From Actinocatenispora sera (GTDB lineage: Bacteria; Actinomycetota; Actinomycetes; Mycobacteriales; Micromonosporaceae): DNA of 64,000 bases. Below, piece after piece: positions 1 through 64,000 of the stretch (position 1 is the stretch's first letter; every line of letters begins with the position of its first letter). The notes below the pieces were generated by a model that saw only the letters and a program-made list of their open reading frames with translations, made no database searches and was not told the origin of the DNA. Where the stretch lies: NCBI RefSeq assembly GCF_018324685.1, contig NZ_AP023354.1, positions 3,348,001-3,412,000 of the forward strand. The letters run 5' to 3'. Made by a program: the position numbers and the translations under genes.

Positions 1-1
1 G

Positions 2-784
2 GGCGCCGCCACCGGCAAGGGCCTCGGCCTGGACTTCCTGCGCCACATCGAGCGGTGTGCGGTGCTGGTGCACGTGGTGGACCTGGCGACCGAGGAGCCG
101 GGCCGGGACCCGGCCAGCGACATCGACGCGATCGAGGCCGAACTCGCCGCGTACGGCGGGCTCACCGACCGGCCGCGCATCGTGGTGCTGAACAAGCTGG
201 ACGTGCCGCACGGGCGGGAGCTGGCCGAGATCGTCGCCGCCGACCTGGCCGAGCGCGGCTGGCCGATCTTCGAGCTGTCCGCGGTGACCCGGGAGGGGCT
301 GCGGCGGTTCACGTTCGCGCTGGCCGACGCCGTCCGGCGGTACCGCGCGGAGCACCCGCCGACCGAGCCGACCCGCATCGTGCTGCGCCCGGCGGCGGTG
401 GACGAGAGCCACTTCGAGGTGGCCGTCGACCCCGATGGGGTGTACGTGGTGACCGGACCGCGGCCGGAGCGCTGGGTGCGGCAGACCGACTTCTCCAACA
501 ACGAGGCGATCGGCTACCTGGCCGACCGGCTGGCGCGGCTGGGGGTGGAGGAGGCGCTGGCGAAGGCCGGCGCGCAGCCCGGCGCACCGGTGCGGATCGG
601 TGCGATCGAGTTCGACTGGCAGCCGACGCTGTTCTCGGACAAGGACTTCGTGCCGGGCCGGCTGGGTACCGACTACCGGCTGGACGCCGACGACCGGGTC
701 GGGGCCGACGATCGGCTGGCGGCGCGCAAGGCCCGCCGGCAGCACGTCGAGGTCGAGGGCGAGTGGTCCGACGCGGACGCCTGA
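2..784 (+). CDS. obg: GTPase Obg/CgtA, C-terminal part (5' end outside window)
   Basis: About 260 residues of the essential ribosome-associated GTPase Obg, which assists large-subunit assembly and responds to (p)ppGpp. The first visible residues ([19 protein letters not shown]) follow the G3 region. The G4 motif NKLD lies near residue 64 and the G5-like SAVTREGL near residue 93. An Obg C-terminal (OCT) domain follows at roughly 135-210, including [11 protein letters not shown] and ending near FDWQP. The tail is charged and acidic, as is usual. The N-terminal glycine-rich Obg fold and the P-loop are upstream of the window. The proB gene that often follows obg is not present; a DUF1444-like gene follows instead. 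Confidence 0.95.
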
Positions 785-965
785 GCGGCACCCGCCCGCC
801 GCATCGGGTGTACGAGCTGGTGGCGGCGTTGTGCGCGGCCGGATCGTCCGGGCGGTGGAGGACGGCGGTGGCGACCGCCGGGTACGGTGCGAGGGTCTGT
901 ACGGGTCGACGATCCGTGCCGGGGGCGCGGTGGTGACCCCGGGGGCGACGCACGGGAGGCGGTAG

Positions 966-2204
966 ATGGGCGGCGGCCTGGCGCGGCGGGGCGGGTCGAT
1001 GCAGGACCGGTTCGGTGCCGAGCTGCTGGACAGATTCCGCGCCTGCCGGGGCGTGGCCGACAGCTGGTACTCCGCGGAGCGGTTCGCGATCGGCTACCGG
1101 CGCAGTCGCGGCGGTTCGGTCAGCTGGGCGTTTCTCGGCACGCTGTACGGCGAGTGTGCCGGTCTTGCCGGTGACCGGCGAGACGAGCTGCTCGCCCGGT
1201 ACGTGACCCGGATGACCGAGCCGGTGGCGGTGCCGACCCGCTGGGCGGAGGCGGCCCCGCTGCTGCGCCCGCTGCTCTACGGCACGGCGCAGGGCCGCTG
1301 GGTGCCCGGCGCGCCGCGGCGGCCGGAGGCCGAGTTGCTGCGCCGGCCGGCGTTGCCGCTGCTCGACGAGGTCGTGGTGGTCGACCTGCCGACCACGATC
1401 GGCTACGTCAGCACCGATCTGGTCGCCTCCTGGGGGGTGTCCAGCAGCGAGGTGTTCGCGACCGCGGCGGCCAACCTGGCGGCGGTGCCGGGCGATCAGG
1501 CCGCCGGGCAGCCGTCCGGCGCGCCGACGCTGCTGCGGTTCGTCGACGACGGCAGCACGTACTGGGTGTCCCGGCTGCTGCTGGACGGCTGGCTGGCCGG
1601 GTTCGAGGAGCGGCTGGGCGCCCGGCCGGTGGCGTTCGCGCCGGACCGGGACTGCCTGCTGGTGGTGGCCGACGGCCCCCGGCTGGCGGACGCGTTCGAC
1701 CTGGTCGCGGCCGAGTTCCGGGGTGCGTCGCGGCCGGTGTCGCCGGCCGGGTACACGGTGGACGAGGCCGGCCGGGTGGTGCCGTACCGGCCGCCGCTGG
1801 GCCACCCGGCGCATCATGCGGCGATGCGGGCCGACCGGTGGCTGGCCGCCGAGGCGTACGACGTGCAGGCCGATCTGCTGCGGGCGCACTGGCCGGTGGC
1901 GCAGCAGGTGTCGGTGGCGAGCTACCTGCTGGCCGAGCCGGTCGACGGCGCCGCGCCGTCGGTGAGCACCTGGCGCCAGGACGTCCCGACGCTGCTGCCG
2001 GAGACCGACCAGGTCGCCCTGGTCGGTGCCGACCGGCGGCAGTCCTGGCTGGTCCGCTGGGCCGATCTGGTCCGGGCGGTGGCGCCGCTGCGGGTGCCGG
2101 GGTTGGCGCCGCCACGCTACCGGGTGCAGCAGTGGCCGCAGGGCGAGCAGTTGCGCGCGCTGCTGGCCGGCGCCGTGCACCAGACCGATGGCGCGCACGG
2201 CTGA
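966..2204 (+). CDS. DUF1444 (YtpQ-like) family protein, function unknown
   Basis: A 412-residue soluble protein without signal peptide or membrane segment. The ATG has a strong GGGAGG ribosome site 8 nt upstream; an internal ATG at 999 is possible but has no comparable site. The middle resembles DUF1444/YtpQ proteins: a stretch around residues 138-175 reads VVVVDLPTTIGYVSTDLVAS followed by WGVSSSEVF and AAANL, then a SRLLLDGWL segment and a PDRDCLLVV strand. No catalytic motif is evident. It follows obg by 181 nt on the same strand and is probably separately transcribed. The family call is from remembered sequence pattern only; treat it as a conserved hypothetical. Confidence 0.7.
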   Translation: MGGGLARRGGSMQDRFGAELLDRFRACRGVADSWYSAERFAIGYRRSRGGSVSWAFLGTLYGECAGLAGDRRDELLARYVTRMTEPVAVPTRWAEAAPLLRPLLYGTAQGRWVPGAPRRPEAELLRRPALPLLDEVVVVDLPTTIGYVSTDLVASWGVSSSEVFATAAANLAAVPGDQAAGQPSGAPTLLRFVDDGSTYWVSRLLLDGWLAGFEERLGARPVAFAPDRDCLLVVADGPRLADAFDLVAAEFRGASRPVSPAGYTVDEAGRVVPYRPPLGHPAHHAAMRADRWLAAEAYDVQADLLRAHWPVAQQVSVASYLLAEPVDGAAPSVSTWRQDVPTLLPETDQVALVGADRRQSWLVRWADLVRAVAPLRVPGLAPPRYRVQQWPQGEQLRALLAGAVHQTDGAHG

Positions 2205-2300
2205 CCGCGCCCCGGCGCGTGGGCGGCCGCGCGCGTGTCCTCCCTGTCGGGTGACCGCGCGCACGGCTGGCTCATCGCGCCGGTGCGGTGGCGCCGGCCG

Positions 2301-3926
2301 TCACTCCGCGGGTTCGGCCGCGGCGGGGCTGCCGGCCGGTACGGCCGCATCGCGGGACCGCTTGCGGCGCTTGATGAACAGGCAGCTGAGCGCGGCCAGG
2401 ACGAGGACCCCGATGGGCAGGATCAGGGTGGGCCGCATCGCGTTGACGTAGCCGACGTGGAACGTGTCGGCGGCGATCTGCTTGAGCTGCTCGACCGCCT
2501 GCTGCGGCATCCCGGGAGGCGGCTTCACCTCGGTCTGCGTTCGTCCCACGTCCAGCCCGCCGGAGGAGCGGGAGAACCCGGCCACGAACTGCTCCCGGAA
2601 CTGCGGCGGGATCTTGTCCGCGTGCGCCTGTGCCGAGGCGGCGAGCTTGCCGGACAGCTGCGCCTGCAGCAGCGCGCCGACCGCGGCGCTGCCGACCACC
2701 GCGCCGAGTTGCCGGGTGGTGTTGAACACGCCGGAGGCGGCACCGGACAGCGCGGCCGGGATGTTGCGCATCGCCACCGTGGTCATCGGCGCGAAGATGC
2801 AGCCCATCCCGAGCCCGGAGATCAGCAGCCCGGGCAGGAACGTCCACCGCGAACTGTCCACTGTGGACTGGTCCAGGATCAGTGCCATCCCGGCGGCGAA
2901 CAGCAGCAGCCCGACGAACAGGATGTACTTGCCGCCGATCTTGTCGGCGAGCCGGCCCGCGAACGGTGCGACCACCAGCGACACCAGCGACATCGGCGCG
3001 ATCGTCAGGCCGGCGTCGAACGCCGAGAGCCCGAGCACCGACTGCAGGTAGATGGTGATCGGCAGGAACAGCCCCATCATCCCGAACGACATGGCCATCG
3101 CCACGAAGTTCATCAGCGAGTAGTTCCGGTCGCGCAGGATCGTGAACGGCACCAGTGGCTCGTTCTTCTCGAAGTACTGGGTGATCAGGAAGACGATCAC
3201 CAGGGCGACGCCGAGCGCGATGATCAGCGGGATGGACACGAAGTGCCACACCTGGCCCCAGTGGTAGTTCTCGCCCTCGATCAGCCCGTACGTGACGAGG
3301 AACAGCGCCACGGTGATCAGTGCCGTACCCAGGATGTCGAGGCGGTGCTGCCGGTGCTCGGTGATGTTCGGGACCACGAGCAGCGCCAGCAGGAACCCGA
3401 CGATGCCGATCGGCACGTTCAGGTAGAAGATCCACTCCCAGCTGGCGTACGTGATGAGCAGCCCGCCGAGCGTCGGCCCGGCGATGGCCGCGACCCCGGC
3501 GACCGCGCCCCAGACGCCGAAGGCGGCCCCGCGCCGCTCCGGCGGGAAGATCCGGTTGATGATGGCGAGCGTCTGCGGGGTCAGCAGCGCGCCGCCGACG
3601 CCCTGGACCAGCCGGGCCGCGATCAGCTGGTCGGGGTTGCGGGCCACGCCGCAGGCGGCCGAGGCGAGCACGAACACGACCAGGCCGATCAGGTAGATCC
3701 GCTTGCCGCCGACCATGTCGCCGAGCCGGCCGGCGGTGATCAGCAGTACCGCGTAGACCAGCACGTACCCGCTCTGGATCCACAGGATGTCGTCCAGCGA
3801 GGCGTGCAGGCCGTCGCTGATCGCCGGCACCGCGATCGTCACGATCGTGGTGTCCAGCAGGATCATGAAGAACCCGAGGCACAGCGCGAACAGCACGGCC
3901 CACGGGTTGCCGTTGAACCTCGACAT
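2301..3926 (-). CDS. MFS transporter, DHA2 (EmrB/QacA) drug:H+ antiporter
   Basis: A 541-residue multidrug exporter of the 14-helix DHA2 type. It starts at ATG 3926, behind a GGGGGGAA ribosome site; an upstream in-frame start at 4013 would add 29 unlikely residues. Visible motifs are the motif A loop GRLGDMVGGKR after helix 2, a second copy GRLADKIGGKY in the C-terminal half, and the exporter motif C with GPTLGG in helix 5. Helix 1 carries LDTTIVTIAVPAI, typical of DHA2. The tail from about residue 505 is basic, then Ala/Pro-rich. It is transcribed away from the ABC-2 exporter genes, with no adjacent regulator. Proton-driven efflux of hydrophobic drugs is inferred from the family; the substrate is unknown. 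Confidence 0.9.
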   Translation of the reverse strand: MSRFNGNPWAVLFALCLGFFMILLDTTIVTIAVPAISDGLHASLDDILWIQSGYVLVYAVLLITAGRLGDMVGGKRIYLIGLVVFVLASAACGVARNPDQLIAARLVQGVGGALLTPQTLAIINRIFPPERRGAAFGVWGAVAGVAAIAGPTLGGLLITYASWEWIFYLNVPIGIVGFLLALLVVPNITEHRQHRLDILGTALITVALFLVTYGLIEGENYHWGQVWHFVSIPLIIALGVALVIVFLITQYFEKNEPLVPFTILRDRNYSLMNFVAMAMSFGMMGLFLPITIYLQSVLGLSAFDAGLTIAPMSLVSLVVAPFAGRLADKIGGKYILFVGLLLFAAGMALILDQSTVDSSRWTFLPGLLISGLGMGCIFAPMTTVAMRNIPAALSGAASGVFNTTRQLGAVVGSAAVGALLQAQLSGKLAASAQAHADKIPPQFREQFVAGFSRSSGGLDVGRTQTEVKPPPGMPQQAVEQLKQIAADTFHVGYVNAMRPTLILPIGVLVLAALSCLFIKRRKRSRDAAVPAGSPAAAEPAE

Positions 3927-4252
3927 GACGCGGTTCCCCCCGGTGGTTCCGACCAGCACCCCACCGTATATCGACGTTCGTCGGTTTCGTGGCCCGAATC
4001 GGCGCACCGCCACGCCCTGGCGACGGCCGGGTCCGGAAATATCGGCTGTACCGACGGGCCGGGACCCGGTAGGCTCCTCGGGCTTGCCCGGGGTGTGGCG
4101 GACCGAGGGAGCTGCTTCGCAGCGGTCGGCGCCACGAAACCAAGAGCGGGCTCCTCAATCCGCGATGCGATCCGCGACGAGTCCGCCTGGGTGTCCTCCT
4201 GCCGTCGGCATGCTCGTGCGTGGGCGCGTCGATTCCGATGACGGAGGGGCGA
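3927..4252. other. Divergent intergenic region between MFS exporter and ABC-2 operon
   Basis: 326 bases with no convincing gene. The left end holds the MFS ribosome site and a short palindrome listed separately. Near 4108-4132 there is a small hairpin (GCTGC-TTC-GCAGC). The right end (4241-4249) carries GGAGGGG, the ribosome site of the first ABC-2 permease. Confidence 0.6.
3972..3983. promoter_or_regulatory. Candidate operator for the MFS exporter (CGACG-TT-CGTCG)
   Basis: A perfect 5-bp inverted repeat with a 2-nt centre, 46 nt upstream of the MFS start codon. On the minus strand it is followed by GATATA, which could be part of a -10 element. This is the AT-richest patch of the intergenic region. 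A TetR- or MarR-type operator is conceivable, but no regulator gene lies next to it. Confidence 0.25.
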
Positions 4253-5086
4253 ATGGGCATCGACGTGCCCTGGCCGCGGCCAGGGACGCTACGAACATCA
4301 CTCGCGCTGGCCGGCGCGGGTTTCCGGCGGTGGGCGACCTACCGGCAGGCGATGCTGGCCGGCGCGTTCACGAACACGATCTTCGGCTTCCTGCGCTGCT
4401 CGGTGATGCTCGCGGTGGCCGGCGGGGCGGGCGGCGTCGCGGCCGGCTACCGGGGCCCGCAGCTCGTCACGTACGTGTGGGTCGGGCAGGGGCTGCTCGC
4501 CGTGGTGCAGCTGTGGGGCTGGACCGAGCTCGCCGACCGGGTCCGCACCGGCGACGTGCAGTGCGACCTGCTGCGGCCGATCCACCCGGTACTCACCTAC
4601 CTGACGGCCGATCTGGGCCGGGCCGCGTTCGCGATGTGTACCCGCTTCGCGGCGCCGCTGGTGGTCGGCGCGCTGGCGTTCCAGCTGTACGTACCGCACC
4701 GGCTCACCACCTACCCGCTGGCGCTGGTGAGCGTGCTGGCCGCGACCGTGGTGTCGTTCGGGGTGCGCTACCTGGTCAACCTGAGCGCGTTCTGGCTGCT
4801 GGACATCCGCGGTGTGCTGGTCGCCTGGCTGCTCTGCGCGAACGTACTGACCGGGCTGTACTTCCCGCTCGCCTTCCTGCCCGGCTGGGTGCAGCCCATC
4901 CTGTGGTACGGCACGCCGTTCCCGTCGATCCTGCAGGCGCCGGTGGACGTGCTGGTCGAGCGCGGCTCCGAGGCGCACCAGCTGTCGATCCTGGCGGTAC
5001 AGCTGGGCTGGGCCGCGGCGGTGCTGGCGCTGGCGGTGCTGGTGCAGCGGCGGGCCGAGCGGCGGCTGGTGGTGCAGGGTGGCTGA
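4253..5086 (+). CDS. ABC-2 type exporter permease (COG4587-like)
   Basis: A 277-residue integral membrane protein with about six helices. It starts at ATG 4253, directly behind GGAGGGG; GTG 4220 and ATG 4238 lie further upstream without such a site. A charged region GDVQCDLLRPIHP follows the second helix and matches the cytoplasmic loop RTGRLDSILLRP of the next gene, as is usual for paired permeases of this family. It overlaps the second permease by 8 nt and is followed by the ATPase at 5942, so the three form an operon. Members of this COG4586/4587/3694 group are uncharacterised or antibiotic exporters; the substrate is unknown. Confidence 0.85.
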   Translation: MGIDVPWPRPGTLRTSLALAGAGFRRWATYRQAMLAGAFTNTIFGFLRCSVMLAVAGGAGGVAAGYRGPQLVTYVWVGQGLLAVVQLWGWTELADRVRTGDVQCDLLRPIHPVLTYLTADLGRAAFAMCTRFAAPLVVGALAFQLYVPHRLTTYPLALVSVLAATVVSFGVRYLVNLSAFWLLDIRGVLVAWLLCANVLTGLYFPLAFLPGWVQPILWYGTPFPSILQAPVDVLVERGSEAHQLSILAVQLGWAAAVLALAVLVQRRAERRLVVQGG

Positions 5087-5888
5087 GCATCCACGGACGA
5101 CCGCGTACCGCGCGCTGCTGGTGGCGCAGGTGCGGGCGCAGACCCAGTACCGGTTCTCGTTCTGGCTGGACGCGGTGTCCTCCTCGGTGGTGTCGCTGCT
5201 GGACATCGTCGCGGTGCTGGTGCTGTTCCGGGCCACGCCGGCGTTGGGCGGGTTCTCGGTGCGGCAGTGCCTGCTGATCGCGTCGCTGGGCAACGTGGCG
5301 TTCTCGTTGGCCGATGCGGTGGTGGGCAACATCGACACGATGCGCCAATACATCCGGACCGGCCGGCTGGACTCGATCCTGCTGCGTCCGATGGGGGTGC
5401 TGCCGCAGCTGGTGTTCGGCGACTTCGCGCCGCGGCGGCTGGGCCGGGTGCTGCAGAGCGGCCTCGTGCTTGCCGGCACCCTGATCTGGCTTGATCCACA
5501 GTGGACGGCTGGGCGAGTGGTGCTGGTGGTGGCGGCGCCGCTGGCCGGCGCGGTCATCTTCGGCTCGGTGTTCGTCGCCGGCTCGACCGTGGCGTTCTGG
5601 TTCGTCGAGTCGGGCGAGTTCGCGAACGCGTTCACCTACGGCGGGCGCGACTTCACGCTGTACCCGATCTCGATCTATCCGGGCTGGTTCCGCAAGATCT
5701 TCGCGTACGGGCTGGGTTTCGCGTTCGTCGCCTACTACCCGGCACTGGCGCTGCTCGGGGTGCCCGACCCGCTCGGCGCGCCGCCGGCGCTGGCCTGGTG
5801 CTCCCCGCTGATCGCGCTCCCGGCAGTGCTCGCCGCGGCGCTGGTCTGGCGGGTCGGGGTGCGCCACTACCGCTCCACCGGATCGTGA
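5079..5888 (+). CDS. ABC-2 type exporter permease (COG3694-like)
   Basis: A 269-residue six-helix permease, the partner of the preceding one. The GTG start lies inside the last codons of the upstream gene (8-nt overlap), implying translational coupling. The cytoplasmic loop RTGRLDSILLRP at about residues 93-104 is the probable contact with the ATPase coupling surface. The C-terminal half contains the YPISIYPGWFRKIF segment common in this family. It probably forms a heterodimeric channel with the 4253 product and is powered by the ATPase at 5942. Confidence 0.85.
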   Translation: MAEHPRTTAYRALLVAQVRAQTQYRFSFWLDAVSSSVVSLLDIVAVLVLFRATPALGGFSVRQCLLIASLGNVAFSLADAVVGNIDTMRQYIRTGRLDSILLRPMGVLPQLVFGDFAPRRLGRVLQSGLVLAGTLIWLDPQWTAGRVVLVVAAPLAGAVIFGSVFVAGSTVAFWFVESGEFANAFTYGGRDFTLYPISIYPGWFRKIFAYGLGFAFVAYYPALALLGVPDPLGAPPALAWCSPLIALPAVLAAALVWRVGVRHYRSTGS

Positions 5889-5941
5889 CCGATCCGGTGC
5901 GGCACAACGAATCGGTACGCACGGGCGAGAGGAGATCGAGG

Positions 5942-6913
5942 GTGGCACTGATCGAGACGCACGGGCTGCGCAAGGACTTCGTGGTACGGCGCAAGGTGGG
6001 TCGGCTGCGACGGGAGCGGCACGTCACCGCCGCGGTGCACGACGTCGACCTGGCCATCGAGGCGGGGGAGATGGTCGGCTACATCGGCCCGAACGGCGCC
6101 GGCAAGTCGACCACGCTGAAGATGCTCACCGGAGTGCTGAGCCCGTCCGCCGGCGAGGTACGGGTCTGCGGCCTGCGGCCGGTCGCGCAGCGCACCAGGC
6201 TGGCGCTACGGATCGGTGTGGTCTTCGGGCAGCGCTCGCAGCTGTGGTGGGATCTGCCGCTGGCCGAGTCGTTCCAGCTGCTGCGGCACGTGTACCGGGT
6301 GCCGGCGGCCGACCACGCGGCCCGGCTGCGGCGCTGCCGGCGGCTGCTGGAGCTGGACGAGTTCCTGGACACCCCGGTCCGGCAGCTCTCGCTCGGGCAG
6401 CGGATGCGCGGCGAGATCACCGCGGCACTGCTGCACGCGCCGCGGATCCTGTTCCTGGACGAGCCGACGATCGGGTTGGACGTGGTCAGCAAGCAGTCGG
6501 TGCGGGCGTTCCTGGCCGAGCTGGGCGAGGCCGGCGACACGACGCTGATGCTGACCACGCACGACCTGGCCGACATCGAGCGGCTGTGCCGCCGGCTGGT
6601 GGTGATCGACCACGGCCGGGTGGTGCACGACGGGACGCTCGGTGAGCTGCACGCTCGTTACGAGTCCCGGCGGCGGGTGGTGGCCGAGCTCGACGTGCCG
6701 TGGGACGGTGCCGCGGCACCGTCCGGTACCAGCATCGAGGCGGTGGAGGCGGATGCACACCGGGTGACGTTCGCGCTGCGCGGTGCCACGGCGGGGGAGC
6801 TGATCGCGGGCCTCGCGGCGACCGGCGCGCTACGTGACGTGTCGGTACTGGAGCCCGACATCGAGGACGTGGTGGCGCGGCTCTACGCCGCCCCGGCGCC
6901 CAGCCACTCGTGA
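5942..6913 (+). CDS. ABC exporter ATPase (COG4586-like)
   Basis: A 323-residue ATPase that energises the two ABC-2 permeases upstream. The GTG at 5942 has GGAG 7 nt upstream; longer frames reaching back into the permease gene are shadows. The order is: an N-terminal strand with the VRRKVGRLRRE insertion typical of this subgroup, Walker A GPNGAGKST at about residues 47-55, Q-loop GQRSQLWW, signature LSLGQRMRGE, Walker B RILFLDEPTIGLD and H-loop TTHD. The signature has Q after LSLG, as in the family, so the protein should be catalytically competent. The last 90 residues form the C-terminal regulatory extension common in drug-type exporters. Confidence 0.92.
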   Translation: MALIETHGLRKDFVVRRKVGRLRRERHVTAAVHDVDLAIEAGEMVGYIGPNGAGKSTTLKMLTGVLSPSAGEVRVCGLRPVAQRTRLALRIGVVFGQRSQLWWDLPLAESFQLLRHVYRVPAADHAARLRRCRRLLELDEFLDTPVRQLSLGQRMRGEITAALLHAPRILFLDEPTIGLDVVSKQSVRAFLAELGEAGDTTLMLTTHDLADIERLCRRLVVIDHGRVVHDGTLGELHARYESRRRVVAELDVPWDGAAAPSGTSIEAVEADAHRVTFALRGATAGELIAGLAATGALRDVSVLEPDIEDVVARLYAAPAPSHS

Positions 6914-6952
6914 CTCGTCTCGCCAGGTGGACCAACACACGCGGTAGGGTTC

Positions 6953-6969
6953 GTTAATCATTGACTAAC
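6953..6969. promoter_or_regulatory. AT-rich near-palindrome upstream of the oligopeptide ABC operon
   Basis: GTTAATCATTGACTAAC is a near-perfect palindrome (one mismatched pair in 8-nt arms) in very GC-rich surroundings. It is 122 nt before the solute-binding protein start. A TTGACT hexamer at 6961-6966 inside it could be a -35 element, so a bound repressor would block transcription. The regulator is unknown. Confidence 0.4.
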
Positions 6970-7090
6970 TGCGGTTGATGTAAGAAACTTTCCGGCCAAG
7001 AGGTCGTGTGGGGTGGTGTGCCCGCACCGTACGGCCGCGGAAGTGTGTTGGTACATCGTTGCGGAGAAGGTTCCGCCGGAAGGAACGACG

Positions 7091-8743
7091 ATGAGTGCAG
7101 ACGCGACGATCCGCGACGCGGCGACGCAGCTGCGGCTGTCGCGCCGGACGCTGTTCGGTGCCGCGGCCGGGGTCGGACTGGCCGCCACGCTGGCCGGCTG
7201 CGGAGGCGACGACGAGGGTGGTACCGGCGCCGGCAAGCCGCTGGTCGTGCACATCAACGACACCGGATCCTGGCAGCGCAACTTCAACCCGTACGCGGTG
7301 ACCCAGAACGTGGGCACTATCGGACTGTTCTACGAGCCGCTGCTGTTCTTCAACAAGCTCAAGCCGAACGACATCACGCCGTGGCTGGCCACCAAGTACT
7401 CGTGGAGCTCCGACGGCAAGACGCTGCGGATGACGATCCGCAAGAACGTCAAGTGGACCGACGGCAAGCCGCTGACCGTCGACGACGTGGTCTTCACCTA
7501 CCAGGCGATGATCGACACGCCGGCGCTGAACCGCGGCGGCATCGAGCTGTCCGGGGTCAAGGCCGAGGGCGACGAGGTCGTCTTCACGTTCCCGTCCACC
7601 TCGTTCACCAAGCTGTGGAACCTGGCCGGCCAGATCGGCATCGTGCCCAAGCACCTGCTGGCCGGCAAGAAGCTCGACACCTTCACCAACCCGAACCCGG
7701 TGGGTACTGGGCCGTTCACGCTCAGTTCGTTCTCCTCGCAGGTCTACCAGGTCAAGGCGAACCCGAAGTACTGGAAGGGCAAGCCGGCGGTGCCGCAGGT
7801 CAAGTTCCCGGCGTACACCGCGAACGCGGTGCAGACCGGCCTGCAGACCGGCGAGATCGACTGGGCCAGCGCGTTCGTGCCGGACCTGAAGAAGATCTAC
7901 GAGAAGAACGACCCGGAGCACAACAAGCACTACTTCCCGTCCGAGGGCCTGAACGCGCTGATGGTCAACACCGCCAAAGCGCCCTTCGTCTCGCTGGAGG
8001 TCCGCCAGGCGGTCAGCCTCGCGATCGACCGGGACCGGATCGTCAAGTCCGCCGAGCGCGGCTACGTCGAGCCGGCGCACCCGTCCGGGCTGCCGATGCC
8101 GGCCGACGCCGATTGGGTACCGGCCAAGTACAAGGACGCGAAGTTCACCGTCGACACCGCCAAGGCCAAGGAGCTGCTGAAGAAGGCCGGGTACGGCAGC
8201 AAGAAGCTGAAGTTCGAGCTGCTGGTGCCCTCGCCGTACACCGACTTCGTCAACTCGGCGCAGCTGATGAAGGAGGACCTGGCCAAGGTCGGCATCGACA
8301 TGACCGTGCGCGGCGTGGCGATCCAGGACTGGGTGGCGAAGGTCGGCAAGGGCGACTTCGACGTGACGCTGCGCGGCGCCGTGTCCGGCCCGACCCCGTT
8401 CTACCTCTACCGGGTGATGCTGGCGAGCGTGCTGACCAAGCCGATCGGGCAGGTGGCCACCGGCAACTACGGCCGCTGGAAGGACAAGCACACCGACGAG
8501 CTGCTCGCCGCGTACGAGGGAACCAACGACGAGGCGAAGCAGCAGGCGGCGGTGCAGGGCCTGGCCACCGTGGTGATCGAGCAGCTGCCGGTGATCCCGC
8601 TGTTCGGCAGCCCGTCCTGGGCGCTGTACCGGACCACCAAGTACACCGGCTGGCCGACCGAGCAGAACCCGTACGCGATGCCGTCGCCGGCCACCTCACC
8701 CGACATGGCGCAGGTGCTGCTGCACCTCAAGCCCGTCAAGTGA
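7091..8743 (+). CDS. ABC importer solute-binding lipoprotein, family 5 (Opp/Dpp type)
   Basis: A 550-residue extracellular solute-binding protein of SBP family 5. The chosen ATG at 7091 follows GAAGGAAC; the longer frame from 7013 adds no sensible signal. The N-terminus carries a twin-arginine-like motif (LSRRTLFGAAAG, about residues 15-26) and a lipobox LAGC near residue 37, so it is probably exported by Tat and lipid-anchored. The family core is clear: FYEPLLFFN, then FTYQAMIDT, GTGPFTL and the AIDRDRI helix. It heads a five-gene operon with two permeases and two ATPases. The substrate could be peptides or, as for some family-5 proteins, oligosaccharides; the sequence does not decide. Confidence 0.92.
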   Translation: MSADATIRDAATQLRLSRRTLFGAAAGVGLAATLAGCGGDDEGGTGAGKPLVVHINDTGSWQRNFNPYAVTQNVGTIGLFYEPLLFFNKLKPNDITPWLATKYSWSSDGKTLRMTIRKNVKWTDGKPLTVDDVVFTYQAMIDTPALNRGGIELSGVKAEGDEVVFTFPSTSFTKLWNLAGQIGIVPKHLLAGKKLDTFTNPNPVGTGPFTLSSFSSQVYQVKANPKYWKGKPAVPQVKFPAYTANAVQTGLQTGEIDWASAFVPDLKKIYEKNDPEHNKHYFPSEGLNALMVNTAKAPFVSLEVRQAVSLAIDRDRIVKSAERGYVEPAHPSGLPMPADADWVPAKYKDAKFTVDTAKAKELLKKAGYGSKKLKFELLVPSPYTDFVNSAQLMKEDLAKVGIDMTVRGVAIQDWVAKVGKGDFDVTLRGAVSGPTPFYLYRVMLASVLTKPIGQVATGNYGRWKDKHTDELLAAYEGTNDEAKQQAAVQGLATVVIEQLPVIPLFGSPSWALYRTTKYTGWPTEQNPYAMPSPATSPDMAQVLLHLKPVK

Positions 8744-8750
8744 GGCACGG

Positions 8751-9728
8751 TTGCGCTACCTGCTGCGGCGGCTCGGGTTCTACCTGATCACGGCCTGGGC
8801 CGCCATCACGATCAACTTCCTGATCCCCCGGCTGATGCCGGGGGACCCGGTCGACCTGATGGTTGCCCGGATGAACGGCCAGATCGACCCGGACGCGATC
8901 GAGTCGATGAAGAAGTCGTTCGGGCTGACCGGCGGCTCGATCTGGTCCCAGTACTGGGACTACCTGGGCAACCTGCTGCACGGTGAGCTGGGCCGGTCGA
9001 TCACGTTCTACCCGACCCACGTGTCGTCGGTGATCGGCGGCGCGCTGCCGTGGACGATCGGGCTGGTCGGCATCGCCACCATCATCAGCTACCTGATCGG
9101 CACGTCGCTCGGCGTCGTCGCCGCCTGGCGTCGCGGTACCTGGCTCGACTCGATCCTGCCGACGACCACGTTCCTGCAGGCGGTGCCGTACTTCTGGGTG
9201 GCGCTGGCGCTGGTCATGGTGTTCGGCGTGTCGCTGTCCTGGCTGCCGGTCTCCGGTGCGTACTCGCTGGACGTCACGACCGGGTTCAACGGCCCGTTCG
9301 TCGCCAGCGTGCTGTACCACGCGATCCTGCCGGCGATCACCATCGTGGTGGCGTCGATCGCCGACCGGGTGATGGGCATGCGCAACGTCATGGTGACCAC
9401 GCTCGGCGAGGACTACGTGACGATGGCCGAGGCCAAGGGTTTGACCAGCCGCCGGGTGATGTGGCGGTACGCGGCGCGCAACGCGGTCCTGCCGAACATC
9501 ACCAGCTTCAGCCTCTCGCTCGGGTTCGTGGTCGGCGGCTCGGTGCTGACCGAGATCGTCTTCTCCTACCCGGGGATCGGTTCGGTGCTGCTCAAGGCCG
9601 TGGAGAACGAGGACTTCCCGTTGATGCAGGGCATCTTCCTGATCATCTCGCTGGCCGTACTGGCGGCGAACCTGCTCGCCGACATCGCCTACGTGGCGCT
9701 CGACCCGCGTACCCGGCAGGAGGCGTGA
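8751..9728 (+). CDS. Oligopeptide-type ABC importer permease 1 (DppB/OppB-like)
   Basis: A 325-residue inner-membrane permease with six predicted helices. It starts at TTG 8751, 7 nt after the binding-protein gene. The N-terminus LLRRLGFYLITAWAAIT and the loop PRLMPGDPVDLMVARM are the DppB signatures. The EAA coupling loop reads TMAEAKGLTSRRVMWRYAAR (about residues 224-243), with the conserved EAxxxGLTxxxxxxxYxxRN pattern followed by NAVLPN. It overlaps the next permease gene by 1 nt (TGATG). It forms the heterodimeric channel with the 9728 product. Confidence 0.93.
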   Translation: MRYLLRRLGFYLITAWAAITINFLIPRLMPGDPVDLMVARMNGQIDPDAIESMKKSFGLTGGSIWSQYWDYLGNLLHGELGRSITFYPTHVSSVIGGALPWTIGLVGIATIISYLIGTSLGVVAAWRRGTWLDSILPTTTFLQAVPYFWVALALVMVFGVSLSWLPVSGAYSLDVTTGFNGPFVASVLYHAILPAITIVVASIADRVMGMRNVMVTTLGEDYVTMAEAKGLTSRRVMWRYAARNAVLPNITSFSLSLGFVVGGSVLTEIVFSYPGIGSVLLKAVENEDFPLMQGIFLIISLAVLAANLLADIAYVALDPRTRQEA

Positions 9729-10600
9729 TGAGGGGCATCCTGCGATCCCCGAAGATCGTCGCCGGGCTGCTGATCCTCGCGTTCTTCGTCGTGCTCGCGG
9801 TGCTCGGGCCGCTGCTGGTCGGCGCCGACCCGACGAAGACCAGTGGCGCCGGCCTGGCCGGCCCGTCCGCCGCGCACTGGCTCGGTACCACCCAGAGCGG
9901 CCAGGACGTGCTCGCCCAGGTGGTGTACGGCGCGCGCATCTCGATGGGTGTCGGCGTGCTGTCCGCGCTCATCGCCACCGCGCTGTCCATCGTGGTCGGC
10001 CTGGTCGGCGGGTACGTCGGCGGCGTGGTGGACGAGGTGCTGTCGCTGATCACCAACATCTTCCTGGTCCTGCCGGCGCTGCCGCTGGTGATCGTGCTCG
10101 CCGGCTACCTGCCCAGCCGCGGTGTCATGTCGGTGGCCGCGGTGATCGCGGTGACCGGCTGGGCCTGGGGCGCCCGGGTGCTGCGGGCGCAGACGCTGAC
10201 GCTGCGCGGCCGGGACTACGTGCAGGCGGCCAAGGCCGGTGGCGAACGCGCCTGGCGGATCGTGTTCGCCGAGATCCTGCCGGTGGAGTTCCCGGTCATC
10301 GCGACGAGCTTCCTCGCCACCGTGCTGGCCGCGATCCTGGCCGAGGCCGGCCTGTCGTTCCTCGGCCTGGCGAACCTGTCCACGGTCAGCTGGGGCACCA
10401 TGCTCTACTTCGCGCAGAACAACCAGGCGCTGCTGGTCGGTGCGTGGTGGTGGTTCATCCCGCCGGGCCTGTGCATCGCGCTGATCGGCGCCGGGCTGGG
10501 TCTGCTCAACTTCGGCATCGACGAGATCGCCAACCCGCGGCTGCGTACCGTCCTGCCCAAGCGCGCCCGGCGCGCCCGCCGCGCGGAGGTGACCTCATGA
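9728..10600 (+). CDS. Oligopeptide-type ABC importer permease 2 (DppC/OppC-like)
   Basis: A 290-residue permease; the ATG at 9728 overlaps the stop of the upstream gene. It has the DppC-type N-terminal transmembrane segment, the [20 protein letters not shown] motif at about residues 56-75 and five further helices. The EAA loop is [20 protein letters not shown], close to consensus. The C-terminus is basic (RPRARRARR-like) and overlaps the first ATPase gene by 4 nt (ATGA). With the 8751 product it should form the transmembrane pathway of the importer. Confidence 0.93.
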
Positions 10601-11676
10601 CCGAACCGTCGGCGAGCGGTGCGAAGACCACGCTGGCACCGGCCGAGCCGGTGCTGTCGATGCGCGGGCTGTCGGTCGACTACCTGACCGGCACCACGCC
10701 GGTGCACGCGGTCGACGACGTCACACTGGAACTGCACCGGGGCGAGATCCTGGGCCTGGCCGGCGAGTCCGGCTCCGGCAAGTCGACGCTGGCCAACGCG
10801 GTGGCGCGGCTGCTCAAGCCGCCGGCGCTGGTGACCGCGGGCGAGGTGCTGTACCACCCGGCCGGCGGTGCCGAGCCGGTGGACGTGCTGCGGATGAACG
10901 CCAAGACGCTGCGCAAGTTCCGCTGGCGCGAGTTGTCCGTGGTGTTCCAGTCGGCGATGAACTCGCTGAACCCGGTGTCGACCGTCGGCGCGCAGATCGA
11001 CGACACGCTGCGGGCGCACGACACGACGCTGACCGCCCCGCAGCGGCAGGAGCGCGCGGTGGAGCTGCTGCGCCGGGTCGGCATCTCCGCCGACCGGGTG
11101 AAGAGCTACCCGCACGAGCTGTCCGGCGGGATGCGGCAGCGCGCCGCGATCGCGATCGCGCTGGCGCTCAACCCCGAGATCATCATCATGGACGAGCCGA
11201 CCACCGCGCTGGACGTGGTGGTGCAGCGCGACATCCTGCGGGAGATCTCGGCGCTGCGCCGCGAGTACGGGTTCGCCGTCGTGTTCATCACCCACGACCT
11301 GTCGCTGCTGCTGTCGATGGCCGACCGGATCGCCGTGATGTACGCGGGGCAGCTGGTCGAGGTGGGCGCCGCGCGCGACGTGCACGACGCGCCGAGTCAC
11401 CCGTACACGCACGGGCTGCTGCACTCGTTCCCGAAGCTGCGCGGGCCGCGCGAGGAACTGCTCGGCATCCCCGGTACGCCACCGGATCTGCGCGACCTGC
11501 CGCCGGGCTGCCCGTTCCACCCGCGTTGCCGGTTCGCCGTCGACGCCTGCGCCGAGCTGACGCCGGCGCTGCTGGAAGCCCACAGTGGACAGTACGCGGC
11601 CTGCCTGGCGCACGATCCGGCGTCCTACGGCGCGCCGGTACCGACCGAGCTGAGCGGGGAGGGGAGCGGTCGATGA
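10597..11676 (+). CDS. Oligopeptide-type ABC importer ATPase 1 (DppD/OppD-like)
   Basis: A 359-residue ATPase starting at ATG 10597, which overlaps the permease stop by 4 nt and has GGAGGTGA 10 nt upstream. Walker A is GESGSGKST, the signature is [11 protein letters not shown], Walker B is [13 protein letters not shown] and the H-loop is ITHD. The C-terminal oligopeptide/dipeptide extension has the cysteine cluster [17 protein letters not shown] characteristic of OppD/DppD proteins, three of whose cysteines bind an Fe-S cluster in a few studied homologues. It pairs with the 11673 product. Confidence 0.93.
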
Positions 11677-12674
11677 GCCAGAGCGTCCCGGGTGACGAGG
11701 TGTTGACCGCCGAGCACGTCACCAAGCACTTCACCGCCTCGCGCGGTGGCCGGCTCGGCCGGCGCCGGCCGCCGGTGCGGGCGGTGGAGGACGTCAGCCT
11801 GTCGCTGACCGCCGGCCGGATCACCGCGATGGTCGGCGAGTCCGGCTGCGGCAAGTCCACGGTGGCCCGGCTGCTGGCCCAGATCTACCCGCCCACCGCG
11901 GGCCGGATCCTGTTGCACGGCAAGCCGGTCGGCCGCAACCGCGACTACCGGCGCCAGGTGCAGATGGTGTTCCAGGACCCGTTCGCCTCGCTCAACCCGT
12001 TCCACAAGGTGCACTACCACCTCGCCCGGCCGCTGAAGCTGCACGGGCACGCGCGTACCGCCGCCGAGGTGGACGAGCAGGTCGCGGCGCTGCTGGAGCG
12101 GGTCAGCCTGACCCCGGTCGACCAGTTCATGCACAAGCTGCCGCACGAGCTGTCCGGCGGCCAGCGGCAGCGGGTGGCGATCGCGCGGGCCCTCGCGGTA
12201 CGGCCGGTCGCGCTGATCGCCGACGAGCCGGTGTCGATGCTGGACGTGTCGATCCGGCTCGGCGTGCTGCGGTTGCTGGAACAGCTCGCCCGGGAGGAGA
12301 ACCTGGCGCTGCTCTACATCACCCACGACATCGCCAGCGCGCGCTACTTCGCCGACGACATCCTGGTGATGTACGCCGGGCAGCTGATCGAGCAGGGGCC
12401 GGCGGAGCAGGTGACCGACGACCCGGCGCACCCCTACACCAGGCTGCTGCTGTCCGCGGCGCCCGACCCGGACCGGCTCGAGGAGCCGACCGACGAGACG
12501 ACCGACCACGGCGAGCCGCCGAGCCTGATCAGCCCGCCGTCCGGCTGCCGGTTCCACCCGCGCTGCCCGGTGGCGATGCCGGAATGCTCGACGACCGTAC
12601 CGACCCGGGCACAGGTCGCCGACGCGCACTGGACCAACTGCCACCTCTACGACCAGGCACCCATCGACGCCTGA
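11673..12674 (+). CDS. Oligopeptide-type ABC importer ATPase 2 (DppF/OppF-like)
   Basis: A 333-residue ATPase, last gene of the importer operon, with an ATGA overlap to ATPase 1. Walker A is GESGCGKST, the Q-loop is [12 protein letters not shown], the signature is [11 protein letters not shown], Walker B is [13 protein letters not shown] and the switch is ITHD. The C-terminal extension again has the [16 protein letters not shown] cysteine cluster. Walker B has ADEPVSMLD rather than DEPTSALD, seen in many DppF homologues. Transcription probably ends before the convergent Eis-like gene, but the 123-nt gap shows no strong terminator. Confidence 0.93.
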
Positions 12675-12797
12675 TCGCCACGCCGTCCCCGCAGGCCCGC
12701 CGCGTCGTTCGCCGGAAGCTGGCGACGCTCCCCGAGACAGCAGCGCTTTGTCCTGGCTGGTGCTATTACAGGCGCTATGACCTGCTTCGAGCGTATA

Positions 12798-13979
12798 TCA
12801 GAAGTGGGCGACCAGGTGGCTGGTGGTGGGCGGGAAGAGCGAGCGCAGGCTGGCGGCGGCCGGCTCGTCGAGCGTGCCGAAGCCGCGCAGCGGCAGCTCG
12901 GCGGGATCCAGCGCGCCGTACACCAGCGCCGCCAGGCCGGGCCCGGTCAGCTCGGCACTCGGCGTACCGCCGGGGGTGACCGACAGCGTGCCGCCGCCGG
13001 ACAGCGAGTAGACGCCGCCGATCAGCGGGTCGTCCACCCGTACCGTGATCTCGCCCGGACCCGCGTCGATGCCAGCGAGCCCGTCGACCGACAGGATCCG
13101 GGCCATCGGCGCCGCGTCGGTCATCGGCGCGACCTTCGCCTCGACCATCAGGTCGGCGTCCGCGGTCCAGGTCTCCGGGGTCTCGCCGGGCGGCAGCCGC
13201 AGCACCGCGCTGGCCACCTGGTCGGTGTGCCGCGCCACCCAGCCCAGCAGCAGCGACCTGGTGACCGGGTCGCGGTAGAGGAACCGGCGCGCGTCCAGAT
13301 CCCCGCCGTGCTCGGTGATGGAGTACCGCAGGTAGCCGGTCATCCGGCCATCCACCCGGGCGATCGCCGCCCACGACGGCGTCTGGTTGGCGAGCAGCTC
13401 GCCGTCCGGATCGTCGTACACCGCCATGCCCGGCATCTGGGCGGCCAGCTCGGTCTCGAACCGCTGGATGTCGCCGGCCACCTCGACGTGCCGGTGCAGC
13501 GTCACCTCGCCCGGCAGGTCCAGGCGCAGCAGCGGCAGCAGGGCGGCCGGCGCGATCCGAACCCGGCGCTCCTGCGCCAGCCCGGCATAGCCGAACCGCT
13601 CGTAGAACGACGGCCGGAACGGGTACAGCGTGCTGACCACCTGGCCCTGCGCGCGCATGTCGGCCAGCACCGCGGTCAGCAGCTGCCGGGCCCGGCCGCC
13701 CCGCCGGGCCGCCGGATCGGTGGCCACGCCGCCGATCCCGCCCATCGGCAGCAGCCGGCCGCGCACGTGCTGGTGCATCCGCCACACCATTGCGGTGGCC
13801 CGCGGCGCATCGTCCTCGTACAGCACGTGGGTGCGGCTGAACCGCGCGTAGAGCTTGCCCTGGGCGAGGTTGCGCCCGGCGTCCAGCTCGGCCGGACTCG
13901 GCTGGAACGCGTACCTGGTCAGCCGCGACGAGTCGGTCGACCATTCGACAGGGTCGACCACCCGGACGGTGACCGGCAT
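12798..13979 (-). CDS. Eis-like GNAT N-acetyltransferase
   Basis: A 393-residue protein with the architecture of the mycobacterial Eis family: an N-terminal GNAT domain, a second degenerate GNAT fold and a C-terminal sterol-carrier-like domain. The acetyl-CoA pyrophosphate loop is ATDPAARRGGRARQLLTA (about residues 82-99), and FYERFGYAGLAQERR marks the end of the first domain. The last 100 residues resemble the SCP2-like tail ending with a carboxylate (SHLVAHF); Eis uses its C-terminal carboxyl group in catalysis. The ATG overlaps the stop of the DUF3043 gene (ATGA), so the two are cotranscribed. Eis acetylates aminoglycosides and other amines; the substrate here is unknown. Confidence 0.85.
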   Translation of the reverse strand: MPVTVRVVDPVEWSTDSSRLTRYAFQPSPAELDAGRNLAQGKLYARFSRTHVLYEDDAPRATAMVWRMHQHVRGRLLPMGGIGGVATDPAARRGGRARQLLTAVLADMRAQGQVVSTLYPFRPSFYERFGYAGLAQERRVRIAPAALLPLLRLDLPGEVTLHRHVEVAGDIQRFETELAAQMPGMAVYDDPDGELLANQTPSWAAIARVDGRMTGYLRYSITEHGGDLDARRFLYRDPVTRSLLLGWVARHTDQVASAVLRLPPGETPETWTADADLMVEAKVAPMTDAAPMARILSVDGLAGIDAGPGEITVRVDDPLIGGVYSLSGGGTLSVTPGGTPSAELTGPGLAALVYGALDPAELPLRGFGTLDEPAAASLRSLFPPTTSHLVAHF

Positions 13980-14611
13980 CAGAGCGGTTCGCCGATCTTG
14001 ACCTGGGGGGAGGGCAGCCGCAGCTTGCGGAAGGTGATCGAGCGCATCACGACATACATGTACATGCTGCCCCAGCGCACCGCGGCCTTCGGCATCTTCG
14101 CCTTCATGGCCTTGCGCACCTTGCGGCACAGCAGCACCGAGTCGAGCACGAACAGGAACGCCAGCGCGAACCACAGCACCTGGGCGACGGTGCGCACCAG
14201 CGGCGGCATGCTCTGCGACGTGCCGATCAGGATCACCAGCGCCGCGATCAGGAAGTAGCTGCCGATGTTGCGGCGCGAGTCGACCACCTTGCGGGCCAGC
14301 GCCTTCTCCGGCCCGCGGTCCCGGGCCGGCAGGTAGCGATCGTCGCCGGCGGCCATCTTCTGCCGGGCCTCGGCGCGCTCCGCCCGCTGCCGGTCGCGCA
14401 GCCGGCGGGCCGCCTCCTTGCGATCGGCGGGCGGTGCCTCCTTCGCCCGCTTCTGCGCTTCGCTGCGCTTCGGGGTCGCCTTGCCCTTCTTCTCCGTGTA
14501 CGCCCGGGGTCGGGTCGCCGCCTCGTCGGCCTCGGTGGCCTCGGCGGGCTCGGCGGGCTCGGTGTCGACGGTCTCGGCCGCGTCCGCGCGGCGCTTGAAC
14601 AGGGAGGGCAC
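13979..14611 (-). CDS. DUF3043 family membrane protein
   Basis: About 210 residues from the GTG at 14611 (PSLFKRR N-terminus, typical of the family); an in-frame ATG at 14752 would run through the upstream repeat region and is unlikely. The first 100 residues are charged and low-complexity: acidic Ala/Glu, then Lys/Arg-rich with RDRQRAERAEARQ. Two hydrophobic helices follow (about 122-140 and 150-170), then a conserved basic C-terminus with KVRKAMKAKMPKAAVRWGSM. DUF3043 proteins are widespread in actinobacteria and have no established function. It is cotranscribed with the Eis-like gene through a 4-nt overlap. Confidence 0.8.
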   Translation of the reverse strand: MPSLFKRRADAAETVDTEPAEPAEATEADEAATRPRAYTEKKGKATPKRSEAQKRAKEAPPADRKEAARRLRDRQRAERAEARQKMAAGDDRYLPARDRGPEKALARKVVDSRRNIGSYFLIAALVILIGTSQSMPPLVRTVAQVLWFALAFLFVLDSVLLCRKVRKAMKAKMPKAAVRWGSMYMYVVMRSITFRKLRLPSPQVKIGEPL

Positions 14612-14701
14612 GCACGAAGGGTAGCCGGAATCACCATGCGGGTTCCACCGGCCCGCCCCGCATCGCCCCTTCCCCCGCCGCTCCTGCCCCCCGCCGCGCC
14701 A

Positions 14702-14781
14702 GTTGATCAAGCCCCCGTTGAGTTGATCAAGGGAATCCGCACCATCGTTCATGCACGATGTGAACGCATCCCTTGATCAAC
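14702..14781. repeat. TTGATCAA-containing inverted repeat (nested hairpins)
   Basis: GTTGATCAA occurs at 14702 and 14722. The second copy continues as GTTGATCAAGGGA, with its exact inverse TCCCTTGATCAAC at 14769-14781, a 13-bp stem. The 34-nt loop contains a further inverted repeat (CATCGT at 14753 region paired with ACGATG). It lies between the DUF3043 and murA genes and merges with the tandem array on the right. It could act as a transcription terminator or a structured DNA element. Confidence 0.6.
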
Positions 14782-14890
14782 GGCGCCGAGCCTTGATCAA
14801 CGGCGCCGGTCCTTGATCGACGGCGCCGGGCCTTGATCGACGGCGCCGAGCCTTGATCGGCGGTGTGGGGCCTTGATCAGCGGGCGGCTT
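14771..14890. repeat. Six-unit 20-bp tandem repeat (CCTTGATCRACGGCGCCGRG)
   Basis: Six consecutive units of exactly 20 bp start at 14771, 14791, 14811, 14831, 14851 and 14871. The first four are nearly identical; the fifth diverges after TTGATCGGCGG and the sixth overlaps the murA stop codon at 14877. Each early unit carries two palindromes, TTGATCAA or TTGATCGA and GGCGCC. It is not a CRISPR array: there are no spacers. Function unknown. Confidence 0.85.
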
Positions 14891-16304
14891 CGAGGGGGCC
14901 GCCGGCGAGCCGCAGGCCGGCCCGTTCGTACGCCGGGCCGTCCACGGTGGCACCGAGCGCGGCGAGCTTCGCGCCGAAGTCCTCGTACCCGCGGTCGATC
15001 AGGTGCACGCCGAACACGCGGGAACTGCCCTCGGCGGCCAGCGCGGCGATGAAGTGGCTGAAGCCGCCGCGCAGGTCCGGGATCACCAGGTCGTTGCCCT
15101 GCAGCTTGCTGGGACCGGAGATCACCGCCGAGTGCCGGTACCCACCGTGCCCGAACCGGCACGGCGTGGCGCCCAGGCAGGCCGAGTACACCTGGATCGT
15201 CGCGCCCATGGTGACCAGCGCGTCGGTGAACCCGAGCCGGTTCTCGTACACCGTCTCGTGCACGATCGACAGCCCGCGGGCCTGGGTCAGCGCCACCACC
15301 AGCGGCTGCTGCCAGTCGGTCATGAAGCCGGGGTGCACGTCGGTCTCCAGCGCCACCGCGCCCAGATCGCCGCCCGGGTGCCAGAACCGGATGCCGCCGT
15401 CCACGGGGTCGTCGTCCACCTCGAACTCGCCGCCGACCGCCCGGTACACGTTGAGGAACGTCATCAGGTCGGCCTGCCGGGCGCCGCGGACCAGCACATC
15501 GCCCCGGGTGGCCAGGGCCGCGCAGGCCCAGCTCGCCGCCTCCAGCCGGTCCGGCAGGGGCCGGTGCGAGTAGCCGCGCAGCGCCGGTACGCCCTCGATC
15601 CGCAGCAGCCGGTCGGTGTGCGCGGTGATCAGCGCACCCATCTTCTGCAGCAGCGCGATCAGGTCGGTGATCTCCGGCTCCACCGCGGCGTTGTGCAGTT
15701 CGGTGATGCCGTCGGCCAGTACCGCGGCCAGCAGTACCTGCTCGGTCGCGCCGACGCTGGGGTACGGCAGGGCCAGCGTGGTGCCGTGCAGCCCGTCCGG
15801 TGCGGTGAGCACCAGGCCGTCGGCCGTCTTGTCGACCACCGCGCCCATCTCGCGCAGCGCGTCGAGGTGGAAGTCGATCGGCCGGCCGCCGATCCGGCAG
15901 CCGCCGAGATCCGGAATGAACGCCCGCCCGAGCCGGTGCAGCAGCGGTCCGCAGAACAGGATCGGGATCCGGCTCGCGCCGGCGTGCACGTTCAGCTCCT
16001 CGACGTCCGCGGTCTCCACGTTCGCGGGATCCAGCACCAGCCGGCCGTCGCCGAGCGGCTCCACCCGCACCCCGTGCAGCCGGAGCAGCCCGGTCACCAC
16101 CTCGACGTCGCGGATCGCCGGTACGTCGTACAACGTGCTCGGCGTGCTGCCGAGCAGGGCCGCCACCATCGCCTTGGACACCAGGTTCTTCGCCCCGCGT
16201 ACCCGGATCTCGCCGCACAGCGGCGTGCCGCCGCGAACCACGAGCATGTCGCCCGGGTCCGGGTACGAAGAGTCGAAGCTGCGAGCCGACGGTTCTGCGC
16301 TCAC
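14877..16304 (-). CDS. murA: UDP-N-acetylglucosamine 1-carboxyvinyltransferase (MurA)
   Basis: A 475-residue cytoplasmic enzyme that adds enolpyruvate from PEP to UDP-GlcNAc, the first committed step of peptidoglycan synthesis. It starts at GTG 16304 behind GGGGGAGG; the 93 residues encoded further upstream are not family-like. Key residues are Lys39 in GAKN, the SRIPILF segment around 111, and the catalytic cysteine near 136 in GGCRIGGRP, so it should be fosfomycin-sensitive, unlike mycobacterial MurA, which has Asp there. The C-terminal DLRGGFSHF-IAALAAEG and IDRGYEDF segments are conserved. The sequence is somewhat divergent from textbook MurA (for example DLRGGFS), so a second, paralogous MurA is possible. 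Confidence 0.9.
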   Translation of the reverse strand: MSAEPSARSFDSSYPDPGDMLVVRGGTPLCGEIRVRGAKNLVSKAMVAALLGSTPSTLYDVPAIRDVEVVTGLLRLHGVRVEPLGDGRLVLDPANVETADVEELNVHAGASRIPILFCGPLLHRLGRAFIPDLGGCRIGGRPIDFHLDALREMGAVVDKTADGLVLTAPDGLHGTTLALPYPSVGATEQVLLAAVLADGITELHNAAVEPEITDLIALLQKMGALITAHTDRLLRIEGVPALRGYSHRPLPDRLEAASWACAALATRGDVLVRGARQADLMTFLNVYRAVGGEFEVDDDPVDGGIRFWHPGGDLGAVALETDVHPGFMTDWQQPLVVALTQARGLSIVHETVYENRLGFTDALVTMGATIQVYSACLGATPCRFGHGGYRHSAVISGPSKLQGNDLVIPDLRGGFSHFIAALAAEGSSRVFGVHLIDRGYEDFGAKLAALGATVDGPAYERAGLRLAGGPLEAAR

Positions 16305-16796
16305 GGCGTACCTCCCCCTGATTCCGCCGCGGACCACGGTCGCTGCGCGAACCGCCCCCCGACGGCCGACCGCGACACTATCCGCTCGGTTACCGAACGC
16401 ATCCGGAATGTCGGTGCTGCGTGACCAATCCCCCAGTTCCTCCGAACCCTGGCGGCCTCTCGCCGCCCCTGCGTGCGTCCGCGCGGAAAGCGACGCCCAC
16501 CAGCCGATGGGCGCCCGAGTCCGCCATGCCCGACACCGCGGTGGACCGGTTCTGGCCGGTCCATGATCAGCGGATAGGAGCAAACATCACTGTTTACTCT
16601 CCGCTGAACCACCGACCCCGGGCCGGCGGCTTGCCGCTCCGATCACCCGGCCGTGGTACCCAGCCGGTCCCGGTCCGTCGCCCGGCCGGTCGAGATCCGG
16701 CCGTACCGGCCCGTCGCGCCATCGCACCGCCTCGTCCCGGGGCCGAGCCGGGATCCGGCGGTACCGGCGACTCCGGGCATGCGGTTGACTGCCGCC
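16305..16796. other. Divergent intergenic region murA / glycerate kinase
   Basis: 492 bases without a supported gene; the open frames across it (for example 16301-16612 minus) are shadows. It contains one clear AT-rich palindrome (listed separately). 16658-16790 is strongly GC-rich with repeated CGGTACC/CCGGTC patches and no identifiable promoter. No ribosome site is evident before the glycerate kinase ATG. Confidence 0.5.
16564..16605. promoter_or_regulatory. AT-rich inverted repeat, candidate operator
   Basis: The core is GAGCAAACA-TCAC-TGTTTACTC (16578-16599), arms matching at 8 of 9 positions around a 4-nt centre. The flanks extend the symmetry, with AGCGGA on the left and TCCGCT on the right. 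Such an AT-rich symmetric site in GC-rich DNA suggests a dimeric regulator binding site. It is 274 nt from the murA start and 192 nt from the glycerate kinase start. Confidence 0.45.
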
Positions 16797-17912
16797 ATGC
16801 GCGTACTGATCTGCCCGGACAAGTTCGCCGGCACGCTGTCGGCCCCCGAGGCCGCCGCCGCGGTCGCGGCCGGCTGGCGCTCCGTCGGCCCGGACGACAC
16901 GCTGCTGGTCCGGCCGCTCGCCGATGGCGGCCCCGGCTTCCTCGACGTGCTCGCCGCCGCGCTGCCCGGCCGGCGCGTCCCGGTCCGTACCACCGACCCG
17001 CTCGGGCGCCCGGCCGACGGCGAGGTGTTCGTCGTCGGCGACACCGCGTACCTGGAGTCCGCCCAGGCCTGCGGCCTGCACCTGCTCGCCGCCGAGGAGC
17101 GCGACCCGAACCGCACCACCTCGTACGGGCTGGGTCTGCTGCTCGCCGCCGCGGCCGAGACCGGTGCCCGCACGATCGTGGTCGGGCTCGGCGGCTCCGC
17201 CACCAACGACGGCGGCGCCGGCATGCTCGCCGCGCTCGGCGCCGCGCCGGTCGACGACACCGGCCGAGTCCTGCCGTACGGCGGGGCCGCGCTGCTCGCC
17301 GTCGCCGGCCTGTCCGGTACGCCGCGGCTGCGCGGGGCGGCGCTGGTGGCCGCCACCGACGTGGACAACCCGCTGACGGGGTTGTCCGGCGCGTCCGCGG
17401 TGTTCGGGCCGCAGAAGGGCGCCGACCGGGCCGACGTGCTGCGCCTCGACGACGCGCTGCAGCGGTATGCCGAGGTGCTGGTACGCGACGTGCCCGGGTG
17501 CCCGCCGGAGGTGGCCGCGCTGCCCGGCGCCGGGGCCGCCGGTGGGCTCGGCGCCGCGTTGTATGCGCTCGGCGCCACCCGTACCTCCGGGGCCGGCCTG
17601 GTCCGCTCGCTGGTCGACCTGGACGCCGCGCTGGACGACTGCGACCTGGTGATCACGGGGGAGGGGTCGTTCGACTTCCAGTCGCTGCGCGGCAAGCTGC
17701 CGGCGATGGTCGCGGCCGCCGCCGCCGAGCGCGGTGTGCCCTGCGTGGTGCTCGCCGGCCGGGTCGACGTCGGCCGGCGGGAGGCCGCGGCGGCCGGCAT
17801 CGAGGCGGCGTACTCGGTGGCCGAGGAGGTGGGCAGCGTGGGGGCGGCGATGGCCGAACCCGCGGCCGGCCTGACCGCGCTGGCCGCCCGTACCGCCCGC
17901 CGGTGGCGCTGA
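16797..17912 (+). CDS. Glycerate kinase family protein
   Basis: A 371-residue kinase that phosphorylates glycerate to phosphoglycerate (GarK/GlxK family). The ATG at 16797 gives the canonical start MRVLICPDKFAGTLSAPEAA. Family hallmarks are PLADGGPGF near residue 40, VVGLGGSATNDGGAGML near 127-143, ATDVDNPL near 187, FGPQKGAD near 206 and LVITGEGSFD near 283. It lies just upstream of erpA on the same strand; Mycobacterium has the same glycerate kinase - HesB/ErpA - adenosine kinase set together (Rv2205c, Rv2204c, Rv2202c from memory). The reason for this linkage is not known. Confidence 0.9.
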   Translation: MRVLICPDKFAGTLSAPEAAAAVAAGWRSVGPDDTLLVRPLADGGPGFLDVLAAALPGRRVPVRTTDPLGRPADGEVFVVGDTAYLESAQACGLHLLAAEERDPNRTTSYGLGLLLAAAAETGARTIVVGLGGSATNDGGAGMLAALGAAPVDDTGRVLPYGGAALLAVAGLSGTPRLRGAALVAATDVDNPLTGLSGASAVFGPQKGADRADVLRLDDALQRYAEVLVRDVPGCPPEVAALPGAGAAGGLGAALYALGATRTSGAGLVRSLVDLDAALDDCDLVITGEGSFDFQSLRGKLPAMVAAAAAERGVPCVVLAGRVDVGRREAAAAGIEAAYSVAEEVGSVGAAMAEPAAGLTALAARTARRWR

Positions 17913-18098
17913 CCGACCGTCGCCTTCGTGTGGCAAATCAGGATGAACGGTACGATCCGCCGACGTGCGGGGCAGGTCACGGCCGGTCCGGTGGCGGGCG
18001 GCCGATCCTGTGCCAGTATGGGAATGCATGCCTAGGGCGCCGTTGTTCCACGCCATGAGGCAGACCAGAGATCACCAAACCGGCGCAGGGAGCACCAC

Positions 18099-18455
18099 GT
18101 GACTGTTCAGCAGACCACCGAGTCGTCCACCGACGGGATCATCCTCACCGACGTCGCGGCGGAGAAGGTCAAGGCGCTGCTCGACCAGGAAGGCCGCGAC
18201 GACCTGCGGCTGCGGGTCGCGGTTCAGCCCGGTGGCTGCTCCGGCCTGCGGTATCAGCTGTTCTTCGACGAGCGCTCGCTCGACGGCGACGTGGTGAAGG
18301 ACTTCGGCGGCGTCGAGGTCGTCGTCGACCGGATGAGCGTGCCCTACCTCGGCGGCGCGACGATCGACTTCGCCGACCGCATCGACCGCCAGGGCTTCAC
18401 CATCGACAACCCGAACGCGTCGGGCTCCTGCGCCTGCGGCGACAGCTTTCACTGA
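18099..18455 (+). CDS. erpA: Iron-sulfur cluster insertion protein (ErpA/IscA/HesB family)
   Basis: A 118-residue A-type Fe-S carrier that passes clusters to apo-proteins. GTG 18099 is preceded by AGGGAG 6 nt upstream. The three conserved cysteines are present: Cys47 in PGGCSGLRYQ, and Cys111 and Cys113 in GSCACGDSFH. The single HesB fold fills the protein. Its position next to adoK and the bc-aa3 genes, whose Rieske protein QcrA needs a [2Fe-2S] cluster, suggests (inference) a role in respiratory Fe-S maturation. Confidence 0.93.
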   Translation: MTVQQTTESSTDGIILTDVAAEKVKALLDQEGRDDLRLRVAVQPGGCSGLRYQLFFDERSLDGDVVKDFGGVEVVVDRMSVPYLGGATIDFADRIDRQGFTIDNPNASGSCACGDSFH

Positions 18456-18495
18456 CGCTGCGGCGGACTGATCCGCCCGCTGGACTGCGCCGATT

Positions 18496-18528
18496 CGAGG
18501 CTTGTGTGCGTTCGCACACGGCGCCTCG
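18496..18528. repeat. Hairpin downstream of erpA
   Basis: GTGTGCG-TT-CGCACAC (18504-18519) is a perfect 7-bp stem, flanked by CGAGGC and GCCTCG, which can extend it with small internal loops. There is no T-run, so it may be an RNA processing or stability structure rather than a terminator. Confidence 0.4.
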
Positions 18529-18601
18529 TCTCGGCTTGCCAGCGAACGAATCAGCCTCGCCTCGCTCCCGTCCCCTCGGGGAGACGTCCATAACCGAACA
18601 G

Positions 18602-18640
18602 AACGAGGGGCGCCCCGACGGGGCGCCCCTCGTTTGTTTG
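18602..18640 (+). terminator. Strong intrinsic terminator
   Basis: A 15-bp perfect stem (18602-18616 with 18620-18634), a 3-nt loop and then TTTGTTTG. It ends the erpA transcript and isolates adoK, which starts 84 nt later. Confidence 0.92.
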
Positions 18641-18723
18641 TGGGTGGTCGGTGAATTCCCGGTGACGCCGGTACGCTGGCGCGGCGCACTGTTGGCAGAC
18701 ACGTCCGTCCGGAAGGTTCCACC

Positions 18724-19701
18724 ATGAAGATCGCCGTCACTGGATCGATCGCCACCGACCATCTGATGCACTTCCCGGGTCGGTTCGCCGAGCAGCTGCT
18801 GCCCGACCAGCTGCACCAGGTGTCGCTCTCCTTCCTGGTCGACGAGCTGGAGGTACGGCGGGGCGGGGTGGCCGCCAACATCGCGTTCGGCATGGCGCAG
18901 CTCGGGCTGAGCCCGATGCTCGTCGGTGCGGTCGGCACCGACTTCACCGACTACCGGGGGTGGCTGACCCGGCACGGCGTCGACTGCGACTCGGTGCACG
19001 TCTCCGAGACCGCGCACACCGCCCGGTTCGTCTGCACCACCGACGAGGACATGTGCCAGATCGCCTCGTTCTACGCGGGCGCGATGGCCGAGGCGCGCAA
19101 CATCGAGCTGCAGCCGGTCGCCGACCGGGCCGGCGGCCTCGACCTGGTCCTGATCGGGGCGAACGACCCGGCGGGCATGCTGCGGCACTCCGACGAGTGC
19201 CGGCAGCGGGGCATTCCGTTCGCCGCCGACCCGTCACAGCAGTTGGCCCGGATGTCCGGCGACGACGCGCGCCGGCTGATCGAGGGCGCCGACTACCTGC
19301 TCACCAACGACTACGAGAAGAACCTGCTGGAGCAGAAGACCGGGCTGTCCGACGACGAGATCCTCGACCTGGTCAAGGTGCGCGTCACCACGCTGGGCAA
19401 GGACGGTGCCCGGATCGCCGGCCGCGGCCTCGAGCCGGTGCACGTTCCGGTGGCCAAGGAGATCGCCGCGCACGACCCGACCGGCGTCGGCGACGGCTTC
19501 CGGGCCGGCTTCTTCGCCGGCCTGTCCTGGGGGCTGACGCTGGAGCGGGCCGCCCAGATCGGCAGCATGGTCGCCACCCTCGTCCTGGAGACCATCGGCA
19601 CCCAGGAGTACACCGTGGAGCCGGAGCGGTTCATCGCCCGGCTGACCGAGTCGTACGGCGAGGTCTGCGCCAAGGAGGTCCGGGCCAAGCTGATCGGCTG
19701 A
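18724..19701 (+). CDS. adoK: Adenosine kinase (PfkB/ribokinase family), AdoK type
   Basis: A 325-residue PfkB-family kinase that closely follows my memory of mycobacterial AdoK from its first residues (IAVTGSIATDHLMHFPGRF). AdoK converts adenosine to AMP in purine salvage. Visible features are the Gly-Gly substrate motif near 47-48 (RRGGVAANIA), SETAHTARF near 94-102, AADPSQQLAR near 167, TNDYE near 194, and the catalytic aspartate Asp257 in DPTGVGDGF. The ATG has GGAAGG 8 nt upstream. It is flanked by terminators on both sides, so it is probably monocistronic. Confidence 0.92.
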   Translation: MKIAVTGSIATDHLMHFPGRFAEQLLPDQLHQVSLSFLVDELEVRRGGVAANIAFGMAQLGLSPMLVGAVGTDFTDYRGWLTRHGVDCDSVHVSETAHTARFVCTTDEDMCQIASFYAGAMAEARNIELQPVADRAGGLDLVLIGANDPAGMLRHSDECRQRGIPFAADPSQQLARMSGDDARRLIEGADYLLTNDYEKNLLEQKTGLSDDEILDLVKVRVTTLGKDGARIAGRGLEPVHVPVAKEIAAHDPTGVGDGFRAGFFAGLSWGLTLERAAQIGSMVATLVLETIGTQEYTVEPERFIARLTESYGEVCAKEVRAKLIG

Positions 19702-20007
19702 CCCGCCGCACCCGCCGCCGGGCCCGCACCGAACCGGTGCGGGCCCGTTTCGGCTACCGACGAAGTGCGTCGAACGGCCCACCCGGCGGCCGGAGTGTGA
19801 AAGGCTTCGCAACAGGCGGTCACGGCTCGGGTTGCCCTGTTACGACGCCAACCACCGAGGGCGGACCTAGCCACCCCATCGGCGTGCGGCCGGGGCAGGT
19901 CGAGTAATCTGCGACCGTCGGTGACAGCCGTCGCCGCACCCTGTTCCGCGGCAGTCGCCCCTCGCAGGCGACCGCGGATCGTCAACCGCACAGGAAGGCA
20001 GGAGCCG
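19702..20007. other. Intergenic region adoK / ctaC
   Basis: 306 bases. The first 50 hold the adoK terminator. The remainder should carry the ctaC promoter, but no confident -35/-10 pair is visible. It ends with AGGAAGGCAGGAG, the ctaC ribosome site. Confidence 0.5.
19719..19750 (+). terminator. Intrinsic terminator after adoK
   Basis: A 12-bp perfect stem (19719-19730 with 19736-19747, GGGCCCGCACC core), a GAACC loop and a short TTT tail. Confidence 0.85.
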
Positions 20008-20931
20008 GTGGTCGCAGGTCCAACAGACACCGCTCGCGCCAGCCACGCGCCCCGTCCCACCGCGTCGCCGCGACGCAGGTCTGCCCGGCGGGTCGCCGCC
20101 GTCGCGTTCGGCGGGGCCGCGCTGCTCACGTCGCTCGCCGGCTGCTCGGCCAAGGACGCCTTCGCGTTCGGCTGGCCGCACGGTGGCATCACGCCGCAGG
20201 CGCACAAGATGTACAACATGTGGATCGGCTCCACGATCGCCGCGCTGTGCGTCGGCGTGCTGGTGTGGGGGCTGATCTTCTGGTGCGTGGTGCGCTACCG
20301 CAAGCGCGGCGAGCGGCTGCCTGTGCAGACCCGGTACAACCTGCCGATCGAGCTGGTCTACTCGATCGTGCCGTTCTTCGTCATCGCGGTGCTGTTCTAC
20401 TACACGGCGGTCACCGAGTCGTACGTGAACAAGACCTCCAAGCACCCCGACGCCACCGTGCACGTGGTCGCGTTCAAGTGGAACTGGCAGTTCCAGTACC
20501 CGGACGCCAAGGGCAGCAACGGCCAGCCGGTGCAGACGACCGGGACCAGCAGCTACATCCCGGTGCTGGTGGTGCCGACGCACAAGAAGGTCCAGTTCAT
20601 CGAGGACTCCGAGGACGTCATCCACTCGTTCTGGGTGCCGGAGCTGCTGTTCAAGCGGGACGTGTTCCCGGGCGGGACGACGAACAAGTTCGAGGTGACG
20701 ATCGAGAAGGAAGGCGCCTACGTCGGCCGCTGCGCCGAGCTGTGCGGCACCTACCACTCGCAGATGAACTTCGAGATGCGTGCGGTCAGCTGGACCGACT
20801 ACCAGAAGTTCCTGCAGGACAAGCAGAAGGGGATGTCGACGCCGGCCGCGCTGCGCGACATCGGCCAGGCGCCGTACGCGACGACCACGCACCCCTTCGA
20901 CACCGACCGCACCTCTCGTACCGCGAGCTGA
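20008..20931 (+). CDS. ctaC: Cytochrome c oxidase subunit II (CtaC), lipoprotein
   Basis: A 307-residue aa3-oxidase subunit carrying the CuA electron-entry site. The GTG at 20008 is preceded by GGAAGG 9 nt upstream; an in-frame start at 19921 would place 29 odd residues before the signal. An Arg-rich N-terminus and hydrophobic segment end in the lipobox SLAGC (Cys46). Two membrane helices follow (about 80-105 and 120-140). The CuA motif is complete: CAELCGTYHSQM with Cys242 and Cys246, plus an upstream histidine in DVIHSFWVPE. The gene is followed 13 nt later by ctaF. In the actinobacterial supercomplex it accepts electrons from QcrC. Confidence 0.95.
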   Translation: MVAGPTDTARASHAPRPTASPRRRSARRVAAVAFGGAALLTSLAGCSAKDAFAFGWPHGGITPQAHKMYNMWIGSTIAALCVGVLVWGLIFWCVVRYRKRGERLPVQTRYNLPIELVYSIVPFFVIAVLFYYTAVTESYVNKTSKHPDATVHVVAFKWNWQFQYPDAKGSNGQPVQTTGTSSYIPVLVVPTHKKVQFIEDSEDVIHSFWVPELLFKRDVFPGGTTNKFEVTIEKEGAYVGRCAELCGTYHSQMNFEMRAVSWTDYQKFLQDKQKGMSTPAALRDIGQAPYATTTHPFDTDRTSRTAS

Positions 20932-20944
20932 GGCGAACCTCCAG

Positions 20945-21373
20945 ATGAAGACCGAATCCCGAATCTTCAACATCGTCGCGCTGTTCCTGGCGCTGGCGGC
21001 CGTGGTCTACGGCTTCTGGACCCGCGCGGCCGACGGGCACGTCGAGGTCATCGGCGTCGTCGCGTTGATCCTGTCGACGCTGCTGCTGCTGATGTGCGGG
21101 CTCTACTTCGCGTTCATCGCCCGCCGGATGGAGCCCCGCCCGGAGGACCGCGAGGACGCCGAGATCTCCGACGGCGCCGGTGAGGTCGGTTTCTTCAGCC
21201 CGGGCAGCTACTGGCCGTTCGGGATGGCGCTGGCCGCCGCGATCGCCGGCCTCGGCGTCGTGTTCTGGCAGGTCTGGCTGCTGGTCGCGGGCCTCATCGC
21301 GGTGATCGCCGCGGTGTGCGGCTTCGTCTTCGAGTACTACACCGGCACCCGCAAGGTCCACGGCCACGAGTAG
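20945..21373 (+). CDS. ctaF: Cytochrome c oxidase subunit IV (CtaF)
   Basis: A 142-residue small subunit of the actinobacterial aa3 oxidase with four predicted helices. The start KTESRIFNIVALFLALAAVV and the hairpin segment FFSPGSYWPFGMALAAAI near residue 80 are typical. It ends with EYYTGTRKVHGHE. It is cotranscribed with ctaC. CtaF is an actinobacterial accessory subunit needed for a stable bcc-aa3 supercomplex. Confidence 0.93.
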   Translation: MKTESRIFNIVALFLALAAVVYGFWTRAADGHVEVIGVVALILSTLLLLMCGLYFAFIARRMEPRPEDREDAEISDGAGEVGFFSPGSYWPFGMALAAAIAGLGVVFWQVWLLVAGLIAVIAAVCGFVFEYYTGTRKVHGHE

Positions 21374-21387
21374 GGACCAGATCGCTG

Positions 21388-21405
21388 CGGCGGCCTGGGC
21401 CGCCG
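21388..21405. terminator. Short hairpin between ctaF and convergent genes
   Basis: CGGCGGCC-TG-GGCCGCCG is a perfect GC-rich inverted repeat 15 nt after the ctaF stop and 32 nt before the stop of the convergent miniprotein gene. There is no T-run; bidirectional termination is plausible. Confidence 0.45.
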
Positions 21406-21436
21406 TCGGGGCGGGCTTTGGCGTGTTCGGGTCCGC

Positions 21437-21631
21437 TCAGGCGGCCAGGTAACGGCGCCGACGCGGTGCGGTGGGGACCAGCGGGGGATCGACCAGGATC
21501 GCTTCGCCGCAGCGCACACAGCAGCGCTCCGGGCAGTCGGCGCCGTGCCCGTCGAGGCACTCGGGCCGTTCGAACATCCGCTGCGCGTCGCACGTCGAGC
21601 AGTATCGGTACTCGTCCACGCACCCGACCAT
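21437..21631 (-). CDS. Cys-rich miniprotein, putative zinc-binding, function unknown
   Basis: A 64-residue protein starting MVGCVDEYRYCSTCDAQRMF. Eight cysteines (4, 11, 14, 25, 33, 37, 38, 41) include CSTC and CVRCG, an arrangement expected to bind one or two zinc ions. An HGAD-CPE segment separates the halves and the C-terminus is basic. The ATG at 21631 has no strong ribosome site, so the start is uncertain, but the cysteine pattern and codon use support a real gene. It is downstream of the GNAT-like gene on the same strand. I cannot assign a function. Confidence 0.65.
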   Translation of the reverse strand: MVGCVDEYRYCSTCDAQRMFERPECLDGHGADCPERCCVRCGEAILVDPPLVPTAPRRRRYLAA

Positions 21632-21699
21632 GCCACGGGGGTACGACGCTGCCGCGGACGCGGCGCCGTCCGGCGTGTCGCAACGGGTCCGGTGGCCGG

Positions 21700-22050
21700 T
21701 CAGGACCGGGGGAGTGGCTTGCGGTACCCGTCGTCGGCGGGGCGGTAGCCGGCCACCTCGATCCCCGGCCGGTACTCCGGCAGCAGCACGGCGCTCGCTC
21801 CGAGCCGGGCGGCGAACCGTTCCGCGGCCGTCAGCAGGGCCCGCTCCGCGCCGACCGCACCGGGCAGCACGATCAGCGGGTCGATCCGCACCAGCGGTAC
21901 GACGCCCGGCGGTGCACCGGTCAGCACGCAGCAACCGACGGGGGTTGCGTCCCGCTCGGCGAGCAGGCACAGCGCCCGCGGCGGCAGGTCCGTCGCACCC
22001 AGCGTGGCCAGCGCGGCGTCGTCGGCGGGGACCGGCCGTACCGAGATCAC
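21700..22050 (-). CDS. GNAT-like N-acetyltransferase domain protein (small)
   Basis: A 116-residue protein from a GTG at 22050, 16 nt after the PRA-PH-like gene. The fold pattern suggests a short GNAT protein: LCLLAERDATPVGCCVLTG (strand-turn-strand), VRIDPLIVLPGAVGAERALL as the CoA-binding strand/helix, and AERFAARLGASAVLL. The usual Q/RxxGxG/A loop is degenerate (PGAVGAE), so activity is uncertain. It is probably cotranscribed with the upstream gene. Confidence 0.6.
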   Translation of the reverse strand: MISVRPVPADDAALATLGATDLPPRALCLLAERDATPVGCCVLTGAPPGVVPLVRIDPLIVLPGAVGAERALLTAAERFAARLGASAVLLPEYRPGIEVAGYRPADDGYRKPLPRS

Positions 22051-22066
22051 GCCGCCGCCCCGCTGC

Positions 22067-22384
22067 TCAGCTGTGTACGGCGAGCAGCACGATGCGCTCG
22101 GCGTAGCCGCCGCGTTCGGTGACCTTCTTCTTTCGCATCCGTTCGAGCTCGTCCGGCTCGGTCGACAGGTCGACCGCGAGGGCGCGCACGACCTCCAGGA
22201 TGTCGGCCAGCTCGGCCGGGTTCTCGTCCTCCAGGAACTCGTACACCTCCTCGACCAGCTTGGCGCGCAGCAGGGCACGGAACTCGACGGGGTCGGCGAC
22301 CCTGGTCTCCGGACGGGCACCGGAAGCCGACACGATCTCGGGGATCCGATCGCGTACCAGCTTGTCGTGGCGTTCGGTAGGCAT
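22067..22384 (-). CDS. PRA-PH/MazG-like nucleoside (tri)phosphate pyrophosphohydrolase
   Basis: A 105-residue all-alpha protein beginning PTERHDKLVRDRIPEIV, a pattern shared by phosphoribosyl-ATP pyrophosphohydrolase-like house-cleaning enzymes. Metal-binding acidic residues are visible in KLVEEVYEFLED and ELADILEVV (ExxE...ExxD). It lacks the HisE context and is not next to his genes, so it probably hydrolyses a modified nucleotide rather than serving histidine synthesis. The ATG at 22384 was chosen over the longer frame to 22495. Confidence 0.75.
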   Translation of the reverse strand: MPTERHDKLVRDRIPEIVSASGARPETRVADPVEFRALLRAKLVEEVYEFLEDENPAELADILEVVRALAVDLSTEPDELERMRKKKVTERGGYAERIVLLAVHS

Positions 22385-22559
22385 CGCACCATTCTGCGAG
22401 AGCGCAGGTCGTCGCGCCACCGCGGGGCAGGTCCGATAACGCGGAGATTTCGGGTGCGGGGTGATTCGTCCCTCGTCCGGGTGACGGTTCACCACGGTTC
22501 GTCGTCACGTCACCACCGTCGCGCCACGAAACCGGCCCTGCGGGCCGCACCGATGTCGC

Positions 22560-22639
22560 CCGGCCGGGCAGCGAGGGATCGGCCGAACCGGGCCCTGACG
22601 ACGCAGCCCGGACGGCCCGCGACGGGGCTGCCCGGCCGG
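22560..22639 (-). terminator. Long inverted repeat abutting the trpD stop
   Basis: CCGGCCGGGCAGC at 22560-22572 is repeated exactly inverted at 22627-22639, directly next to the trpD stop codon. The 54-nt loop can fold further (GGGCCC and GGCCC segments). It could end trpD transcription, but no T-run follows on the minus strand. Confidence 0.5.
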
Positions 22640-23686
22640 TCAACCCCGGGCGACCCGGACCCAGCGGTCCAGCGTCGCGGCGGCCGCGCCGGTGTCGATC
22701 GCCGCGGCGGCCTCCTGCAGCCCGTCGCGCAGCGCACCGATCACGTCGTCGGCCAGCCCCCGGTACGCGGCGATCGCCGCCGCGGCGTTGATCAGCACCG
22801 CCTCGCGGGCCGGGCCGGCCGCGCCGGCGAGCACGTCGCGCGCCACCCGCGCGTTGTACGTGGCGTCCGCGCCGCGCAGATCCGCCGGCGTCGCCGGGGA
22901 CAGTCCCAGCTCGCGCGCGTCGACCGTGCCCTCGCGTACCGCGTGGTCGTGCACCACCCACAGCCTCGTGGGGGCGGTGGTGGTGAACTCGTCCAACCCG
23001 TCCTCGCCCCGGAGCACCATCGCCGAGCAGCCGCGGTCGGCCAGCACCCGGGCCAGCACCGGCGCCATCCGCAGGTCGGCGCAGCCGATCGCGCCGGCCC
23101 GGGGCAGTCCGGGGTTGGTCAGCGGGCCGAGGAAGTTGAAGAACGTCGGCACCCCGATCTCGCGGCGGACCGGCCCGGCGTGCCGCATGCCGGGGTGGAA
23201 CCGGGCGGAGAAGCAGAAGCCGATGCCCGCCTCGCGCACGCACCGTGCCACCTCGGCCGGGCCGAGATCCAGCGGTACGCCGAGCTCCTCGAGCAGGTCG
23301 GCCGCGCCGCACCGGGACGAGGCGGCCCGGTTGCCGTGCTTGACCACCGGGACGCCGGCGCCGGCCGCGACGATCGCTGCCATGGTGGAGATGTTCACGG
23401 TGTGCGCGCCGTCCCCGCCGGTACCGACGACGTCGACCGCGTCGGCGAGCTCGCCCGGCGCCGCGAGCGTGACCCGCTCGGCGTGCTCGAGCATGACCTC
23501 GACCAGGCCGGTGACCTCGGCGGGTGTCTCGCCCTTGGCCCGCAGTGCGATCGCGAACCCGGCGATCTGCGCGCCGGTGGCGTTGCCGGCCATGATCTCG
23601 CCCATGGCCCAGGCGGTGTCGTCGGTGCTCAGCGTGTCGCCGCGCAGCAGCGCGGACAGCAGGACCGGCCAGGTCCGATCGCCCAT
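22640..23686 (-). CDS. trpD: Anthranilate phosphoribosyltransferase
   Basis: A 348-residue enzyme joining anthranilate to PRPP in tryptophan synthesis. The ATG at 23686 follows AAGGAG. The PRPP loop is [11 protein letters not shown] (residues 88-98), followed by KHGNRAASS (116-124) and the metal-binding region near GEDGLDE. The C-terminal helix NAAAAIAAY is typical. It is the only trp gene here, embedded in the respiratory cluster between ctaF and ctaE, as its homologue Rv2192c is in Mycobacterium from memory. It is cotranscribed with the pseudo-receiver gene 29 nt upstream. Confidence 0.95.
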
Positions 23687-23715
23687 GATGGGCTCCTTGT
23701 CACCGAGTGGCGGGG

Positions 23716-24138
23716 TCACCGGGTGGTGGCGACGCGCCCTTCGCTCTGCCGGCGCAGCAGGTCGGCGAGCGTGTCGGCGGTGGTCACCGGGTCCAGTGGA
23801 TGGGCGAGAACGGCGTCCGCGAGGGACCAGGCCGCGAGCCATCGATCGGCGTCCCGGCCGACCACCACGACGGTCACCGGTGGGTCGATGATCTCTTCCT
23901 TGATCTGGTGCGCGATGCCCATCCCGCCGGCCGGCCAGGCCTCACCGTCGAGCAGCAGCAGGTCGACGTCGTGCTCGTCGGCGTGCATCAGCACGTCGCG
24001 CTGGTCGGCGCACTCGACGAAGGTGACCGACAGGTCGGCCGCCGGCCGGCGGCCGATGGACAGCCGCATCCGCTCGCGGACCTTCTCGTCGTCGCTGTAG
24101 AGCAGGACGGTGCGGGCGATCGGCGCGGTGTTGACCAT
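23716..24138 (-). CDS. Stand-alone receiver-like protein (pseudo-response regulator)
   Basis: A 140-residue single-domain protein with the alternating strand/helix pattern of a CheY receiver. Acidic residues SDDE occur after strand 1 (about 14-17) and a possible phosphoacceptor Asp in [13 protein letters not shown] (about residue 68). The conserved lysine of strand 5 is absent: the sequence reads VLAHPLDPV where receivers have a K-P pair. There is no output domain and no kinase nearby. It sits directly upstream of trpD and is divergent from ctaE. It could be a partner-binding receiver not controlled by ordinary phosphorylation. Confidence 0.65.
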
Positions 24139-24403
24139 GGTGTCAGTGCTCCCCGGAGTGCTGGCCGGACGCCACGGATCGTACCCGCCGGCCTGGTCGC
24201 GGCGGCGAGCGGTGCCGGGGGAGGACCGGTACGTTGCGGCGTTTCGGCCGCGATCGCGTCGCGCACGGTGCACCCTGTTGTGGTATCGGCGACGAACCCA
24301 CGGGGACGGGCATGGCGGTACGCAGGACGGACAGGCACGGCGAGACCTCGTGCGCGACGTGGGGGCAGACCCGGCGGTCACGCCCGACGGGTAGGGGGCA
24401 ATA

Positions 24404-25012
24404 ATGACCGGCGTGACTGCGGCACCCGCTATCGAACCGAGCCGGATCCACTCGCTGACCAGGCCCAACATGGTCAGCGTCGGCGTGATCGTCTGGCTGT
24501 CCAGCGAGCTGATGTTCTTCGCGGCGCTGTTCGCGATGTACTTCTCGATCCGCGCCGCGGCGCCGGAGTTGTGGGCACACCACACCCCGACCCTCGACGT
24601 GCCCTACGCGTTGGGCAACACCATCATCCTGGTGCTGTCCTCGGTGACCTGCCAGTTCGGCGTGTTTGCGGCCGAGCGCGGCAACGTCTTCAAGCTGCGC
24701 AAGTGGTTCTCGATCACCTTCATCATGGGCCTGATCTTCGTGCTCGGGCAGCTGAACGAGTACCACAACCTCTACGCCGAGGGCCTGAAGATCAACACCG
24801 ACGGCTACGGGTCGATGTTCTTCCTGGCCACCGGGTTCCACGCGCTGCACGTGACCGGTGGACTGGTCGCGTTCATCATCTACATGGTGCGCACCACGCT
24901 GGCGAAGTTCACACCGGCGCAGGCGACCGCGGCCATCGTCGTCTCGTACTACTGGCACTTCGTCGACGTGGTGTGGATCGCGCTGTTCAGCATGGTCTAC
25001 ATCCTCAAGTGA
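24404..25012 (+). CDS. ctaE: Cytochrome c oxidase subunit III (CtaE)
   Basis: A 202-residue membrane protein with five helices, as in actinobacterial CtaE (shorter than the seven-helix form). Conserved segments are [33 protein letters not shown], the [18 protein letters not shown] helix and the C-terminal [14 protein letters not shown]. It starts at ATG 24404. It is the first gene of the ctaE-qcrCAB cluster, 146 nt before qcrC. Confidence 0.95.
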
Positions 25013-25158
25013 CGGCCGGTGGGCGAGATCCAAGTGAATCGAGTGCATCGGTACCGGTCGGTGACGACCGGGGCCGACCAACCGCAAGGTGAGGCCATGA
25101 CAGTGCTACGCGGCGGTGGGTTCCGCTTCGTTGCGACGCCGAATCCGGAGGCCACCTC

Positions 25159-25953
25159 ATGACGGCTGCTCCCGTCGATCGTCGACCACGGCGCAGCCTG
25201 CGCCAGAAGCTGGGCACCGCTGCCCGGCTGGTCGCGGCGCTGGTTCTGGCCGGTGGTGTCTACACGGCGTTCGCGCCTTCCAGCCACGCGGAGGACACGA
25301 AACAGTTGTCCGTCGCGGCCCAGAAGGGCCAGCAGCTGTACAACACGAGTTGCATCAGCTGCCACGGCAAGAACGCGGAAGGCGTGCAGGACCGCGGGCC
25401 GAGCCTGGTGGGTGTCGGTTCGGCGGCGGTCGAGTTCCAGGTGACCACCGGCCGGATGCCGATGAGCCGGCAGGAGGCCCAGGCCGAGCGGAAGACGCCG
25501 CACTTCGACGACACGCAGGCGAAGCAGCTCGGCGCCTACATCGAGTCGATCGGCGGGGGCCCGCAGATCCCCGACGGCGACCTGCGCAAGGGTGACGTCG
25601 CCGCGGGTGGCGAGCTGTACCGGGTGAACTGCTCGTCCTGCCACGGCTTCTCGGCCGGCGGCGGCGCGCTGTCCTCCGGTAAGTACGCACCGAGCCTGCA
25701 CCCGTCGACGGACCGGCAGATCTACGCCGCGATGCTGACCGGCCCGCAGAACATGCCGGTGTTCGGGGACAACGAGCTGACCCCGCAGGAAAAGATGGAC
25801 ATCATCTCGTACGTCCAGAACATGAAGAGCGACCAGAGTCCGGGCGGTTGGGACATCGGTGCGATCGGGCCGACCACCGAGGGTCTGGCGATCTTCCTGA
25901 TCGGCATCACCGCGCTCCTGTTCGCCACGCTGTGGATTGCGGGGAAGTCGTGA
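25159..25953 (+). CDS. qcrC: Diheme cytochrome c subunit of the bcc complex (QcrC)
   Basis: A 264-residue membrane-anchored cytochrome c with two c-type haems that replaces soluble cytochrome c in actinobacteria and passes electrons directly to CtaC. The ATG follows GGAGG 7 nt upstream. An N-terminal helix (about 21-39) acts as signal and anchor. Haem sites are CISCH (Cys65, Cys68, His69) and CSSCH (Cys158, Cys161, His162), with methionine ligands likely in GRMPMSR and QNMPVFGD. A C-terminal helix anchors it again. The stop overlaps the qcrA GTG (GTGA). Confidence 0.96.
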   Translation: MTAAPVDRRPRRSLRQKLGTAARLVAALVLAGGVYTAFAPSSHAEDTKQLSVAAQKGQQLYNTSCISCHGKNAEGVQDRGPSLVGVGSAAVEFQVTTGRMPMSRQEAQAERKTPHFDDTQAKQLGAYIESIGGGPQIPDGDLRKGDVAAGGELYRVNCSSCHGFSAGGGALSSGKYAPSLHPSTDRQIYAAMLTGPQNMPVFGDNELTPQEKMDIISYVQNMKSDQSPGGWDIGAIGPTTEGLAIFLIGITALLFATLWIAGKS

Positions 25954-27005
25954 GCGAGACCGAAACCGACAAGGACGCGCCGGAGTTCGATCCGGACGAC
26001 CCGAGGCTCACCCGGTTCGACCTGGTACGTGAGGGTGCCCGCCGGGACGGCGTCGAGATCGTGCACTACCAGCCGCGGTTCACCAAGCCGGGCAGCAAGG
26101 AAGAGAAGCGGGTCGTCCGGTTCGTGGCGCTGTGCTTCTTCATCGTCGGGCTGGCCGCGCTGGCGTTCATCGTCGCGTACGTCGCCTGGCCGTGGCGCTA
26201 CGAGCCCGGGTCGAACCTGAACAAGTTCTACACACCGGTACTGGGCACCACGCTGGGTCTGGCGCTGCTGTTCATCGGCATCGGGATCATCACCTGGGCG
26301 AAGAAGCTGCTGCCCGAGGAGGTGTCGGTGGAGCGCCGGCACGACGGTGCGTCGCCGGACGTCGAGCGCAAGCTGACCGCCGCGACCGCGGTCAGCATGG
26401 TCGACGAGCTGGGCATCCAGCGCCGGCCGCTGCTCAAGGGTGCCGTCGCGCTGGGCCTCGCCCCGGTCGGCGTCGCCGCGATCATGCCGCTGGGCGGCCT
26501 GATCAAGGACCACAAGTCCGATCTGCTGACCACAGCCTGGAAAAAGGGTGTGCGGCTGATGCACGACGACGGCACGCTGGTGCGGCCCGAGGACGTGTCG
26601 GCCGGCGGGCAGATCACCGTGTTCCCGGCGATCCCGGGCGGCAACACCAACAAGTACGCCGACTCGCCGACGCTGCTGATCCACCTGCGAGACGCGGACG
26701 CCGAGCGGGCGCTGTCCAACGCGCTGCCCATCAACAAGGGCGCGCAGTGGAACAACTACCTGGCGTACTCGAAGATCTGCACCCACGCCGGGTGCCCGGC
26801 CAGCCTGTACGAGCAGCAGACCAACCGGCTGCTCTGCCCGTGCCACCAGTCGCAGTTCGACATCACCAACAACGCCCGCCCGATCTTCGGTCCGGCCACC
26901 CGGCGGCTGCCTCAGCTGCCGATCACGGTGGACAGCGACGGCTATTTCGTCGCAACATCGGACTACAAGGTTCCGATCGGCCCGGGTTTCTGGGAGCGGC
27001 CATGA
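25950..27005 (+). CDS. qcrA: Rieske iron-sulfur subunit of the bcc complex (QcrA)
   Basis: A 351-residue protein with the actinobacterial three-helix N-terminal arrangement (about 57-80, 98-116, 162-182) instead of one helix. The [2Fe-2S] ligands are Cys277 and His279 in CTHAGC and Cys296 and His299 in CPCHQS; Cys282 and Cys298 form the usual disulfide. The GTG start overlaps the qcrC stop, and the end overlaps the qcrB ATG by 4 nt. Its cluster may be delivered with help from the nearby ErpA (inference). Confidence 0.96.
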   Translation: MSETETDKDAPEFDPDDPRLTRFDLVREGARRDGVEIVHYQPRFTKPGSKEEKRVVRFVALCFFIVGLAALAFIVAYVAWPWRYEPGSNLNKFYTPVLGTTLGLALLFIGIGIITWAKKLLPEEVSVERRHDGASPDVERKLTAATAVSMVDELGIQRRPLLKGAVALGLAPVGVAAIMPLGGLIKDHKSDLLTTAWKKGVRLMHDDGTLVRPEDVSAGGQITVFPAIPGGNTNKYADSPTLLIHLRDADAERALSNALPINKGAQWNNYLAYSKICTHAGCPASLYEQQTNRLLCPCHQSQFDITNNARPIFGPATRRLPQLPITVDSDGYFVATSDYKVPIGPGFWERP

Positions 27006-28609
27006 AGCGTCCGAAGTTTGACCCCAAGCAGGCACCGGGTGCGGTCGCCGACTGGGCGGACCAGCGGCTGGCCGGTGCGAGCCCGCTGCGCAAGCTGTTC
27101 AACAAGGTCTTCCCGGACCACTGGTCGTTCATGCTGGGCGAGATCGCGCTCTACTCGTTCATCATCCTGCTGCTGACCGGGACGTTCCTGGCGTTCTTCT
27201 TCACCCCGTCGTCGGCCGAGGTCGTCTACAACGGGTCGTACGTGCCGCTGCGCGGCATCAGCATGTCGCAGGCGTACGCATCGGCGCTGAACATCTCGTT
27301 CGACGTGCGCGGCGGCCTGGTGCTGCGGCAGATCCACCACTGGTCCGCGCTGCTGTTCATGGCCGCGATCGTGGTGCACATGCTGCGCACGTTCTTCACC
27401 GGCGCGTTCCGCCGGCCGCGCGAGCTGAACTGGATGGTCGGGTTCCTGCTGTTCTGGCTCGGCTTCCTGGAGGGCTTCGCCGGCTACTCGCTGCCGGACG
27501 ACGCGCTGTCCGGCACCGGCCTGCGCATCGCGGACGCGATCATGCTGTCCATCCCGGTGATCGGCACCTGGGTGTCGTTCGCGATCTTCGGCGGCGAGTT
27601 CCCGGGCGGCGACCGGATATTCAGCCTGCTCTACATCGGGCACGTGTTCCTGATCCCCGGCATCATCCTGGCGCTGATCGCGCTGCACCTGGCGCTGCTG
27701 GTCAAGCAGAAGCACACCCAGTGGCCCGGCCCGGGCCGCACCGAGCACAACGTGGTCGGACACCGCATGTTCCCCGGCTTCGCGGCCAAGGGCGGCGGCT
27801 TCTTCATGATCGTGTTCGGCGTGCTGGCGCTGTTCGGTGGCCTGATCCAGATCAACCCGATCTGGCTGTTCGGCCCGTACAAGGCGGCCGTCGTGTCGTC
27901 CGCCTCGCAGCCCGACTGGTACGTGATGTTCCTCGACGGCTCGACCCGACTGATGCCGCCGTGGGAGATCCGCATCCACCTGTTCAACCACGGGTACACG
28001 GTGCCGCCGATCTTCTGGCCGACCGTCGTCCTGCCCGGCATCCTGGTCGGCCTCGGCCTGCTGTATCCGTTCCTGGAACAGCGGTTCATGCGCGACAGAG
28101 CGCATCACAACCTGCTGCAGCGGCCGCGGGACGTGCCGACCCGTACCGGCCTCGGCGCGATGGCGGTGACCTTCTTCGTCGTGCTGACGCTGTCCGGCGG
28201 CAACGACGTGATCGCCGACAAGTTCGACATCAGCCTGAACGCGATGACCTGGGCCGGCCGGATCGGGATCCTGATCCTGCCGCCGCTGGCCTACTACCTG
28301 GCTCATCGCATCGCGCTGGGGTTGCAGCAGCACGACCGCGAGGTGCTGGCACACGGCGTCGAGACCGGCATCATCAAGCGGCTGCCCAACGGTGCCTTCG
28401 TCGAGGTGCACCAGCCGCTCGCGGCGCCGGACGAGCACGGCCACACCGAACTGCCGTACCGCGGCTGGGTGGTGCCGAAGAAGATGAACCGCATCGGTGC
28501 CATCGGGCCCGCCGTCAAGGGGTTCTTCGTCGCGGTCGAGAAGCCGGAGGAGCCGCGCGAGGTCGAGGCCGAGGAGCAGCGCGAGGAGCTCACCTCCGGG
28601 CGTCGCTGA
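27002..28609 (+). CDS. qcrB: Cytochrome b subunit of the bcc complex (QcrB)
   Basis: A 535-residue menaquinol-oxidising cytochrome b. The ATG overlaps qcrA by 4 nt. Haem histidines are seen in RQIHHWSALLFMAAIVVHML and in LYIGHVFLIPGIILALIALH. The quinol-site helix has GFLEGFAGYSLPDDALSGTG. The C-terminal domain and the charged extension (EEPREVEAEEQREEL) are typical for actinobacteria. This subunit is the target of Q203-type inhibitors in mycobacteria. It is the last gene of the cluster. Confidence 0.96.
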   Translation: MKRPKFDPKQAPGAVADWADQRLAGASPLRKLFNKVFPDHWSFMLGEIALYSFIILLLTGTFLAFFFTPSSAEVVYNGSYVPLRGISMSQAYASALNISFDVRGGLVLRQIHHWSALLFMAAIVVHMLRTFFTGAFRRPRELNWMVGFLLFWLGFLEGFAGYSLPDDALSGTGLRIADAIMLSIPVIGTWVSFAIFGGEFPGGDRIFSLLYIGHVFLIPGIILALIALHLALLVKQKHTQWPGPGRTEHNVVGHRMFPGFAAKGGGFFMIVFGVLALFGGLIQINPIWLFGPYKAAVVSSASQPDWYVMFLDGSTRLMPPWEIRIHLFNHGYTVPPIFWPTVVLPGILVGLGLLYPFLEQRFMRDRAHHNLLQRPRDVPTRTGLGAMAVTFFVVLTLSGGNDVIADKFDISLNAMTWAGRIGILILPPLAYYLAHRIALGLQQHDREVLAHGVETGIIKRLPNGAFVEVHQPLAAPDEHGHTELPYRGWVVPKKMNRIGAIGPAVKGFFVAVEKPEEPREVEAEEQREELTSGRR

Positions 28610-28622
28610 GTCCACTCCAACC

Positions 28623-28659
28623 ACGGCCGGGCCATCCCCATCGGGGGTGTCCCGGCCGT
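28623..28659 (+). terminator. Hairpin after qcrB
   Basis: ACGGCCGGG at 28623-28631 pairs with CCCGGCCGT at 28651-28659, and the inner CCATCCCC-ATC-GGGGGTGT extends the stem. It lies 13 nt after the qcrB stop and 64 nt before the HIT gene. There is no T-run. Confidence 0.65.
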
Positions 28660-28723
28660 CGTCGTGTCCGGCCACCGGCTACCCGTGCGGGGCTCGGCGG
28701 GTGGATGGGGGAGGATGTCAGGC

Positions 28724-29152
28724 ATGGGTATCGCGGTGCCGGAGACGCAGCGGTGCAGCTTCTGCGGGACGTTGGACGGGGAGTTCCCGTACACGATTCT
28801 GTGTCGGGACGACGAGACGGCGATCATGGTCACCCGGGAGCAGCGTGGGGTCGGGCACCTGCTGGTGATCCCGATCGCGCACCGGGCCACGGTGCTCGAC
28901 CTGGCGCCGGACGAGGCGGCCGCGGTGATGTCCGGGGTGCAGCGGGCGGCGCGGGCGCTGTCCGCGGCGTACGACCCGGAGGGCATCTGCGTGTGGCAGA
29001 ACAACGGCGTGCCGGCCCGGCAGATGGTGCCGCACGTGCACTTCCACGTCGCCGGCACGCTGCCCGGCGGCGGTACCGAGTGGGGTGAGGTGCCGCGCCT
29101 GTCGGTGCCGGAGACCGACGCGATCGCCGACCAGCTCCGCCCGTACCTCTAG
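28724..29152 (+). CDS. HIT family nucleotide hydrolase/transferase
   Basis: A 142-residue histidine-triad protein. The GGGGGAGG site is 9 nt before the ATG at 28724 and immediately abuts the earlier ATG at 28715, so 28724 is preferred. An N-terminal CSFC pair (CSFCGTLDGEF) may bind zinc with later residues. The catalytic triad HVHFH sits near residue 107 (MVPHVHFHVAG). Family members hydrolyse nucleoside phosphoramidates or dinucleoside polyphosphates; the substrate here is unknown. Confidence 0.9.
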   Translation: MGIAVPETQRCSFCGTLDGEFPYTILCRDDETAIMVTREQRGVGHLLVIPIAHRATVLDLAPDEAAAVMSGVQRAARALSAAYDPEGICVWQNNGVPARQMVPHVHFHVAGTLPGGGTEWGEVPRLSVPETDAIADQLRPYL

Positions 29153-29211
29153 GGTCTTTTCGCAGTCCCGCGTGGCCCCGAAACGGGCCCCAGGCCGGTG
29201 TCGCCGACCGC

Positions 29212-30033
29212 TCAGAGGGTTCGCTCGAAGTCGAGGATGCGGGTGGCCAGCGGGGTCGCCGCCCGGGTCCAGCGGAAGTGGTTCATCGCGGCGCCGGACT
29301 CCGCGGCGGTGTAGTGGTGCCGCTCGACGCCGGTCCCGGTGAACTTCGCGACGAAGTGGTCGAGCGTCACCGCCGGGGTGAGCCGGTCGCCCTCGACGCT
29401 GGCCGCGTACACCGGGACCTTGACGTCGGCCAGCCGCGCGTCGACGTCCACCCCGCACAGCGGCGGGAAGTCACCGGTGCGCACCACGTACGCCCAGTCG
29501 CGCATCACGCCGGTCGCCTGCCGGCCGCCGAACCCGAGCCGGTGCCCCGGCCAGTACCCGAGACCGGCGGACAGCGTGGTGATCACCGGCGTCACCGCGC
29601 GCAGCCCCACCCCGTACCGGCCGGGGTAGAACCGGTTCCACGGGGTGCCGGAGGCGATCAGCGCGAGGCCGGCGCCGCTGCCGCCGAGCGCCAGGTGCAG
29701 CGCGGCCGCGTGGCCGCCGAGGCTGTGCCCGATCAGCAGCGGTGCCTCGGCCCGCAGGGCGGCCAGCACGGCGGCGACGTCGTCGACCAGCTCGGCGTAC
29801 CCGTACCGGCTGGTGCGGGTGGGTTGCGGGGTGCTCGCGCCGGTGCCGCGCAGGTCGGCGACCACGACGTCCAGCCCGCCGTCGGTGAGCCGCGCGGCGA
29901 ACGCGTCGTAGTACGCCGCGGGCACGCCCATCGCCGGCAACAGCAGCGCGGTGCGCCCGCCGCCGGCGGGGTGCACCCGCAGCGCCAGCCGATCGTCACC
30001 GCGCGGCAGGTAGCGGGTCTCGACGGGGCTCAT
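29212..30033 (-). CDS. Alpha/beta hydrolase
   Basis: A 273-residue soluble hydrolase of the alpha/beta fold. The nucleophile elbow is GHSLGG near residues 103-108, with the oxyanion region PAMGVPAAYY around 34-43. The acidic residue is probably in SVEGDRLTP near 215 and the histidine in AAMNHFRW near 250. It resembles proteins annotated as esterase or lysophospholipase-like. The ATG at 30033 is internally consistent. It stands alone, convergent to the HIT gene. Confidence 0.85.
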   Translation of the reverse strand: MSPVETRYLPRGDDRLALRVHPAGGGRTALLLPAMGVPAAYYDAFAARLTDGGLDVVVADLRGTGASTPQPTRTSRYGYAELVDDVAAVLAALRAEAPLLIGHSLGGHAAALHLALGGSGAGLALIASGTPWNRFYPGRYGVGLRAVTPVITTLSAGLGYWPGHRLGFGGRQATGVMRDWAYVVRTGDFPPLCGVDVDARLADVKVPVYAASVEGDRLTPAVTLDHFVAKFTGTGVERHHYTAAESGAAMNHFRWTRAATPLATRILDFERTL

Positions 30034-30203
30034 GCCGGTTATGTTACCGACGGGTAGCCGTGCTGGCTACGACCAGCGTCACGCCGGGCTGTCGGGGCGA
30101 GCGCGGATGGCCGGCGCCCGACGACCGCCGTGCCCGGCCGGCCGGCCGGGGTGAGCGTGACAGCCTGCGGCCCACGACCGCCGTGCGCGAACCACGGCGA
30201 GCG

Positions 30204-30785
30204 TCAGGCCAGCCTGGTGGCGACGAGCGCCACCACACCCGGCCCCGTACCCACCTCGGTGGCCGCGAACCGCTCGTCGGACAGCCAGGCCAGCCGCAGC
30301 TCGTCCACCTCGCCGGCGAACCGGGGCGGCCACTCGTCCGACGCGGTGAAGTCGTCCAGCACCACCACGCCGCCCGGCGCGATCAGCTCCGCCACCGCGT
30401 CCGGCCCACCCTGCTTGCCGCCGCCGTCGCAGAACAGCAGCCGGTACGGCCCGTGCCCGGACGCCGCCCGCCAGTCGTCGGCGAGCACCGTGACCGCCGC
30501 GTCGTCGGCGAACAGCGCCCCGGTCGCCGCCGCGGCGGCCGGGTCCAGGTCCACCGTCACCAGCCGCCCGCCCGGGGCGAGGCCGGCACGCAGCCAGGCG
30601 GTACCCACGCCGTACCCGCTGCCCAGCTCGCCGACCGGTCCAGCGCCGGCGGCCGCGGCGAGGGTGGCGAGCAGCCGGCCCACCTCGTCCCGGCAGGAGC
30701 GGCCGAACCCGGCCGCCGCGGCACCCTGCTTCGCTCGTACCACCAGCGGTGGCAACGGCCGCGTCGGCGCGGTCACCGCGGCCAC
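30204..30785 (-). CDS. O-methyltransferase-like SAM-dependent methyltransferase
   Basis: A 193-residue class I methyltransferase-like protein. Motif I is VGELGSGYGVGTAWL near residues 51-65, with VTVDLDPAAAAATG as the acidic ribose-binding strand. The strand RLLFCDGG and PGGVVVLDDFTAS match the small O-methyltransferase (COG4122) fold, where the last Asp binds metal. The start is a GTG at 30785 or 30776; neither has a clear ribosome site. The substrate is unknown. Confidence 0.75.
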   Translation of the reverse strand: MAAVTAPTRPLPPLVVRAKQGAAAAGFGRSCRDEVGRLLATLAAAAGAGPVGELGSGYGVGTAWLRAGLAPGGRLVTVDLDPAAAAATGALFADDAAVTVLADDWRAASGHGPYRLLFCDGGGKQGGPDAVAELIAPGGVVVLDDFTASDEWPPRFAGEVDELRLAWLSDERFAATEVGTGPGVVALVATRLA

Positions 30786-30849
30786 CCGGCCACGCGTCCG
30801 CGTGACAGCGGAACAGGTCGTCGCCCGGGCACCTCGCCCGGTGCCTCGG

Positions 30850-31137
30850 TCAATCCGCGTCCTCGAAGCCGATGGCGAAGGTCTCCTCGAGGTCGTGCTG
30901 CGAGTACGCCCGGAAGGCGATGTGCGTCTCGGTGTCGACCACGCCGGCGGTCTTGCTGATCCGGTCGGCGATCACGTCGGCGATCTGGTTGAACTCGCGG
31001 ACCCGGACCACGGCGATCAGGTCGACGTTGCCGGCCGTCGAGTAGACCTCGCTGACCCCGGACAGCGCGGCCAGCGCGCCTGCCACCTCGGGGATCGAGT
31101 CGGTCTCGCACTGGATGAGGACGATCGCGGTGATCAC
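30850..31137 (-). CDS. Lrp/AsnC ligand-binding (RAM) domain protein lacking HTH
   Basis: A 95-residue protein that is just the RAM (regulation of amino-acid metabolism) domain of Lrp/AsnC regulators, without a DNA-binding part. It begins with ITAIVLIQCE, then VSEVYSTAGNVDLIAVVRV and ETHIAFRAYSQHDLE. Such stand-alone forms can bind amino acids or modulate full-length Lrp proteins. The start is a GTG with no in-frame HTH upstream. It precedes the methyltransferase gene by 64 nt on the same strand. Confidence 0.85.
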   Translation of the reverse strand: MITAIVLIQCETDSIPEVAGALAALSGVSEVYSTAGNVDLIAVVRVREFNQIADVIADRISKTAGVVDTETHIAFRAYSQHDLEETFAIGFEDAD

Positions 31138-31324
31138 CGTCTGCTCCTGCCTGTCGACCTGCGCCGCGGCGTCGACCGGCGCCGCCGGCCCATGCTATCG
31201 GCCCGTCGACGGGAGTCCGCCGGCAACCGTCCGGCCACCCGGTTCGGACCGGGCCCGGTCGCGGGGCGCGGAACACCGGTCGAGCGCCGGCTGCCGTGAC
31301 CGGTTCCGTTGCCTCGCGACAGGT

Positions 31325-32143
31325 TCAGGCGTGGACGGTGAGTGGTTCGCCGTCCGGCGTGGTGGCGCGGATGGTGTCGGTGAGCGTCTCTTCCGCGGTG
31401 ACCACGGCACCCGGCCAGACGACGCTGCGCACCAGCCGGCCGGACACCATCGCGCCCGCGCCGACCACGCTGGTACCGCCGCTGGCATGCAGGTTGGCCG
31501 CGAGGTAGTCGCGGGGCGTACCGCAGTCGACGAACGCGCCGGAGAAACCGACCAGGTCGAGCTCGCCGGCCGCCTCGGCGCGGCGCCACGGCACCTGCAG
31601 CTCGCTGGTACCGATTGGCAGCGCGCACACCTGCGCCCAGCTCATCAGGCTCATCCCGGCGAACCGCTCGGTGCGTACCGGTGCGCCGAAGTCGCCGCGC
31701 GCCTCGTCGTGCACGGTGAGCAGCCGGAACCGGCGGCGGTCCCAGCCGGACAGCAGCGACCGGGCGGCCATCTCGCCGTCGGCGAGGTAGCCGTCCGCGT
31801 TGCACACCAGCACGTCCCGGCCGTCGATCCAGTCGCGCAGCCGCGCCACCCCGCCGCCGGTGCCCAGCGCCGGCGGTGCCTCGACCGAGACCCGTACCGG
31901 CCGGTCGGCGAGGTGTGCGGCGATGTCGCCGGCGCGGTAGCAGGCGTTGACGGCGACCTCGGTGATGCCCACGGCGGAAAGCCGGGCCAGCACCCGGTCC
32001 AGCAGGGCGACGTTGTCCACCGGGCACAGCGGTTTCGGCGCCAGGTCGGTCAGCGGACGCAGCCGGGTACCCGCGCCGGCGGCCAGCACGACCGCGCACA
32101 GGTCGCGGGGCGGTGCCGCAAAGCCGGTGGGGTCAGCGGTCAA
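31325..32143 (-). CDS. NDP-sugar pyrophosphorylase-like nucleotidyltransferase
   Basis: A 272-residue nucleotidyltransferase. The nucleotide loop is VVLAAGAGTRLRPLT near residues 18-32 and the sugar-phosphate part has PKPLCPVDN. GTGGGVA near 93-99 and VLVCNADGYLAD near 110-121 (Asp metal ligand) are family signatures. A short C-terminal beta-helix-like tail (SVVGAGAMVSG) is present. The start is a TTG that overlaps the Nudix stop by 11 nt, indicating coupling. The product (a sugar- or alcohol-nucleotide) is unknown. Confidence 0.85.
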   Translation of the reverse strand: MTADPTGFAAPPRDLCAVVLAAGAGTRLRPLTDLAPKPLCPVDNVALLDRVLARLSAVGITEVAVNACYRAGDIAAHLADRPVRVSVEAPPALGTGGGVARLRDWIDGRDVLVCNADGYLADGEMAARSLLSGWDRRRFRLLTVHDEARGDFGAPVRTERFAGMSLMSWAQVCALPIGTSELQVPWRRAEAAGELDLVGFSGAFVDCGTPRDYLAANLHASGGTSVVGAGAMVSGRLVRSVVWPGAVVTAEETLTDTIRATTPDGEPLTVHA

Positions 32144-32717
32144 GGCTGAACACCGCGGTGTCCGGGTCGTCGGCGCCGGCGAGCGGCCCGAGCCCGTAGC
32201 GGGCGACCAGCCGCGCGGTGGGCAGCGTGAGCCGGGGCAGGTCGGTGACCGGATGCCAGGCCAGCTCGTCCACCTCGATGCCGTCCGCCTCGGCCGGGTG
32301 GTCGGCCGGGTCGACGTGCGCGACGAACACCGTGTCCACCCACTGGCCGCGCGGGTGCACCACCGCGTTCGGCACCGCCGGAACGAACGCCTCCAACGGC
32401 AGCTCGACCCCGGTCTCCTCGCGCAGCTCCCGCGCGGCGCACTGCAGCGGCGACTCCCCGCGGTCGATCAGGCCGCCGGGCAGGGTCCAGCCGAACCCGG
32501 GCGGCTGGCGCAGCAGCAGAATCCGCGCGGTGTCGGGGATCCGCGGCGCCGGCGTGTCGCCGACGCTGTGCACGTCCAGCAGCAGCGTCACGCCGCCCAG
32601 CGTGTAGGTCGGAGCGACGGTACGCACGATCCGCCGGCGCACCCTCACCGGCAGCCGGTGGAAGACCCGGAATCCGACGTAGTACGCCTGCTCCCGCAGC
32701 CCGCGCTGAGACGTCAT
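32133..32717 (-). CDS. Nudix hydrolase
   Basis: A 194-residue protein with the complete Nudix box GGLIDRGESPLQCAARELRE followed by ETGVEL (about residues 81-106), giving G-x5-E-x7-REUxEExGU. An N-terminal helix-rich extension (RVFHRLPVRVRRRIVRTV) precedes the fold, a form common in actinobacterial Nudix proteins. It is translationally coupled with the nucleotidyltransferase, suggesting handling of a nucleotide-sugar or a damaged nucleotide. Confidence 0.9.
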   Translation of the reverse strand: MTSQRGLREQAYYVGFRVFHRLPVRVRRRIVRTVAPTYTLGGVTLLLDVHSVGDTPAPRIPDTARILLLRQPPGFGWTLPGGLIDRGESPLQCAARELREETGVELPLEAFVPAVPNAVVHPRGQWVDTVFVAHVDPADHPAEADGIEVDELAWHPVTDLPRLTLPTARLVARYGLGPLAGADDPDTAVFSLDR

Positions 32718-32811
32718 GCCCTCAGGCTATCGGCACCGCCGCGTCCGACCGGCGCGCGCCTGCAACCGCACCGTCCGTACCGGCCCGGCCACGCTCGGGA
32801 CAGCACCCCGA

Positions 32812-33690
32812 TCAGGGCAGTACGGCGAGGTCCAGGCGGGCGAGCCGGTTCGGGTCGGCGATCACCTCGTACTCGGTGATCACGTCGCCGTCGACCCGGA
32901 ACGCCAGCGCGAACCGCAGCCGCCCGCCCGGCGCGACGACCGCGCCGATCCGGCCGTTCACCAGTACCAGCTCGGCCAGCTGGGACCGGCCGGCCAGCGC
33001 CACGGTGCCGCGGGCGACCTGCTGCGCACCCCGGACGACCGCGGCTGCGCCGGGCGGCAGGGCGGCCGGGTCGGAGCGGCGCACCACGTCCGGTGCCAGT
33101 ACGGCGAGGATGCCGCCGAGGTCGCCGCTGCGCGCCGCGGCGAGGAACGCGGCCACCACCCGGCGCTGCCGGGCCAGCTCGTCCGCCGGTACCGCCGTGG
33201 TGCCCCGGACCTTGTGCCGGGCCCGGCTGGCGAGCTTCTTGGTGGCCACCGGGCTGCGCGACACGATCGGCGCGATCTGGTCGAACGGCACCGCGAACAT
33301 GTCGTGCAGCACGAACGCGACCCGTTCGGCGGGCTCCAGCGTGTCCAGCACGATCAGCAGCGCCCGGCTCACCGAGTCGGCCAGCACCGCGGTCTCGGCC
33401 GGCTCGGCGGCCGCGCCGGGCACCTCGTCGAGCTGGCCGGCCTCGGTCGGGTCCTCCGGGCGGGCCCGGCGGGCGCGCAGCACGTCCAGGCAGATCCGGG
33501 TGATCACGGTGCGCAGCCAGCCGCCCAGGTTGTCCACCTCGTCCGCGTCGACCCGGCTCAGCCGCAGCCAGGCCTCCTGCACGGCGTCCTCGGCCGCCGT
33601 CGGCTCGCCCAGCATCCGGTACGCCACGGCCCGCAGCCGGCCGCGTTCCGCCTCGAACCGGGCCGTCAGCCCGTCGTCCGCCACCTGCAC
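32812..33690 (-). CDS. ECF41-type RNA polymerase sigma factor with fused SnoaL-like domain
   Basis: A 292-residue sigma factor. Sigma-2 (about 10-78) includes YRMLGEPTAAEDAVQEAWLR and sigma-4 (about 105-160) includes SRALLIVLDTLEPAERVAFV. The C-terminal 120 residues form the SnoaL-like domain of ECF41 factors, ending in DPNRLARLDL, which corresponds to the NPDKL motif. This fused domain controls sigma activity in place of an anti-sigma factor. GTG 33690 has GGAGG 6-9 nt upstream; GTG 33696 overlaps that site. A matching ECF41-type promoter lies just upstream (listed), implying autoregulation. Confidence 0.9.
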   Translation of the reverse strand: MQVADDGLTARFEAERGRLRAVAYRMLGEPTAAEDAVQEAWLRLSRVDADEVDNLGGWLRTVITRICLDVLRARRARPEDPTEAGQLDEVPGAAAEPAETAVLADSVSRALLIVLDTLEPAERVAFVLHDMFAVPFDQIAPIVSRSPVATKKLASRARHKVRGTTAVPADELARQRRVVAAFLAAARSGDLGGILAVLAPDVVRRSDPAALPPGAAAVVRGAQQVARGTVALAGRSQLAELVLVNGRIGAVVAPGGRLRFALAFRVDGDVITEYEVIADPNRLARLDLAVLP

Positions 33691-33717
33691 GGTCACCTCC
33701 TCCCGTCGTAGCCCGTC
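33691..33717 (+). promoter_or_regulatory. Candidate ECF41-type promoter for azoR
   Basis: GGTCACC (33691-33697), 16 nt and CGTC (33714-33717) resemble the published ECF41 consensus TGTCACA-N16-CGTC at 5 of 7 and 4 of 4 positions. The azoR ATG is 47 nt downstream. Confidence 0.5.
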
Positions 33718-33726
33718 AACCGGAAT

Positions 33727-33753
33727 GACGTACCCGACGCCTCAACGGTGACA
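33727..33753 (-). promoter_or_regulatory. Candidate ECF41-type promoter for the sigma factor gene
   Basis: On the minus strand TGTCACC (33753-33747), exactly 16 nt, then CGTC (33730-33727). It matches the ECF41 consensus TGTCACA-N16-CGTC at 6 of 7 and 4 of 4 positions. The sigma start codon follows about 36 nt later. Confidence 0.65.
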
Positions 33754-33764
33754 GGAGAACCACG

Positions 33765-34472
33765 ATGTCGTTGCTGCACCTCGATTCCAGCGCCAACCGG
33801 TCCGGCGAGTCGATCAGCCGGGAGCTGACCGCCCGGTACGCCGACCGCTGGCGCACCGCGCACCCCACGGCGACGTACCGGTACCGGGATCTCGCCGCTG
33901 ACCCGGTCCCGCCGGTCGGCACCGGCTACTGCACGCTCGGCCGGCGGGTGGAGCGCCGCGGCGGGGTACCGCTGGGTGCGGTCGGCGTGCTCGCCGCCAA
34001 CGCCGACGAGCGGCGCGAGTGGGCGCTGTCGCGGCCACTGATCGACGAGCTGCGCGGCGCCGACACCGTGCTGATCGGCGCACCGATGTACAACCTGTCG
34101 GTACCGGTGGGGCTGAAGGCGTGGATCGACCGGGTCACCTTCCCCGGCGCGTACCTCGATCCGGAGACCGGTGCGCCGCTGCTGCGCGACACCAGGGTGG
34201 TGGTGCTCGGCGCCCGCGGCGGTGCGTACGGGCCGGGCACGCCGCAGGAGGGCAACGACTTCCACACCCCGTACCTGCGGGCCTACTTCGTCCGGCAGGG
34301 GGTCGCGCCGGCGAACCTGCGGTTCGTCAACGCGGAGCTGGCGCTCGCCGATCTCGCTCCGCAGCTGGCGAGTCTTCGCCCGCAGGCCGCGCGCTCGCTC
34401 GCCGCCGCCCGCGCCGCCACCGAGCGGGCCGCCGCCGAGATCGGTACGAGCCTCACCCCGGGGAGCCGGTGA
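33765..34472 (+). CDS. azoR: FMN-dependent NADH-azoreductase (AzoR)
   Basis: A 235-residue flavodoxin-fold oxidoreductase that reduces azo or quinone compounds with NAD(P)H. The start SLLHLDSSANRSGESISREL contains the phosphate loop, APMYNLSVPVGLKAWIDRV (about 105-123) is the FMN-binding signature, and LGARGGAYG lies near 147. The ATG follows AGGAG by 7 nt. It is divergent from the ECF41 sigma gene and preceded by an ECF41-like promoter, matching the known habit of ECF41 genes to neighbour an oxidoreductase. Its 3' end overlaps the TetR gene by 20 nt in convergent orientation. Confidence 0.9.
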   Translation: MSLLHLDSSANRSGESISRELTARYADRWRTAHPTATYRYRDLAADPVPPVGTGYCTLGRRVERRGGVPLGAVGVLAANADERREWALSRPLIDELRGADTVLIGAPMYNLSVPVGLKAWIDRVTFPGAYLDPETGAPLLRDTRVVVLGARGGAYGPGTPQEGNDFHTPYLRAYFVRQGVAPANLRFVNAELALADLAPQLASLRPQAARSLAAARAATERAAAEIGTSLTPGSR

Positions 34473-35115
34473 CCTCGTCGGCGGCGAACGGGAACACGTC
34501 GGCGAGGCCGAGCGGGCGGCCGGGCAGCGGCTCGCCGCCGCCCGTGGCGAGCGCATCCAGGACCAGGCCGAGGCAGCGTTCGGTGAGCAGGTCGCGGTGG
34601 GCCTCGTCGAAGCCCGGCAGCGGGCGGATCGTCATGATCGCCATCGCCAGCACGTCTCCGGCGCCGATGTCGCGCCGCAGGCTGCCCTGTCGCTGCGCGG
34701 CGACGACGAGCTGGTCCAGCAGGTCGAGGATCTCCCGGCGGGCCGCGCTGGCGGCCGGGTCGCGGTGGAAGCTGTCCGGCGCCTCCTCGGCGGAGACCGA
34801 CAGCCGTTGCGACAGCCGCAGGTCCAGTGAGAGCCGGACCACCCGGCGCAGCGCCTGCCAGGGGTCGGACTCCTCGGCCACGGCGGCGCGGGCGGCCGCA
34901 CGGATGCGTTCCAGGTTGTCCAGGCCGACGGCGTGGATCAGCGACGCCCGGTCCGGGAACCGGCGGTACAGGGTGCCGATGCCGCAGCCGGCGCGGCGGG
35001 CGATCTCCTCCATCGGCACGTCCGGGCCGACCTCGGCGAACAGGGTGCGGGCGGCGGCGATGATCTGCTCCCTGTTGCGCCGCGCGTCGGCCCGCATCCG
35101 GATGCCGTCGGTCAT
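34453..35115 (-). CDS. TetR family transcriptional regulator
   Basis: A 220-residue regulator. The N-terminal HTH is RADARRNREQIIAAARTLFA, then MEEIARRAGCGIGTLYRRFP, clearly TetR-type. The C-terminal ligand domain is unlike any I can name. The ATG at 35115 has GGGAGG 7 nt upstream; the in-frame extension to 35346 is a shadow. It is divergent from the P450 gene, which it probably regulates, and convergent with azoR, overlapping it by 20 nt. Confidence 0.9.
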   Translation of the reverse strand: MTDGIRMRADARRNREQIIAAARTLFAEVGPDVPMEEIARRAGCGIGTLYRRFPDRASLIHAVGLDNLERIRAAARAAVAEESDPWQALRRVVRLSLDLRLSQRLSVSAEEAPDSFHRDPAASAARREILDLLDQLVVAAQRQGSLRRDIGAGDVLAMAIMTIRPLPGFDEAHRDLLTERCLGLVLDALATGGGEPLPGRPLGLADVFPFAADEVTGSPG

Positions 35116-35222
35116 CGTCGTCCTCCCACGGTCCGTGTCGCAGCCGGCGCATGGCTCTCGACGCCGGCCCTCGTCGACACGTGCCCGGATTCTCGCACGG
35201 CGGCGCGCCGGAGCGGTGACCT

Positions 35223-35263
35223 GCCATATTTCGCCCAGTTCATGGCGACTATCTGGACGAACT
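35223..35263. promoter_or_regulatory. Possible TetR operator between tetR and P450 genes
   Basis: Two overlapping interrupted inverted repeats: GCCAT (35223) with ATGGC (35242), and AGTTC (35237) with GAACT (35259). This is the AT-richer part of the divergent intergenic region. Arms are short, so this is tentative. Confidence 0.25.
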
Positions 35264-35324
35264 TCCTCCGGTTGTCTACGGTCAAGTGGAAGAAAACCAT
35301 CCAGATCGGCAGATGGGAGAGACC

Positions 35325-36539
35325 GTGGCCACCACACCGGAGACACCCGTTCCTGCTTCGACGTACCCGATCGAGCGAGGCTGCCCGTTCGAACCGTCCG
35401 AACAGCTGGCCCGGTTACGCGGCACCGGGCCGGTCTCCGCCCGGCTGCCCAGCGGCCAGTACGCCTGGCTCGTGGCCCGGCACGCCGACGTCCGGGCAGT
35501 GCTCGGCGACGGCAACCGGTTCAGCGCCGACCGCGGGCACCCCGCGTTCCCGCGACCGTTCGCCGAGGCGCCGACGCAACCGATCCGGCCGCTGTCGCTG
35601 ATCAGCATGGACGGCGCCGCGCACACCGCGGCCCGCCGCCTGGTCGTCGGCGAGTTCACGGTGCGGCGGGCCGAGGCGATGCGGCCGCGCATCCAGCAGA
35701 TCGTGGACGACCGGATCGACGCGATGCTCGCCGCCGACCACCCGGTCGACCTGGTCTCGATGCTGTCGCTGCCGGTGCCCTCGCTGGTGATCTGCGAGCT
35801 GCTCGGCGTCCCGTACGCCGACCACCACTTCTTCCAGCAGCGCAGCGGCATGCTGCTGCGCCGCGACATCGGCGGTGCCGAGCGCAGCACCGCGATGGAC
35901 GAGCTGATGTCCTACCTGGACACCCTGGTCACCGGCAAGGAACGCGATCCCGGCGACGACCTGATCGGCCGCCAGATCGTGCGCCGCCGCGCCACCGGCC
36001 GGTACGCGCGGGACGAGCTGGTGTCGCTCGCGGCGCTGCTGCTGATCGCCGGGCACGAGACCACCGCCAACATGATCTCGCTCGGTACGTTGGCGCTGAT
36101 CGAGCACCCGGCCGAGGCGACCGCGCTGCGCGCCGACCCGGCCCGGATCCCGCTCGCCGTCGAGGAGATGCTGCGGTACTTCACCATCGTCGACTCGGTG
36201 ACCGCGCGGGTGACGACCGAGGAGGTCGAGATCGGCGGCCAGCGGATCGGCCCGGGGGAGGGGGTCGTCGCCGTCGGTTTGTTGGCCGACCACGACCCGG
36301 CCGCGTTCGACCGGCCGGATGAGCTGGACCTCGATCGCGGTGCCCGGCACCACGTCGCGTTCGGGTTCGGCCCGCACCAGTGCCTCGGCCAGAACCTGGC
36401 CCGCGCCGAGCTGGCCGCCGTGTTCGACACCGTACTGCGGCGGCTGCCCGGGCTGCGGCTGGCCGGCGCCGTCGACGAACTGCCGTACAAGGACGACGCC
36501 AGCATCTACGGCATCTACCAGATGCCGGTCGAGTGGTAG
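35325..36539 (+). CDS. Cytochrome P450
   Basis: A 404-residue soluble bacterial P450. GTG 35325 with GGGAG 5 nt upstream gives the usual N-terminus ATTPETPVPASTYPIERGCPF; an in-frame GTG at 35286 lacks a ribosome site. The I-helix reads AGHETTAN, the K-helix has the ExxR pair in EEMLRYF, and the haem loop is FGFGPHQCLG with Cys at about 353. The conserved acid/alcohol pair of the I-helix (E-T) is present. It is probably a CYP105- or CYP107-like hydroxylase, but the substrate is unknown. A ferredoxin gene follows 8 nt later. Confidence 0.93.
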   Translation: MATTPETPVPASTYPIERGCPFEPSEQLARLRGTGPVSARLPSGQYAWLVARHADVRAVLGDGNRFSADRGHPAFPRPFAEAPTQPIRPLSLISMDGAAHTAARRLVVGEFTVRRAEAMRPRIQQIVDDRIDAMLAADHPVDLVSMLSLPVPSLVICELLGVPYADHHFFQQRSGMLLRRDIGGAERSTAMDELMSYLDTLVTGKERDPGDDLIGRQIVRRRATGRYARDELVSLAALLLIAGHETTANMISLGTLALIEHPAEATALRADPARIPLAVEEMLRYFTIVDSVTARVTTEEVEIGGQRIGPGEGVVAVGLLADHDPAAFDRPDELDLDRGARHHVAFGFGPHQCLGQNLARAELAAVFDTVLRRLPGLRLAGAVDELPYKDDASIYGIYQMPVEW

Positions 36540-36547
36540 GGGGCGGC

Positions 36548-36742
36548 ATGCGGATCACCGTGGACCGTGACGTCTGCATCGGCGCCGGCCAGTGCGTCCT
36601 GACCGAGCCGGCGGTGTTCGACCAGGACGACGACGGCGTCGTCCTGGCGCGCCTCGACCGGCCCACCGGCGAGACCGCCGACCGGGTCCGCGAGGCGGTC
36701 GGCCTGTGCCCGTCCGGCGCCCTACGGCTCGACGAGGGCTGA
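36548..36742 (+). CDS. [3Fe-4S]-type ferredoxin, P450 electron donor
   Basis: A 64-residue ferredoxin with three cysteines: Cys10 and Cys16 in CIGAGQC and Cys54 in CPSGAL. The missing fourth cysteine indicates a [3Fe-4S] cluster, as in ferredoxins that serve P450s. The ATG follows GGGGGCGG. It is cotranscribed with the P450 and ends 14 nt before the convergent RSH gene stop. Confidence 0.92.
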   Translation: MRITVDRDVCIGAGQCVLTEPAVFDQDDDGVVLARLDRPTGETADRVREAVGLCPSGALRLDEG

Positions 36743-36756
36743 ACCCGCGGCCGTCC

Positions 36757-38565
36757 TCACGGGGTGGTGCTCGGCCGGTCGACCGAGTCGATCAGCTGGT
36801 GCACCACCTCGTCGGCGGACAGCTTGCCGGACGAGACGGCGACGAACAGCGCGTCGAGATCCGGATAGCCGAGGTCGTGCGCGGTGGACAGGAGCGGATC
36901 CTCCACCGCGAGCGACCGCTGCTGGCGGCGCAGCGCGCGAGCCACCGCCACCCGGCCGGCGTCGATCCGGTCGTTGAGTGTGTCCGCCGTCTGCTCGACA
37001 TCGCCCCGGTGGAACCACTTGCCGATCGCCAGCCGGGCGTTGGCGCTGCGGGCGAAGCCCAGCCACTCCTTCGACGGGCCCGGATAGTCGTCCGCCCGGG
37101 CGGTGATGATCTCCACCGCGTCGCCGTCCTCCAGCACGGTGGACAGCCGGGCCAGCCGCCCGTTCACGTACGCGCCGATGAGCCGGTCGCCGGTCTGCGG
37201 ATCCATCGAGTACGCGAGGTCGACCGGAGTCGCGCCGGCCGGCAACAGGACCCTGTCGCCGGCCGTGGTGAACACCTGTACCTGATCCTCGGAGAGGTCA
37301 CAGCGCAGGGCGTCGAGGAACTCGGTGGAGGCGAGCGCATCGCGCTCCCAGCCGAGCAGCGACTGCAGCCAGTCGAGCCGTTCCGGCCCGTCGGTCGGCG
37401 CGGTACCGTTGCGCAGCCGCACCACGATGCCGTACTCGGCGGTGTCGTTCATCTGTTCGGTGCGGATCATGATCTCGATCGGCTGCCGCTCCGGCCCCAT
37501 CACCGTGGTGTGCAGGGACTGGTAGTAGTTGAACTTCGGCGAGGCGATGAAGTCCTTGAACCGGCCCGGCACCGGTCGCCACAACGCGTGCACGGTGCCC
37601 AGCGCCGCGTAACAGTCGGTGTCCGGCCCGTCGACGATGATCACGATGCGCGGTGGGTCGTTCGGCTCGCGCAGTGGACCCTGCGTCATCTCGTGGTAGA
37701 TCGAGGAGTGGTGCCGGGGCCGGCGAATCACCTCGGCGTCGATCCGGTCGGCCCGCAGCGCGCCGGAGACGGTGCGGATCACGTCGACCAGATAGCCGCC
37801 GTCGTCGCTGCGCTCGGACAGGTACTTGTCGATCTCCAGGAACATGTCCGGGTCGACGGTGCGCAGCACGATGTCTTCCAGCTCGGCCTTGAGCACGTGG
37901 ATGCCGAGCCGGTCGGCCATCGGTACCAGCACGTCCTGGGTGGCGTTCGCGATGCGGATCTGCGAGCTGCGCGACTTGTGCTGGATGGTGCGCATGTTGT
38001 GCACCCGGTCGGCGAGCTTGATGATCAGCACCCGCACGTCCCGCCCGGCGGTGATCATCATCTTGCGGATCGTCTCCGCCTCGGCGATCTCGCCGAAGAA
38101 CACCTTGTCCAGCTTGGTCACGCCGTCGACCAGCAGCGTCACCTCGTCACCGAAGTCCGACCGCAGCCGCTCCAGGGTGTAGTCGGTGTCCTCGACGGTG
38201 TCGTGCAGCAGCGCCGCCGCGAGCGTCACCGGGTCCATGCCCAGCTCGGCGAGGATCTGGGTGACCGCGAGCGGATGGCTGATGTACGCCTCGCCGCTGC
38301 GCCGGACCTGGCCGGCGTGCAGCTTGTCGGCGACCGCGAACGCGCGGGTGACCAGCGGCACGTCCGGGCGCGGATAGGTGCCCCGGTGGGTGCGCACCAC
38401 CGCCTCGATCGGGGTCTCGGAGCCCTGCGACCCGCCCCATGGCAGCATCGCCCGCAGCCAGCGGTACAGCGGGGCGCTGGCACGGCGTTCCCGGCTGCCG
38501 GGCGCGGCGTGATTCGGCGCGAAAGCGGGTAGCTCCGCGCGCGACGGATTGGCTCCCAGACTCAA
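36757..38565 (-). CDS. RelA/SpoT homologue with intact hydrolase but divergent synthetase domain
   Basis: A 602-residue (p)ppGpp-metabolism protein. TTG 38565 has a perfect AGGAGG 6 nt upstream. The HD hydrolase site is complete: His97, His121-Asp122, Glu125-Asp126 and Asp186 in LADRVHN. The synthetase region keeps GRFKDFIASPKFNYYQSLHT and EIMIRT (Glu364), but where active synthetases read YDLVAVR it has NDPPRIV, and the AAH before W/LKYK is lost (GIVVRLRNG). A TGS domain (about 428-490) has SMDPQTGDR in place of the His-containing segment. No ACT domain is present. It may be mainly a (p)ppGpp hydrolase or regulatory paralogue. Confidence 0.85.
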   Translation of the reverse strand: MSLGANPSRAELPAFAPNHAAPGSRERRASAPLYRWLRAMLPWGGSQGSETPIEAVVRTHRGTYPRPDVPLVTRAFAVADKLHAGQVRRSGEAYISHPLAVTQILAELGMDPVTLAAALLHDTVEDTDYTLERLRSDFGDEVTLLVDGVTKLDKVFFGEIAEAETIRKMMITAGRDVRVLIIKLADRVHNMRTIQHKSRSSQIRIANATQDVLVPMADRLGIHVLKAELEDIVLRTVDPDMFLEIDKYLSERSDDGGYLVDVIRTVSGALRADRIDAEVIRRPRHHSSIYHEMTQGPLREPNDPPRIVIIVDGPDTDCYAALGTVHALWRPVPGRFKDFIASPKFNYYQSLHTTVMGPERQPIEIMIRTEQMNDTAEYGIVVRLRNGTAPTDGPERLDWLQSLLGWERDALASTEFLDALRCDLSEDQVQVFTTAGDRVLLPAGATPVDLAYSMDPQTGDRLIGAYVNGRLARLSTVLEDGDAVEIITARADDYPGPSKEWLGFARSANARLAIGKWFHRGDVEQTADTLNDRIDAGRVAVARALRRQQRSLAVEDPLLSTAHDLGYPDLDALFVAVSSGKLSADEVVHQLIDSVDRPSTTP

Positions 38566-38730
38566 CGGCAACCTCCTGCCCGGCCAGCCGGCCTGACGGG
38601 TCCTCTCACCGATCGTAATCGGCGAACCGGGACGACCGATGAGCCAATTAGACCCGATCGATCGGTGGATACCAACGAACGGTCGCATCCCCGATGACGG
38701 CATTTCTCACACTGGACCCCAAGTCGCAGG

Positions 38731-40587
38731 TCAGGCCGTCGCACGGGTTGGTCGATGAATCGTACGCGGTCCTCCGCGGTCGGACAGCGGGTCCGTCGAA
38801 GAACGCGCAGCGTCGGCCTTCTGTAACAGAACGTGAAACCGCTCGGCGCCGCTGGCGGGGCAGCACCAGCCCGCCCCGGACGACTCCACCAGCCGGGTCT
38901 CCGGTCGGTTGAGGAACGCGAGGATCAGCTCGGTCTCCTCGCCCGTCGCGCACGGCGTCGGGCCGACCCCGCCGCGCACCGTCTCGGCCGTCGCCAGCAG
39001 CGCCGCCAGCACCGGCCGCGGCGCCGTCCCCCGCGGGGCCGTCCCGGCCGCGGCGAGCCGGCCGTACCGGACCACCGCGAGCTCCCAGCCGCCGTCGTCC
39101 GCCCGGCGCGCCGCGACCAGCTCCGGGATCGAGGTCAGCGACCGCAGCCGCTGCAGCCGCACCGCCGCCCGCAGCAGCGCCACCAGCCGCCCGCGGACCG
39201 TGGCGGCCTCCTCGTACCGCTGGTCGGTGGCGAGCTCGCCGATGCGCGCGAGCAGCCGGTCGACCAGCACCGCCGGGTCGCCGTGCACCAGATCGCGGAA
39301 CGCGTCGGCGTGCCGGGCGTAGTCGGCCGGCGCGATCTGCAGCTCGCACGGCGCCGCGCACCGGCCGATCTCGGCCAGCGCGCACGCCGGGCTCGCGGTC
39401 CGCACCGACAGCCGGCGGGTGCACTGCCGCAGCGGCACCGCGTCGTACACCCCCGCGGCGGCGGTCTCGGCGGTCCGCCGGGACGAGAACGGCCCCAGGT
39501 AGCAGCCGGCGTCGTCGGCCAGCTTGCGCACGATCGACAGCCGCGGGAACGGCTCGTCGGTCAGCTTCAGCCAGTGCACCCGCTCCGGGAACTTCGACCG
39601 CCGGTTGTACGGCGGTTTGTGCGTGGCGATCAGCCGCAGCTCGCGCACCCCCGCCTCCAGCGCGTGCGCACACTCCACCGCCTCCACCCGCTCCGCGGCG
39701 GTGAGCATCTCGGTCATCCGGGACCGGGTCTCCGCCGCGGTGAAGTAGCTGCGCACCCGGGTCGCGATGTCGCGCGAGGTGCCCACGTAGAGCGGGCGGC
39801 CGGAGCCGTCGCGGAACACGTACACCCCCGGCGCGTGCGGCAGGCCGTCGGCGAGGCCGCGCTTGCGCCGCTGCACCGGGTGCACCGCGCGGCAGAACTC
39901 GACCAGCTCGTCCAGGGTGTGCACCTGGTGGCTGCCCACCCGCTCCAGCAGCCGGTGCAGCACGTCGACGGTGGCCCGGGCGTCGTCCAGCGCCCGGTGG
40001 CTGGGCTGGGTCGCGGTGTGGAAGTGGGCGGCCAGGGTGGCGAGCTTGCAGTTCGGCACCTCGTCGCGGGTCAGCGCCCGACGGGCCAGGGTGACCGTGT
40101 CGACCACCGGGAACCCCGGCCACGGGTAGCCGAACTTCGCGCACGCCGCCTTCAGGAAACCCACGTCGAACGGCGCGTTGTGCGCCACCAGCACCGCACC
40201 CCGGGCGAACTCCAGGAAACTCGGTAGCGCCTCGGTCAGCGCCGGCGCCGGCGCCACCATCGCCTCGGTGATGCCGGTCAGCGCGGCCACGAACGGCGGG
40301 ATCGGCAACCCCGGGTTGACCAGCGTGCCGAACTCGCCCAGCACCTCGCCGCCGCACACCTTCACCGCGCCGATCTCGGTGATGCCCGCGTCGGCCGGCG
40401 ACCCACCCGTGGTCTCCAGGTCGACCACCACGAACGTGGTGGTGGCCAGCGGCTGGCCGATCTCGTCGATGCTCTGTTGCCGGAAGGCGGGTTCACCGCT
40501 GCGACGGACGGGGGGTACGGGCACGTACGGCACGGTAGGCGCCGGGTACGACGAAAGCGACGCCGCACCCGGCACGGCCCGCGGCAC
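38731..40587 (-). CDS. DEDD exonuclease / UvrC-like GIY-YIG nuclease fusion
   Basis: About 618 residues if GTG 40587 is used (GGGGG 8 nt upstream); the frame stays open to 40782, so the start is uncertain. The N-terminal part is a DnaQ-type exonuclease: VVDLETTG (about 55-61), AHNAPFDVGFL, and SHRALDDA. The next part is a UvrC-like GIY-YIG domain: GVYVFRDGSGRPLYVGTSRD, then RVRSYF. A cysteine-bearing region CTRRLSVRTASPACALAEIG-RCAAPC resembles UvrC's central part. The helix-hairpin-helix and RNase H half of UvrC are absent. The homologue in Mycobacterium, Rv2191, has the same fusion. A DNA-repair nuclease role is inferred. Confidence 0.88.
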   Translation of the reverse strand: MPRAVPGAASLSSYPAPTVPYVPVPPVRRSGEPAFRQQSIDEIGQPLATTTFVVVDLETTGGSPADAGITEIGAVKVCGGEVLGEFGTLVNPGLPIPPFVAALTGITEAMVAPAPALTEALPSFLEFARGAVLVAHNAPFDVGFLKAACAKFGYPWPGFPVVDTVTLARRALTRDEVPNCKLATLAAHFHTATQPSHRALDDARATVDVLHRLLERVGSHQVHTLDELVEFCRAVHPVQRRKRGLADGLPHAPGVYVFRDGSGRPLYVGTSRDIATRVRSYFTAAETRSRMTEMLTAAERVEAVECAHALEAGVRELRLIATHKPPYNRRSKFPERVHWLKLTDEPFPRLSIVRKLADDAGCYLGPFSSRRTAETAAAGVYDAVPLRQCTRRLSVRTASPACALAEIGRCAAPCELQIAPADYARHADAFRDLVHGDPAVLVDRLLARIGELATDQRYEEAATVRGRLVALLRAAVRLQRLRSLTSIPELVAARRADDGGWELAVVRYGRLAAAGTAPRGTAPRPVLAALLATAETVRGGVGPTPCATGEETELILAFLNRPETRLVESSGAGWCCPASGAERFHVLLQKADAARSSTDPLSDRGGPRTIHRPTRATA

Positions 40588-40898
40588 GCCCGCGTACCCC
40601 CGGTCGCATCGGTACGGGCCGATGTGTCGCCTTTGGTCGGCGGGACGCTCCGCCGGCACGCCCGGCCGGCCGCAGCACGTCCGCGCTGACGTGCCGAGGC
40701 GACCCGGCGATGTCAAACTGTCCTTATGAGCACCCCGGCACCCGCGGTCCGACCGTGGCCCTCGACGTACCGGCAGCGGCACGTCGCGGACCGTCGTGCC
40801 CGCGACCGGACGCCGGGCGGCGGCACCGCACGAAGCGGACGCCGGTGGGCGGCCCGGGGGTGCCGCCGCGCGGGCGGCCCGAGCAGGGGAGCCCGCCC

Positions 40899-42239
40899 GT
40901 GAGTGCCGAACCGAACCCGATCGACTCGGCCGACGACCCGGCGCTGGTCCCGGTGCTGCCCGAGGCGGTCCGGCAGCGGGTGGTGGTGCTGGCCGCCACG
41001 GTGCTGGGCGGGCTGCCGCTCGACCAGGTGCCCGCCTCCCTGCGCCGGGTGGCGCGGTTCACCCCGGCCAAGCGGGCCAAGCTCGGCGGGACCGGCATCG
41101 CCGCGGCGCTGGCCGGCGACCCGGCGTTCCGGCAGCGGGTCGCGGACAAGGTCGCCGACGCCGGCGGCGAGCTGACGATCGCGGTCACCGCCGGGACCAG
41201 GCCGGCCGCCGCCGACCCGGTCGAGGTCGGCGCGCTGGCCTACCTGCTGCGCCCGGACAACTGGGTCGACCTGGTCGTCGGCGCCGCCGACGAGGTGCGC
41301 ACCGAGACCGACCGGGTCGCCACCGAGCACCGGATCAAGGAGGCCGAGCAGCGCGCCGACCGGGCCGAGCAGGCCCGCGCGGCGGCGGTCGCCGAGCACG
41401 GCCGGCTGCGCGGCGAGGCGGAGCAGGCCCGGGCCGAGCTGGCCGAGCTGCGCGCCGAGCTGCGCGCGGTGCAGAAGGAGCTGCGCGAGAGCCAGCACCG
41501 GGAGCGCCGGGCCAGCGAACAGGCCGCCACCGAGAAGGGGCGGTTGGCCCGCGCCGAGCGCGACCACCAGGCGGAGCTGCGCCGGCTCAACGCCCGGCTG
41601 GCCGATGCCGAGGCGGCCGCCGCCGCGACGCGCGCGGCCGGGGCGCAGGAACACGCCTTCGACGACTCCCGGGTCTGGCTGCTGCTGGAGACGGTCCGCA
41701 ACGCCGCCCGCGGCCTGGTCCGGGAGCTCGCGCTGGACCCGGTCGAGGTGGTGCCGGCCGACTTCGTCGCCGAGACCGCGGACACGCCCGACCGGCCGCG
41801 CGCCGGCGCCCGCGCGCTCGCCGCCGACGACCCGGCCCGGCTCGACCAGCTGCTCGCGATGCCGCGGGCGCACCTGGTGGTGGACGGCTACAACGTCACC
41901 AAGACCGGCTACGGTGAGTTGTCGCTGGAACAGCAGCGCAACCGGCTGGCGGCCAGCCTCGGCGTGCTCGCCGCGCAGACCGGCGCCGAGGTGACCTGCG
42001 TCTGGGACGGCGCCGACCCGGTACACGGCATCGCGCCGCCCCCTCGCGGCGTGCGGGTGCTGTTCAGCCGCAAGGGCGAGATCGCCGACGAGCTGATCCG
42101 CCGGCTGGTCCGGGCCGAGCCGGACGGCCGGGTGGTGGTCGTGGTGTCCTCCGACAAGGAGGTCGCCGACGGTGTCCGCCGGCACGGGGCGTACCCGCTG
42201 TCCGCGCACACCCTGCTGCGCCGCCTCGCCCGCGGCTGA
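40899..42239 (+). CDS. Coiled-coil NYN domain protein, putative RNase
   Basis: A 446-residue protein starting at GTG 40899 (GGGGAG 8 nt upstream). The first 130 residues are globular. A long Glu/Arg/Ala heptad-like coiled coil follows (about 135-245, with HRIKEAEQRADRAEQ and HRERRASEQAATEKGR). The C-terminal 130 residues form a YacP/NYN PIN-like domain with VVDGYNVTK (Asp near 329), VWDGADPV near 367 and VVVSSDKEVAD near 412. NYN domains cleave RNA; a ribosome-associated role as in YacP is inferred. It is divergent from the exonuclease gene. Confidence 0.85.
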   Translation: MSAEPNPIDSADDPALVPVLPEAVRQRVVVLAATVLGGLPLDQVPASLRRVARFTPAKRAKLGGTGIAAALAGDPAFRQRVADKVADAGGELTIAVTAGTRPAAADPVEVGALAYLLRPDNWVDLVVGAADEVRTETDRVATEHRIKEAEQRADRAEQARAAAVAEHGRLRGEAEQARAELAELRAELRAVQKELRESQHRERRASEQAATEKGRLARAERDHQAELRRLNARLADAEAAAAATRAAGAQEHAFDDSRVWLLLETVRNAARGLVRELALDPVEVVPADFVAETADTPDRPRAGARALAADDPARLDQLLAMPRAHLVVDGYNVTKTGYGELSLEQQRNRLAASLGVLAAQTGAEVTCVWDGADPVHGIAPPPRGVRVLFSRKGEIADELIRRLVRAEPDGRVVVVVSSDKEVADGVRRHGAYPLSAHTLLRRLARG

Positions 42240-42279
42240 CCGCGCTGGCGCGGCGTTCGCCGTGGTACGCGGCGCGCTG

Positions 42280-42347
42280 CCCGCGGGCCGCCAGCACACG
42301 CCCGCGGGCCGCCAGCACACGCGCCGGCTGCGGGCCGCCAGCACAGA
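42280..42347. repeat. 21-bp tandem repeat (CCCGCGGGCCGCCAGCACAC unit)
   Basis: Two perfect adjacent copies at 42280-42300 and 42301-42321, then two degenerate ones (about 42328-42347 and 42371-42392). It lies in the 247-nt gap between the NYN gene and the miniprotein gene. GCGGGC-GC palindromic elements inside could form hairpins. Confidence 0.75.
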
Positions 42348-42486
42348 CGTCCGCGGATCGCCGCCGCGCTCGCCCGCGGGCCGTCAGCCCAGATGGCGTC
42401 GGTTCGCCCGGACGGAAACGTCGTACCCCCTGCGTAGCGTGCGAATCGTGGTGGGGGAGAGCCCGCCACGCAGGTTGGGAGGTTCG

Positions 42487-42696
42487 ATGATCATCGACTG
42501 CGATCAGTGCACGGTGCGGGGGCGCGCGTGTGCGGACTGCGTGGTGAGCGTCCTGCTGGGACCGCCGCCCGAGCTGGAGCTCGACGCCGAGGAGCAGCAC
42601 GCGCTGGACGTGTTCGCCGATGCGGGCATGCTGCCGCGGCTGCGCCTGGTGCCCGCCGAGCCGGCCCCCGAGGCCGGCTCCCGGCGCACCGCCTGA
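42487..42696 (+). CDS. Double-CxxC miniprotein, conserved, function unknown
   Basis: A 69-residue protein with two CxxC pairs, Cys5/Cys8 and Cys15/Cys18 (IIDCDQCTVRGRACADCVV), a probable zinc knuckle. The second half is acidic, then Pro/Arg-rich. The ATG has GGGAGG 5-10 nt upstream. Similar short proteins occur in other actinobacteria near the same conserved block. The function is not known; a zinc-dependent protein- or nucleic-acid-binding role is a guess. Confidence 0.8.
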   Translation: MIIDCDQCTVRGRACADCVVSVLLGPPPELELDAEEQHALDVFADAGMLPRLRLVPAEPAPEAGSRRTA

Positions 42697-42831
42697 CCAG
42701 GGTCTCGGTCCGGGCGCGCCGCCTGACCAGCTGTCCGGCGCCAGGGTCGCGACTCCGCCGCCGGCACGGGACTCCGACCCCGCCACCCGGGCGGCCTGGC
42801 CGGCCCCGGCGTTGGACGGTCCGGCCGAACC

Positions 42832-43698
42832 CTAGATGGTCGGCGGGCCCTGTTCGATGCGGCGCAGCACCGGGGCGAGCCGGTCGAAGCCGACCAGCGT
42901 CTGCACCTGACGTTCGTCCCACCAGGTCGCGCCGGCGTCGGCCAGCGGTGAGATCAGGTCCCGGGCCGCCGCCGGGTCGCCCGGGCTGGCACCACCCAGC
43001 ACGATCTCGAACGGGCCGTCCCGGTCCGCGCGCTGGGCCCGGACGTAGTCGACCAGCTCGCGCACCGCGCCGATGGACGGCACCTCGCCGTGCCGGGCGT
43101 CGGTGAACAGCGGGACGACGCCGTCCCAGCGGGCGGCGCGGCGGATCGGCCGGCGGCGCGGCCAGTAGCCACCGACCCAGACCGGCGTTCGGGGCCGCTG
43201 CACGGTCGCCGGCAGCAGCTGCACGTCGCGCACCTGGTAGTGCTTCCCGTCATGGTTCACCGGCTCGCCGGACCAGTAGCGGTTCAGCAGGTCGAGACCC
43301 TCGTCGAGCCGTTCGGCGAGGAGCACCGGATCGGTCGGCTCGCCGAAGCTGCCGAACTCGTCCTCGATCGGGCCGCCGAGCCCGGCACCGAACACGACCC
43401 GCCCGCCGCTGAGCGCATCGAGCGTGGCGACCTGCCGGGCGAGCTGCTCCGGCCGGCGCCGGGCCACCGGGGTGACGAGCGTGCCGAGCCGGATCCGGGA
43501 GGTGGCCAGGGCCGCGGCGGTCAGCAGCAGCCACGGGTCGCCGAACGGCTGCCCGCGGCGCCGCGTCTTGTCGTGCACCACGTGGTCCCACACGAACAGG
43601 CCGTCCCAGCCGGCCTGCTCGGCCGCGGTCGCGACCAGCGCGACGGTACGGGGGTCGGCGAAGTCCCCGAAGTTCGGGACGTTGATCGAGAAGCGCAT
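42832..43698 (-). CDS. LLM class flavin/F420-dependent oxidoreductase
   Basis: A 288-residue TIM-barrel enzyme of the luciferase-like family, probably using F420 in this lineage. It starts RFSINVPNFGDFADPRTVAL, followed by GWDGLFVWDHVV and ATSRIRLGTLVTPVARRRP (about 67-85), all family hallmarks. GRVVFGAGLGGPIEDEF near 100 and PVWVGGYWP near 165 are the cofactor-binding parts. It starts at ATG 43698. It is divergent from the M48 protease gene. The substrate is unknown. Confidence 0.9.
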   Translation of the reverse strand: MRFSINVPNFGDFADPRTVALVATAAEQAGWDGLFVWDHVVHDKTRRRGQPFGDPWLLLTAAALATSRIRLGTLVTPVARRRPEQLARQVATLDALSGGRVVFGAGLGGPIEDEFGSFGEPTDPVLLAERLDEGLDLLNRYWSGEPVNHDGKHYQVRDVQLLPATVQRPRTPVWVGGYWPRRRPIRRAARWDGVVPLFTDARHGEVPSIGAVRELVDYVRAQRADRDGPFEIVLGGASPGDPAAARDLISPLADAGATWWDERQVQTLVGFDRLAPVLRRIEQGPPTI

Positions 43699-43708
43699 CC
43701 CCGCAGCC

Positions 43709-43758
43709 TGCGGTACGCATCGCCGGCGGGCAAGCACATTGCGCCGGCGCATACCGCA
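43709..43758. repeat. Imperfect inverted repeat in the LLM/M48 divergent promoter
   Basis: TGCGGTACGCATCGCCGGCG on the left and GCGCCGGCGCATACCGCA on the right are nearly complementary, with two mismatches or indels and a 12-nt AT-richer centre (GGCAAGCACATT). Located between the start of LLM (43698) and M48 (43807). It could be an operator or a hairpin. Confidence 0.35.
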
Positions 43759-43806
43759 CGAGTGGCCGGGGCACCGGCGAACGGCCGGGTCTGGAAGGCT
43801 GCGGGT

Positions 43807-45060
43807 ATGGCGAGTCTGGTCGGTGCCGCGGTCGTCGCGGCGGTACTGCTGGTCGCGGCCGGCGTCGTCGTCGGGGTGGCGGTGCCGTGGCGCATCCCGG
43901 TACCGCCGCGGACCGCGCAGCTCGCCGCGCTGGCTCGACTGCCCGCCGAGCAGGTGGCACGCGGCCGGGCGCTGGCCGCCGAGCTGCTCCCGCTGCGGTA
44001 CGCGGGCCTGCTGGTGGAGCTGGTCGCGGTGCTGGTGCTGGGGCTGACCCCGTTGGCCGCGAGGCTGGTGACCGCGATCGGCGATGCGGTGGGTGCCGGC
44101 CGGCTGGTGACCGCGGTCCTGGGTGGGCTCGCGGTGGTGGCGATCGTCGAGCTGGTCGGGCTGCCGTTCGCGGCCCGGCGTCGGGCGGTGCTTCGCCGGT
44201 ACGGGCTGATCACGCAGGGCTGGGCCGGCTGGGCGGTGGATCTCGGCCGCGGTGCGGTGCTCGGGATCGTGTTCGTCGGTGCCGCGCTGGCCGGGTTCTT
44301 CGCCGCGACCGGCGCCTGGCCGCACGCCTGGTGGGCGCCGGTCGCCGGCGCCGCCGCGATACTCACGCTGCTGCTGTCGATGGTGTTCCCGGTGCTGGTG
44401 GAGCCGCTGTTCAACCGGTTCACCCCGATGCCCGACTCCCCGCTGCGCGACGACCTGCTGGCGCTGGCCGCCGCCGACCGGGTACGCGTCCGGGCGGTGC
44501 TGGTGGCCGACGCGTCGCGGCGCGGCAGCGCGGTCAACGCGTACGTGTCGGGGCTGGGGCCGACCCGCCGCATCGTCGTGTTCGACACGCTGCTGTCCGC
44601 GGCGCCGGACGCGGAGACCCGGCTGGTGGTGGCGCACGAGCTGGGCCACGCCCGCCACCACGACGTACCGCTCGCGGCCGGGCTCGGCGCGCTCGGCGCC
44701 GCGTGCGGCTGCTGCCTGCTGTACCTGTTCGGTGCCTGGCACGCGCCGTTCGCCCTGGCGGGTGCCACCGGCCTGGCCGATCCGAGGGCGGTGGGGCTGC
44801 TGGTCGCGCTGCTCACGGTCGCGCAGCTGGTGCTCGGACCGGTCGGCAACCTGGTGTCGCGCCGGGTGGAGGCGCGCGCCGACCGGCACGCGCTGCGTAC
44901 GACCGGCGATCCGGCGACGTTCGCGGCGATGCAGGGGCGGCTGGCGCTGCGCAACCTGGCCGACGTGGATCCGGGCCGCGTCTCGCAGACCCTGTTCGGT
45001 AGCCATCCGAGCACGGTGCAGCGGCTCGCCGCCGCGGACGAGTTCACCGCGGACCGGTAA
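43807..45060 (+). CDS. M48 family membrane metalloprotease (Ste24/HtpX-like)
   Basis: A 417-residue multi-pass membrane protease. Five or more helices precede the site. The zinc motif is HELGH at about 277-281 (VVAHELGHARHHD), and the third ligand Glu is in VEARADRHAL near 361. The order resembles CAAX prenyl protease 1 (Ste24), with a long N-terminal membrane part. ATG 43807 follows a short signal-like start (ASLVGAAVVAAVLL). Family members process or degrade membrane proteins; the target is unknown. Confidence 0.88.
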   Translation: MASLVGAAVVAAVLLVAAGVVVGVAVPWRIPVPPRTAQLAALARLPAEQVARGRALAAELLPLRYAGLLVELVAVLVLGLTPLAARLVTAIGDAVGAGRLVTAVLGGLAVVAIVELVGLPFAARRRAVLRRYGLITQGWAGWAVDLGRGAVLGIVFVGAALAGFFAATGAWPHAWWAPVAGAAAILTLLLSMVFPVLVEPLFNRFTPMPDSPLRDDLLALAAADRVRVRAVLVADASRRGSAVNAYVSGLGPTRRIVVFDTLLSAAPDAETRLVVAHELGHARHHDVPLAAGLGALGAACGCCLLYLFGAWHAPFALAGATGLADPRAVGLLVALLTVAQLVLGPVGNLVSRRVEARADRHALRTTGDPATFAAMQGRLALRNLADVDPGRVSQTLFGSHPSTVQRLAAADEFTADR

Positions 45061-45122
45061 CGTTCCGGTCATTTCCGGCGAACTACAAAGACCACCGCTC
45101 GACCGTCGAGACGCAGCCAGGA

Positions 45123-46355
45123 GTGACCGACCGGATGGCCCACCCGCTCGCACGGGTACCGGCGCCGCGGGCGTCGCTGGGCTACCGGCCGGCGCTGGAC
45201 GGGATCCGGGCGGTGTCGATCATCGCGGTCATCGTGTTCCACACGCCCGGCTGGGGTTCGCTGCCCGCGGTGCTGCCCGGCGGCCACATGGGCGTCACGG
45301 TCTTCTTCGTGCTCTCCGGGTACCTGATCACCACGCTGTTGCTGGGCGAGCTGCACCGCACCGGCGACCTCGACCTGCGGGCGTTCTACCTGCGCCGGGC
45401 GGCTCGGCTGCTGCCCGGCCTGCTGCTCGTCGCGGTGGTGCACTCGCTGTTCTGGAGCAGCCAGGACGGCGTGCTCTCCACGGTGGTGCCGGTCATCGCG
45501 GCACTGCTGTACCTCAGCAGCGTGTTCGCCGGGTTCTGGCGGCTGATGGGGAAGATCACCTGGAGCTGGTCGCTGTCGGTCGAGGAGCACTTCTACTTCG
45601 GCTGGCCGCCGCTGCTGCGCTGGCTGTTTCGTACCGAGGCGCGGCACGCCGACCGGTCGTTGCCGCGCCGGCATCCGATGCTCGCGGCGACCGCCGCGGC
45701 GCTGGTGATCGTGGCGATCGCGGTCGGGCTGCGGGTCACGTTCGTGCACTCGGTGCGCTGGCACGACATGCTCTACTACTCGACGTTCACCCGGATGGAC
45801 GCGCTCGCGGTGGGCTGTCTCGCCGCGCTCGCCGCGTGGCGGTACCGGCTGCCGTGGGCGCGCTGCGCCGGTTGGCTCGGCGCGGCGGTCCTGGCGGTGA
45901 GCTGCCTGAGCCCGCTGTGGTCGATCGGGCGCTCCTCGCTCAACCTGTGGGGCCTGCCGCTGGGTACCGTCGCGGCCGCCGTCCTGGTGGTCAGCGTCGT
46001 CCAGCGGCCGGAGGCGCTGCTCGCCCGGCTGCTCGCGACCCGCCCGCTGGTGCACATCGGCACCATCTCGTACGGGCTGTACCTGTGGAACCTGTTGCCC
46101 GGCCGGGCGCTGATGGAGCTGCGCGGTCACCATCCGGGCCACCTCGCCACCGTGGCGTCCTGGCTGGTCATGCTCGTTGCGGTGGAGCTGTCGTACCACC
46201 TGGTCGAGCGGCCGGTACAGGCGTGGGCGCGGGCGCGGCTGACCGGTGCGGCGCGGCCGCGCCCGGCGGTGGTCCGCGGCGTGCCGGCCAGCGAGTGCAC
46301 CCGCCAGGTCCTCGCCCGGGCCGCCTCCTGGCGCGTCCCCACCGTCGTCCGCTAG
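45123..46355 (+). CDS. Membrane acyltransferase 3 (OafA/YrhL family)
   Basis: A 410-residue integral membrane acyltransferase with ten predicted helices. Typical segments are YRPALDGIRAVSIIAVIVFH (His in the first helix), VFFVLSGYLIT, the RRAARLLPGL arginine cluster and SVEEHFYFGWPP. There is no SGNH domain. The GTG start at 45123 overlaps an AGGAG; ATG 45135 is an alternative. Located directly upstream of pimB on the same strand with a 118-nt gap. Members acylate sugars of glycans or glycolipids; acylation of a mannosylated glycolipid here is speculation. Confidence 0.87.
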   Translation: MTDRMAHPLARVPAPRASLGYRPALDGIRAVSIIAVIVFHTPGWGSLPAVLPGGHMGVTVFFVLSGYLITTLLLGELHRTGDLDLRAFYLRRAARLLPGLLLVAVVHSLFWSSQDGVLSTVVPVIAALLYLSSVFAGFWRLMGKITWSWSLSVEEHFYFGWPPLLRWLFRTEARHADRSLPRRHPMLAATAAALVIVAIAVGLRVTFVHSVRWHDMLYYSTFTRMDALAVGCLAALAAWRYRLPWARCAGWLGAAVLAVSCLSPLWSIGRSSLNLWGLPLGTVAAAVLVVSVVQRPEALLARLLATRPLVHIGTISYGLYLWNLLPGRALMELRGHHPGHLATVASWLVMLVAVELSYHLVERPVQAWARARLTGAARPRPAVVRGVPASECTRQVLARAASWRVPTVVR

Positions 46356-46473
46356 CGGCAGGGGCCGCGTCGGTCGAGCCGATCGCGAGGTTCCGCGCAG
46401 CGGCCTGGTCGCCCGGCACCCGGGTTCGTCAGGTCCGCGACGGGGGGCGCCGGCCGGCGCCTACCATCGCCGG

Positions 46474-47625
46474 ATGGGCCGCACCCTGCTGATCACCAAC
46501 GACTTCCCGCCGCGTACCGGGGGGATCCAGAACTTCGTGCACGCGCTCGCGGTGCGGCAGCCGGCCGACTCGCTGGTGGTGTACGCGTCGTCCTGGCGCG
46601 GCGCCGCGCAGTTCGACGCCGAGCAGCCCTTCCCGGTGGTACGGGCGGACACCACGGTGCTGTTGCCCACCCCGCGGGCCCGGCGGGCGGCGGTGGCGCT
46701 GGCCCGCGAGTACGACTGCGACACCGCCTGGTACGGGGCGATGGCGCCGCTGGGGCTGCTCGCGCCGGCGCTGCGGGCGGCCGGGGTGCGTCACCAGGTG
46801 GCGCAGACGCACGGGCACGAGGCCGGCTGGGCTGCGCTGCCCGGACCGCGCGGGCTGTTGCGCCGGATCGGGCACCACGTCGACGTGGTCACCTACCTTG
46901 CCGAGTACTTCCGGGTCCGGCTGGACCGGGCGATCAACGCGCGGCGGCGGGGTGCCCGGCTGGAGCATCTCGCGCCGGGCGTGGACACCGAGAAGTTCCG
47001 GCCCGACCTGGTGCACACCGAGGGGGCGGCGATCCGGCGCGAGCTGGGCCTCGCCGACCGGCCGGTGATCGTCTGCGTGTCCCGGCTGGTACCGCGCAAG
47101 GGGCAGGACACGCTGATCCGGGCGCTGCCGGCGGTGCGCCGGCGGGTACCGGACGCGGCGCTGCTGATCGTCTCCGGCGGCCCGGACCGGCAGCGGCTGC
47201 AGCGGCTGGCGAGCGACACCGGCGTGGCCGACGACGTGGTGTTCACCGGGTCGGTGCCGTGGGCGGCGCTGCCGCACTACTACGCGGCCGGTGACGTGTT
47301 CGCGATGCCGTGCCGGACCCGTCGCGGCGGGCTGGAGGCCGAGGGGCTGGGCATCGTGTACCTGGAGGCGTCGGCGACCGGCCTGCCGGTGGTGGCGGGC
47401 GACTCCGGCGGCGCGCCGGACGCGGTGCGCGACGGCGAGACCGGCTTCGTGGTCTCCGGTACCGACGTGCCGGCGCTCGCCGACCGGTTGGTCACGTTGC
47501 TGGCCGACCGGTCGCTCGCGGCCCGGATGGGCAAGGCCGGCCGCGCCTGGGTCGAGTCGGACTGGCAGTGGGACACCATCGCCGCCCGGATGACCGCCCT
47601 GCTGCACCCGGACAGTCCGCAGTAG
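46474..47625 (+). CDS. pimB: PimB'-type alpha-mannosyltransferase (GT4 family)
   Basis: A 383-residue GT-B glycosyltransferase closely matching my memory of the mycobacterial PimB' sequence (start TLLITNDFPPRTGGIQNFV, then AQTHGHEAGWAALPGPRG and APGVDTEKFRPD). PimB' adds the second mannose to phosphatidylinositol monomannoside on the cytoplasmic face. The donor-site residues VCVSRLVPRKGQDTL and the acidic GLGIVYLEASATGLPVVAG (E-x7-E pattern) are present. It starts at ATG 46474. It is downstream of the acyltransferase and upstream of fadD15, as in other actinobacteria. Confidence 0.9.
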   Translation: MGRTLLITNDFPPRTGGIQNFVHALAVRQPADSLVVYASSWRGAAQFDAEQPFPVVRADTTVLLPTPRARRAAVALAREYDCDTAWYGAMAPLGLLAPALRAAGVRHQVAQTHGHEAGWAALPGPRGLLRRIGHHVDVVTYLAEYFRVRLDRAINARRRGARLEHLAPGVDTEKFRPDLVHTEGAAIRRELGLADRPVIVCVSRLVPRKGQDTLIRALPAVRRRVPDAALLIVSGGPDRQRLQRLASDTGVADDVVFTGSVPWAALPHYYAAGDVFAMPCRTRRGGLEAEGLGIVYLEASATGLPVVAGDSGGAPDAVRDGETGFVVSGTDVPALADRLVTLLADRSLAARMGKAGRAWVESDWQWDTIAARMTALLHPDSPQ

Positions 47626-47667
47626 ACGGGCGCGGCCGGGACCGGTTGCCGGTCCGGGGGAACGCGC

Positions 47668-47958
47668 CGGCACGAGGAGGCGTTCGCCCGGTACGAGAAG
47701 CGGATGCGCGACTACGTCGAGCGCAACCAGGCGCTGGGGTGGGCCGCGGCCCGGTGGTTCTTCACGAGCCAGCCGACGAGGCGCTCACCGGGCTCGCCGT
47801 CGAACCGGACGGCGAGGCGCTCACCGGGCTCGCCGTCGAACCGGACGACGAGGCGCTCACCGGGCTCGCCGTCGAACCGGACGACGAGGCGCTCACCGGG
47901 CTCGCCGTCGAACCGGACGACACGGTCGAGCTGCCCGACCACCCGCTGCCGGCCCGAG
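47668..47958 (+). pseudogene. Decayed flavin-dependent monooxygenase remnant (C-terminal part)
   Basis: In one frame the sequence reads RHEEAFARYEKRMRDYVERN then QALGWAAARWFFTSQP, strongly like the C-terminal helix of FAD-dependent aromatic monooxygenases (ARYExRMRPYVExNQAL). Continuity is then lost: after about 47777 the plausible coding frame is another (EALTGLAVEPDD, ending TVELPDHPLP, like the LPDYP tail of these enzymes). A 36-bp tandem repeat sits exactly at the switch. The body of the enzyme with its FAD motif is absent. I read it as a frameshifted, truncated remnant, not a working gene. Confidence 0.6.
47778..47921 (+). repeat. Four-copy 36-bp tandem repeat
   Basis: Units start at 47778, 47814, 47850 and 47886; each begins GAGGCGCTCACCGGGCTCGC and ends GACGAC (GACGGC in the first). 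Three copies are identical. 36 bp keeps the reading frame and would encode a 12-residue unit (EALTGLAVEPDD). It looks like a recent slippage or unequal-crossover expansion. Confidence 0.92.
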
Positions 47959-47985
47959 CCGCCCGACCCGGCCGGAGTTCCGTGG

Positions 47986-47998
47986 GTCCACTGTGGAC
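47986..47998. repeat. Palindrome GTCCACTGTGGAC (also at 2856 and 63925)
   Basis: A perfect 13-bp odd palindrome. The same motif occurs at 2856-2868 within the MFS gene and as GTCCACAGTGGAC at 63925-63937 in the WD40-type gene, with near copies at 5494 and 11580. Confidence 0.6.
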
Positions 47999-48107
47999 CG
48001 TTCGGGTCCCCGGACCGGGGCCGGCGCTGTGGACCGTGGACACCGATCCGCGGCGTCCGGCGACCCCGGCCGTCCACGATGGACGTTCTGGACGGCCGGA
48101 CCCGCGG

Positions 48108-49598
48108 TCACGGGCGCGCGCAGTCGACGCCGCCGCCGGCGTGGTACATCATGTCCTGGAAGTCGACGCTGGCCCGGATCGGCGTCGTACTGGTCACCGA
48201 CCGCACCGTGGCGCCGCCGCGGGTCAGGGTGAACACCGGCGTGTTGCCGGCCACCAGCGGCACCGAGTACGACGTCAACCCGGCGCCGGCCGTCTCGCTG
48301 TGCGAGTCGCTGCCCTGGGTGATCGTCAACGTGCCGGGTGTGGTCAGGAACGCGACGAGTTCGACCTTGTCGCTGGCCGGATCGCCGTTCGGGACGTGCA
48401 TCGTCACCGGTGAGCCGTCCCGGCCGACCGGCTGCCGCGCGAACGGGGCGTCCGTCGGCTGGGACCGGTGGAAGTAGTAGAGCGCGTCCTGGGTGACGGC
48501 CGGAGTGGCGCCGGTCTTGAACGCGTCGACGTAGTACGACGCCACGTCGGTCACCGCGTACCCGCGCTCCGCCGACGGCGAGACCCACGACTCGGTGTAG
48601 TCGTTCCAGGTGATCAGCGAGACCCAGTCGGCGTCCGAGTCGATCGCGGTCTGCAGCGAGGACCGCAGCAGGCCGCTGTTGGACGACTCCCAGTACCGGC
48701 CGTCGTAGCTGCGGGTGTCCTCGAACGCCGCCGGCTGCATCCAGATCCGGCCGCGCGCGTGCGCCGTCGCGCTGTCCTTCGCGTACGTGCCGGTGCCGCC
48801 GACGAACCTGGTGCCCCACTGGGAGTACCCGTACACGATGTCGTTCCAGTCCGACCGTTCGGTGGTGCCACCGCCCCAGGACAGGAAGATCGGCACCAGC
48901 GCGGTGGGCACGCCCTCGGCCGCGAGCTTGTCCTCGACCGACTTCCACCACGCGACGCTCTGCCGCTCCGGGTAGAACGGCGCGAGCACCACCCGGCCGT
49001 CGTCGAGCTTGTACACGCTCGGGTCGTCGGCGTAGCGCGCCACGATGTCGACGACCGGATCGTTCGCGGCGCCGGCCGCGGTCGGGAAGTCCGGCCCGAG
49101 CATGATCCGGAAGCCGGGATCGACCGCCTTCGCCGCCGCGAGCATCGCCGGCAGCTGGTTCCACCGCGCGTCGCCGGAGTCGTGGTACTCGAAGATGAAG
49201 CCGTCGATGCCGACCTGGATGGCGCGCCGGATCTCGGTCTCGAAGTCGGCCTGCTTCCAGTCGCCGCTGCGCGGATCCCGGCCGATCGGCCGGTCCCGCA
49301 GGTCGTACGCGCCGCCCTCGGAGTCCAGCGAGTACTGCCAGCGCGAGTAGCTGTCGGACTCCGGCGCCTTGTTGTCGATCGACACCGGGAACGGCGGGAA
49401 GTAGTACGCGAAGACCTTCTTCGGGCTCGCCCGCAGCTGCGCCGGTGCCGGCAGCGTGACCGGGAGCGGGTTGCACTCGGAGGTCGCCGCGCTCGCGCGC
49501 GCCTGGTGCCGGTCCGGCGCGGCCGTCGCCGCGGTGGCCGACGCGCCGGCCACCAACACGGCGGCCAGCGCGGCGACGAGTCTGGTACGGGTACGCAA
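48108..49598 (-). CDS. Secreted glycoside hydrolase, GH71-like (alpha-1,3-glucanase family)
   Basis: About 496 residues from TTG 49598 (AAGGGG 8 nt upstream). A clear Sec signal peptide (RTRTRLVAALAAVLVAGASA, then TAATAA cleavage) precedes a TIM-barrel: KKVFAYYFPPFPVSIDNK, then GIDGFIFEYHDSGDARWNQL, RIMLGPDF, and LITWNDYTESWVSPSAERGY, a pattern I associate with GH71. The C-terminal 120 residues form a beta-rich domain that ends with a Cys. GH71 enzymes cut alpha-1,3-glucan of fungal walls; that role is inferred. There is no neighbouring sugar transporter. Confidence 0.75.
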   Translation of the reverse strand: MRTRTRLVAALAAVLVAGASATAATAAPDRHQARASAATSECNPLPVTLPAPAQLRASPKKVFAYYFPPFPVSIDNKAPESDSYSRWQYSLDSEGGAYDLRDRPIGRDPRSGDWKQADFETEIRRAIQVGIDGFIFEYHDSGDARWNQLPAMLAAAKAVDPGFRIMLGPDFPTAAGAANDPVVDIVARYADDPSVYKLDDGRVVLAPFYPERQSVAWWKSVEDKLAAEGVPTALVPIFLSWGGGTTERSDWNDIVYGYSQWGTRFVGGTGTYAKDSATAHARGRIWMQPAAFEDTRSYDGRYWESSNSGLLRSSLQTAIDSDADWVSLITWNDYTESWVSPSAERGYAVTDVASYYVDAFKTGATPAVTQDALYYFHRSQPTDAPFARQPVGRDGSPVTMHVPNGDPASDKVELVAFLTTPGTLTITQGSDSHSETAGAGLTSYSVPLVAGNTPVFTLTRGGATVRSVTSTTPIRASVDFQDMMYHAGGGVDCARP

Positions 49599-49641
49599 GG
49601 TGGGCCCCTTCGGGTGAACGGTCCGAACGAGCCTCAAAGAT

Positions 49642-49657
49642 ATCGATAATTCTCGAT
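49642..49657. promoter_or_regulatory. AT-rich inverted repeat upstream of the GH71-like gene
   Basis: ATCGA-TAATTC-TCGAT, perfect 5-bp arms in the most AT-rich patch of this region, 44 nt upstream of the start codon. It may be an operator overlapping the promoter; a LacI- or GntR-type regulator is plausible but none lies nearby. Confidence 0.35.
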
Positions 49658-49728
49658 GGGCGCGAAACCTCGGCGCCGGGACGACCGCCGCGCCGTACCG
49701 ACCGCTCGGCGCCGCGCGAGCGGTGACG

Positions 49729-50355
49729 TCACGCGGCGCGCAGCTCGTCCTCGTGGCCGTGTGCCCGGATCAGGGCGGCGGCCAGCCGGGGCAGCTCGCC
49801 GGCCGGTACCAGCGTCGCCAGCCCCGCGGCGCTGTGCGGCAGCCGCAGGGTGCGTGCGGTCGAGCGGACCCGCTCGTCCGCGTACGGCGCAACCGACGGC
49901 CAGGTCGCCTGCACCTCGCGCAGGAAGATGTCCGCGCCGGTCGGGCCGATCCCGGGGAACTCGGTGAGCAGCCGGGAGATGCCCGCCGCGGCACCGTCCG
50001 CCTCGTCCCGCAGCCGGCGCAGGTCACCGTGCCAGCGCTCCAGCAGCAGCCGCGCGCCATCGCCCAGCTGGGTGGCGGTGCGCTCGTCGTACCGGCGGTA
50101 GTGGCCACGGCCGAGCGCGTCCACCCGTTGCTGCCAGGTCGCGTCGAGCATCCGGCGCGGCGTCCGGTACCCGGCGGACAGCTCCCGGGCGGCCGCCACC
50201 GCGACGTCGGCGGAGATCCGCGCGGACAGCAGGTGCGCGAGCACCAGCAGCCGGTACAGCGGGGATGGTGTGTCGGCCAGCCGGATCCCGGCCTGGTCGG
50301 CGAAGCTGCGCCCGTACCGGTCGAGCAGGGTCCGCACGGTGCGCTCGCGGGTCAT
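49729..50355 (-). CDS. HhH-GPD superfamily protein lacking usual catalytic residues
   Basis: A 208-residue protein that starts at ATG 50355 (GGAGG 7 nt upstream) and has the endonuclease III-like all-alpha fold. The helix-hairpin-helix is LLTEFPGIGPTGADIFLRE (about 125-143). In active EndoIII enzymes a Lys lies at the position here occupied by Thr (GIGPTGAD versus GxGRKTA), and the VDTHV Asp motif is replaced by YADERV. The C-terminal Fe-S cysteines are absent. So it may bind DNA without glycosylase activity or use other residues. Confidence 0.8.
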   Translation of the reverse strand: MTRERTVRTLLDRYGRSFADQAGIRLADTPSPLYRLLVLAHLLSARISADVAVAAARELSAGYRTPRRMLDATWQQRVDALGRGHYRRYDERTATQLGDGARLLLERWHGDLRRLRDEADGAAAGISRLLTEFPGIGPTGADIFLREVQATWPSVAPYADERVRSTARTLRLPHSAAGLATLVPAGELPRLAAALIRAHGHEDELRAA

Positions 50356-50443
50356 GACGACCACCTCCGCCGTGCCGGCTACCCGCCCCGGCGCCGCGCA
50401 CACGTGGCCGCGGTTCCCGGCGCCACGGGCAGCACCGAGCGGG

Positions 50444-51106
50444 TCAGAAGCGGGGGGTGTCCGGCGCTTCGAGCAGGCCGAGGCGCAGTGCGGTCATCAG
50501 CGCCTGGGCGCGGTTGCCGGCGCCGAGCTTCTCGTACAGCTTGGAGATGTGCGTCTTCGCGGTCGACTCGGAGACGTACAGCTGCTTGGCGATGCCGGCC
50601 ACCGACATCCCGTCGGCGAGCAGCTTGAGCACCTGGCCCTCGCGCGGCGACAGCTGCGGGCCGGACGGCTCCAGCCGGCGCTTCATCGCCTCGGCCAGGT
50701 CGGCCGCGGTGAACGCGTTCGGCGTGGCCGCGGCGTGCCGGGCGGCGGCGACCACGTCGTCGGCGGGCGCGCTCTTCGGCACGAACGCGCTCGCGCCGGC
50801 CTCCAGCGCGCCGAACAGCTGGTCGTCCCCGGCGTACATGGTCAGCACCACGATGCCCATCGTCGGGTGCGCCTTGCGCAGCTCGCGGGTGGCGGTCAGG
50901 CCGCTGCCGTCGGGCAGCCGCAGGTCCATGATCACCACGTCCGGGCGCAGCGCGGCGGCCTGCCGGACCCCGTCGCCGGCGGCGCCGGCCTCGCCGACCA
51001 CCTCGAAGTTCGGATCGCGTTCGAACGCGTGCCGCAGACCCTTGCGAATCAGGTCGTGGTCGTCGACGAGCAGGATCCTGGTTCGGCCGATCGGCTCATC
51101 GGGCAT
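50444..51106 (-). CDS. NarL/LuxR family response regulator
   Basis: A 220-residue regulator. ATG 51106 sits 8 nt after GGAG; the GTG at 51115 is alternative. The receiver has the acidic pair Asp15/Asp16, phosphoacceptor Asp61 (VVIMDLRLPDGSG) and Lys near 112 (FVPKSAP). The LuxR HTH at about 153-210 reads LSPREGQVLKLLADGMS, then KQLYVSESTAKTHISKLYEK. It lies 58 nt downstream of the sensor kinase gene on the same strand, so the two form a two-component system. Confidence 0.95.
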   Translation of the reverse strand: MPDEPIGRTRILLVDDHDLIRKGLRHAFERDPNFEVVGEAGAAGDGVRQAAALRPDVVIMDLRLPDGSGLTATRELRKAHPTMGIVVLTMYAGDDQLFGALEAGASAFVPKSAPADDVVAAARHAAATPNAFTAADLAEAMKRRLEPSGPQLSPREGQVLKLLADGMSVAGIAKQLYVSESTAKTHISKLYEKLGAGNRAQALMTALRLGLLEAPDTPRF

Positions 51107-51164
51107 GGCGCTCACTCCGCGGTCCGGGGATCATTCGGCAACCGGAGGGGCCAGCGTCGCCGGG

Positions 51165-52847
51165 TCAGGCACTGTCCGTGGCGGTGCTGTCATCGGCACC
51201 CTCCGCTGCCGACACGCTACCGCGCCGGGGCCGCGCCGCGAGTACCGCAGTGATCATCGTGCCCGACGGCTTGCGGGGGTTTATCCCCAATTGGGCACGT
51301 ATGCGGCGGGCTCGTTCGGCCATGATGGTCAGTCCGTAACTGCCCTCGTTCGGCCCTTCCGGCATGCCCTGACCGTCGTCGGCCACCTCGATCCGCGCGT
51401 ACGGCGGGTCGATCTCGCAGGTCACCCACAGATTCTCGGCACGCGCGTGCTTGCGGGCGTTGGTGATGGCCTCCTGGCCGATCCGCAACAGCTCGGTCTC
51501 CACCGTCGCCGGCAGCCGGGCGGTCGAGGTGTCCAGCGACAGGTGCACCCGCATCCCGCTGGACGCCGCCACGGTACGGGCGTAGTCGGCCAGCGCGGTG
51601 GCCAGCCCGCCGGACGGGTCCACGTCGGTCCGCAGCTCGAACAGCGACAGCCGCAGCTCGGTGATCACCCGGGTCACCTCGGCGCGCAGCGTGTTCAGCT
51701 CGCCGACCGCCTGCTCGGCGCCGGCCACACCGGTCAGCCCGGCCACCGCGTTGTCGATCCCGTACCCGACCATGACGAGTTCCTGCGCGACCCCGTCGTG
51801 GATCTCGCGGGCCAGCCGCTGCCGCTCCTCGGTGGTGGCGAGCGCGCGGACCTCGTCGAACAGCAGCGCCGCCTCCAGCCGCAACGCCGCGGTCGACACC
51901 AGCCCGCGGACCCGGGCGACGGTCTCCGGCGGGTACGCCCCGGTGCGGTCCGCCTCGACCACCAGCAGGCCGATGCTGCGCACCCCGGCGACCAGCGGTA
52001 CCACCAGCGCGGAGACCGGGTGGCCGGTGATCGACCGGGCCAGCGAGGTCGAGGTCAGGTGCGGCTGCTGGCTCAGCCACGCCTCCGCGATCGGGGTGTC
52101 CGCCGACAGCGACGTCTCCCAGTCGGTACGGTCCGGTCCGCGCTGGGTGAGCACCACCAACCGGCCGCCGCCGGAGCGGCCCAGCACCGCCGCCCGGTCG
52201 CTCGGCGCCGCCGCGATCACCTCGTCGAGCAGGCCGGCGGCGATGCCGCCGAGGTCGAGGGTGCCGCCGGGCAGCTGCCGGGCCACCGTCCGCAGCTGGG
52301 TCAGCAGCCGGGTGGCCGCCGCGTACGGCTGCGGCTCGGTGCGGCCGACGTCGGCGTACATCCGCCGGCCGGCGACCGCCGCGGCCGCGGCCACCAGCAG
52401 CCACAGCACCGTCGCCAGGACGAAGTCGCGGCTGGTCAGCCGGCCGGTCGCCGCACTCGCGCCGAACGTGGTCAGCGCGCCGAGCCCGACCAGCGCCAGC
52501 GCCTCGCCGATCCCGGCGAACGAGGCGGAGCGCACCGGCAACAGCAGGTACGGCAGGGTGCCACCGTAGCCGGCGTGCAAGGCGGCGGTGGACAGCCCGA
52601 CGACGACCACCTCGGCGATCCGGCCGAGCCGGCCCAGCAGCGCGAGCCGGCCGCCGGCCGCCGCTGGCAGCACCAGGCCAGGCAGCGCAGCGACCGCGAG
52701 CAGCGCGCACCAGCCGAGAGTGCTCCACCGTGGTGTCGACAGAAGGGCCAACATCGTCACCAGAACCAGCAGGACAACCCGCAACGGGCGCAGCAGCCGA
52801 AGGCCGGCCTGGCTCGGCCGGTCCGGCGAGTGCGATGCGCTGGTCAT
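51165..52847 (-). CDS. Sensor histidine kinase, NarL/DegS type (HisKA_3)
   Basis: A 560-residue sensor. The N-terminal 160 residues have about five membrane helices, followed by a GAF-like cytoplasmic domain (about 200-330). The phosphoacceptor is His350 in LAREIHDGVAQEL (HisKA_3). The ATPase domain has the N-box QEAITNARKHA (458-468), G1 DDGQGM (490-495) and GSYGLTIMAERA. The signal is unknown. Cotranscribed with the response regulator. Confidence 0.94.
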   Translation of the reverse strand: MTSASHSPDRPSQAGLRLLRPLRVVLLVLVTMLALLSTPRWSTLGWCALLAVAALPGLVLPAAAGGRLALLGRLGRIAEVVVVGLSTAALHAGYGGTLPYLLLPVRSASFAGIGEALALVGLGALTTFGASAATGRLTSRDFVLATVLWLLVAAAAAVAGRRMYADVGRTEPQPYAAATRLLTQLRTVARQLPGGTLDLGGIAAGLLDEVIAAAPSDRAAVLGRSGGGRLVVLTQRGPDRTDWETSLSADTPIAEAWLSQQPHLTSTSLARSITGHPVSALVVPLVAGVRSIGLLVVEADRTGAYPPETVARVRGLVSTAALRLEAALLFDEVRALATTEERQRLAREIHDGVAQELVMVGYGIDNAVAGLTGVAGAEQAVGELNTLRAEVTRVITELRLSLFELRTDVDPSGGLATALADYARTVAASSGMRVHLSLDTSTARLPATVETELLRIGQEAITNARKHARAENLWVTCEIDPPYARIEVADDGQGMPEGPNEGSYGLTIMAERARRIRAQLGINPRKPSGTMITAVLAARPRRGSVSAAEGADDSTATDSA

Positions 52848-52976
52848 CGGCCCACCTTGCCACGCCGGCCCCGCCCCACCCCACCGATCCTCACCCGGTA
52901 CGGGTCGATCACGGTGCGGTACGAGCGGTGAGCGGCTGCGCGGTGTGACGGCACCATGATCAACGAGGGGGATCGG

Positions 52977-54776
52977 TCAGCGGGTGTAGATCGCGTCGAT
53001 CTCCGCGGCGTACTGCTTGAGCACGACGCCGCGCTTGACCTTCAGCGACGGGGTCATCTCGCCGGTCTCCTCGCTGAAGTCGCGGGGCAGGACGCGGAAC
53101 ACCTTGATCGACTCGGCGCGGGAGACCGCCTTGTTCGCCTCGTCCACCGCCGACTGGATCTCGGCCCGGATCTCCTCGTCGTCGATCAACGCGGCCGCGT
53201 CCGTGTTCGGCTTGCGGCCGTGGTTGCGCAGCCAGTCCGGCAGCGCCTCCGGATCCAGCGTCACCAGCGCGGCGATGAACGGCTGCCGGTCGCCGACCAC
53301 CATGCACTGGCTGACCAGCGGGTGCGACCGGACCCGGTCCTCCAGGGTGGCCGGCGCGACGTTCTTGCCGCCGGCGGTCACGATGATCTCCTTCTTGCGG
53401 CCGGTGATGGTGAGGAAGCCGTCGTCGTCCAGCTCGGCCAGGTCACCGGTGTGGAAGTAGCCCTCGTCGTCGAACGCCTCGGCGGTCGCCTTCTCGTTGT
53501 TCCAGTAGCCGGTGAACACGTAGTCGGCCTTGACGCACAGCTCGCCGTCGTCGGCGATGCGCACCGACGAGCCGGGGATCGGCCGGCCGACCGTACCGAT
53601 CTTGCCGTGGTCCTGGTCGTTGACCGAGATGACCGGCGAGGTCTCGGTCAGCCCGTACCCCTCGAAGACGGTGATGCCCACGCCGCGGAAGAAGTGCGCC
53701 AGCCGCTCGCCGAGCGGCGCCCCGCCGGAGATCGCGTACCGGCACTGGCCGCCCATCGCCGCCCGCAACTTCGCGTAGACCAGCTTGTCGAAGATCGCGT
53801 GCTGCAGCCGCACCCCGGCGCCGATCCTGCCGGCGTCCAACCCCTTGCTGTACGCGATGGCGACCCGCTCGGCGCGCTCGAAGATCCGGCCCTTCGCGTC
53901 GCCCTCGGCGTACGCCTTCTGCTTGGCCCCGTTGTAGACCTTCTCGAACACCCGCGGCACCGACAGCAGGAACGTCGGGCGGAACGAGGCGAGGTCGGGC
54001 AGCAGGTTCTTCACGTCGCCGGTGTGGCCCATCCGGGCCCGCGCCTGCACGGCACCGAGCTGCACGATCCGGGCGAACGCGTGCGCCAGCGGCAGGAACA
54101 GCAGCGTGCTCGACCGCTCGTTGAACAGCGGCAGCAGGCCGGGCACCGCGTTCGCGATGTCCGAGTAGAGGTTGCGGTGGGTCAGCTGGCAACCCTTCGG
54201 CCGCCCGGTGGTACCGGAGGTGTAGATCAGCGTGGCCATGTCGTCGGCGCCGCGGGAGCTGCGGCGCTCCTCGACGGTCTCCGGCGACACCGAACCGCCG
54301 CCGGCGACCAGGGTGCCGACCGCGTCCTCGTCGATCGTCCAGACGTGCTTGAGCGCGGGCGACTCGTCTCGCGCGGTGGACACCAGCGCGGCGTGCTCGG
54401 CGGTCTCCACCACCACGCCGACGGCGCCGGAGTCGGCCAGGATCCAGGCCACCTGATCGGCCGAGGACGTCTCGTAGATCGGCACGGTGATCGCGCCGGC
54501 CGCCCAGATCGCGTAGTCGAACAGGGTCCACTCGTACCGGGTCTTCGACATCAGGCCGACCCGGTCTCCGGCGCCGACACCGGCCGCGACCAGACCGCGC
54601 GCCACCGCGACCACCTCGTCCCGGAACTGCCGGATCGTCACCGACTCCCACTCGGTGTCTCGCCGACGGGAGAACTGCACGGTGTCCGGGTACTCCTCGG
54701 CGTGCCGCCACACCACGTCGGTGAGGTTCTCCTCGTCCGCGACGGTGACGAGGGGGGGAACGGTCAACTCGCGCAC
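52977..54776 (-). CDS. fadD15: Long-chain fatty-acid-CoA ligase (FadD15-like)
   Basis: A 599-residue AMP-forming acyl-CoA synthetase. GTG 54776 follows AAGGAG. The AMP-binding P-loop is TLIYTSGTTGRPKG near residues 182-195, with YGLTETSPV near 372, GYWNNEKAT and the hinge DGFLTITGRKKEIIVTAGGKNV near 455-475. It activates fatty acids for lipid synthesis or degradation. Position next to the Rv2186c- and Rv2185c-like genes and near pimB matches fadD15 of Mycobacterium from memory. Confidence 0.9.
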   Translation of the reverse strand: MRELTVPPLVTVADEENLTDVVWRHAEEYPDTVQFSRRRDTEWESVTIRQFRDEVVAVARGLVAAGVGAGDRVGLMSKTRYEWTLFDYAIWAAGAITVPIYETSSADQVAWILADSGAVGVVVETAEHAALVSTARDESPALKHVWTIDEDAVGTLVAGGGSVSPETVEERRSSRGADDMATLIYTSGTTGRPKGCQLTHRNLYSDIANAVPGLLPLFNERSSTLLFLPLAHAFARIVQLGAVQARARMGHTGDVKNLLPDLASFRPTFLLSVPRVFEKVYNGAKQKAYAEGDAKGRIFERAERVAIAYSKGLDAGRIGAGVRLQHAIFDKLVYAKLRAAMGGQCRYAISGGAPLGERLAHFFRGVGITVFEGYGLTETSPVISVNDQDHGKIGTVGRPIPGSSVRIADDGELCVKADYVFTGYWNNEKATAEAFDDEGYFHTGDLAELDDDGFLTITGRKKEIIVTAGGKNVAPATLEDRVRSHPLVSQCMVVGDRQPFIAALVTLDPEALPDWLRNHGRKPNTDAAALIDDEEIRAEIQSAVDEANKAVSRAESIKVFRVLPRDFSEETGEMTPSLKVKRGVVLKQYAAEIDAIYTR

Positions 54777-55009
54777 GCTCTACTCCTTGCGCCCGGCCGG
54801 CGGCGGGCCGGATGCTCTCGCCGTCGGTGATCTCTCTGCTGCGAAACCTACCGCCCAGTACCCCGTTTCCGGGACCCCGGTCGCCCCATGGCCGGCCGGG
54901 TCCGGTGCACGGCGTACCGCGTCGCCGGTGGCCGCACCGCGGAATCCACGCAGCACGGCCCGGCCGGCGCCTGTCCGTGCGGACCTCCCAGTGTGGCAGG
55001 CTGGCCGGC

Positions 55010-55414
55010 ATGCCGCTGGTCGACGTGCTGCAGGAGACGTTCGTGGCCGCCGCGCCCGGACTGGTCGCCGACGCGCTGGCCGAGCCGGCGGTCGCCGCGG
55101 ACCTGTGGCCCGAGCTGGCCGTCACGGTCACCCAGCGGCGCGGCCTGGAAGGTCAACGGTACGTGGTGCGCGGCGCGTGGATCGGCACCGCCGAGCTGTG
55201 GCTGGAGCCCTGCGCCGACGGCGTGCTGGTCCACTCGTACCTGCGGCTCGACCCCGCTGCCGGCCCGGTGTCGGCGCGGGCGGCGCGGCGCGAGGCGGCC
55301 CGCCGGCGACGGACCATGCGGTGGGGCCTGTGGCGGCACAAGGACCGGATCGAGGCTGGCCGGGCGCCGGGTACCGCGGCGGTGGGGACGATGGTCGACC
55401 GGACGGCACGGTAG
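55010..55414 (+). CDS. Conserved actinobacterial protein (Rv2186c-like), possibly SRPBCC-related
   Basis: A 134-residue protein starting PLVDVLQETFVAAAPGLVAD. Its pattern (TVTQRRGLEGQRYVVRGAWI, then GTAELWLEPCADGVLVHSYL) suggests a small beta-rich START/SRPBCC-like fold, with a basic helical tail (RREAARRRRTMRWGLWRHKD). It is divergent from fadD15 and 11 nt upstream of the SRPBCC gene, the same arrangement as Rv2186c and Rv2185c in Mycobacterium from memory. Function unknown. Confidence 0.75.
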   Translation: MPLVDVLQETFVAAAPGLVADALAEPAVAADLWPELAVTVTQRRGLEGQRYVVRGAWIGTAELWLEPCADGVLVHSYLRLDPAAGPVSARAARREAARRRRTMRWGLWRHKDRIEAGRAPGTAAVGTMVDRTAR

Positions 55415-55425
55415 CCTCACGATCC

Positions 55426-55872
55426 ATGACGGACTCCTCGACGCAGTCGATCGTCGTGCGCGCCACCCCGCAGCGGGTCGTGGAGATCATCAGCGACTTC
55501 CCCGCCTACCCGGGCTGGGCCAGCGCGGTGCAGACCGTCGAGGTGCTGGAGGAGTACGAGGACGGGTACGCCAGCCGGGTCCGGTTCGTCCTGGACGCCG
55601 GCGTTCTCAAGGACACCTACACGCTGGAATACGAGTACGCCGAGGACCTGAGCCGGATCCAGTGGCGGCTGGTCGAGCCCACCCGGGTACAGAAGAACCA
55701 GGACGGCTCGTACGACATCGACGACAACGGTGACGGCACCGCCACGGTGACCTACTCGCTGTCGGTACAGCTGGCGGCGCCGATGCTCGGCATGCTCCGC
55801 CGGCGCGCCGAGAAGATGATCATGGACGTGGCGCTGCGCGAGCTGAAGAAGCGCGCCGAGACCACCGACTGA
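55426..55872 (+). CDS. SRPBCC (START-like) family protein, Rv2185c-like
   Basis: A 148-residue cyclase/dehydrase-like protein. It starts TDSSTQSIVVRATPQRVVEI, with the typical FPAYPGWASAVQTVEV early region and a C-terminal amphipathic helix (RRRAEKMIMDVALRELKKRA) that closes the hydrophobic pocket. It probably binds a hydrophobic ligand, such as a lipid or quinone. It is cotranscribed with the preceding gene. Conserved next to fadD15 in actinobacteria. Confidence 0.88.
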   Translation: MTDSSTQSIVVRATPQRVVEIISDFPAYPGWASAVQTVEVLEEYEDGYASRVRFVLDAGVLKDTYTLEYEYAEDLSRIQWRLVEPTRVQKNQDGSYDIDDNGDGTATVTYSLSVQLAAPMLGMLRRRAEKMIMDVALRELKKRAETTD

Positions 55873-56033
55873 CAGCGGTCGACCGGGCCGTCGCGGACGG
55901 CCCCGAGTCCGGCGGCCGACCGCCACGACGGTGAGCCTGCCGCGGCTGCACGCTGCGCCCGCCAAGTAGAGTTCGTGCCGGTCGAGGTGGCTGGACGGTC
56001 GGCGCGTGGCGCGGCCGGGACGGGAGTGCACCG

Positions 56034-56453
56034 GTGGCACACGCTGCGGTACGCGACGAGGCGCGGTTGCTCGTGACCGGGGTCCTCGCCGCGGCGTCCC
56101 GGGCGGCGAGCGGCTGGCCCGGCCAGTCCGGCTGCCGGTGCCCGCTGTGCCGGGCCGCCGCGGCGGTGCGCGAGCCGGATCCGCAGCTGTCGGAGCGGCT
56201 GGCCGACGCGGTCGGCACCGTCGCCGACGGCGTCGCCGGGTTGCTGCGCGCCTGGTCCGACGGTGCCACCGGCCCGGACGGGACCGCGCCCGCGGGCGGC
56301 TCATCCGAGGACGAGTCGTCCCGCGGCGGGTCGTCCGGTGGTGCGGCGTCCGGCGGTGCGGCGGCGGCCGGGCCGACCGGTGGTGCGGCGGCCGCGGCCG
56401 GTGAGCCCGCCGACGGCGGGATGCAGACGAAGGGAGACGTCGGGTGTCAGTGA
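56034..56453 (+). CDS. Hypothetical protein with low-complexity tail, coupled to glucokinase gene
   Basis: A 139-residue protein from a GTG. The first 75 residues look structured, with CRCPLCR (possible zinc site) and a helical segment (SERLADAVGTVADGVAGLL). The remainder is Gly/Ala/Ser-rich low-complexity sequence of doubtful folding. Its last 10 nt overlap the ROK gene start, implying coupling. Overlapping open frames on other strands exist, so confidence is moderate. Function unknown. Confidence 0.55.
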   Translation: MAHAAVRDEARLLVTGVLAAASRAASGWPGQSGCRCPLCRAAAAVREPDPQLSERLADAVGTVADGVAGLLRAWSDGATGPDGTAPAGGSSEDESSRGGSSGGAASGGAAAAGPTGGAAAAAGEPADGGMQTKGDVGCQ

Positions 56454-57388
56454 CGATCGGGGTCGATGTCGGCGGGACGAAGGTGGCCGCCGCGGTCGTC
56501 GCCGAGGACGGCACGGTCGTCTCGGAGACCCGCCGCGACACGCCGGCCGACGACGTCTCCCGCACCCTGCAGATGATCATGGACGCGGTGGAGGAGCTGG
56601 CCGGCGCGCACCAGGTCGAGGCGATCGGGGTCGGCGCCGCCGGCTGGATCGACGCGGCCCGCTCGACCGTGCTGTTCGCACCCAACATCGCCTGGCGCAA
56701 CGAGCCGCTGCGGGCCGAGCTGGCGGACAAGTTCGGGCTGCCGGTGGTGGTGGAGAACGACGCGAACGTCGCCGCCTGGGCCGAGTACCGGTTCGGCGCC
56801 GGCCGCGACGTCGAGTCGATGATCATGTACACCGTCGGTACCGGCATCGGCGGCGCGGTGATCATGGAAGGCCAGCTCATTCGCGGCGCGCACGGCATCG
56901 CCGCCGAGCTGGGGCACCTGACCGCGGTTCCGGACGGCCAGGTCTGCGGTTGCGGGCGGCGCGGCTGCCTGGAGCAGTACGCGAGCGGCCAGGCGCTGGT
57001 GCGGCTCGGCCAGGTGGCGGTGGCGCACGTGCCGGCCACCGCGCCGATCCTGACCCAGCTGACCGGCGGCGACCCGGAGAAGGTCACCGGCCCGATGATC
57101 ACCGACGCGGCGCGGCAGGGCGAGCCGGCATCGGTGGCGGCGCTCGCCGACATCGGCAAGTGGCTCGGACTGGCCTGCGTCGACCTGGTCCAGGCGCTCG
57201 ACCCCGCGGTGATCGTGGTCGGCGGCGGCGTGGTCGAGGCGGGTGACCTGCTGCTCGGCCCGGCCCGCCGGGCCTACGTGGACGGCATGGCCCAGCGCGG
57301 TCAGCTGCCCGTCGCCGAGCTGCGTCCGGCCGAGATGGGCAACACCGCCGGTGTCATCGGCGCAGCCGACCTCGCCCGGTCTCGTTAG
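56444..57388 (+). CDS. glk: ROK family glucokinase
   Basis: A 314-residue sugar kinase. The ATP phosphate motif is GVDVGGTKVAAAVV (about 6-19), followed by ENDANVAAWAE near 105 (catalytic Asp), GTGIGGAVI near 129 and the zinc motif CGCGRRGCLEQ near 167-177. It phosphorylates glucose with ATP (or polyphosphate in some actinobacteria). The GTG start overlaps the upstream gene. Streptomyces glkA lies in a comparable neighbourhood, from memory. Confidence 0.93.
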   Translation: MSVTIGVDVGGTKVAAAVVAEDGTVVSETRRDTPADDVSRTLQMIMDAVEELAGAHQVEAIGVGAAGWIDAARSTVLFAPNIAWRNEPLRAELADKFGLPVVVENDANVAAWAEYRFGAGRDVESMIMYTVGTGIGGAVIMEGQLIRGAHGIAAELGHLTAVPDGQVCGCGRRGCLEQYASGQALVRLGQVAVAHVPATAPILTQLTGGDPEKVTGPMITDAARQGEPASVAALADIGKWLGLACVDLVQALDPAVIVVGGGVVEAGDLLLGPARRAYVDGMAQRGQLPVAELRPAEMGNTAGVIGAADLARSR

Positions 57389-57486
57389 GGTCGCCGCGCC
57401 GGTCTGGTGAGGGTCGCTGCGCTCGGCTCGCTTCCGTTTTCTCGGGTGCTGTTCAATCAGGATCAAGAGCGAGTGTGGAGGTGTTG

Positions 57487-58167
57487 GTGACCGGTCGAGT
57501 GCGGGTGTTGAGCTACAACGTGCACGGGCTCTCCGACGATCGGGAGGCGCTGTACCGGGTGGTGCGCGCGGCGCGGCCGGACATCGTGTTCGTGCAGGAG
57601 GCGCCGCGCCGGTTTCGCTGGCGTACCCGCTGCGCCGAGCTGGCCCGGCACTGCGGGATGTTCTTCGGTGCCGGCGGCGGCCCCGCCATCGGCAACCTGA
57701 TCATGGTCGGCCAGCGGGTACGGGTGGTGCGCGACTGGTCGCTGCGGTTCCCGCTCGCGCCCGGCCGGCACCTGCGCGGGGTCGCCTTCGCCGACTGCGA
57801 GCTCGCCGACGGCGGCCGCTTCACCGCGGTCGGCACCCACCTGGGTACCGATCCGGCCGAGCGCACCGACCAGGCCGAGCGGCTGGCCGCGGTGATCTGC
57901 GCGCAGCAGCCGCCGGTGCTGTTCGCCGCCGACCTGAACGAGGCGCCTGGCGGCCAGGTCTGGTCGCACCTGACGAGTACCACGCTCACCGACCCGTCCC
58001 CGGGCAAGGGCGACCCGACCTACCCGGCGGCCGCGCCCCGGCTGCGCCTCGACGCCGTACTGGCGCCCGCACAGACCACGGTGCACGACCACCGGGTCCT
58101 CGACACCGACGACGCCCGGCTCGCCTCCGACCACCTTCCGGTGCTCGCCGATCTCACCCTGCCCTAG
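57487..58167 (+). CDS. Endonuclease/exonuclease/phosphatase family protein
   Basis: A 226-residue EEP-fold metal-dependent hydrolase. GTG 57487 has GGAGG 5 nt upstream; GTG codons at 57475 and 57481 are less likely. The fold markers are VRVLSYNVHGLSDD, IVFVQEAPRRF (Glu metal ligand), GTHLGTDP (His), FAADLNEAP (Asp/Asn) and SDHLPVLADL at the end. There is no signal peptide. It may cut phosphodiesters of lipids or nucleic acids; the substrate is unknown. Confidence 0.87.
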   Translation: MTGRVRVLSYNVHGLSDDREALYRVVRAARPDIVFVQEAPRRFRWRTRCAELARHCGMFFGAGGGPAIGNLIMVGQRVRVVRDWSLRFPLAPGRHLRGVAFADCELADGGRFTAVGTHLGTDPAERTDQAERLAAVICAQQPPVLFAADLNEAPGGQVWSHLTSTTLTDPSPGKGDPTYPAAAPRLRLDAVLAPAQTTVHDHRVLDTDDARLASDHLPVLADLTLP

Positions 58168-58217
58168 GGTCTGCCCGCGGCCCGGCGTCGGGCCACCGTC
58201 CGATGTGGAGGGTTGGG

Positions 58218-58904
58218 TCAGGCGGTGATCAGCCGCTCGGGTTCGGTGCGGGCCGCGGCCAGCTCCCAGTACGTCTCGGCCAGTACGTCCGGGTGCGTGG
58301 TCGGGGTGTCCGGGGTGGGCGTGCGGGTGCCGGCCAGCCACACGCCGATCGAGACGTGGCAGGCGTACACGCCGTCGTCGGCGAGCAGCGTGTTGAGGTT
58401 CAGCGCCCAGTTGCGCAGCCCCGCGGCGGCGATCCCGGGCCCGGCGAACATCGGCGTCGGGTGCACCGACGAGGCGCCGGTGGTGTACAGCAGGGCGCCG
58501 GAGCCCGCCGCGCGCATCGCCGGCAGTACCGCCCGGGTGGCGGCGATCGCGCCGTAGCAGGTGCTCTCCAGTTGCGGTCGCAGCAGATCGACGGTCAGGT
58601 CGAGCGCGCCGGTGTAGGCCTCGCCGGACGCCGCTCCGGCGACGGTGGGGGAGTACTCGAGGACGTCGATGCCGCCGAAGTGGTCGGCGGCGCGGCCGAG
58701 GGCGGCGGTAAGGCCGGGCCGGTCCAGTACGTCGGCGGCGAACCCGGCGGCGTCGACGTGCTCGGCGGCGAGCTGCCGGACGAGTGCGTCCAGGCGCTCG
58801 GGGTTACGGGCGAGCAGCGCGACCTGGTATCCGTGCCGTCCGAACACCCGCCCGAGGGACAGGCCGAGGCGGGCGCCGGCGCCGACGATGGCGATGGTGG
58901 GCAT
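58218..58904 (-). CDS. Atypical short-chain dehydrogenase/reductase-like protein
   Basis: A 228-residue Rossmann protein. ATG 58904 has AGGAG 7 nt upstream. The dinucleotide loop is IVGAGARLGLSLGRVFG near residues 5-21, and SPTVAG substitutes for the NNAG motif. The catalytic Tyr-x3-Lys is missing: after GASSVHPTP the sequence reads PGIAAAGLRNWALNL rather than YxxxK. It is divergent from a LysR regulator. It could be a cofactor-binding protein with altered chemistry. Confidence 0.82.
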   Translation of the reverse strand: MPTIAIVGAGARLGLSLGRVFGRHGYQVALLARNPERLDALVRQLAAEHVDAAGFAADVLDRPGLTAALGRAADHFGGIDVLEYSPTVAGAASGEAYTGALDLTVDLLRPQLESTCYGAIAATRAVLPAMRAAGSGALLYTTGASSVHPTPMFAGPGIAAAGLRNWALNLNTLLADDGVYACHVSIGVWLAGTRTPTPDTPTTHPDVLAETYWELAAARTEPERLITA

Positions 58905-59001
58905 GTGCGATCTCCTGAGGGTCCGATGGGATGCCTTCATCGCAGCACCGGCGAGGCGGCGCGTCCAAGACCGGCTCGGCGCCGATCGATACCCTGGAGG
59001 C

Positions 59002-59808
59002 ATGGATCGGTGGGAAACCCGGGAACTGGCGTACTTCCTGGCGGTCGCCGAGGAACTGCACTTCGGCCGGGCCGCGGAACGACTCGGCATCGCCCAGCCC
59101 GCGCTGTCCCGGTCGGTGGCCCGGCTGGAGCGCCGGCTCGGCGTCGGGCTGTTCGAGCGTACGAGCCGGTCGGTCGCGCTCACCGCGGCCGGCCGGGTGC
59201 TCGCCGAGGACGCGCGGAACGCACTGGACGCGGTGTCCGCCGCCGCCCGCCGGGCGCAGCGGGCCGGCGCGGCGTGCCCCCAGCTGGAACTCGCCATCAA
59301 GGTGGGCGGCGACGCCGGCCGGCTGCCCGACCTGCTCGCCGCCTACCAGCAGGAACCGGGCGTGCTGCCGGTACACGTGATCTTCGCCGCGGACCGGGCC
59401 GCGTTGCTGCGCGACGGCCGCGCCGACGTCGCACTGCTGTACGACCCGATCGACGACCTGCGCGGGTTCGACACCCAGCCGCTGCTTGTCGACCCGCCCA
59501 TCGCGGTGTTGCCCGCCGCCCACCCGCTCGCCGGCCGGACCGGGCTTCGGCTGGAGGAGTTGCGCGGCGAGACCGTGCACCGGCGCGACGACCACGCGGT
59601 GGGCAGCGTCGACGAGCTGATGCACCGGATCGCGCTGGGCCAGCTCGTCGCGGTCCTGCCGCGGTCGCTGACCGTACCGCTGCGGGCCGACCTGGCCGCG
59701 GTTCCGGTCACCGACGCCGCGTCGCTGACCCTGGTCCTCGCCTGGCCGGCGCACAGCACCTCGCCCTCGGTGGCCGCGCTCGTTCGCGCCGCCGAGTCGC
59801 TGACCTGA
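59002..59808 (+). CDS. LysR family transcriptional regulator
   Basis: A 268-residue regulator with the LysR HTH (LAYFLAVAEELHFGRAAERL, then GIAQPALSRSVARLERRLGV) and a shortened effector domain (PIAVLPAAHPLAGR). It is divergent from the SDR-like gene, which it probably controls, as LysR proteins usually do. The ATG at 59002 has GGAGG just 1 nt upstream, closer than ideal. Confidence 0.9.
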   Translation: MDRWETRELAYFLAVAEELHFGRAAERLGIAQPALSRSVARLERRLGVGLFERTSRSVALTAAGRVLAEDARNALDAVSAAARRAQRAGAACPQLELAIKVGGDAGRLPDLLAAYQQEPGVLPVHVIFAADRAALLRDGRADVALLYDPIDDLRGFDTQPLLVDPPIAVLPAAHPLAGRTGLRLEELRGETVHRRDDHAVGSVDELMHRIALGQLVAVLPRSLTVPLRADLAAVPVTDAASLTLVLAWPAHSTSPSVAALVRAAESLT

Positions 59809-59876
59809 CCGGGCCCGCGGCGCGGCGGCGCGCCCGCCGCGGCCGGTGCGCGCCGACGGTGCCAGAATCCGACGGT

Positions 59877-60830
59877 GTGAGGGGATTCTGGGTGCACGGA
59901 GTGGCGTCGGTGGGCGAGCGGGCGGTGGCCCGGCTGCGCCGGGAGCGCCCGCACTGGCGGTTCACCGACGGCGCGCCGCCCGCGGGCGCCCGCTACTCGG
60001 TGCTCGTCGCCGGCCGGCCGGACGAGGCGCTGCTGTCCGCGAGCCCGGCGCTGCGCACCCTGGTCGTCCCGTTCGCCGGGATCCCCGCGCAGACCGCCGA
60101 ACGCCTCGCCGACCGGCCCGGCATCGCGGTACGCACCCTGCACCACACCGCGGGGCCGACCGCCGAGCTCGCGCTGGGGCTGGTACTCGCCGCGGCTCGG
60201 GCGCTGGTACCCGCCGACCGCGCGATGCGCGACGGCGACTGGACCCCGCGGTTCGTACCACCGGAGCCGACGATGGTGCTCGCCGGGCACACCGCGACGG
60301 TCGTCGGGTACGGCGAGGTCGGTCGCCGGGTGGCCCGCGGGCTGGCCGCGCTGGACCTCCGGGTCAACGCGATCCGCGCCGGCGCCCGCGGTACCAGCGG
60401 TGACGGGGTCGCGCTGATCCACCCGCCGCGCCGGCTGCCCGAACTGCTGCGCCGCTCCCGGGTGGTGGTGCTGGCGGTGCCGCTGTCGGCCCGTACGACC
60501 GGCCTGATCGGTGCGAACGAGCTGGCGCTGCTGCCCGACCCCGCCGTGCTGGTGAACGTGGCCCGCGCCGCCGTGGTCGACGAATCCGCGCTGTACCAAC
60601 GGTTGCTCACCGGCAAGCTCGCCGCCGGGCTGGATGTGTGGTGGTCCGAGGCGTCCGGGGACGGTCCGCGCACCGGCATCGCCGCGTCCCGCTTTCCGTT
60701 CCACGAGCTGCCGAACGTGGTACTCAGCCCGCACCGCGGCGGCGCGTTCAGCCTCCCGGAGGTGCAGCGGGCCCGGCTCACCGAGCTGACCCGGGTGCTC
60801 GACGACCTGTCCGTCCACTCTGGAGAGTGA
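59877..60830 (+). CDS. D-isomer-specific 2-hydroxyacid dehydrogenase-like protein
   Basis: A 317-residue NAD-dependent dehydrogenase-type protein. The Rossmann motif is ATVVGYGEVGRRVARGL near 139-155. SRVVVLAVPLSARTTGLIG and PDPAVLVNVARAAVVDESAL (Arg in the active site) are conserved, and a His lies in LSPHRGGAFSL. Starts at GTG 59877; GTG 59892, with AGGGG 7 nt upstream, is a reasonable alternative. It is cotranscribed with the APH-like gene 3 nt downstream. The substrate is unknown. Confidence 0.85.
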   Translation: MRGFWVHGVASVGERAVARLRRERPHWRFTDGAPPAGARYSVLVAGRPDEALLSASPALRTLVVPFAGIPAQTAERLADRPGIAVRTLHHTAGPTAELALGLVLAAARALVPADRAMRDGDWTPRFVPPEPTMVLAGHTATVVGYGEVGRRVARGLAALDLRVNAIRAGARGTSGDGVALIHPPRRLPELLRRSRVVVLAVPLSARTTGLIGANELALLPDPAVLVNVARAAVVDESALYQRLLTGKLAAGLDVWWSEASGDGPRTGIAASRFPFHELPNVVLSPHRGGAFSLPEVQRARLTELTRVLDDLSVHSGE

Positions 60831-60833
60831 CCG

Positions 60834-61679
60834 ATGCGGGACGTGCTGCAGCGGCGCATCGGCGACTGCACCGTCGAGGCGGACCGGTCCTGGTCGCACG
60901 GCGGCGCGACCGTGCTGCTGGTACGCGACGCGCGTGGCGCGCGGTGGGTGGGCAAGCAACACCGGGACCGGGACCGCTACCGGGCCGAACGCGACGCCTA
61001 CCGACGGTGGGTGCCGGCGTTGGGTGACCGGGCGCCGCGACTGCGGTTCGCCGACGACGCCACCGGGACGTTGGTGCTGTCCGCCGTCCCCGGCGCGCCC
61101 GACTGGTCGCGCGGGCTGACCCCGGCGGTACAGCGGCGGGCCGGTGCGGCGCTGCGCCGGCTGCACGAGGCGGCCGAACCGGAGCCGTGGCCGGAGTTCG
61201 CCGCGGTACGGCTGGCCGAGTTCGACCGGTGGGCGCCGGCGGCCGGAGAGCTGCTGCCCGGGCCCGAGTTGGCCGCGGTCCGAAAGGCGGTGCTCGGCCT
61301 CGCGGACCTGCCGGTGCCACACCGGGTGCCCTGCCACGGCGACCACACGCCGCGAAACTGGCTGCTGGCACCGGCCGACGGCACCGGGGACGAACGGTTC
61401 GCGGTGCTCGACTTCGAGTGGTCCGGCCGCGACGTGTGGGTCGCCGACCTGACCCGGCTCGCGGTCGGGCCGTGGCGCGACGATCCGGAGCTCGCGGCGG
61501 CCTTCCTCGCCGGGTACGGGCGGGCGATCGGTGCGCTCGACCGCGCGATGCTGCTGCGCTGCGCCGCGGCACGGGCCGTGTTCCTCGCGGTGTGGGGCCA
61601 CCGGCACGGCGAGGTCGCCCTGGAGCGCTCGGCCCGCGACCAGTTCGCCCGGCTGGCCGGGGAGTTGCCCGCCGACTGA
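60834..61679 (+). CDS. Aminoglycoside phosphotransferase (APH)-like kinase
   Basis: A 281-residue small-molecule kinase. The catalytic loop is CHGDHTPRNWLL (His168, Asp170, Asn175) and the metal motif is VLDFEWSGRDVW (Asp193). The N-lobe has VGKQHRDRDRYRAE (Lys for ATP). The ATG at 60834 follows GGAGAG. It overlaps no neighbour but starts 3 nt after the dehydrogenase stop. Such kinases can phosphorylate aminoglycosides, choline or sugars; the substrate is not predictable here. Confidence 0.87.
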   Translation: MRDVLQRRIGDCTVEADRSWSHGGATVLLVRDARGARWVGKQHRDRDRYRAERDAYRRWVPALGDRAPRLRFADDATGTLVLSAVPGAPDWSRGLTPAVQRRAGAALRRLHEAAEPEPWPEFAAVRLAEFDRWAPAAGELLPGPELAAVRKAVLGLADLPVPHRVPCHGDHTPRNWLLAPADGTGDERFAVLDFEWSGRDVWVADLTRLAVGPWRDDPELAAAFLAGYGRAIGALDRAMLLRCAAARAVFLAVWGHRHGEVALERSARDQFARLAGELPAD

Positions 61680-61892
61680 CAGGCGGGCTCGCCGCTCAGC
61701 TGCGACCAGCGTGAGCGGGCGGCTCGCCGTGGTACTCGGAGCCGGCTGCTGCCGGTGGCTCGCCGCCGAAGTCCCGGGGCCGCCGCGGCGGAGCTCCGTA
61801 TCACACCCGTCGTCCATAGTGGACAGTCCGGAGTTCGACGGCGGAGCCGTCGGGCGCCCGGCCGTGTCGTAGCCGTCTGTTACAAAGGCCGC

Positions 61893-64000
61893 GTGGCGGA
61901 GACGATGGTCGATGCGGTGACGGCGGCGGTACGGACCGGTGACTGGCGGCACGTGGTGGCGCGCGCCGACGCCGAGCCGGACCAGGTCGTCGCGGCAGTG
62001 CTGTCCAGTGGCGTGCGGTGGAACGCGCTGCCCGGCGAGGTGGCCGCGGTGCTGAGCGTGGCCCACCAGCTGCGCTCGGCCGACCCGCACGAGCGCGACC
62101 TGCTGCTGGAGCTGGCCCGGGCCCGGCACGGCGTGCCGCCGCACGGCGAGGCGTGCGCCGGGTTCCGGCTGCGGTGGGCCGACGTGCCGCCCCGGCCGAC
62201 GCACGTCACCGTGGCGACGGGCTGTGACGACTGGCTGACCGCGACCGTGCCGCTGCCGGGTGGTGGCGCGCTGCTGGCCTACCAGGCACAGCGACGGGCG
62301 CTGCACCTGTGGGACCCGGCGACCGGCACGGTGACCGCGACGATCCGCGGCCGCGGCACGGTGTCCGCCGTCGCCGCCGGGATCGGCCCGGACGGCGTCC
62401 CGCGGCTGGCCGTCGCCAGCGGCCGGTCGGTGCGGGTGTGCGACCCGCGCACCGGTGCGGTGCTCGACACCTGGATGGCCGGGGTCGACAAGGCGGTCAC
62501 GGCGGCGTGCTGGGCGACGCTGCCGGACGGTCGGCTGGCGCTCGCGACCGGCGACAAGGACGGTGCGGTCCTGGTGTGGACCCCGACCGGCACCCAGCTG
62601 GCCGAGGTGACGCGGGGGGGCCGTGGAACTCCGGCAAGGTCTCCGCGATCGTGCCGTGGCCGCAGCCCGACGGTGGCCTGCTGCTCGCGATCACCTGGGA
62701 GCGCACGTCGAGGCTGTCGGTGGTCGAGCTGTCCGGTGCCGGGTTCGGCGACGTCGACGGCGTGCAGGCGGCCAGCACGGTCCCGTTCGGCGATCGGGTG
62801 CTGCTGGCCACCGCGTGGCAGCAGGAGATCTCGCTGTGGGCGCCGGGCGAGCGGGAGCGGTTCGGCGAGCCGCTCCGGCTGACCGACGGGTACGTGACGG
62901 CGATGGCGCCACTGTCCCGACCGGACGGGTCGACCGCGCTGGCGGTGGCCGACTCCGGTGGCCTGTGGCTGTTTGACCCGGGCGCGCCGGAGTCGACCGG
63001 CAGCCGGCTACCCACCGTCGATCCCCGGGTCTGGTCGATGGCCGCACTGCCGCTGCCCGACGGCCGGACGGTGCTCGCGACGATCGACGAGGGTGACGCG
63101 CTCCGGCTGTGGGACACCGATCCGGCCGACCCGGACGCGACCACCGCCGGCCCGTCGCTGCCGCAGGTCGCGCTGGTTGAGCTGCCGGACGGTCGGGTGC
63201 TCGCCGCCACCGACGACGACGGACTGCGGCTGCGCGACGCCGACACCGGGTCGCCGGTGGGCGCGCCGCTGCTGGCCGCCGGTGAGCAGGCCGGCGCGCT
63301 CGCCGCGGTGCGGTTGGCCGACGGCCGGGAGCTGGTGGCGACCGGTGACCGGCACGGCGCGGTACTGCTGTTCGATCCGGTCACCGGCGACCGGGTCGCG
63401 GCGACTCCACCGGCGCATGCCGGCCCGGTCGGTGCCCTTGCGGCCGGGGTGTCGCCGACCGGCGCCCCGATGCTGGTCAGCGGCGACAGCCGGGTGCTCG
63501 GCTGGGGCCCGGACGGTGCGCCGCTCGGGCCGACGTCCGCCACCGGTTACCGTGAGCGGCTGTCGGCGTCGGCCTGGCTCCCGCTCGGCGACGGTCGGGT
63601 CGCGCTCGTGCTCGGCACCTCGTCCTGGCGCGGTGACGGCGAGCTGCACCTGGTCGATCCGGTGTCCGGGAAGCGGCTGATCGAACCGGTCGAGACCGGC
63701 AACGTCGCGGCGCTGGCCGTGGTGCCGCGCGCCGGCGGCGGCGCGACGCTGGCGGTCGCGAGCCGCCCCGACCACGTCTGGTGCTGGGACCCGGACGGCT
63801 CCGGCGCGCCGACCCTGCCCGTCGAGGGGGTCCGTGCGCTGACCGGGTTCCGGCACGACGGGCGATCGCTGATCGCCGCTGGCGGGAAGGACCGCACGGT
63901 GCGGGTCTTCGACTCGGCCACGGGGTCCACAGTGGACTGTGGTCCGATCGCCGCGCGGGGCAGGGTGACCGCGCTCGCCACGCTGCCGCTTCCCGACGGG
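61893..64000 (+). pseudogene. WD40-type repeat protein gene with frameshift (3' end outside window)
   Basis: The gene starts at GTG 61893 or ATG 61905 and encodes an N-terminal helical region (VDAVTAAVRTGDWRHVVARA) and then WD40-like blades, for example ALHLWDPATGTVTATIRG. At 62614-62620 there are seven G residues; the frame is lost there, and coding continues in the -1 frame (WNSGKVSAIVPWPQPDGG, ..., LLLFDPVTGDRVAAT) to the window end. One extra G would restore the frame. Repeated ALPLPDGRTVLAT and DGRVLAATDDDGLRL units confirm one ancestral gene. It may be an assembly error, a pseudogene, or a phase-variable gene. No known function. Confidence 0.8.

Follow-up and report, generated by a model that had tools for sequence, protein, structure and literature searches.

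A predicted pair of interlocked, face-to-face ECF41-type promoters between an ECF41-like sigma factor gene and an azoR-like gene in Actinocatenispora sera

Soil bacteria commonly have sigma factors of the ECF41 type, but tests of the targets of these factors come from few species (PMC3426412, PMC6180224). The group was characterized, and its promoter mapped, by Wecke et al. 2012 (PMC3426412), and the published ECF41 promoter is TGTCACA-N16-CGTC. The factors are described as serving a single local target (PMC3426412), and in those that have been studied the C-terminal domain restrains the sigma core and is viewed as a sensor (PMC3426412, PMC8999054). For 55 loci with a divergent partner, Table 4 of the 2012 study (PMC3426412) counts 36 motifs ahead of the sigma gene and 41 ahead of the partner, and the same paper places Flavodoxin_2 and FMN_red among the ECF41-linked oxidoreductase domains. 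Since divergent motifs and Flavodoxin_2 partners are both on record there, the core of what we describe here is a well-supported case of a known scheme. The passages of Wecke et al. 2012 (PMC3426412) that we consulted hold no discussion of an interlocked spacing of 62-63 bp, of a C at base 7 of the -35 element, or of a link between that base and region 4.2; the fixed interlocked geometry and the clade-level link between a KK dyad and -35 base 7 are the new details of this report.

The window, i.e., the whole stretch of 64,000 nucleotides that was analysed, contains an ECF41-like sigma factor gene divergent from an azoR-like gene. Comparative sequence evidence makes it probable that the DNA between them is an interlocked, face-to-face divergent promoter of the sigma factor, which would drive its own gene and azoR. 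The features are as follows.

33753..33727, minus strand: predicted sigma-ward ECF41-type promoter, with -35 TGTCACC at 33753..33747, a 16-nt spacer and -10 CGTC at 33730..33727
33691..33717, plus strand: predicted azoR-ward ECF41-type promoter, with -35 GGTCACC at 33691-33697, a 16-nt spacer and -10 CGTC at 33714-33717
33718-33726: gap of 9 bp between the facing -10 CGTC boxes, with both predicted start sites inside
~33720-33718, minus strand: predicted start of the sigma transcript, by distance from CGTC
~33724-33726, plus strand: predicted start of the azoR transcript, by distance from CGTC
32812..33696, minus strand: ORF of the ECF41-like sigma factor (sigma2, sigma4, putative SnoaL-like C-terminal part)
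33765..34472, plus strand: azoR-like FMN-dependent NADH azoreductase / quinone reductase (Flavodoxin_2)
33697..33704, minus strand: putative Shine-Dalgarno-like GGGAGGAG of the sigma gene, read from the sequence, adjoining the azoR-ward -35
33753..33757, plus strand: Shine-Dalgarno-like AGGAG of azoR, likewise putative and read from the sequence, touching the sigma-ward -35

The start sites were placed with the help of the distance mapped for S. meliloti RpoE9 (PMC3616915); at about 9 nt past CGTC, as in that case, the sigma transcript would begin near 33718 and that of azoR near 33726. The sigma ORF and azoR are separated by 68 bp, and the motif pair occupies this DNA and a few bases of the sigma ORF; the 63-bp region forms an imperfect inverted repeat. 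An earlier note had described a minus-strand TGTCACC-N16-CGTC and a plus-strand GGTCACC-N16-CGTC within 33691..33753, and its coordinates and both 16-nt counts are exact. The likeness to the published consensus that it pointed to extends to the GTCAC core, the 16-nt spacing and CGTC on both sides, but not to the whole -35 element: both boxes end in C where the published TGTCACA has A, and the azoR-ward box begins with G.

The sigma gene probably starts at GTG 33690 rather than at GTG 33696, because the start codon in relatives mostly comes after GGTGACCG. At 31 of 37 sites with a motif pointing away from the sigma gene (hereafter the away motif, azoR-ward in the window), the TGA inside GTGAC precedes the sigma gene in the reading frame of that gene, so that the sigma start has to be downstream of the motif. 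On the same count we rejected the idea that the azoR-ward motif exists only because it overlaps the sigma start codon. The in-frame TGA is absent at the remaining 6 of 37; L002 and L003, the copies from the genus of the window, are among these six, and in that genus the sigma start is less sure. An open frame of eight codons lies near each predicted start (33725-33751 on the plus strand, 33719-33693 on the minus strand), with its start triplet at the facing -10 and its TGA in the facing -35, as follows from the promoter geometry. Across 36 away sites the sigma-side version of this frame is never interrupted by a stop, and its first residue is M, V or L in 31; however, another frame is nearly as open (a stop in 1 of 36), and we therefore see no clear sign of coding in it. 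Downstream of azoR, at 34453-36742, are a convergent TetR-family gene, whose 3' end overlaps that of azoR by about 20 bp, a cytochrome P450 gene and a small ferredoxin gene.

The sigma factor matches Pfam Sigma70_r2 (E 1.3e-12) and Sigma70_r4_2 (E 1.4e-5; 25.1 bits, just under the cut-off of 25.7), and its C-terminal part reaches 20.8 bits with SnoaL_2 against a cut-off of 27. The best NCBIfam match is SigJ (NF007214), which aligns with residues 10-290 and scores 227.8 against a cut-off of 271, and SigX4 (TIGR02957) scores 204.1 against 323.25. Among solved structures the best relative is SigJ of M. tuberculosis (PDB 5xe7; phmmer E 2.2e-38, residues 12-270). The WLPEP motif, an ECF41 feature (PMC3426412), is not found in the sigma2-sigma4 linker of the window sigma factor, which reads LRARRARPEDPTEAGQLDEVPG, and NPDKL, an ECF41 feature near the C terminus (PMC7730460), is not found near its C terminus; ADPNRL is present in the protein. 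In paralogues of the same genome the linker motif reads WLPEP (L035, L036, L038, L039, L042, L043) or WIPEP (L037, L040, L041), and L035-L043 carry NPDKL or NPEKL. Given that WLPEP and NPDKL are missing from it, we call the window sigma factor ECF41-like, not canonical; the ECF41 label of the earlier note is a loose one. Its modern group may be ECF41, ECF294, ECF295 or another. There is no adjacent anti-sigma gene; the sigma gene's neighbors encode a Flavodoxin_2 and a NUDIX protein.

The azoR product matches Pfam Flavodoxin_2 (E 1.3e-28) and the FMN-dependent NADH-azoreductase of PDB 7awv (E 1.9e-39). With NCBIfam PRK13556 it scores 42.1, below the curated cut-off of 188, and we therefore call it azoreductase-like. 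An oxidoreductase partner was earlier said to fit the ECF41 neighborhood, and it does: Flavodoxin_2 is on the published list (PMC3426412). For the same reason an AzoR-type target is not the unusual one it had been taken for.

Single motifs occur near chance. The exact pattern TGTCAC-N17-CGTC has one match in the window against 0.29 expected, and at least one match in 26 of 100 shuffles; with one mismatch allowed there are four matches against 9.4 expected. The full-genome motif search that had been proposed gave 8 places for this pattern in the window's own genome versus 4 for the reversed pattern. The facing pair is found once in the window, whereas 300 dinucleotide shuffles gave none; analytically, about 9e-6 pairs would be expected per window and about 9e-4 per genome, and the 7.04 Mb genome has it at one place only. 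In 396 genomes of the phylum the pair pattern (with a gap of 8-9 bp) occurs in five, from four genera and at one place each, the window included; the reversed pair pattern has no match in the same 396 genomes. These shuffles and this reversed control reject a chance origin of the facing pair. At all five places an ECF41-like sigma gene follows immediately downstream (tblastn E 4e-53 or lower), and azoR stands opposite the sigma gene at two of them, the window and L134.

For comparison we used 98 non-redundant loci, 18 of them azoR-linked, in which L002 stands for the window. Among their sources were the best 80 of at least 498 relatives matched by six peptide patterns and a class search at E 1e-88 or lower, and they include paralogues from the window's own genome (L032-L043); because of this sampling they are relatives of the window sigma factor and not all ECF41. 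Left out were near-copies (L031, which is the window itself, L051, L069, L104, L105, L119, L128, L133), second fetches (L001, L131, L136, L137, L140-L142), weak own-genome matches (L044-L050), and L134, dropped in favor of L153 from the same place. In a tree of the 98 sigma factors, all 18 azoR-linked ones fall into one group of 29 rows (support 94/76, drawn as an open fork). The azoR label requires five changes on the best tree versus a mean of 16.8 for shuffled labels, and the well-supported branches force two.

Both motifs are exact in 16 of the 18 azoR-linked relatives, the sigma-ward one in 17 and the azoR-ward one in 16. The exceptions are L058, with the sigma-ward motif only, and L066, with neither. 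Their only deviation is one changed -35 position, GTCCC for GTCAC (in both boxes of L066 and in the azoR-ward box of L058), and a relaxed pattern therefore recovers both motifs in 18 of 18. In L066 and L058 (~2900-2990) the in-frame TGA before the sigma gene is lost and the sigma frame is open further upstream. The 80 loci without azoR divide, under the exact pattern, into 10 with both motifs, 13 with the sigma-ward and 11 with the away motif only, and 46 with neither. Matches at E 1e-88 or lower in 394 genomes sampled from the class come from eight loci besides the window, L153 among them; the six that are azoR-linked all have both motifs exact, and the two without azoR have the away motif only.

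The geometry is constant. When the pattern is relaxed, 31 loci carry both motifs, and in every one of them the outer span is 62 bp (22 loci) or 63 bp (9); L149 has a second motif combination at 98 besides the normal span. Rhizobium, Bradyrhizobium and a Terriglobia MAG are represented among these 31 loci, as are a Thermomicrobiales MAG and a Myxococcales MAG if the first base is relaxed. A spacing test on 91 non-redundant loci found [CT]GTC at N17 after KGTCAC in 34 of 60 cases on the sigma-ward side and in 36 of 64 on the away side, and every other offset in the range 8-27 accounts for at most 5 and 4 cases, respectively. From 35 family-search matches we also took 27 azoR homologues (L004-L030) whose fetched 3.6 kb contains no sigma gene of this kind; the pair is found in 0 of 27, with one stray single motif (relaxed -10) within 300 nt. 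Conservation of the DNA upstream of azoR as such was rejected for this reason, and the motif pair tracks this sigma lineage, not azoR. The exact spacing, the conservation and the tie to the sigma lineage also support the proposal, already made in the earlier note, of a sigma factor that drives both azoR and the gene encoding itself.

The divergent partners of away-motif loci were identified one by one with Pfam. Where the partner is not azoR, it is a carboxymuconolactone decarboxylase at eight loci (at L080 with TGTC as -10), a DoxX_2 protein at three (one in the window's own genome), an NmrA/NAD_binding_10 protein at three, all with TGTC as -10, and an Oxidored_FMN protein at two. Single loci have a nitroreductase, a hemerythrin, an MFS protein or a member of the polyketide cyclase family, or, with TGTC as -10, a YkuD protein or a glycosyltransferase. 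The change to TGTC instead of CGTC in the away -10 is seen at L087, L091 and L121, whose divergent partner is of the NmrA/epimerase type. Only a sub-threshold DUF1059 match was found for the divergent gene of L132.

In region 4.2 the sigma factors of the azoR group read (T/A)KKLASRAR, except L061 (KQ) and L132 (RK), and most rows of the other SnoaL-type branches read (T/A)RQLASRAR. The counts that follow are of motif rows, which are not independent events, are uncorrected for relatedness and reflect mostly one split of the tree; relaxed motifs are among them, and L066, L152 and L154 enter with two away matches each. K-first sigma factors go with a -35 base 7 other than A in 18 of 19 sigma-ward and 29 of 29 away rows, and R-first sigma factors with an A in 19 of 22 and 18 of 19. 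The window conforms to this, with C as the last base of both -35 boxes against the A of the published TGTCACA. Exceptions are L065 (KK with A), L067 and L036 (RQ with C), L032 (RQ with G) and the sigma-ward motif of L135 (RQ with C). The KK dyad of region 4.2 may thus contact base 7 of the -35 element.

Could the sigma-ward promoter be the only real one? The GGTCACC before azoR is the reverse complement of AGGTGACC beside the sigma start, and the azoR-ward -35 overlaps the ribosome-binding region of the sigma gene, so that its conservation may be partly translational. On this explanation GGTCACC would be the complement of a ribosome-binding sequence, the CGTC would be luck, and azoR would have its promoter elsewhere. 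We take AGGTGACC to resemble an extended Shine-Dalgarno sequence, which speaks for the explanation, as do its position in relatives, between the Shine-Dalgarno sequence and the start, and the away motif being kept at four loci for which Pfam recognized no divergent gene (L064, L103, L113, L155, of 37 loci with an exact away motif); these partnerless loci also count against a strict rule that ties motif to partner. Against the explanation stands the exact N17 distance to a -10 in 36 of 64 cases versus at most 4 at any other offset. Furthermore, eight loci of the azoR tree group that lack azoR (L034, whose placing is unsure, L059, L061, L064, L068, L075, L150, L155) keep an exact away motif without an exact sigma-ward one, and in six of the eight the divergent gene encodes a DoxX_2, nitroreductase or Oxidored_FMN protein. 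We regard a lone sigma-ward promoter as unlikely. Less likely still, to the point of being very improbable, is that a dimeric repressor or activator uses the inverted arrangement as its operator and that no pair of promoters is present. The imperfect inverted repeat would suit such an operator; the half-elements that stand alone in this position in 24 of 98 loci (13 sigma-ward and 11 away, L058 besides) would not, and each half resembles ECF41 promoters mapped by 5'-RACE (PMC3426412).

A further question is which sigma factor reads the pair. The genome has a dozen ECF41-like paralogues (L032-L043) with 35-54% identity, and with so many relatives cross-recognition is possible; nine of the twelve loci have neither motif, two have the sigma-ward and one the away motif only. 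The paralogue L034 is of the KK type and has only an away motif (L034:1460-1486), before a divergent DoxX_2 gene; since its GGTCACC is identical to the azoR-ward -35, cross-talk with the window sigma factor is possible. The number of paralogues, and the dyad and -35 box of L034, would favor reading of the pair by another ECF41-like sigma factor of the same genome. Against this, the pair travels with the adjacent sigma gene across genera, and the intergenic sites of the own genome stay local. KGTCAC-N17-CGTCA has 12 sites there versus 2 for the reversed pattern, of which GC3-based gene calls, which score antisense shadow ORFs as genes, put 5 in intergenic DNA and 6 inside ORFs, with 1 undecided. 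All five intergenic sites are at three ECF41-like loci, i.e., the window pair, L032 and L034. (If no A is required after TGTCAC-N17-CGTC, there are 8 places, of which we inspected the two that are also among the 12 sites.) The RQ-type paralogue L032 has a motif before its own gene, and a second motif stands 62 nt ahead of a carboxymuconolactone decarboxylase gene that lies close by on the other strand (L032:1431-1457 and L032:2944-2970); the two genes probably form a second local regulon. This local pattern agrees with the view of ECF41 factors as having a single local target (PMC3426412). Reading of the pair by a paralogue therefore seems improbable to us, somewhat more so than a lone sigma-ward promoter.

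We thus prefer the reading in which both promoters belong to the adjacent sigma factor. RNA polymerase with the ECF41-like sigma factor would bind TGTCACC-N16-CGTC and transcribe the sigma gene, and the same holoenzyme at the facing GGTCACC-N16-CGTC would transcribe azoR. As each predicted start site lies beside the -10 of the opposite promoter, only one holoenzyme would be accommodated at a time: with -10 boxes 9 bp apart both open complexes would need the same DNA, and the promoters should therefore exclude each other. The signal may be a small molecule of aromatic or quinone-like nature that acts on the putative SnoaL-like C-terminal part, a guess that derives from the partner enzymes. Release of the sigma core would lead to positive feedback on the sigma gene and to the synthesis of one flavin reductase, which would remove the inducing compound. 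The sequences show the motifs, with their spacing, geometry and conservation, and the tie to this sigma lineage; recognition by the adjacent sigma factor, mutual exclusion, signal and substrate are what we infer.

As a tentative proposal that we consider less likely than not to hold, the interlocked pair could be a regulatory device that splits the holoenzyme between the sigma gene and a detoxifying enzyme and so caps the feedback without an anti-sigma factor. The fixed geometry of 62-63 bp would then reflect constraint rather than ancestry alone, kept from Actinomycetota to Pseudomonadota and Acidobacteriota through changes of partner (azoreductase, carboxymuconolactone decarboxylase, MFS, polyketide cyclase family), and the azoR lineage would have shifted -35 base 7 from A to C together with the KK dyad. 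In the window a promoter pair predicts, on sequence evidence only, the sigma factor, its most obvious target and its self-regulation, and the form of the pair can be recognized across phyla. Two testable ideas follow: the fixed interlocked geometry may be how a sigma factor that has no anti-sigma partner keeps its feedback in check, and the link between the KK dyad and C7 may bear on how many paralogues in one genome keep apart.

Azoreductases are also controlled by the MarR-type quinone regulators YodB and MhqR, which act as repressors; local control of an AzoR-type reductase is common to them and the window, but the window's regulator is a sigma factor. The closest likeness is to ECF41 factors with a divergent COE gene (PMC3426412), which have a SnoaL-like C-terminal part (putative in the window sigma factor), no adjacent anti-sigma gene, an oxidoreductase neighbor, the -35 core TGTCAC with CGTC and a 16-nt spacer and, at many divergent loci, motifs before both genes, whereas the window has C instead of A at -35 base 7 and its sigma factor lacks WLPEP and NPDKL. 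SigJ of Mycobacterium tuberculosis (PDB 5xe7), the best relative both among solved structures and in NCBIfam, has WLPEP in its linker, unlike the window sigma factor, which stays below the NCBIfam cut-off for SigJ. RpoE9 / SMb20029 of S. meliloti has the same promoter type, a start mapped 9 nt past the motif and a single local target; however, it is co-directional with a carboxymuconolactone decarboxylase gene, whereas the window sigma gene is divergent from an azoreductase gene (PMC3616915, PMC6180224). Overlapping divergent promoters, as predicted in the window, are also known from the conjugation switch of pLS20 (PMC4207663), where a genetic switch with DNA looping chooses the promoter, whereas in the window the same sigma factor would serve both.
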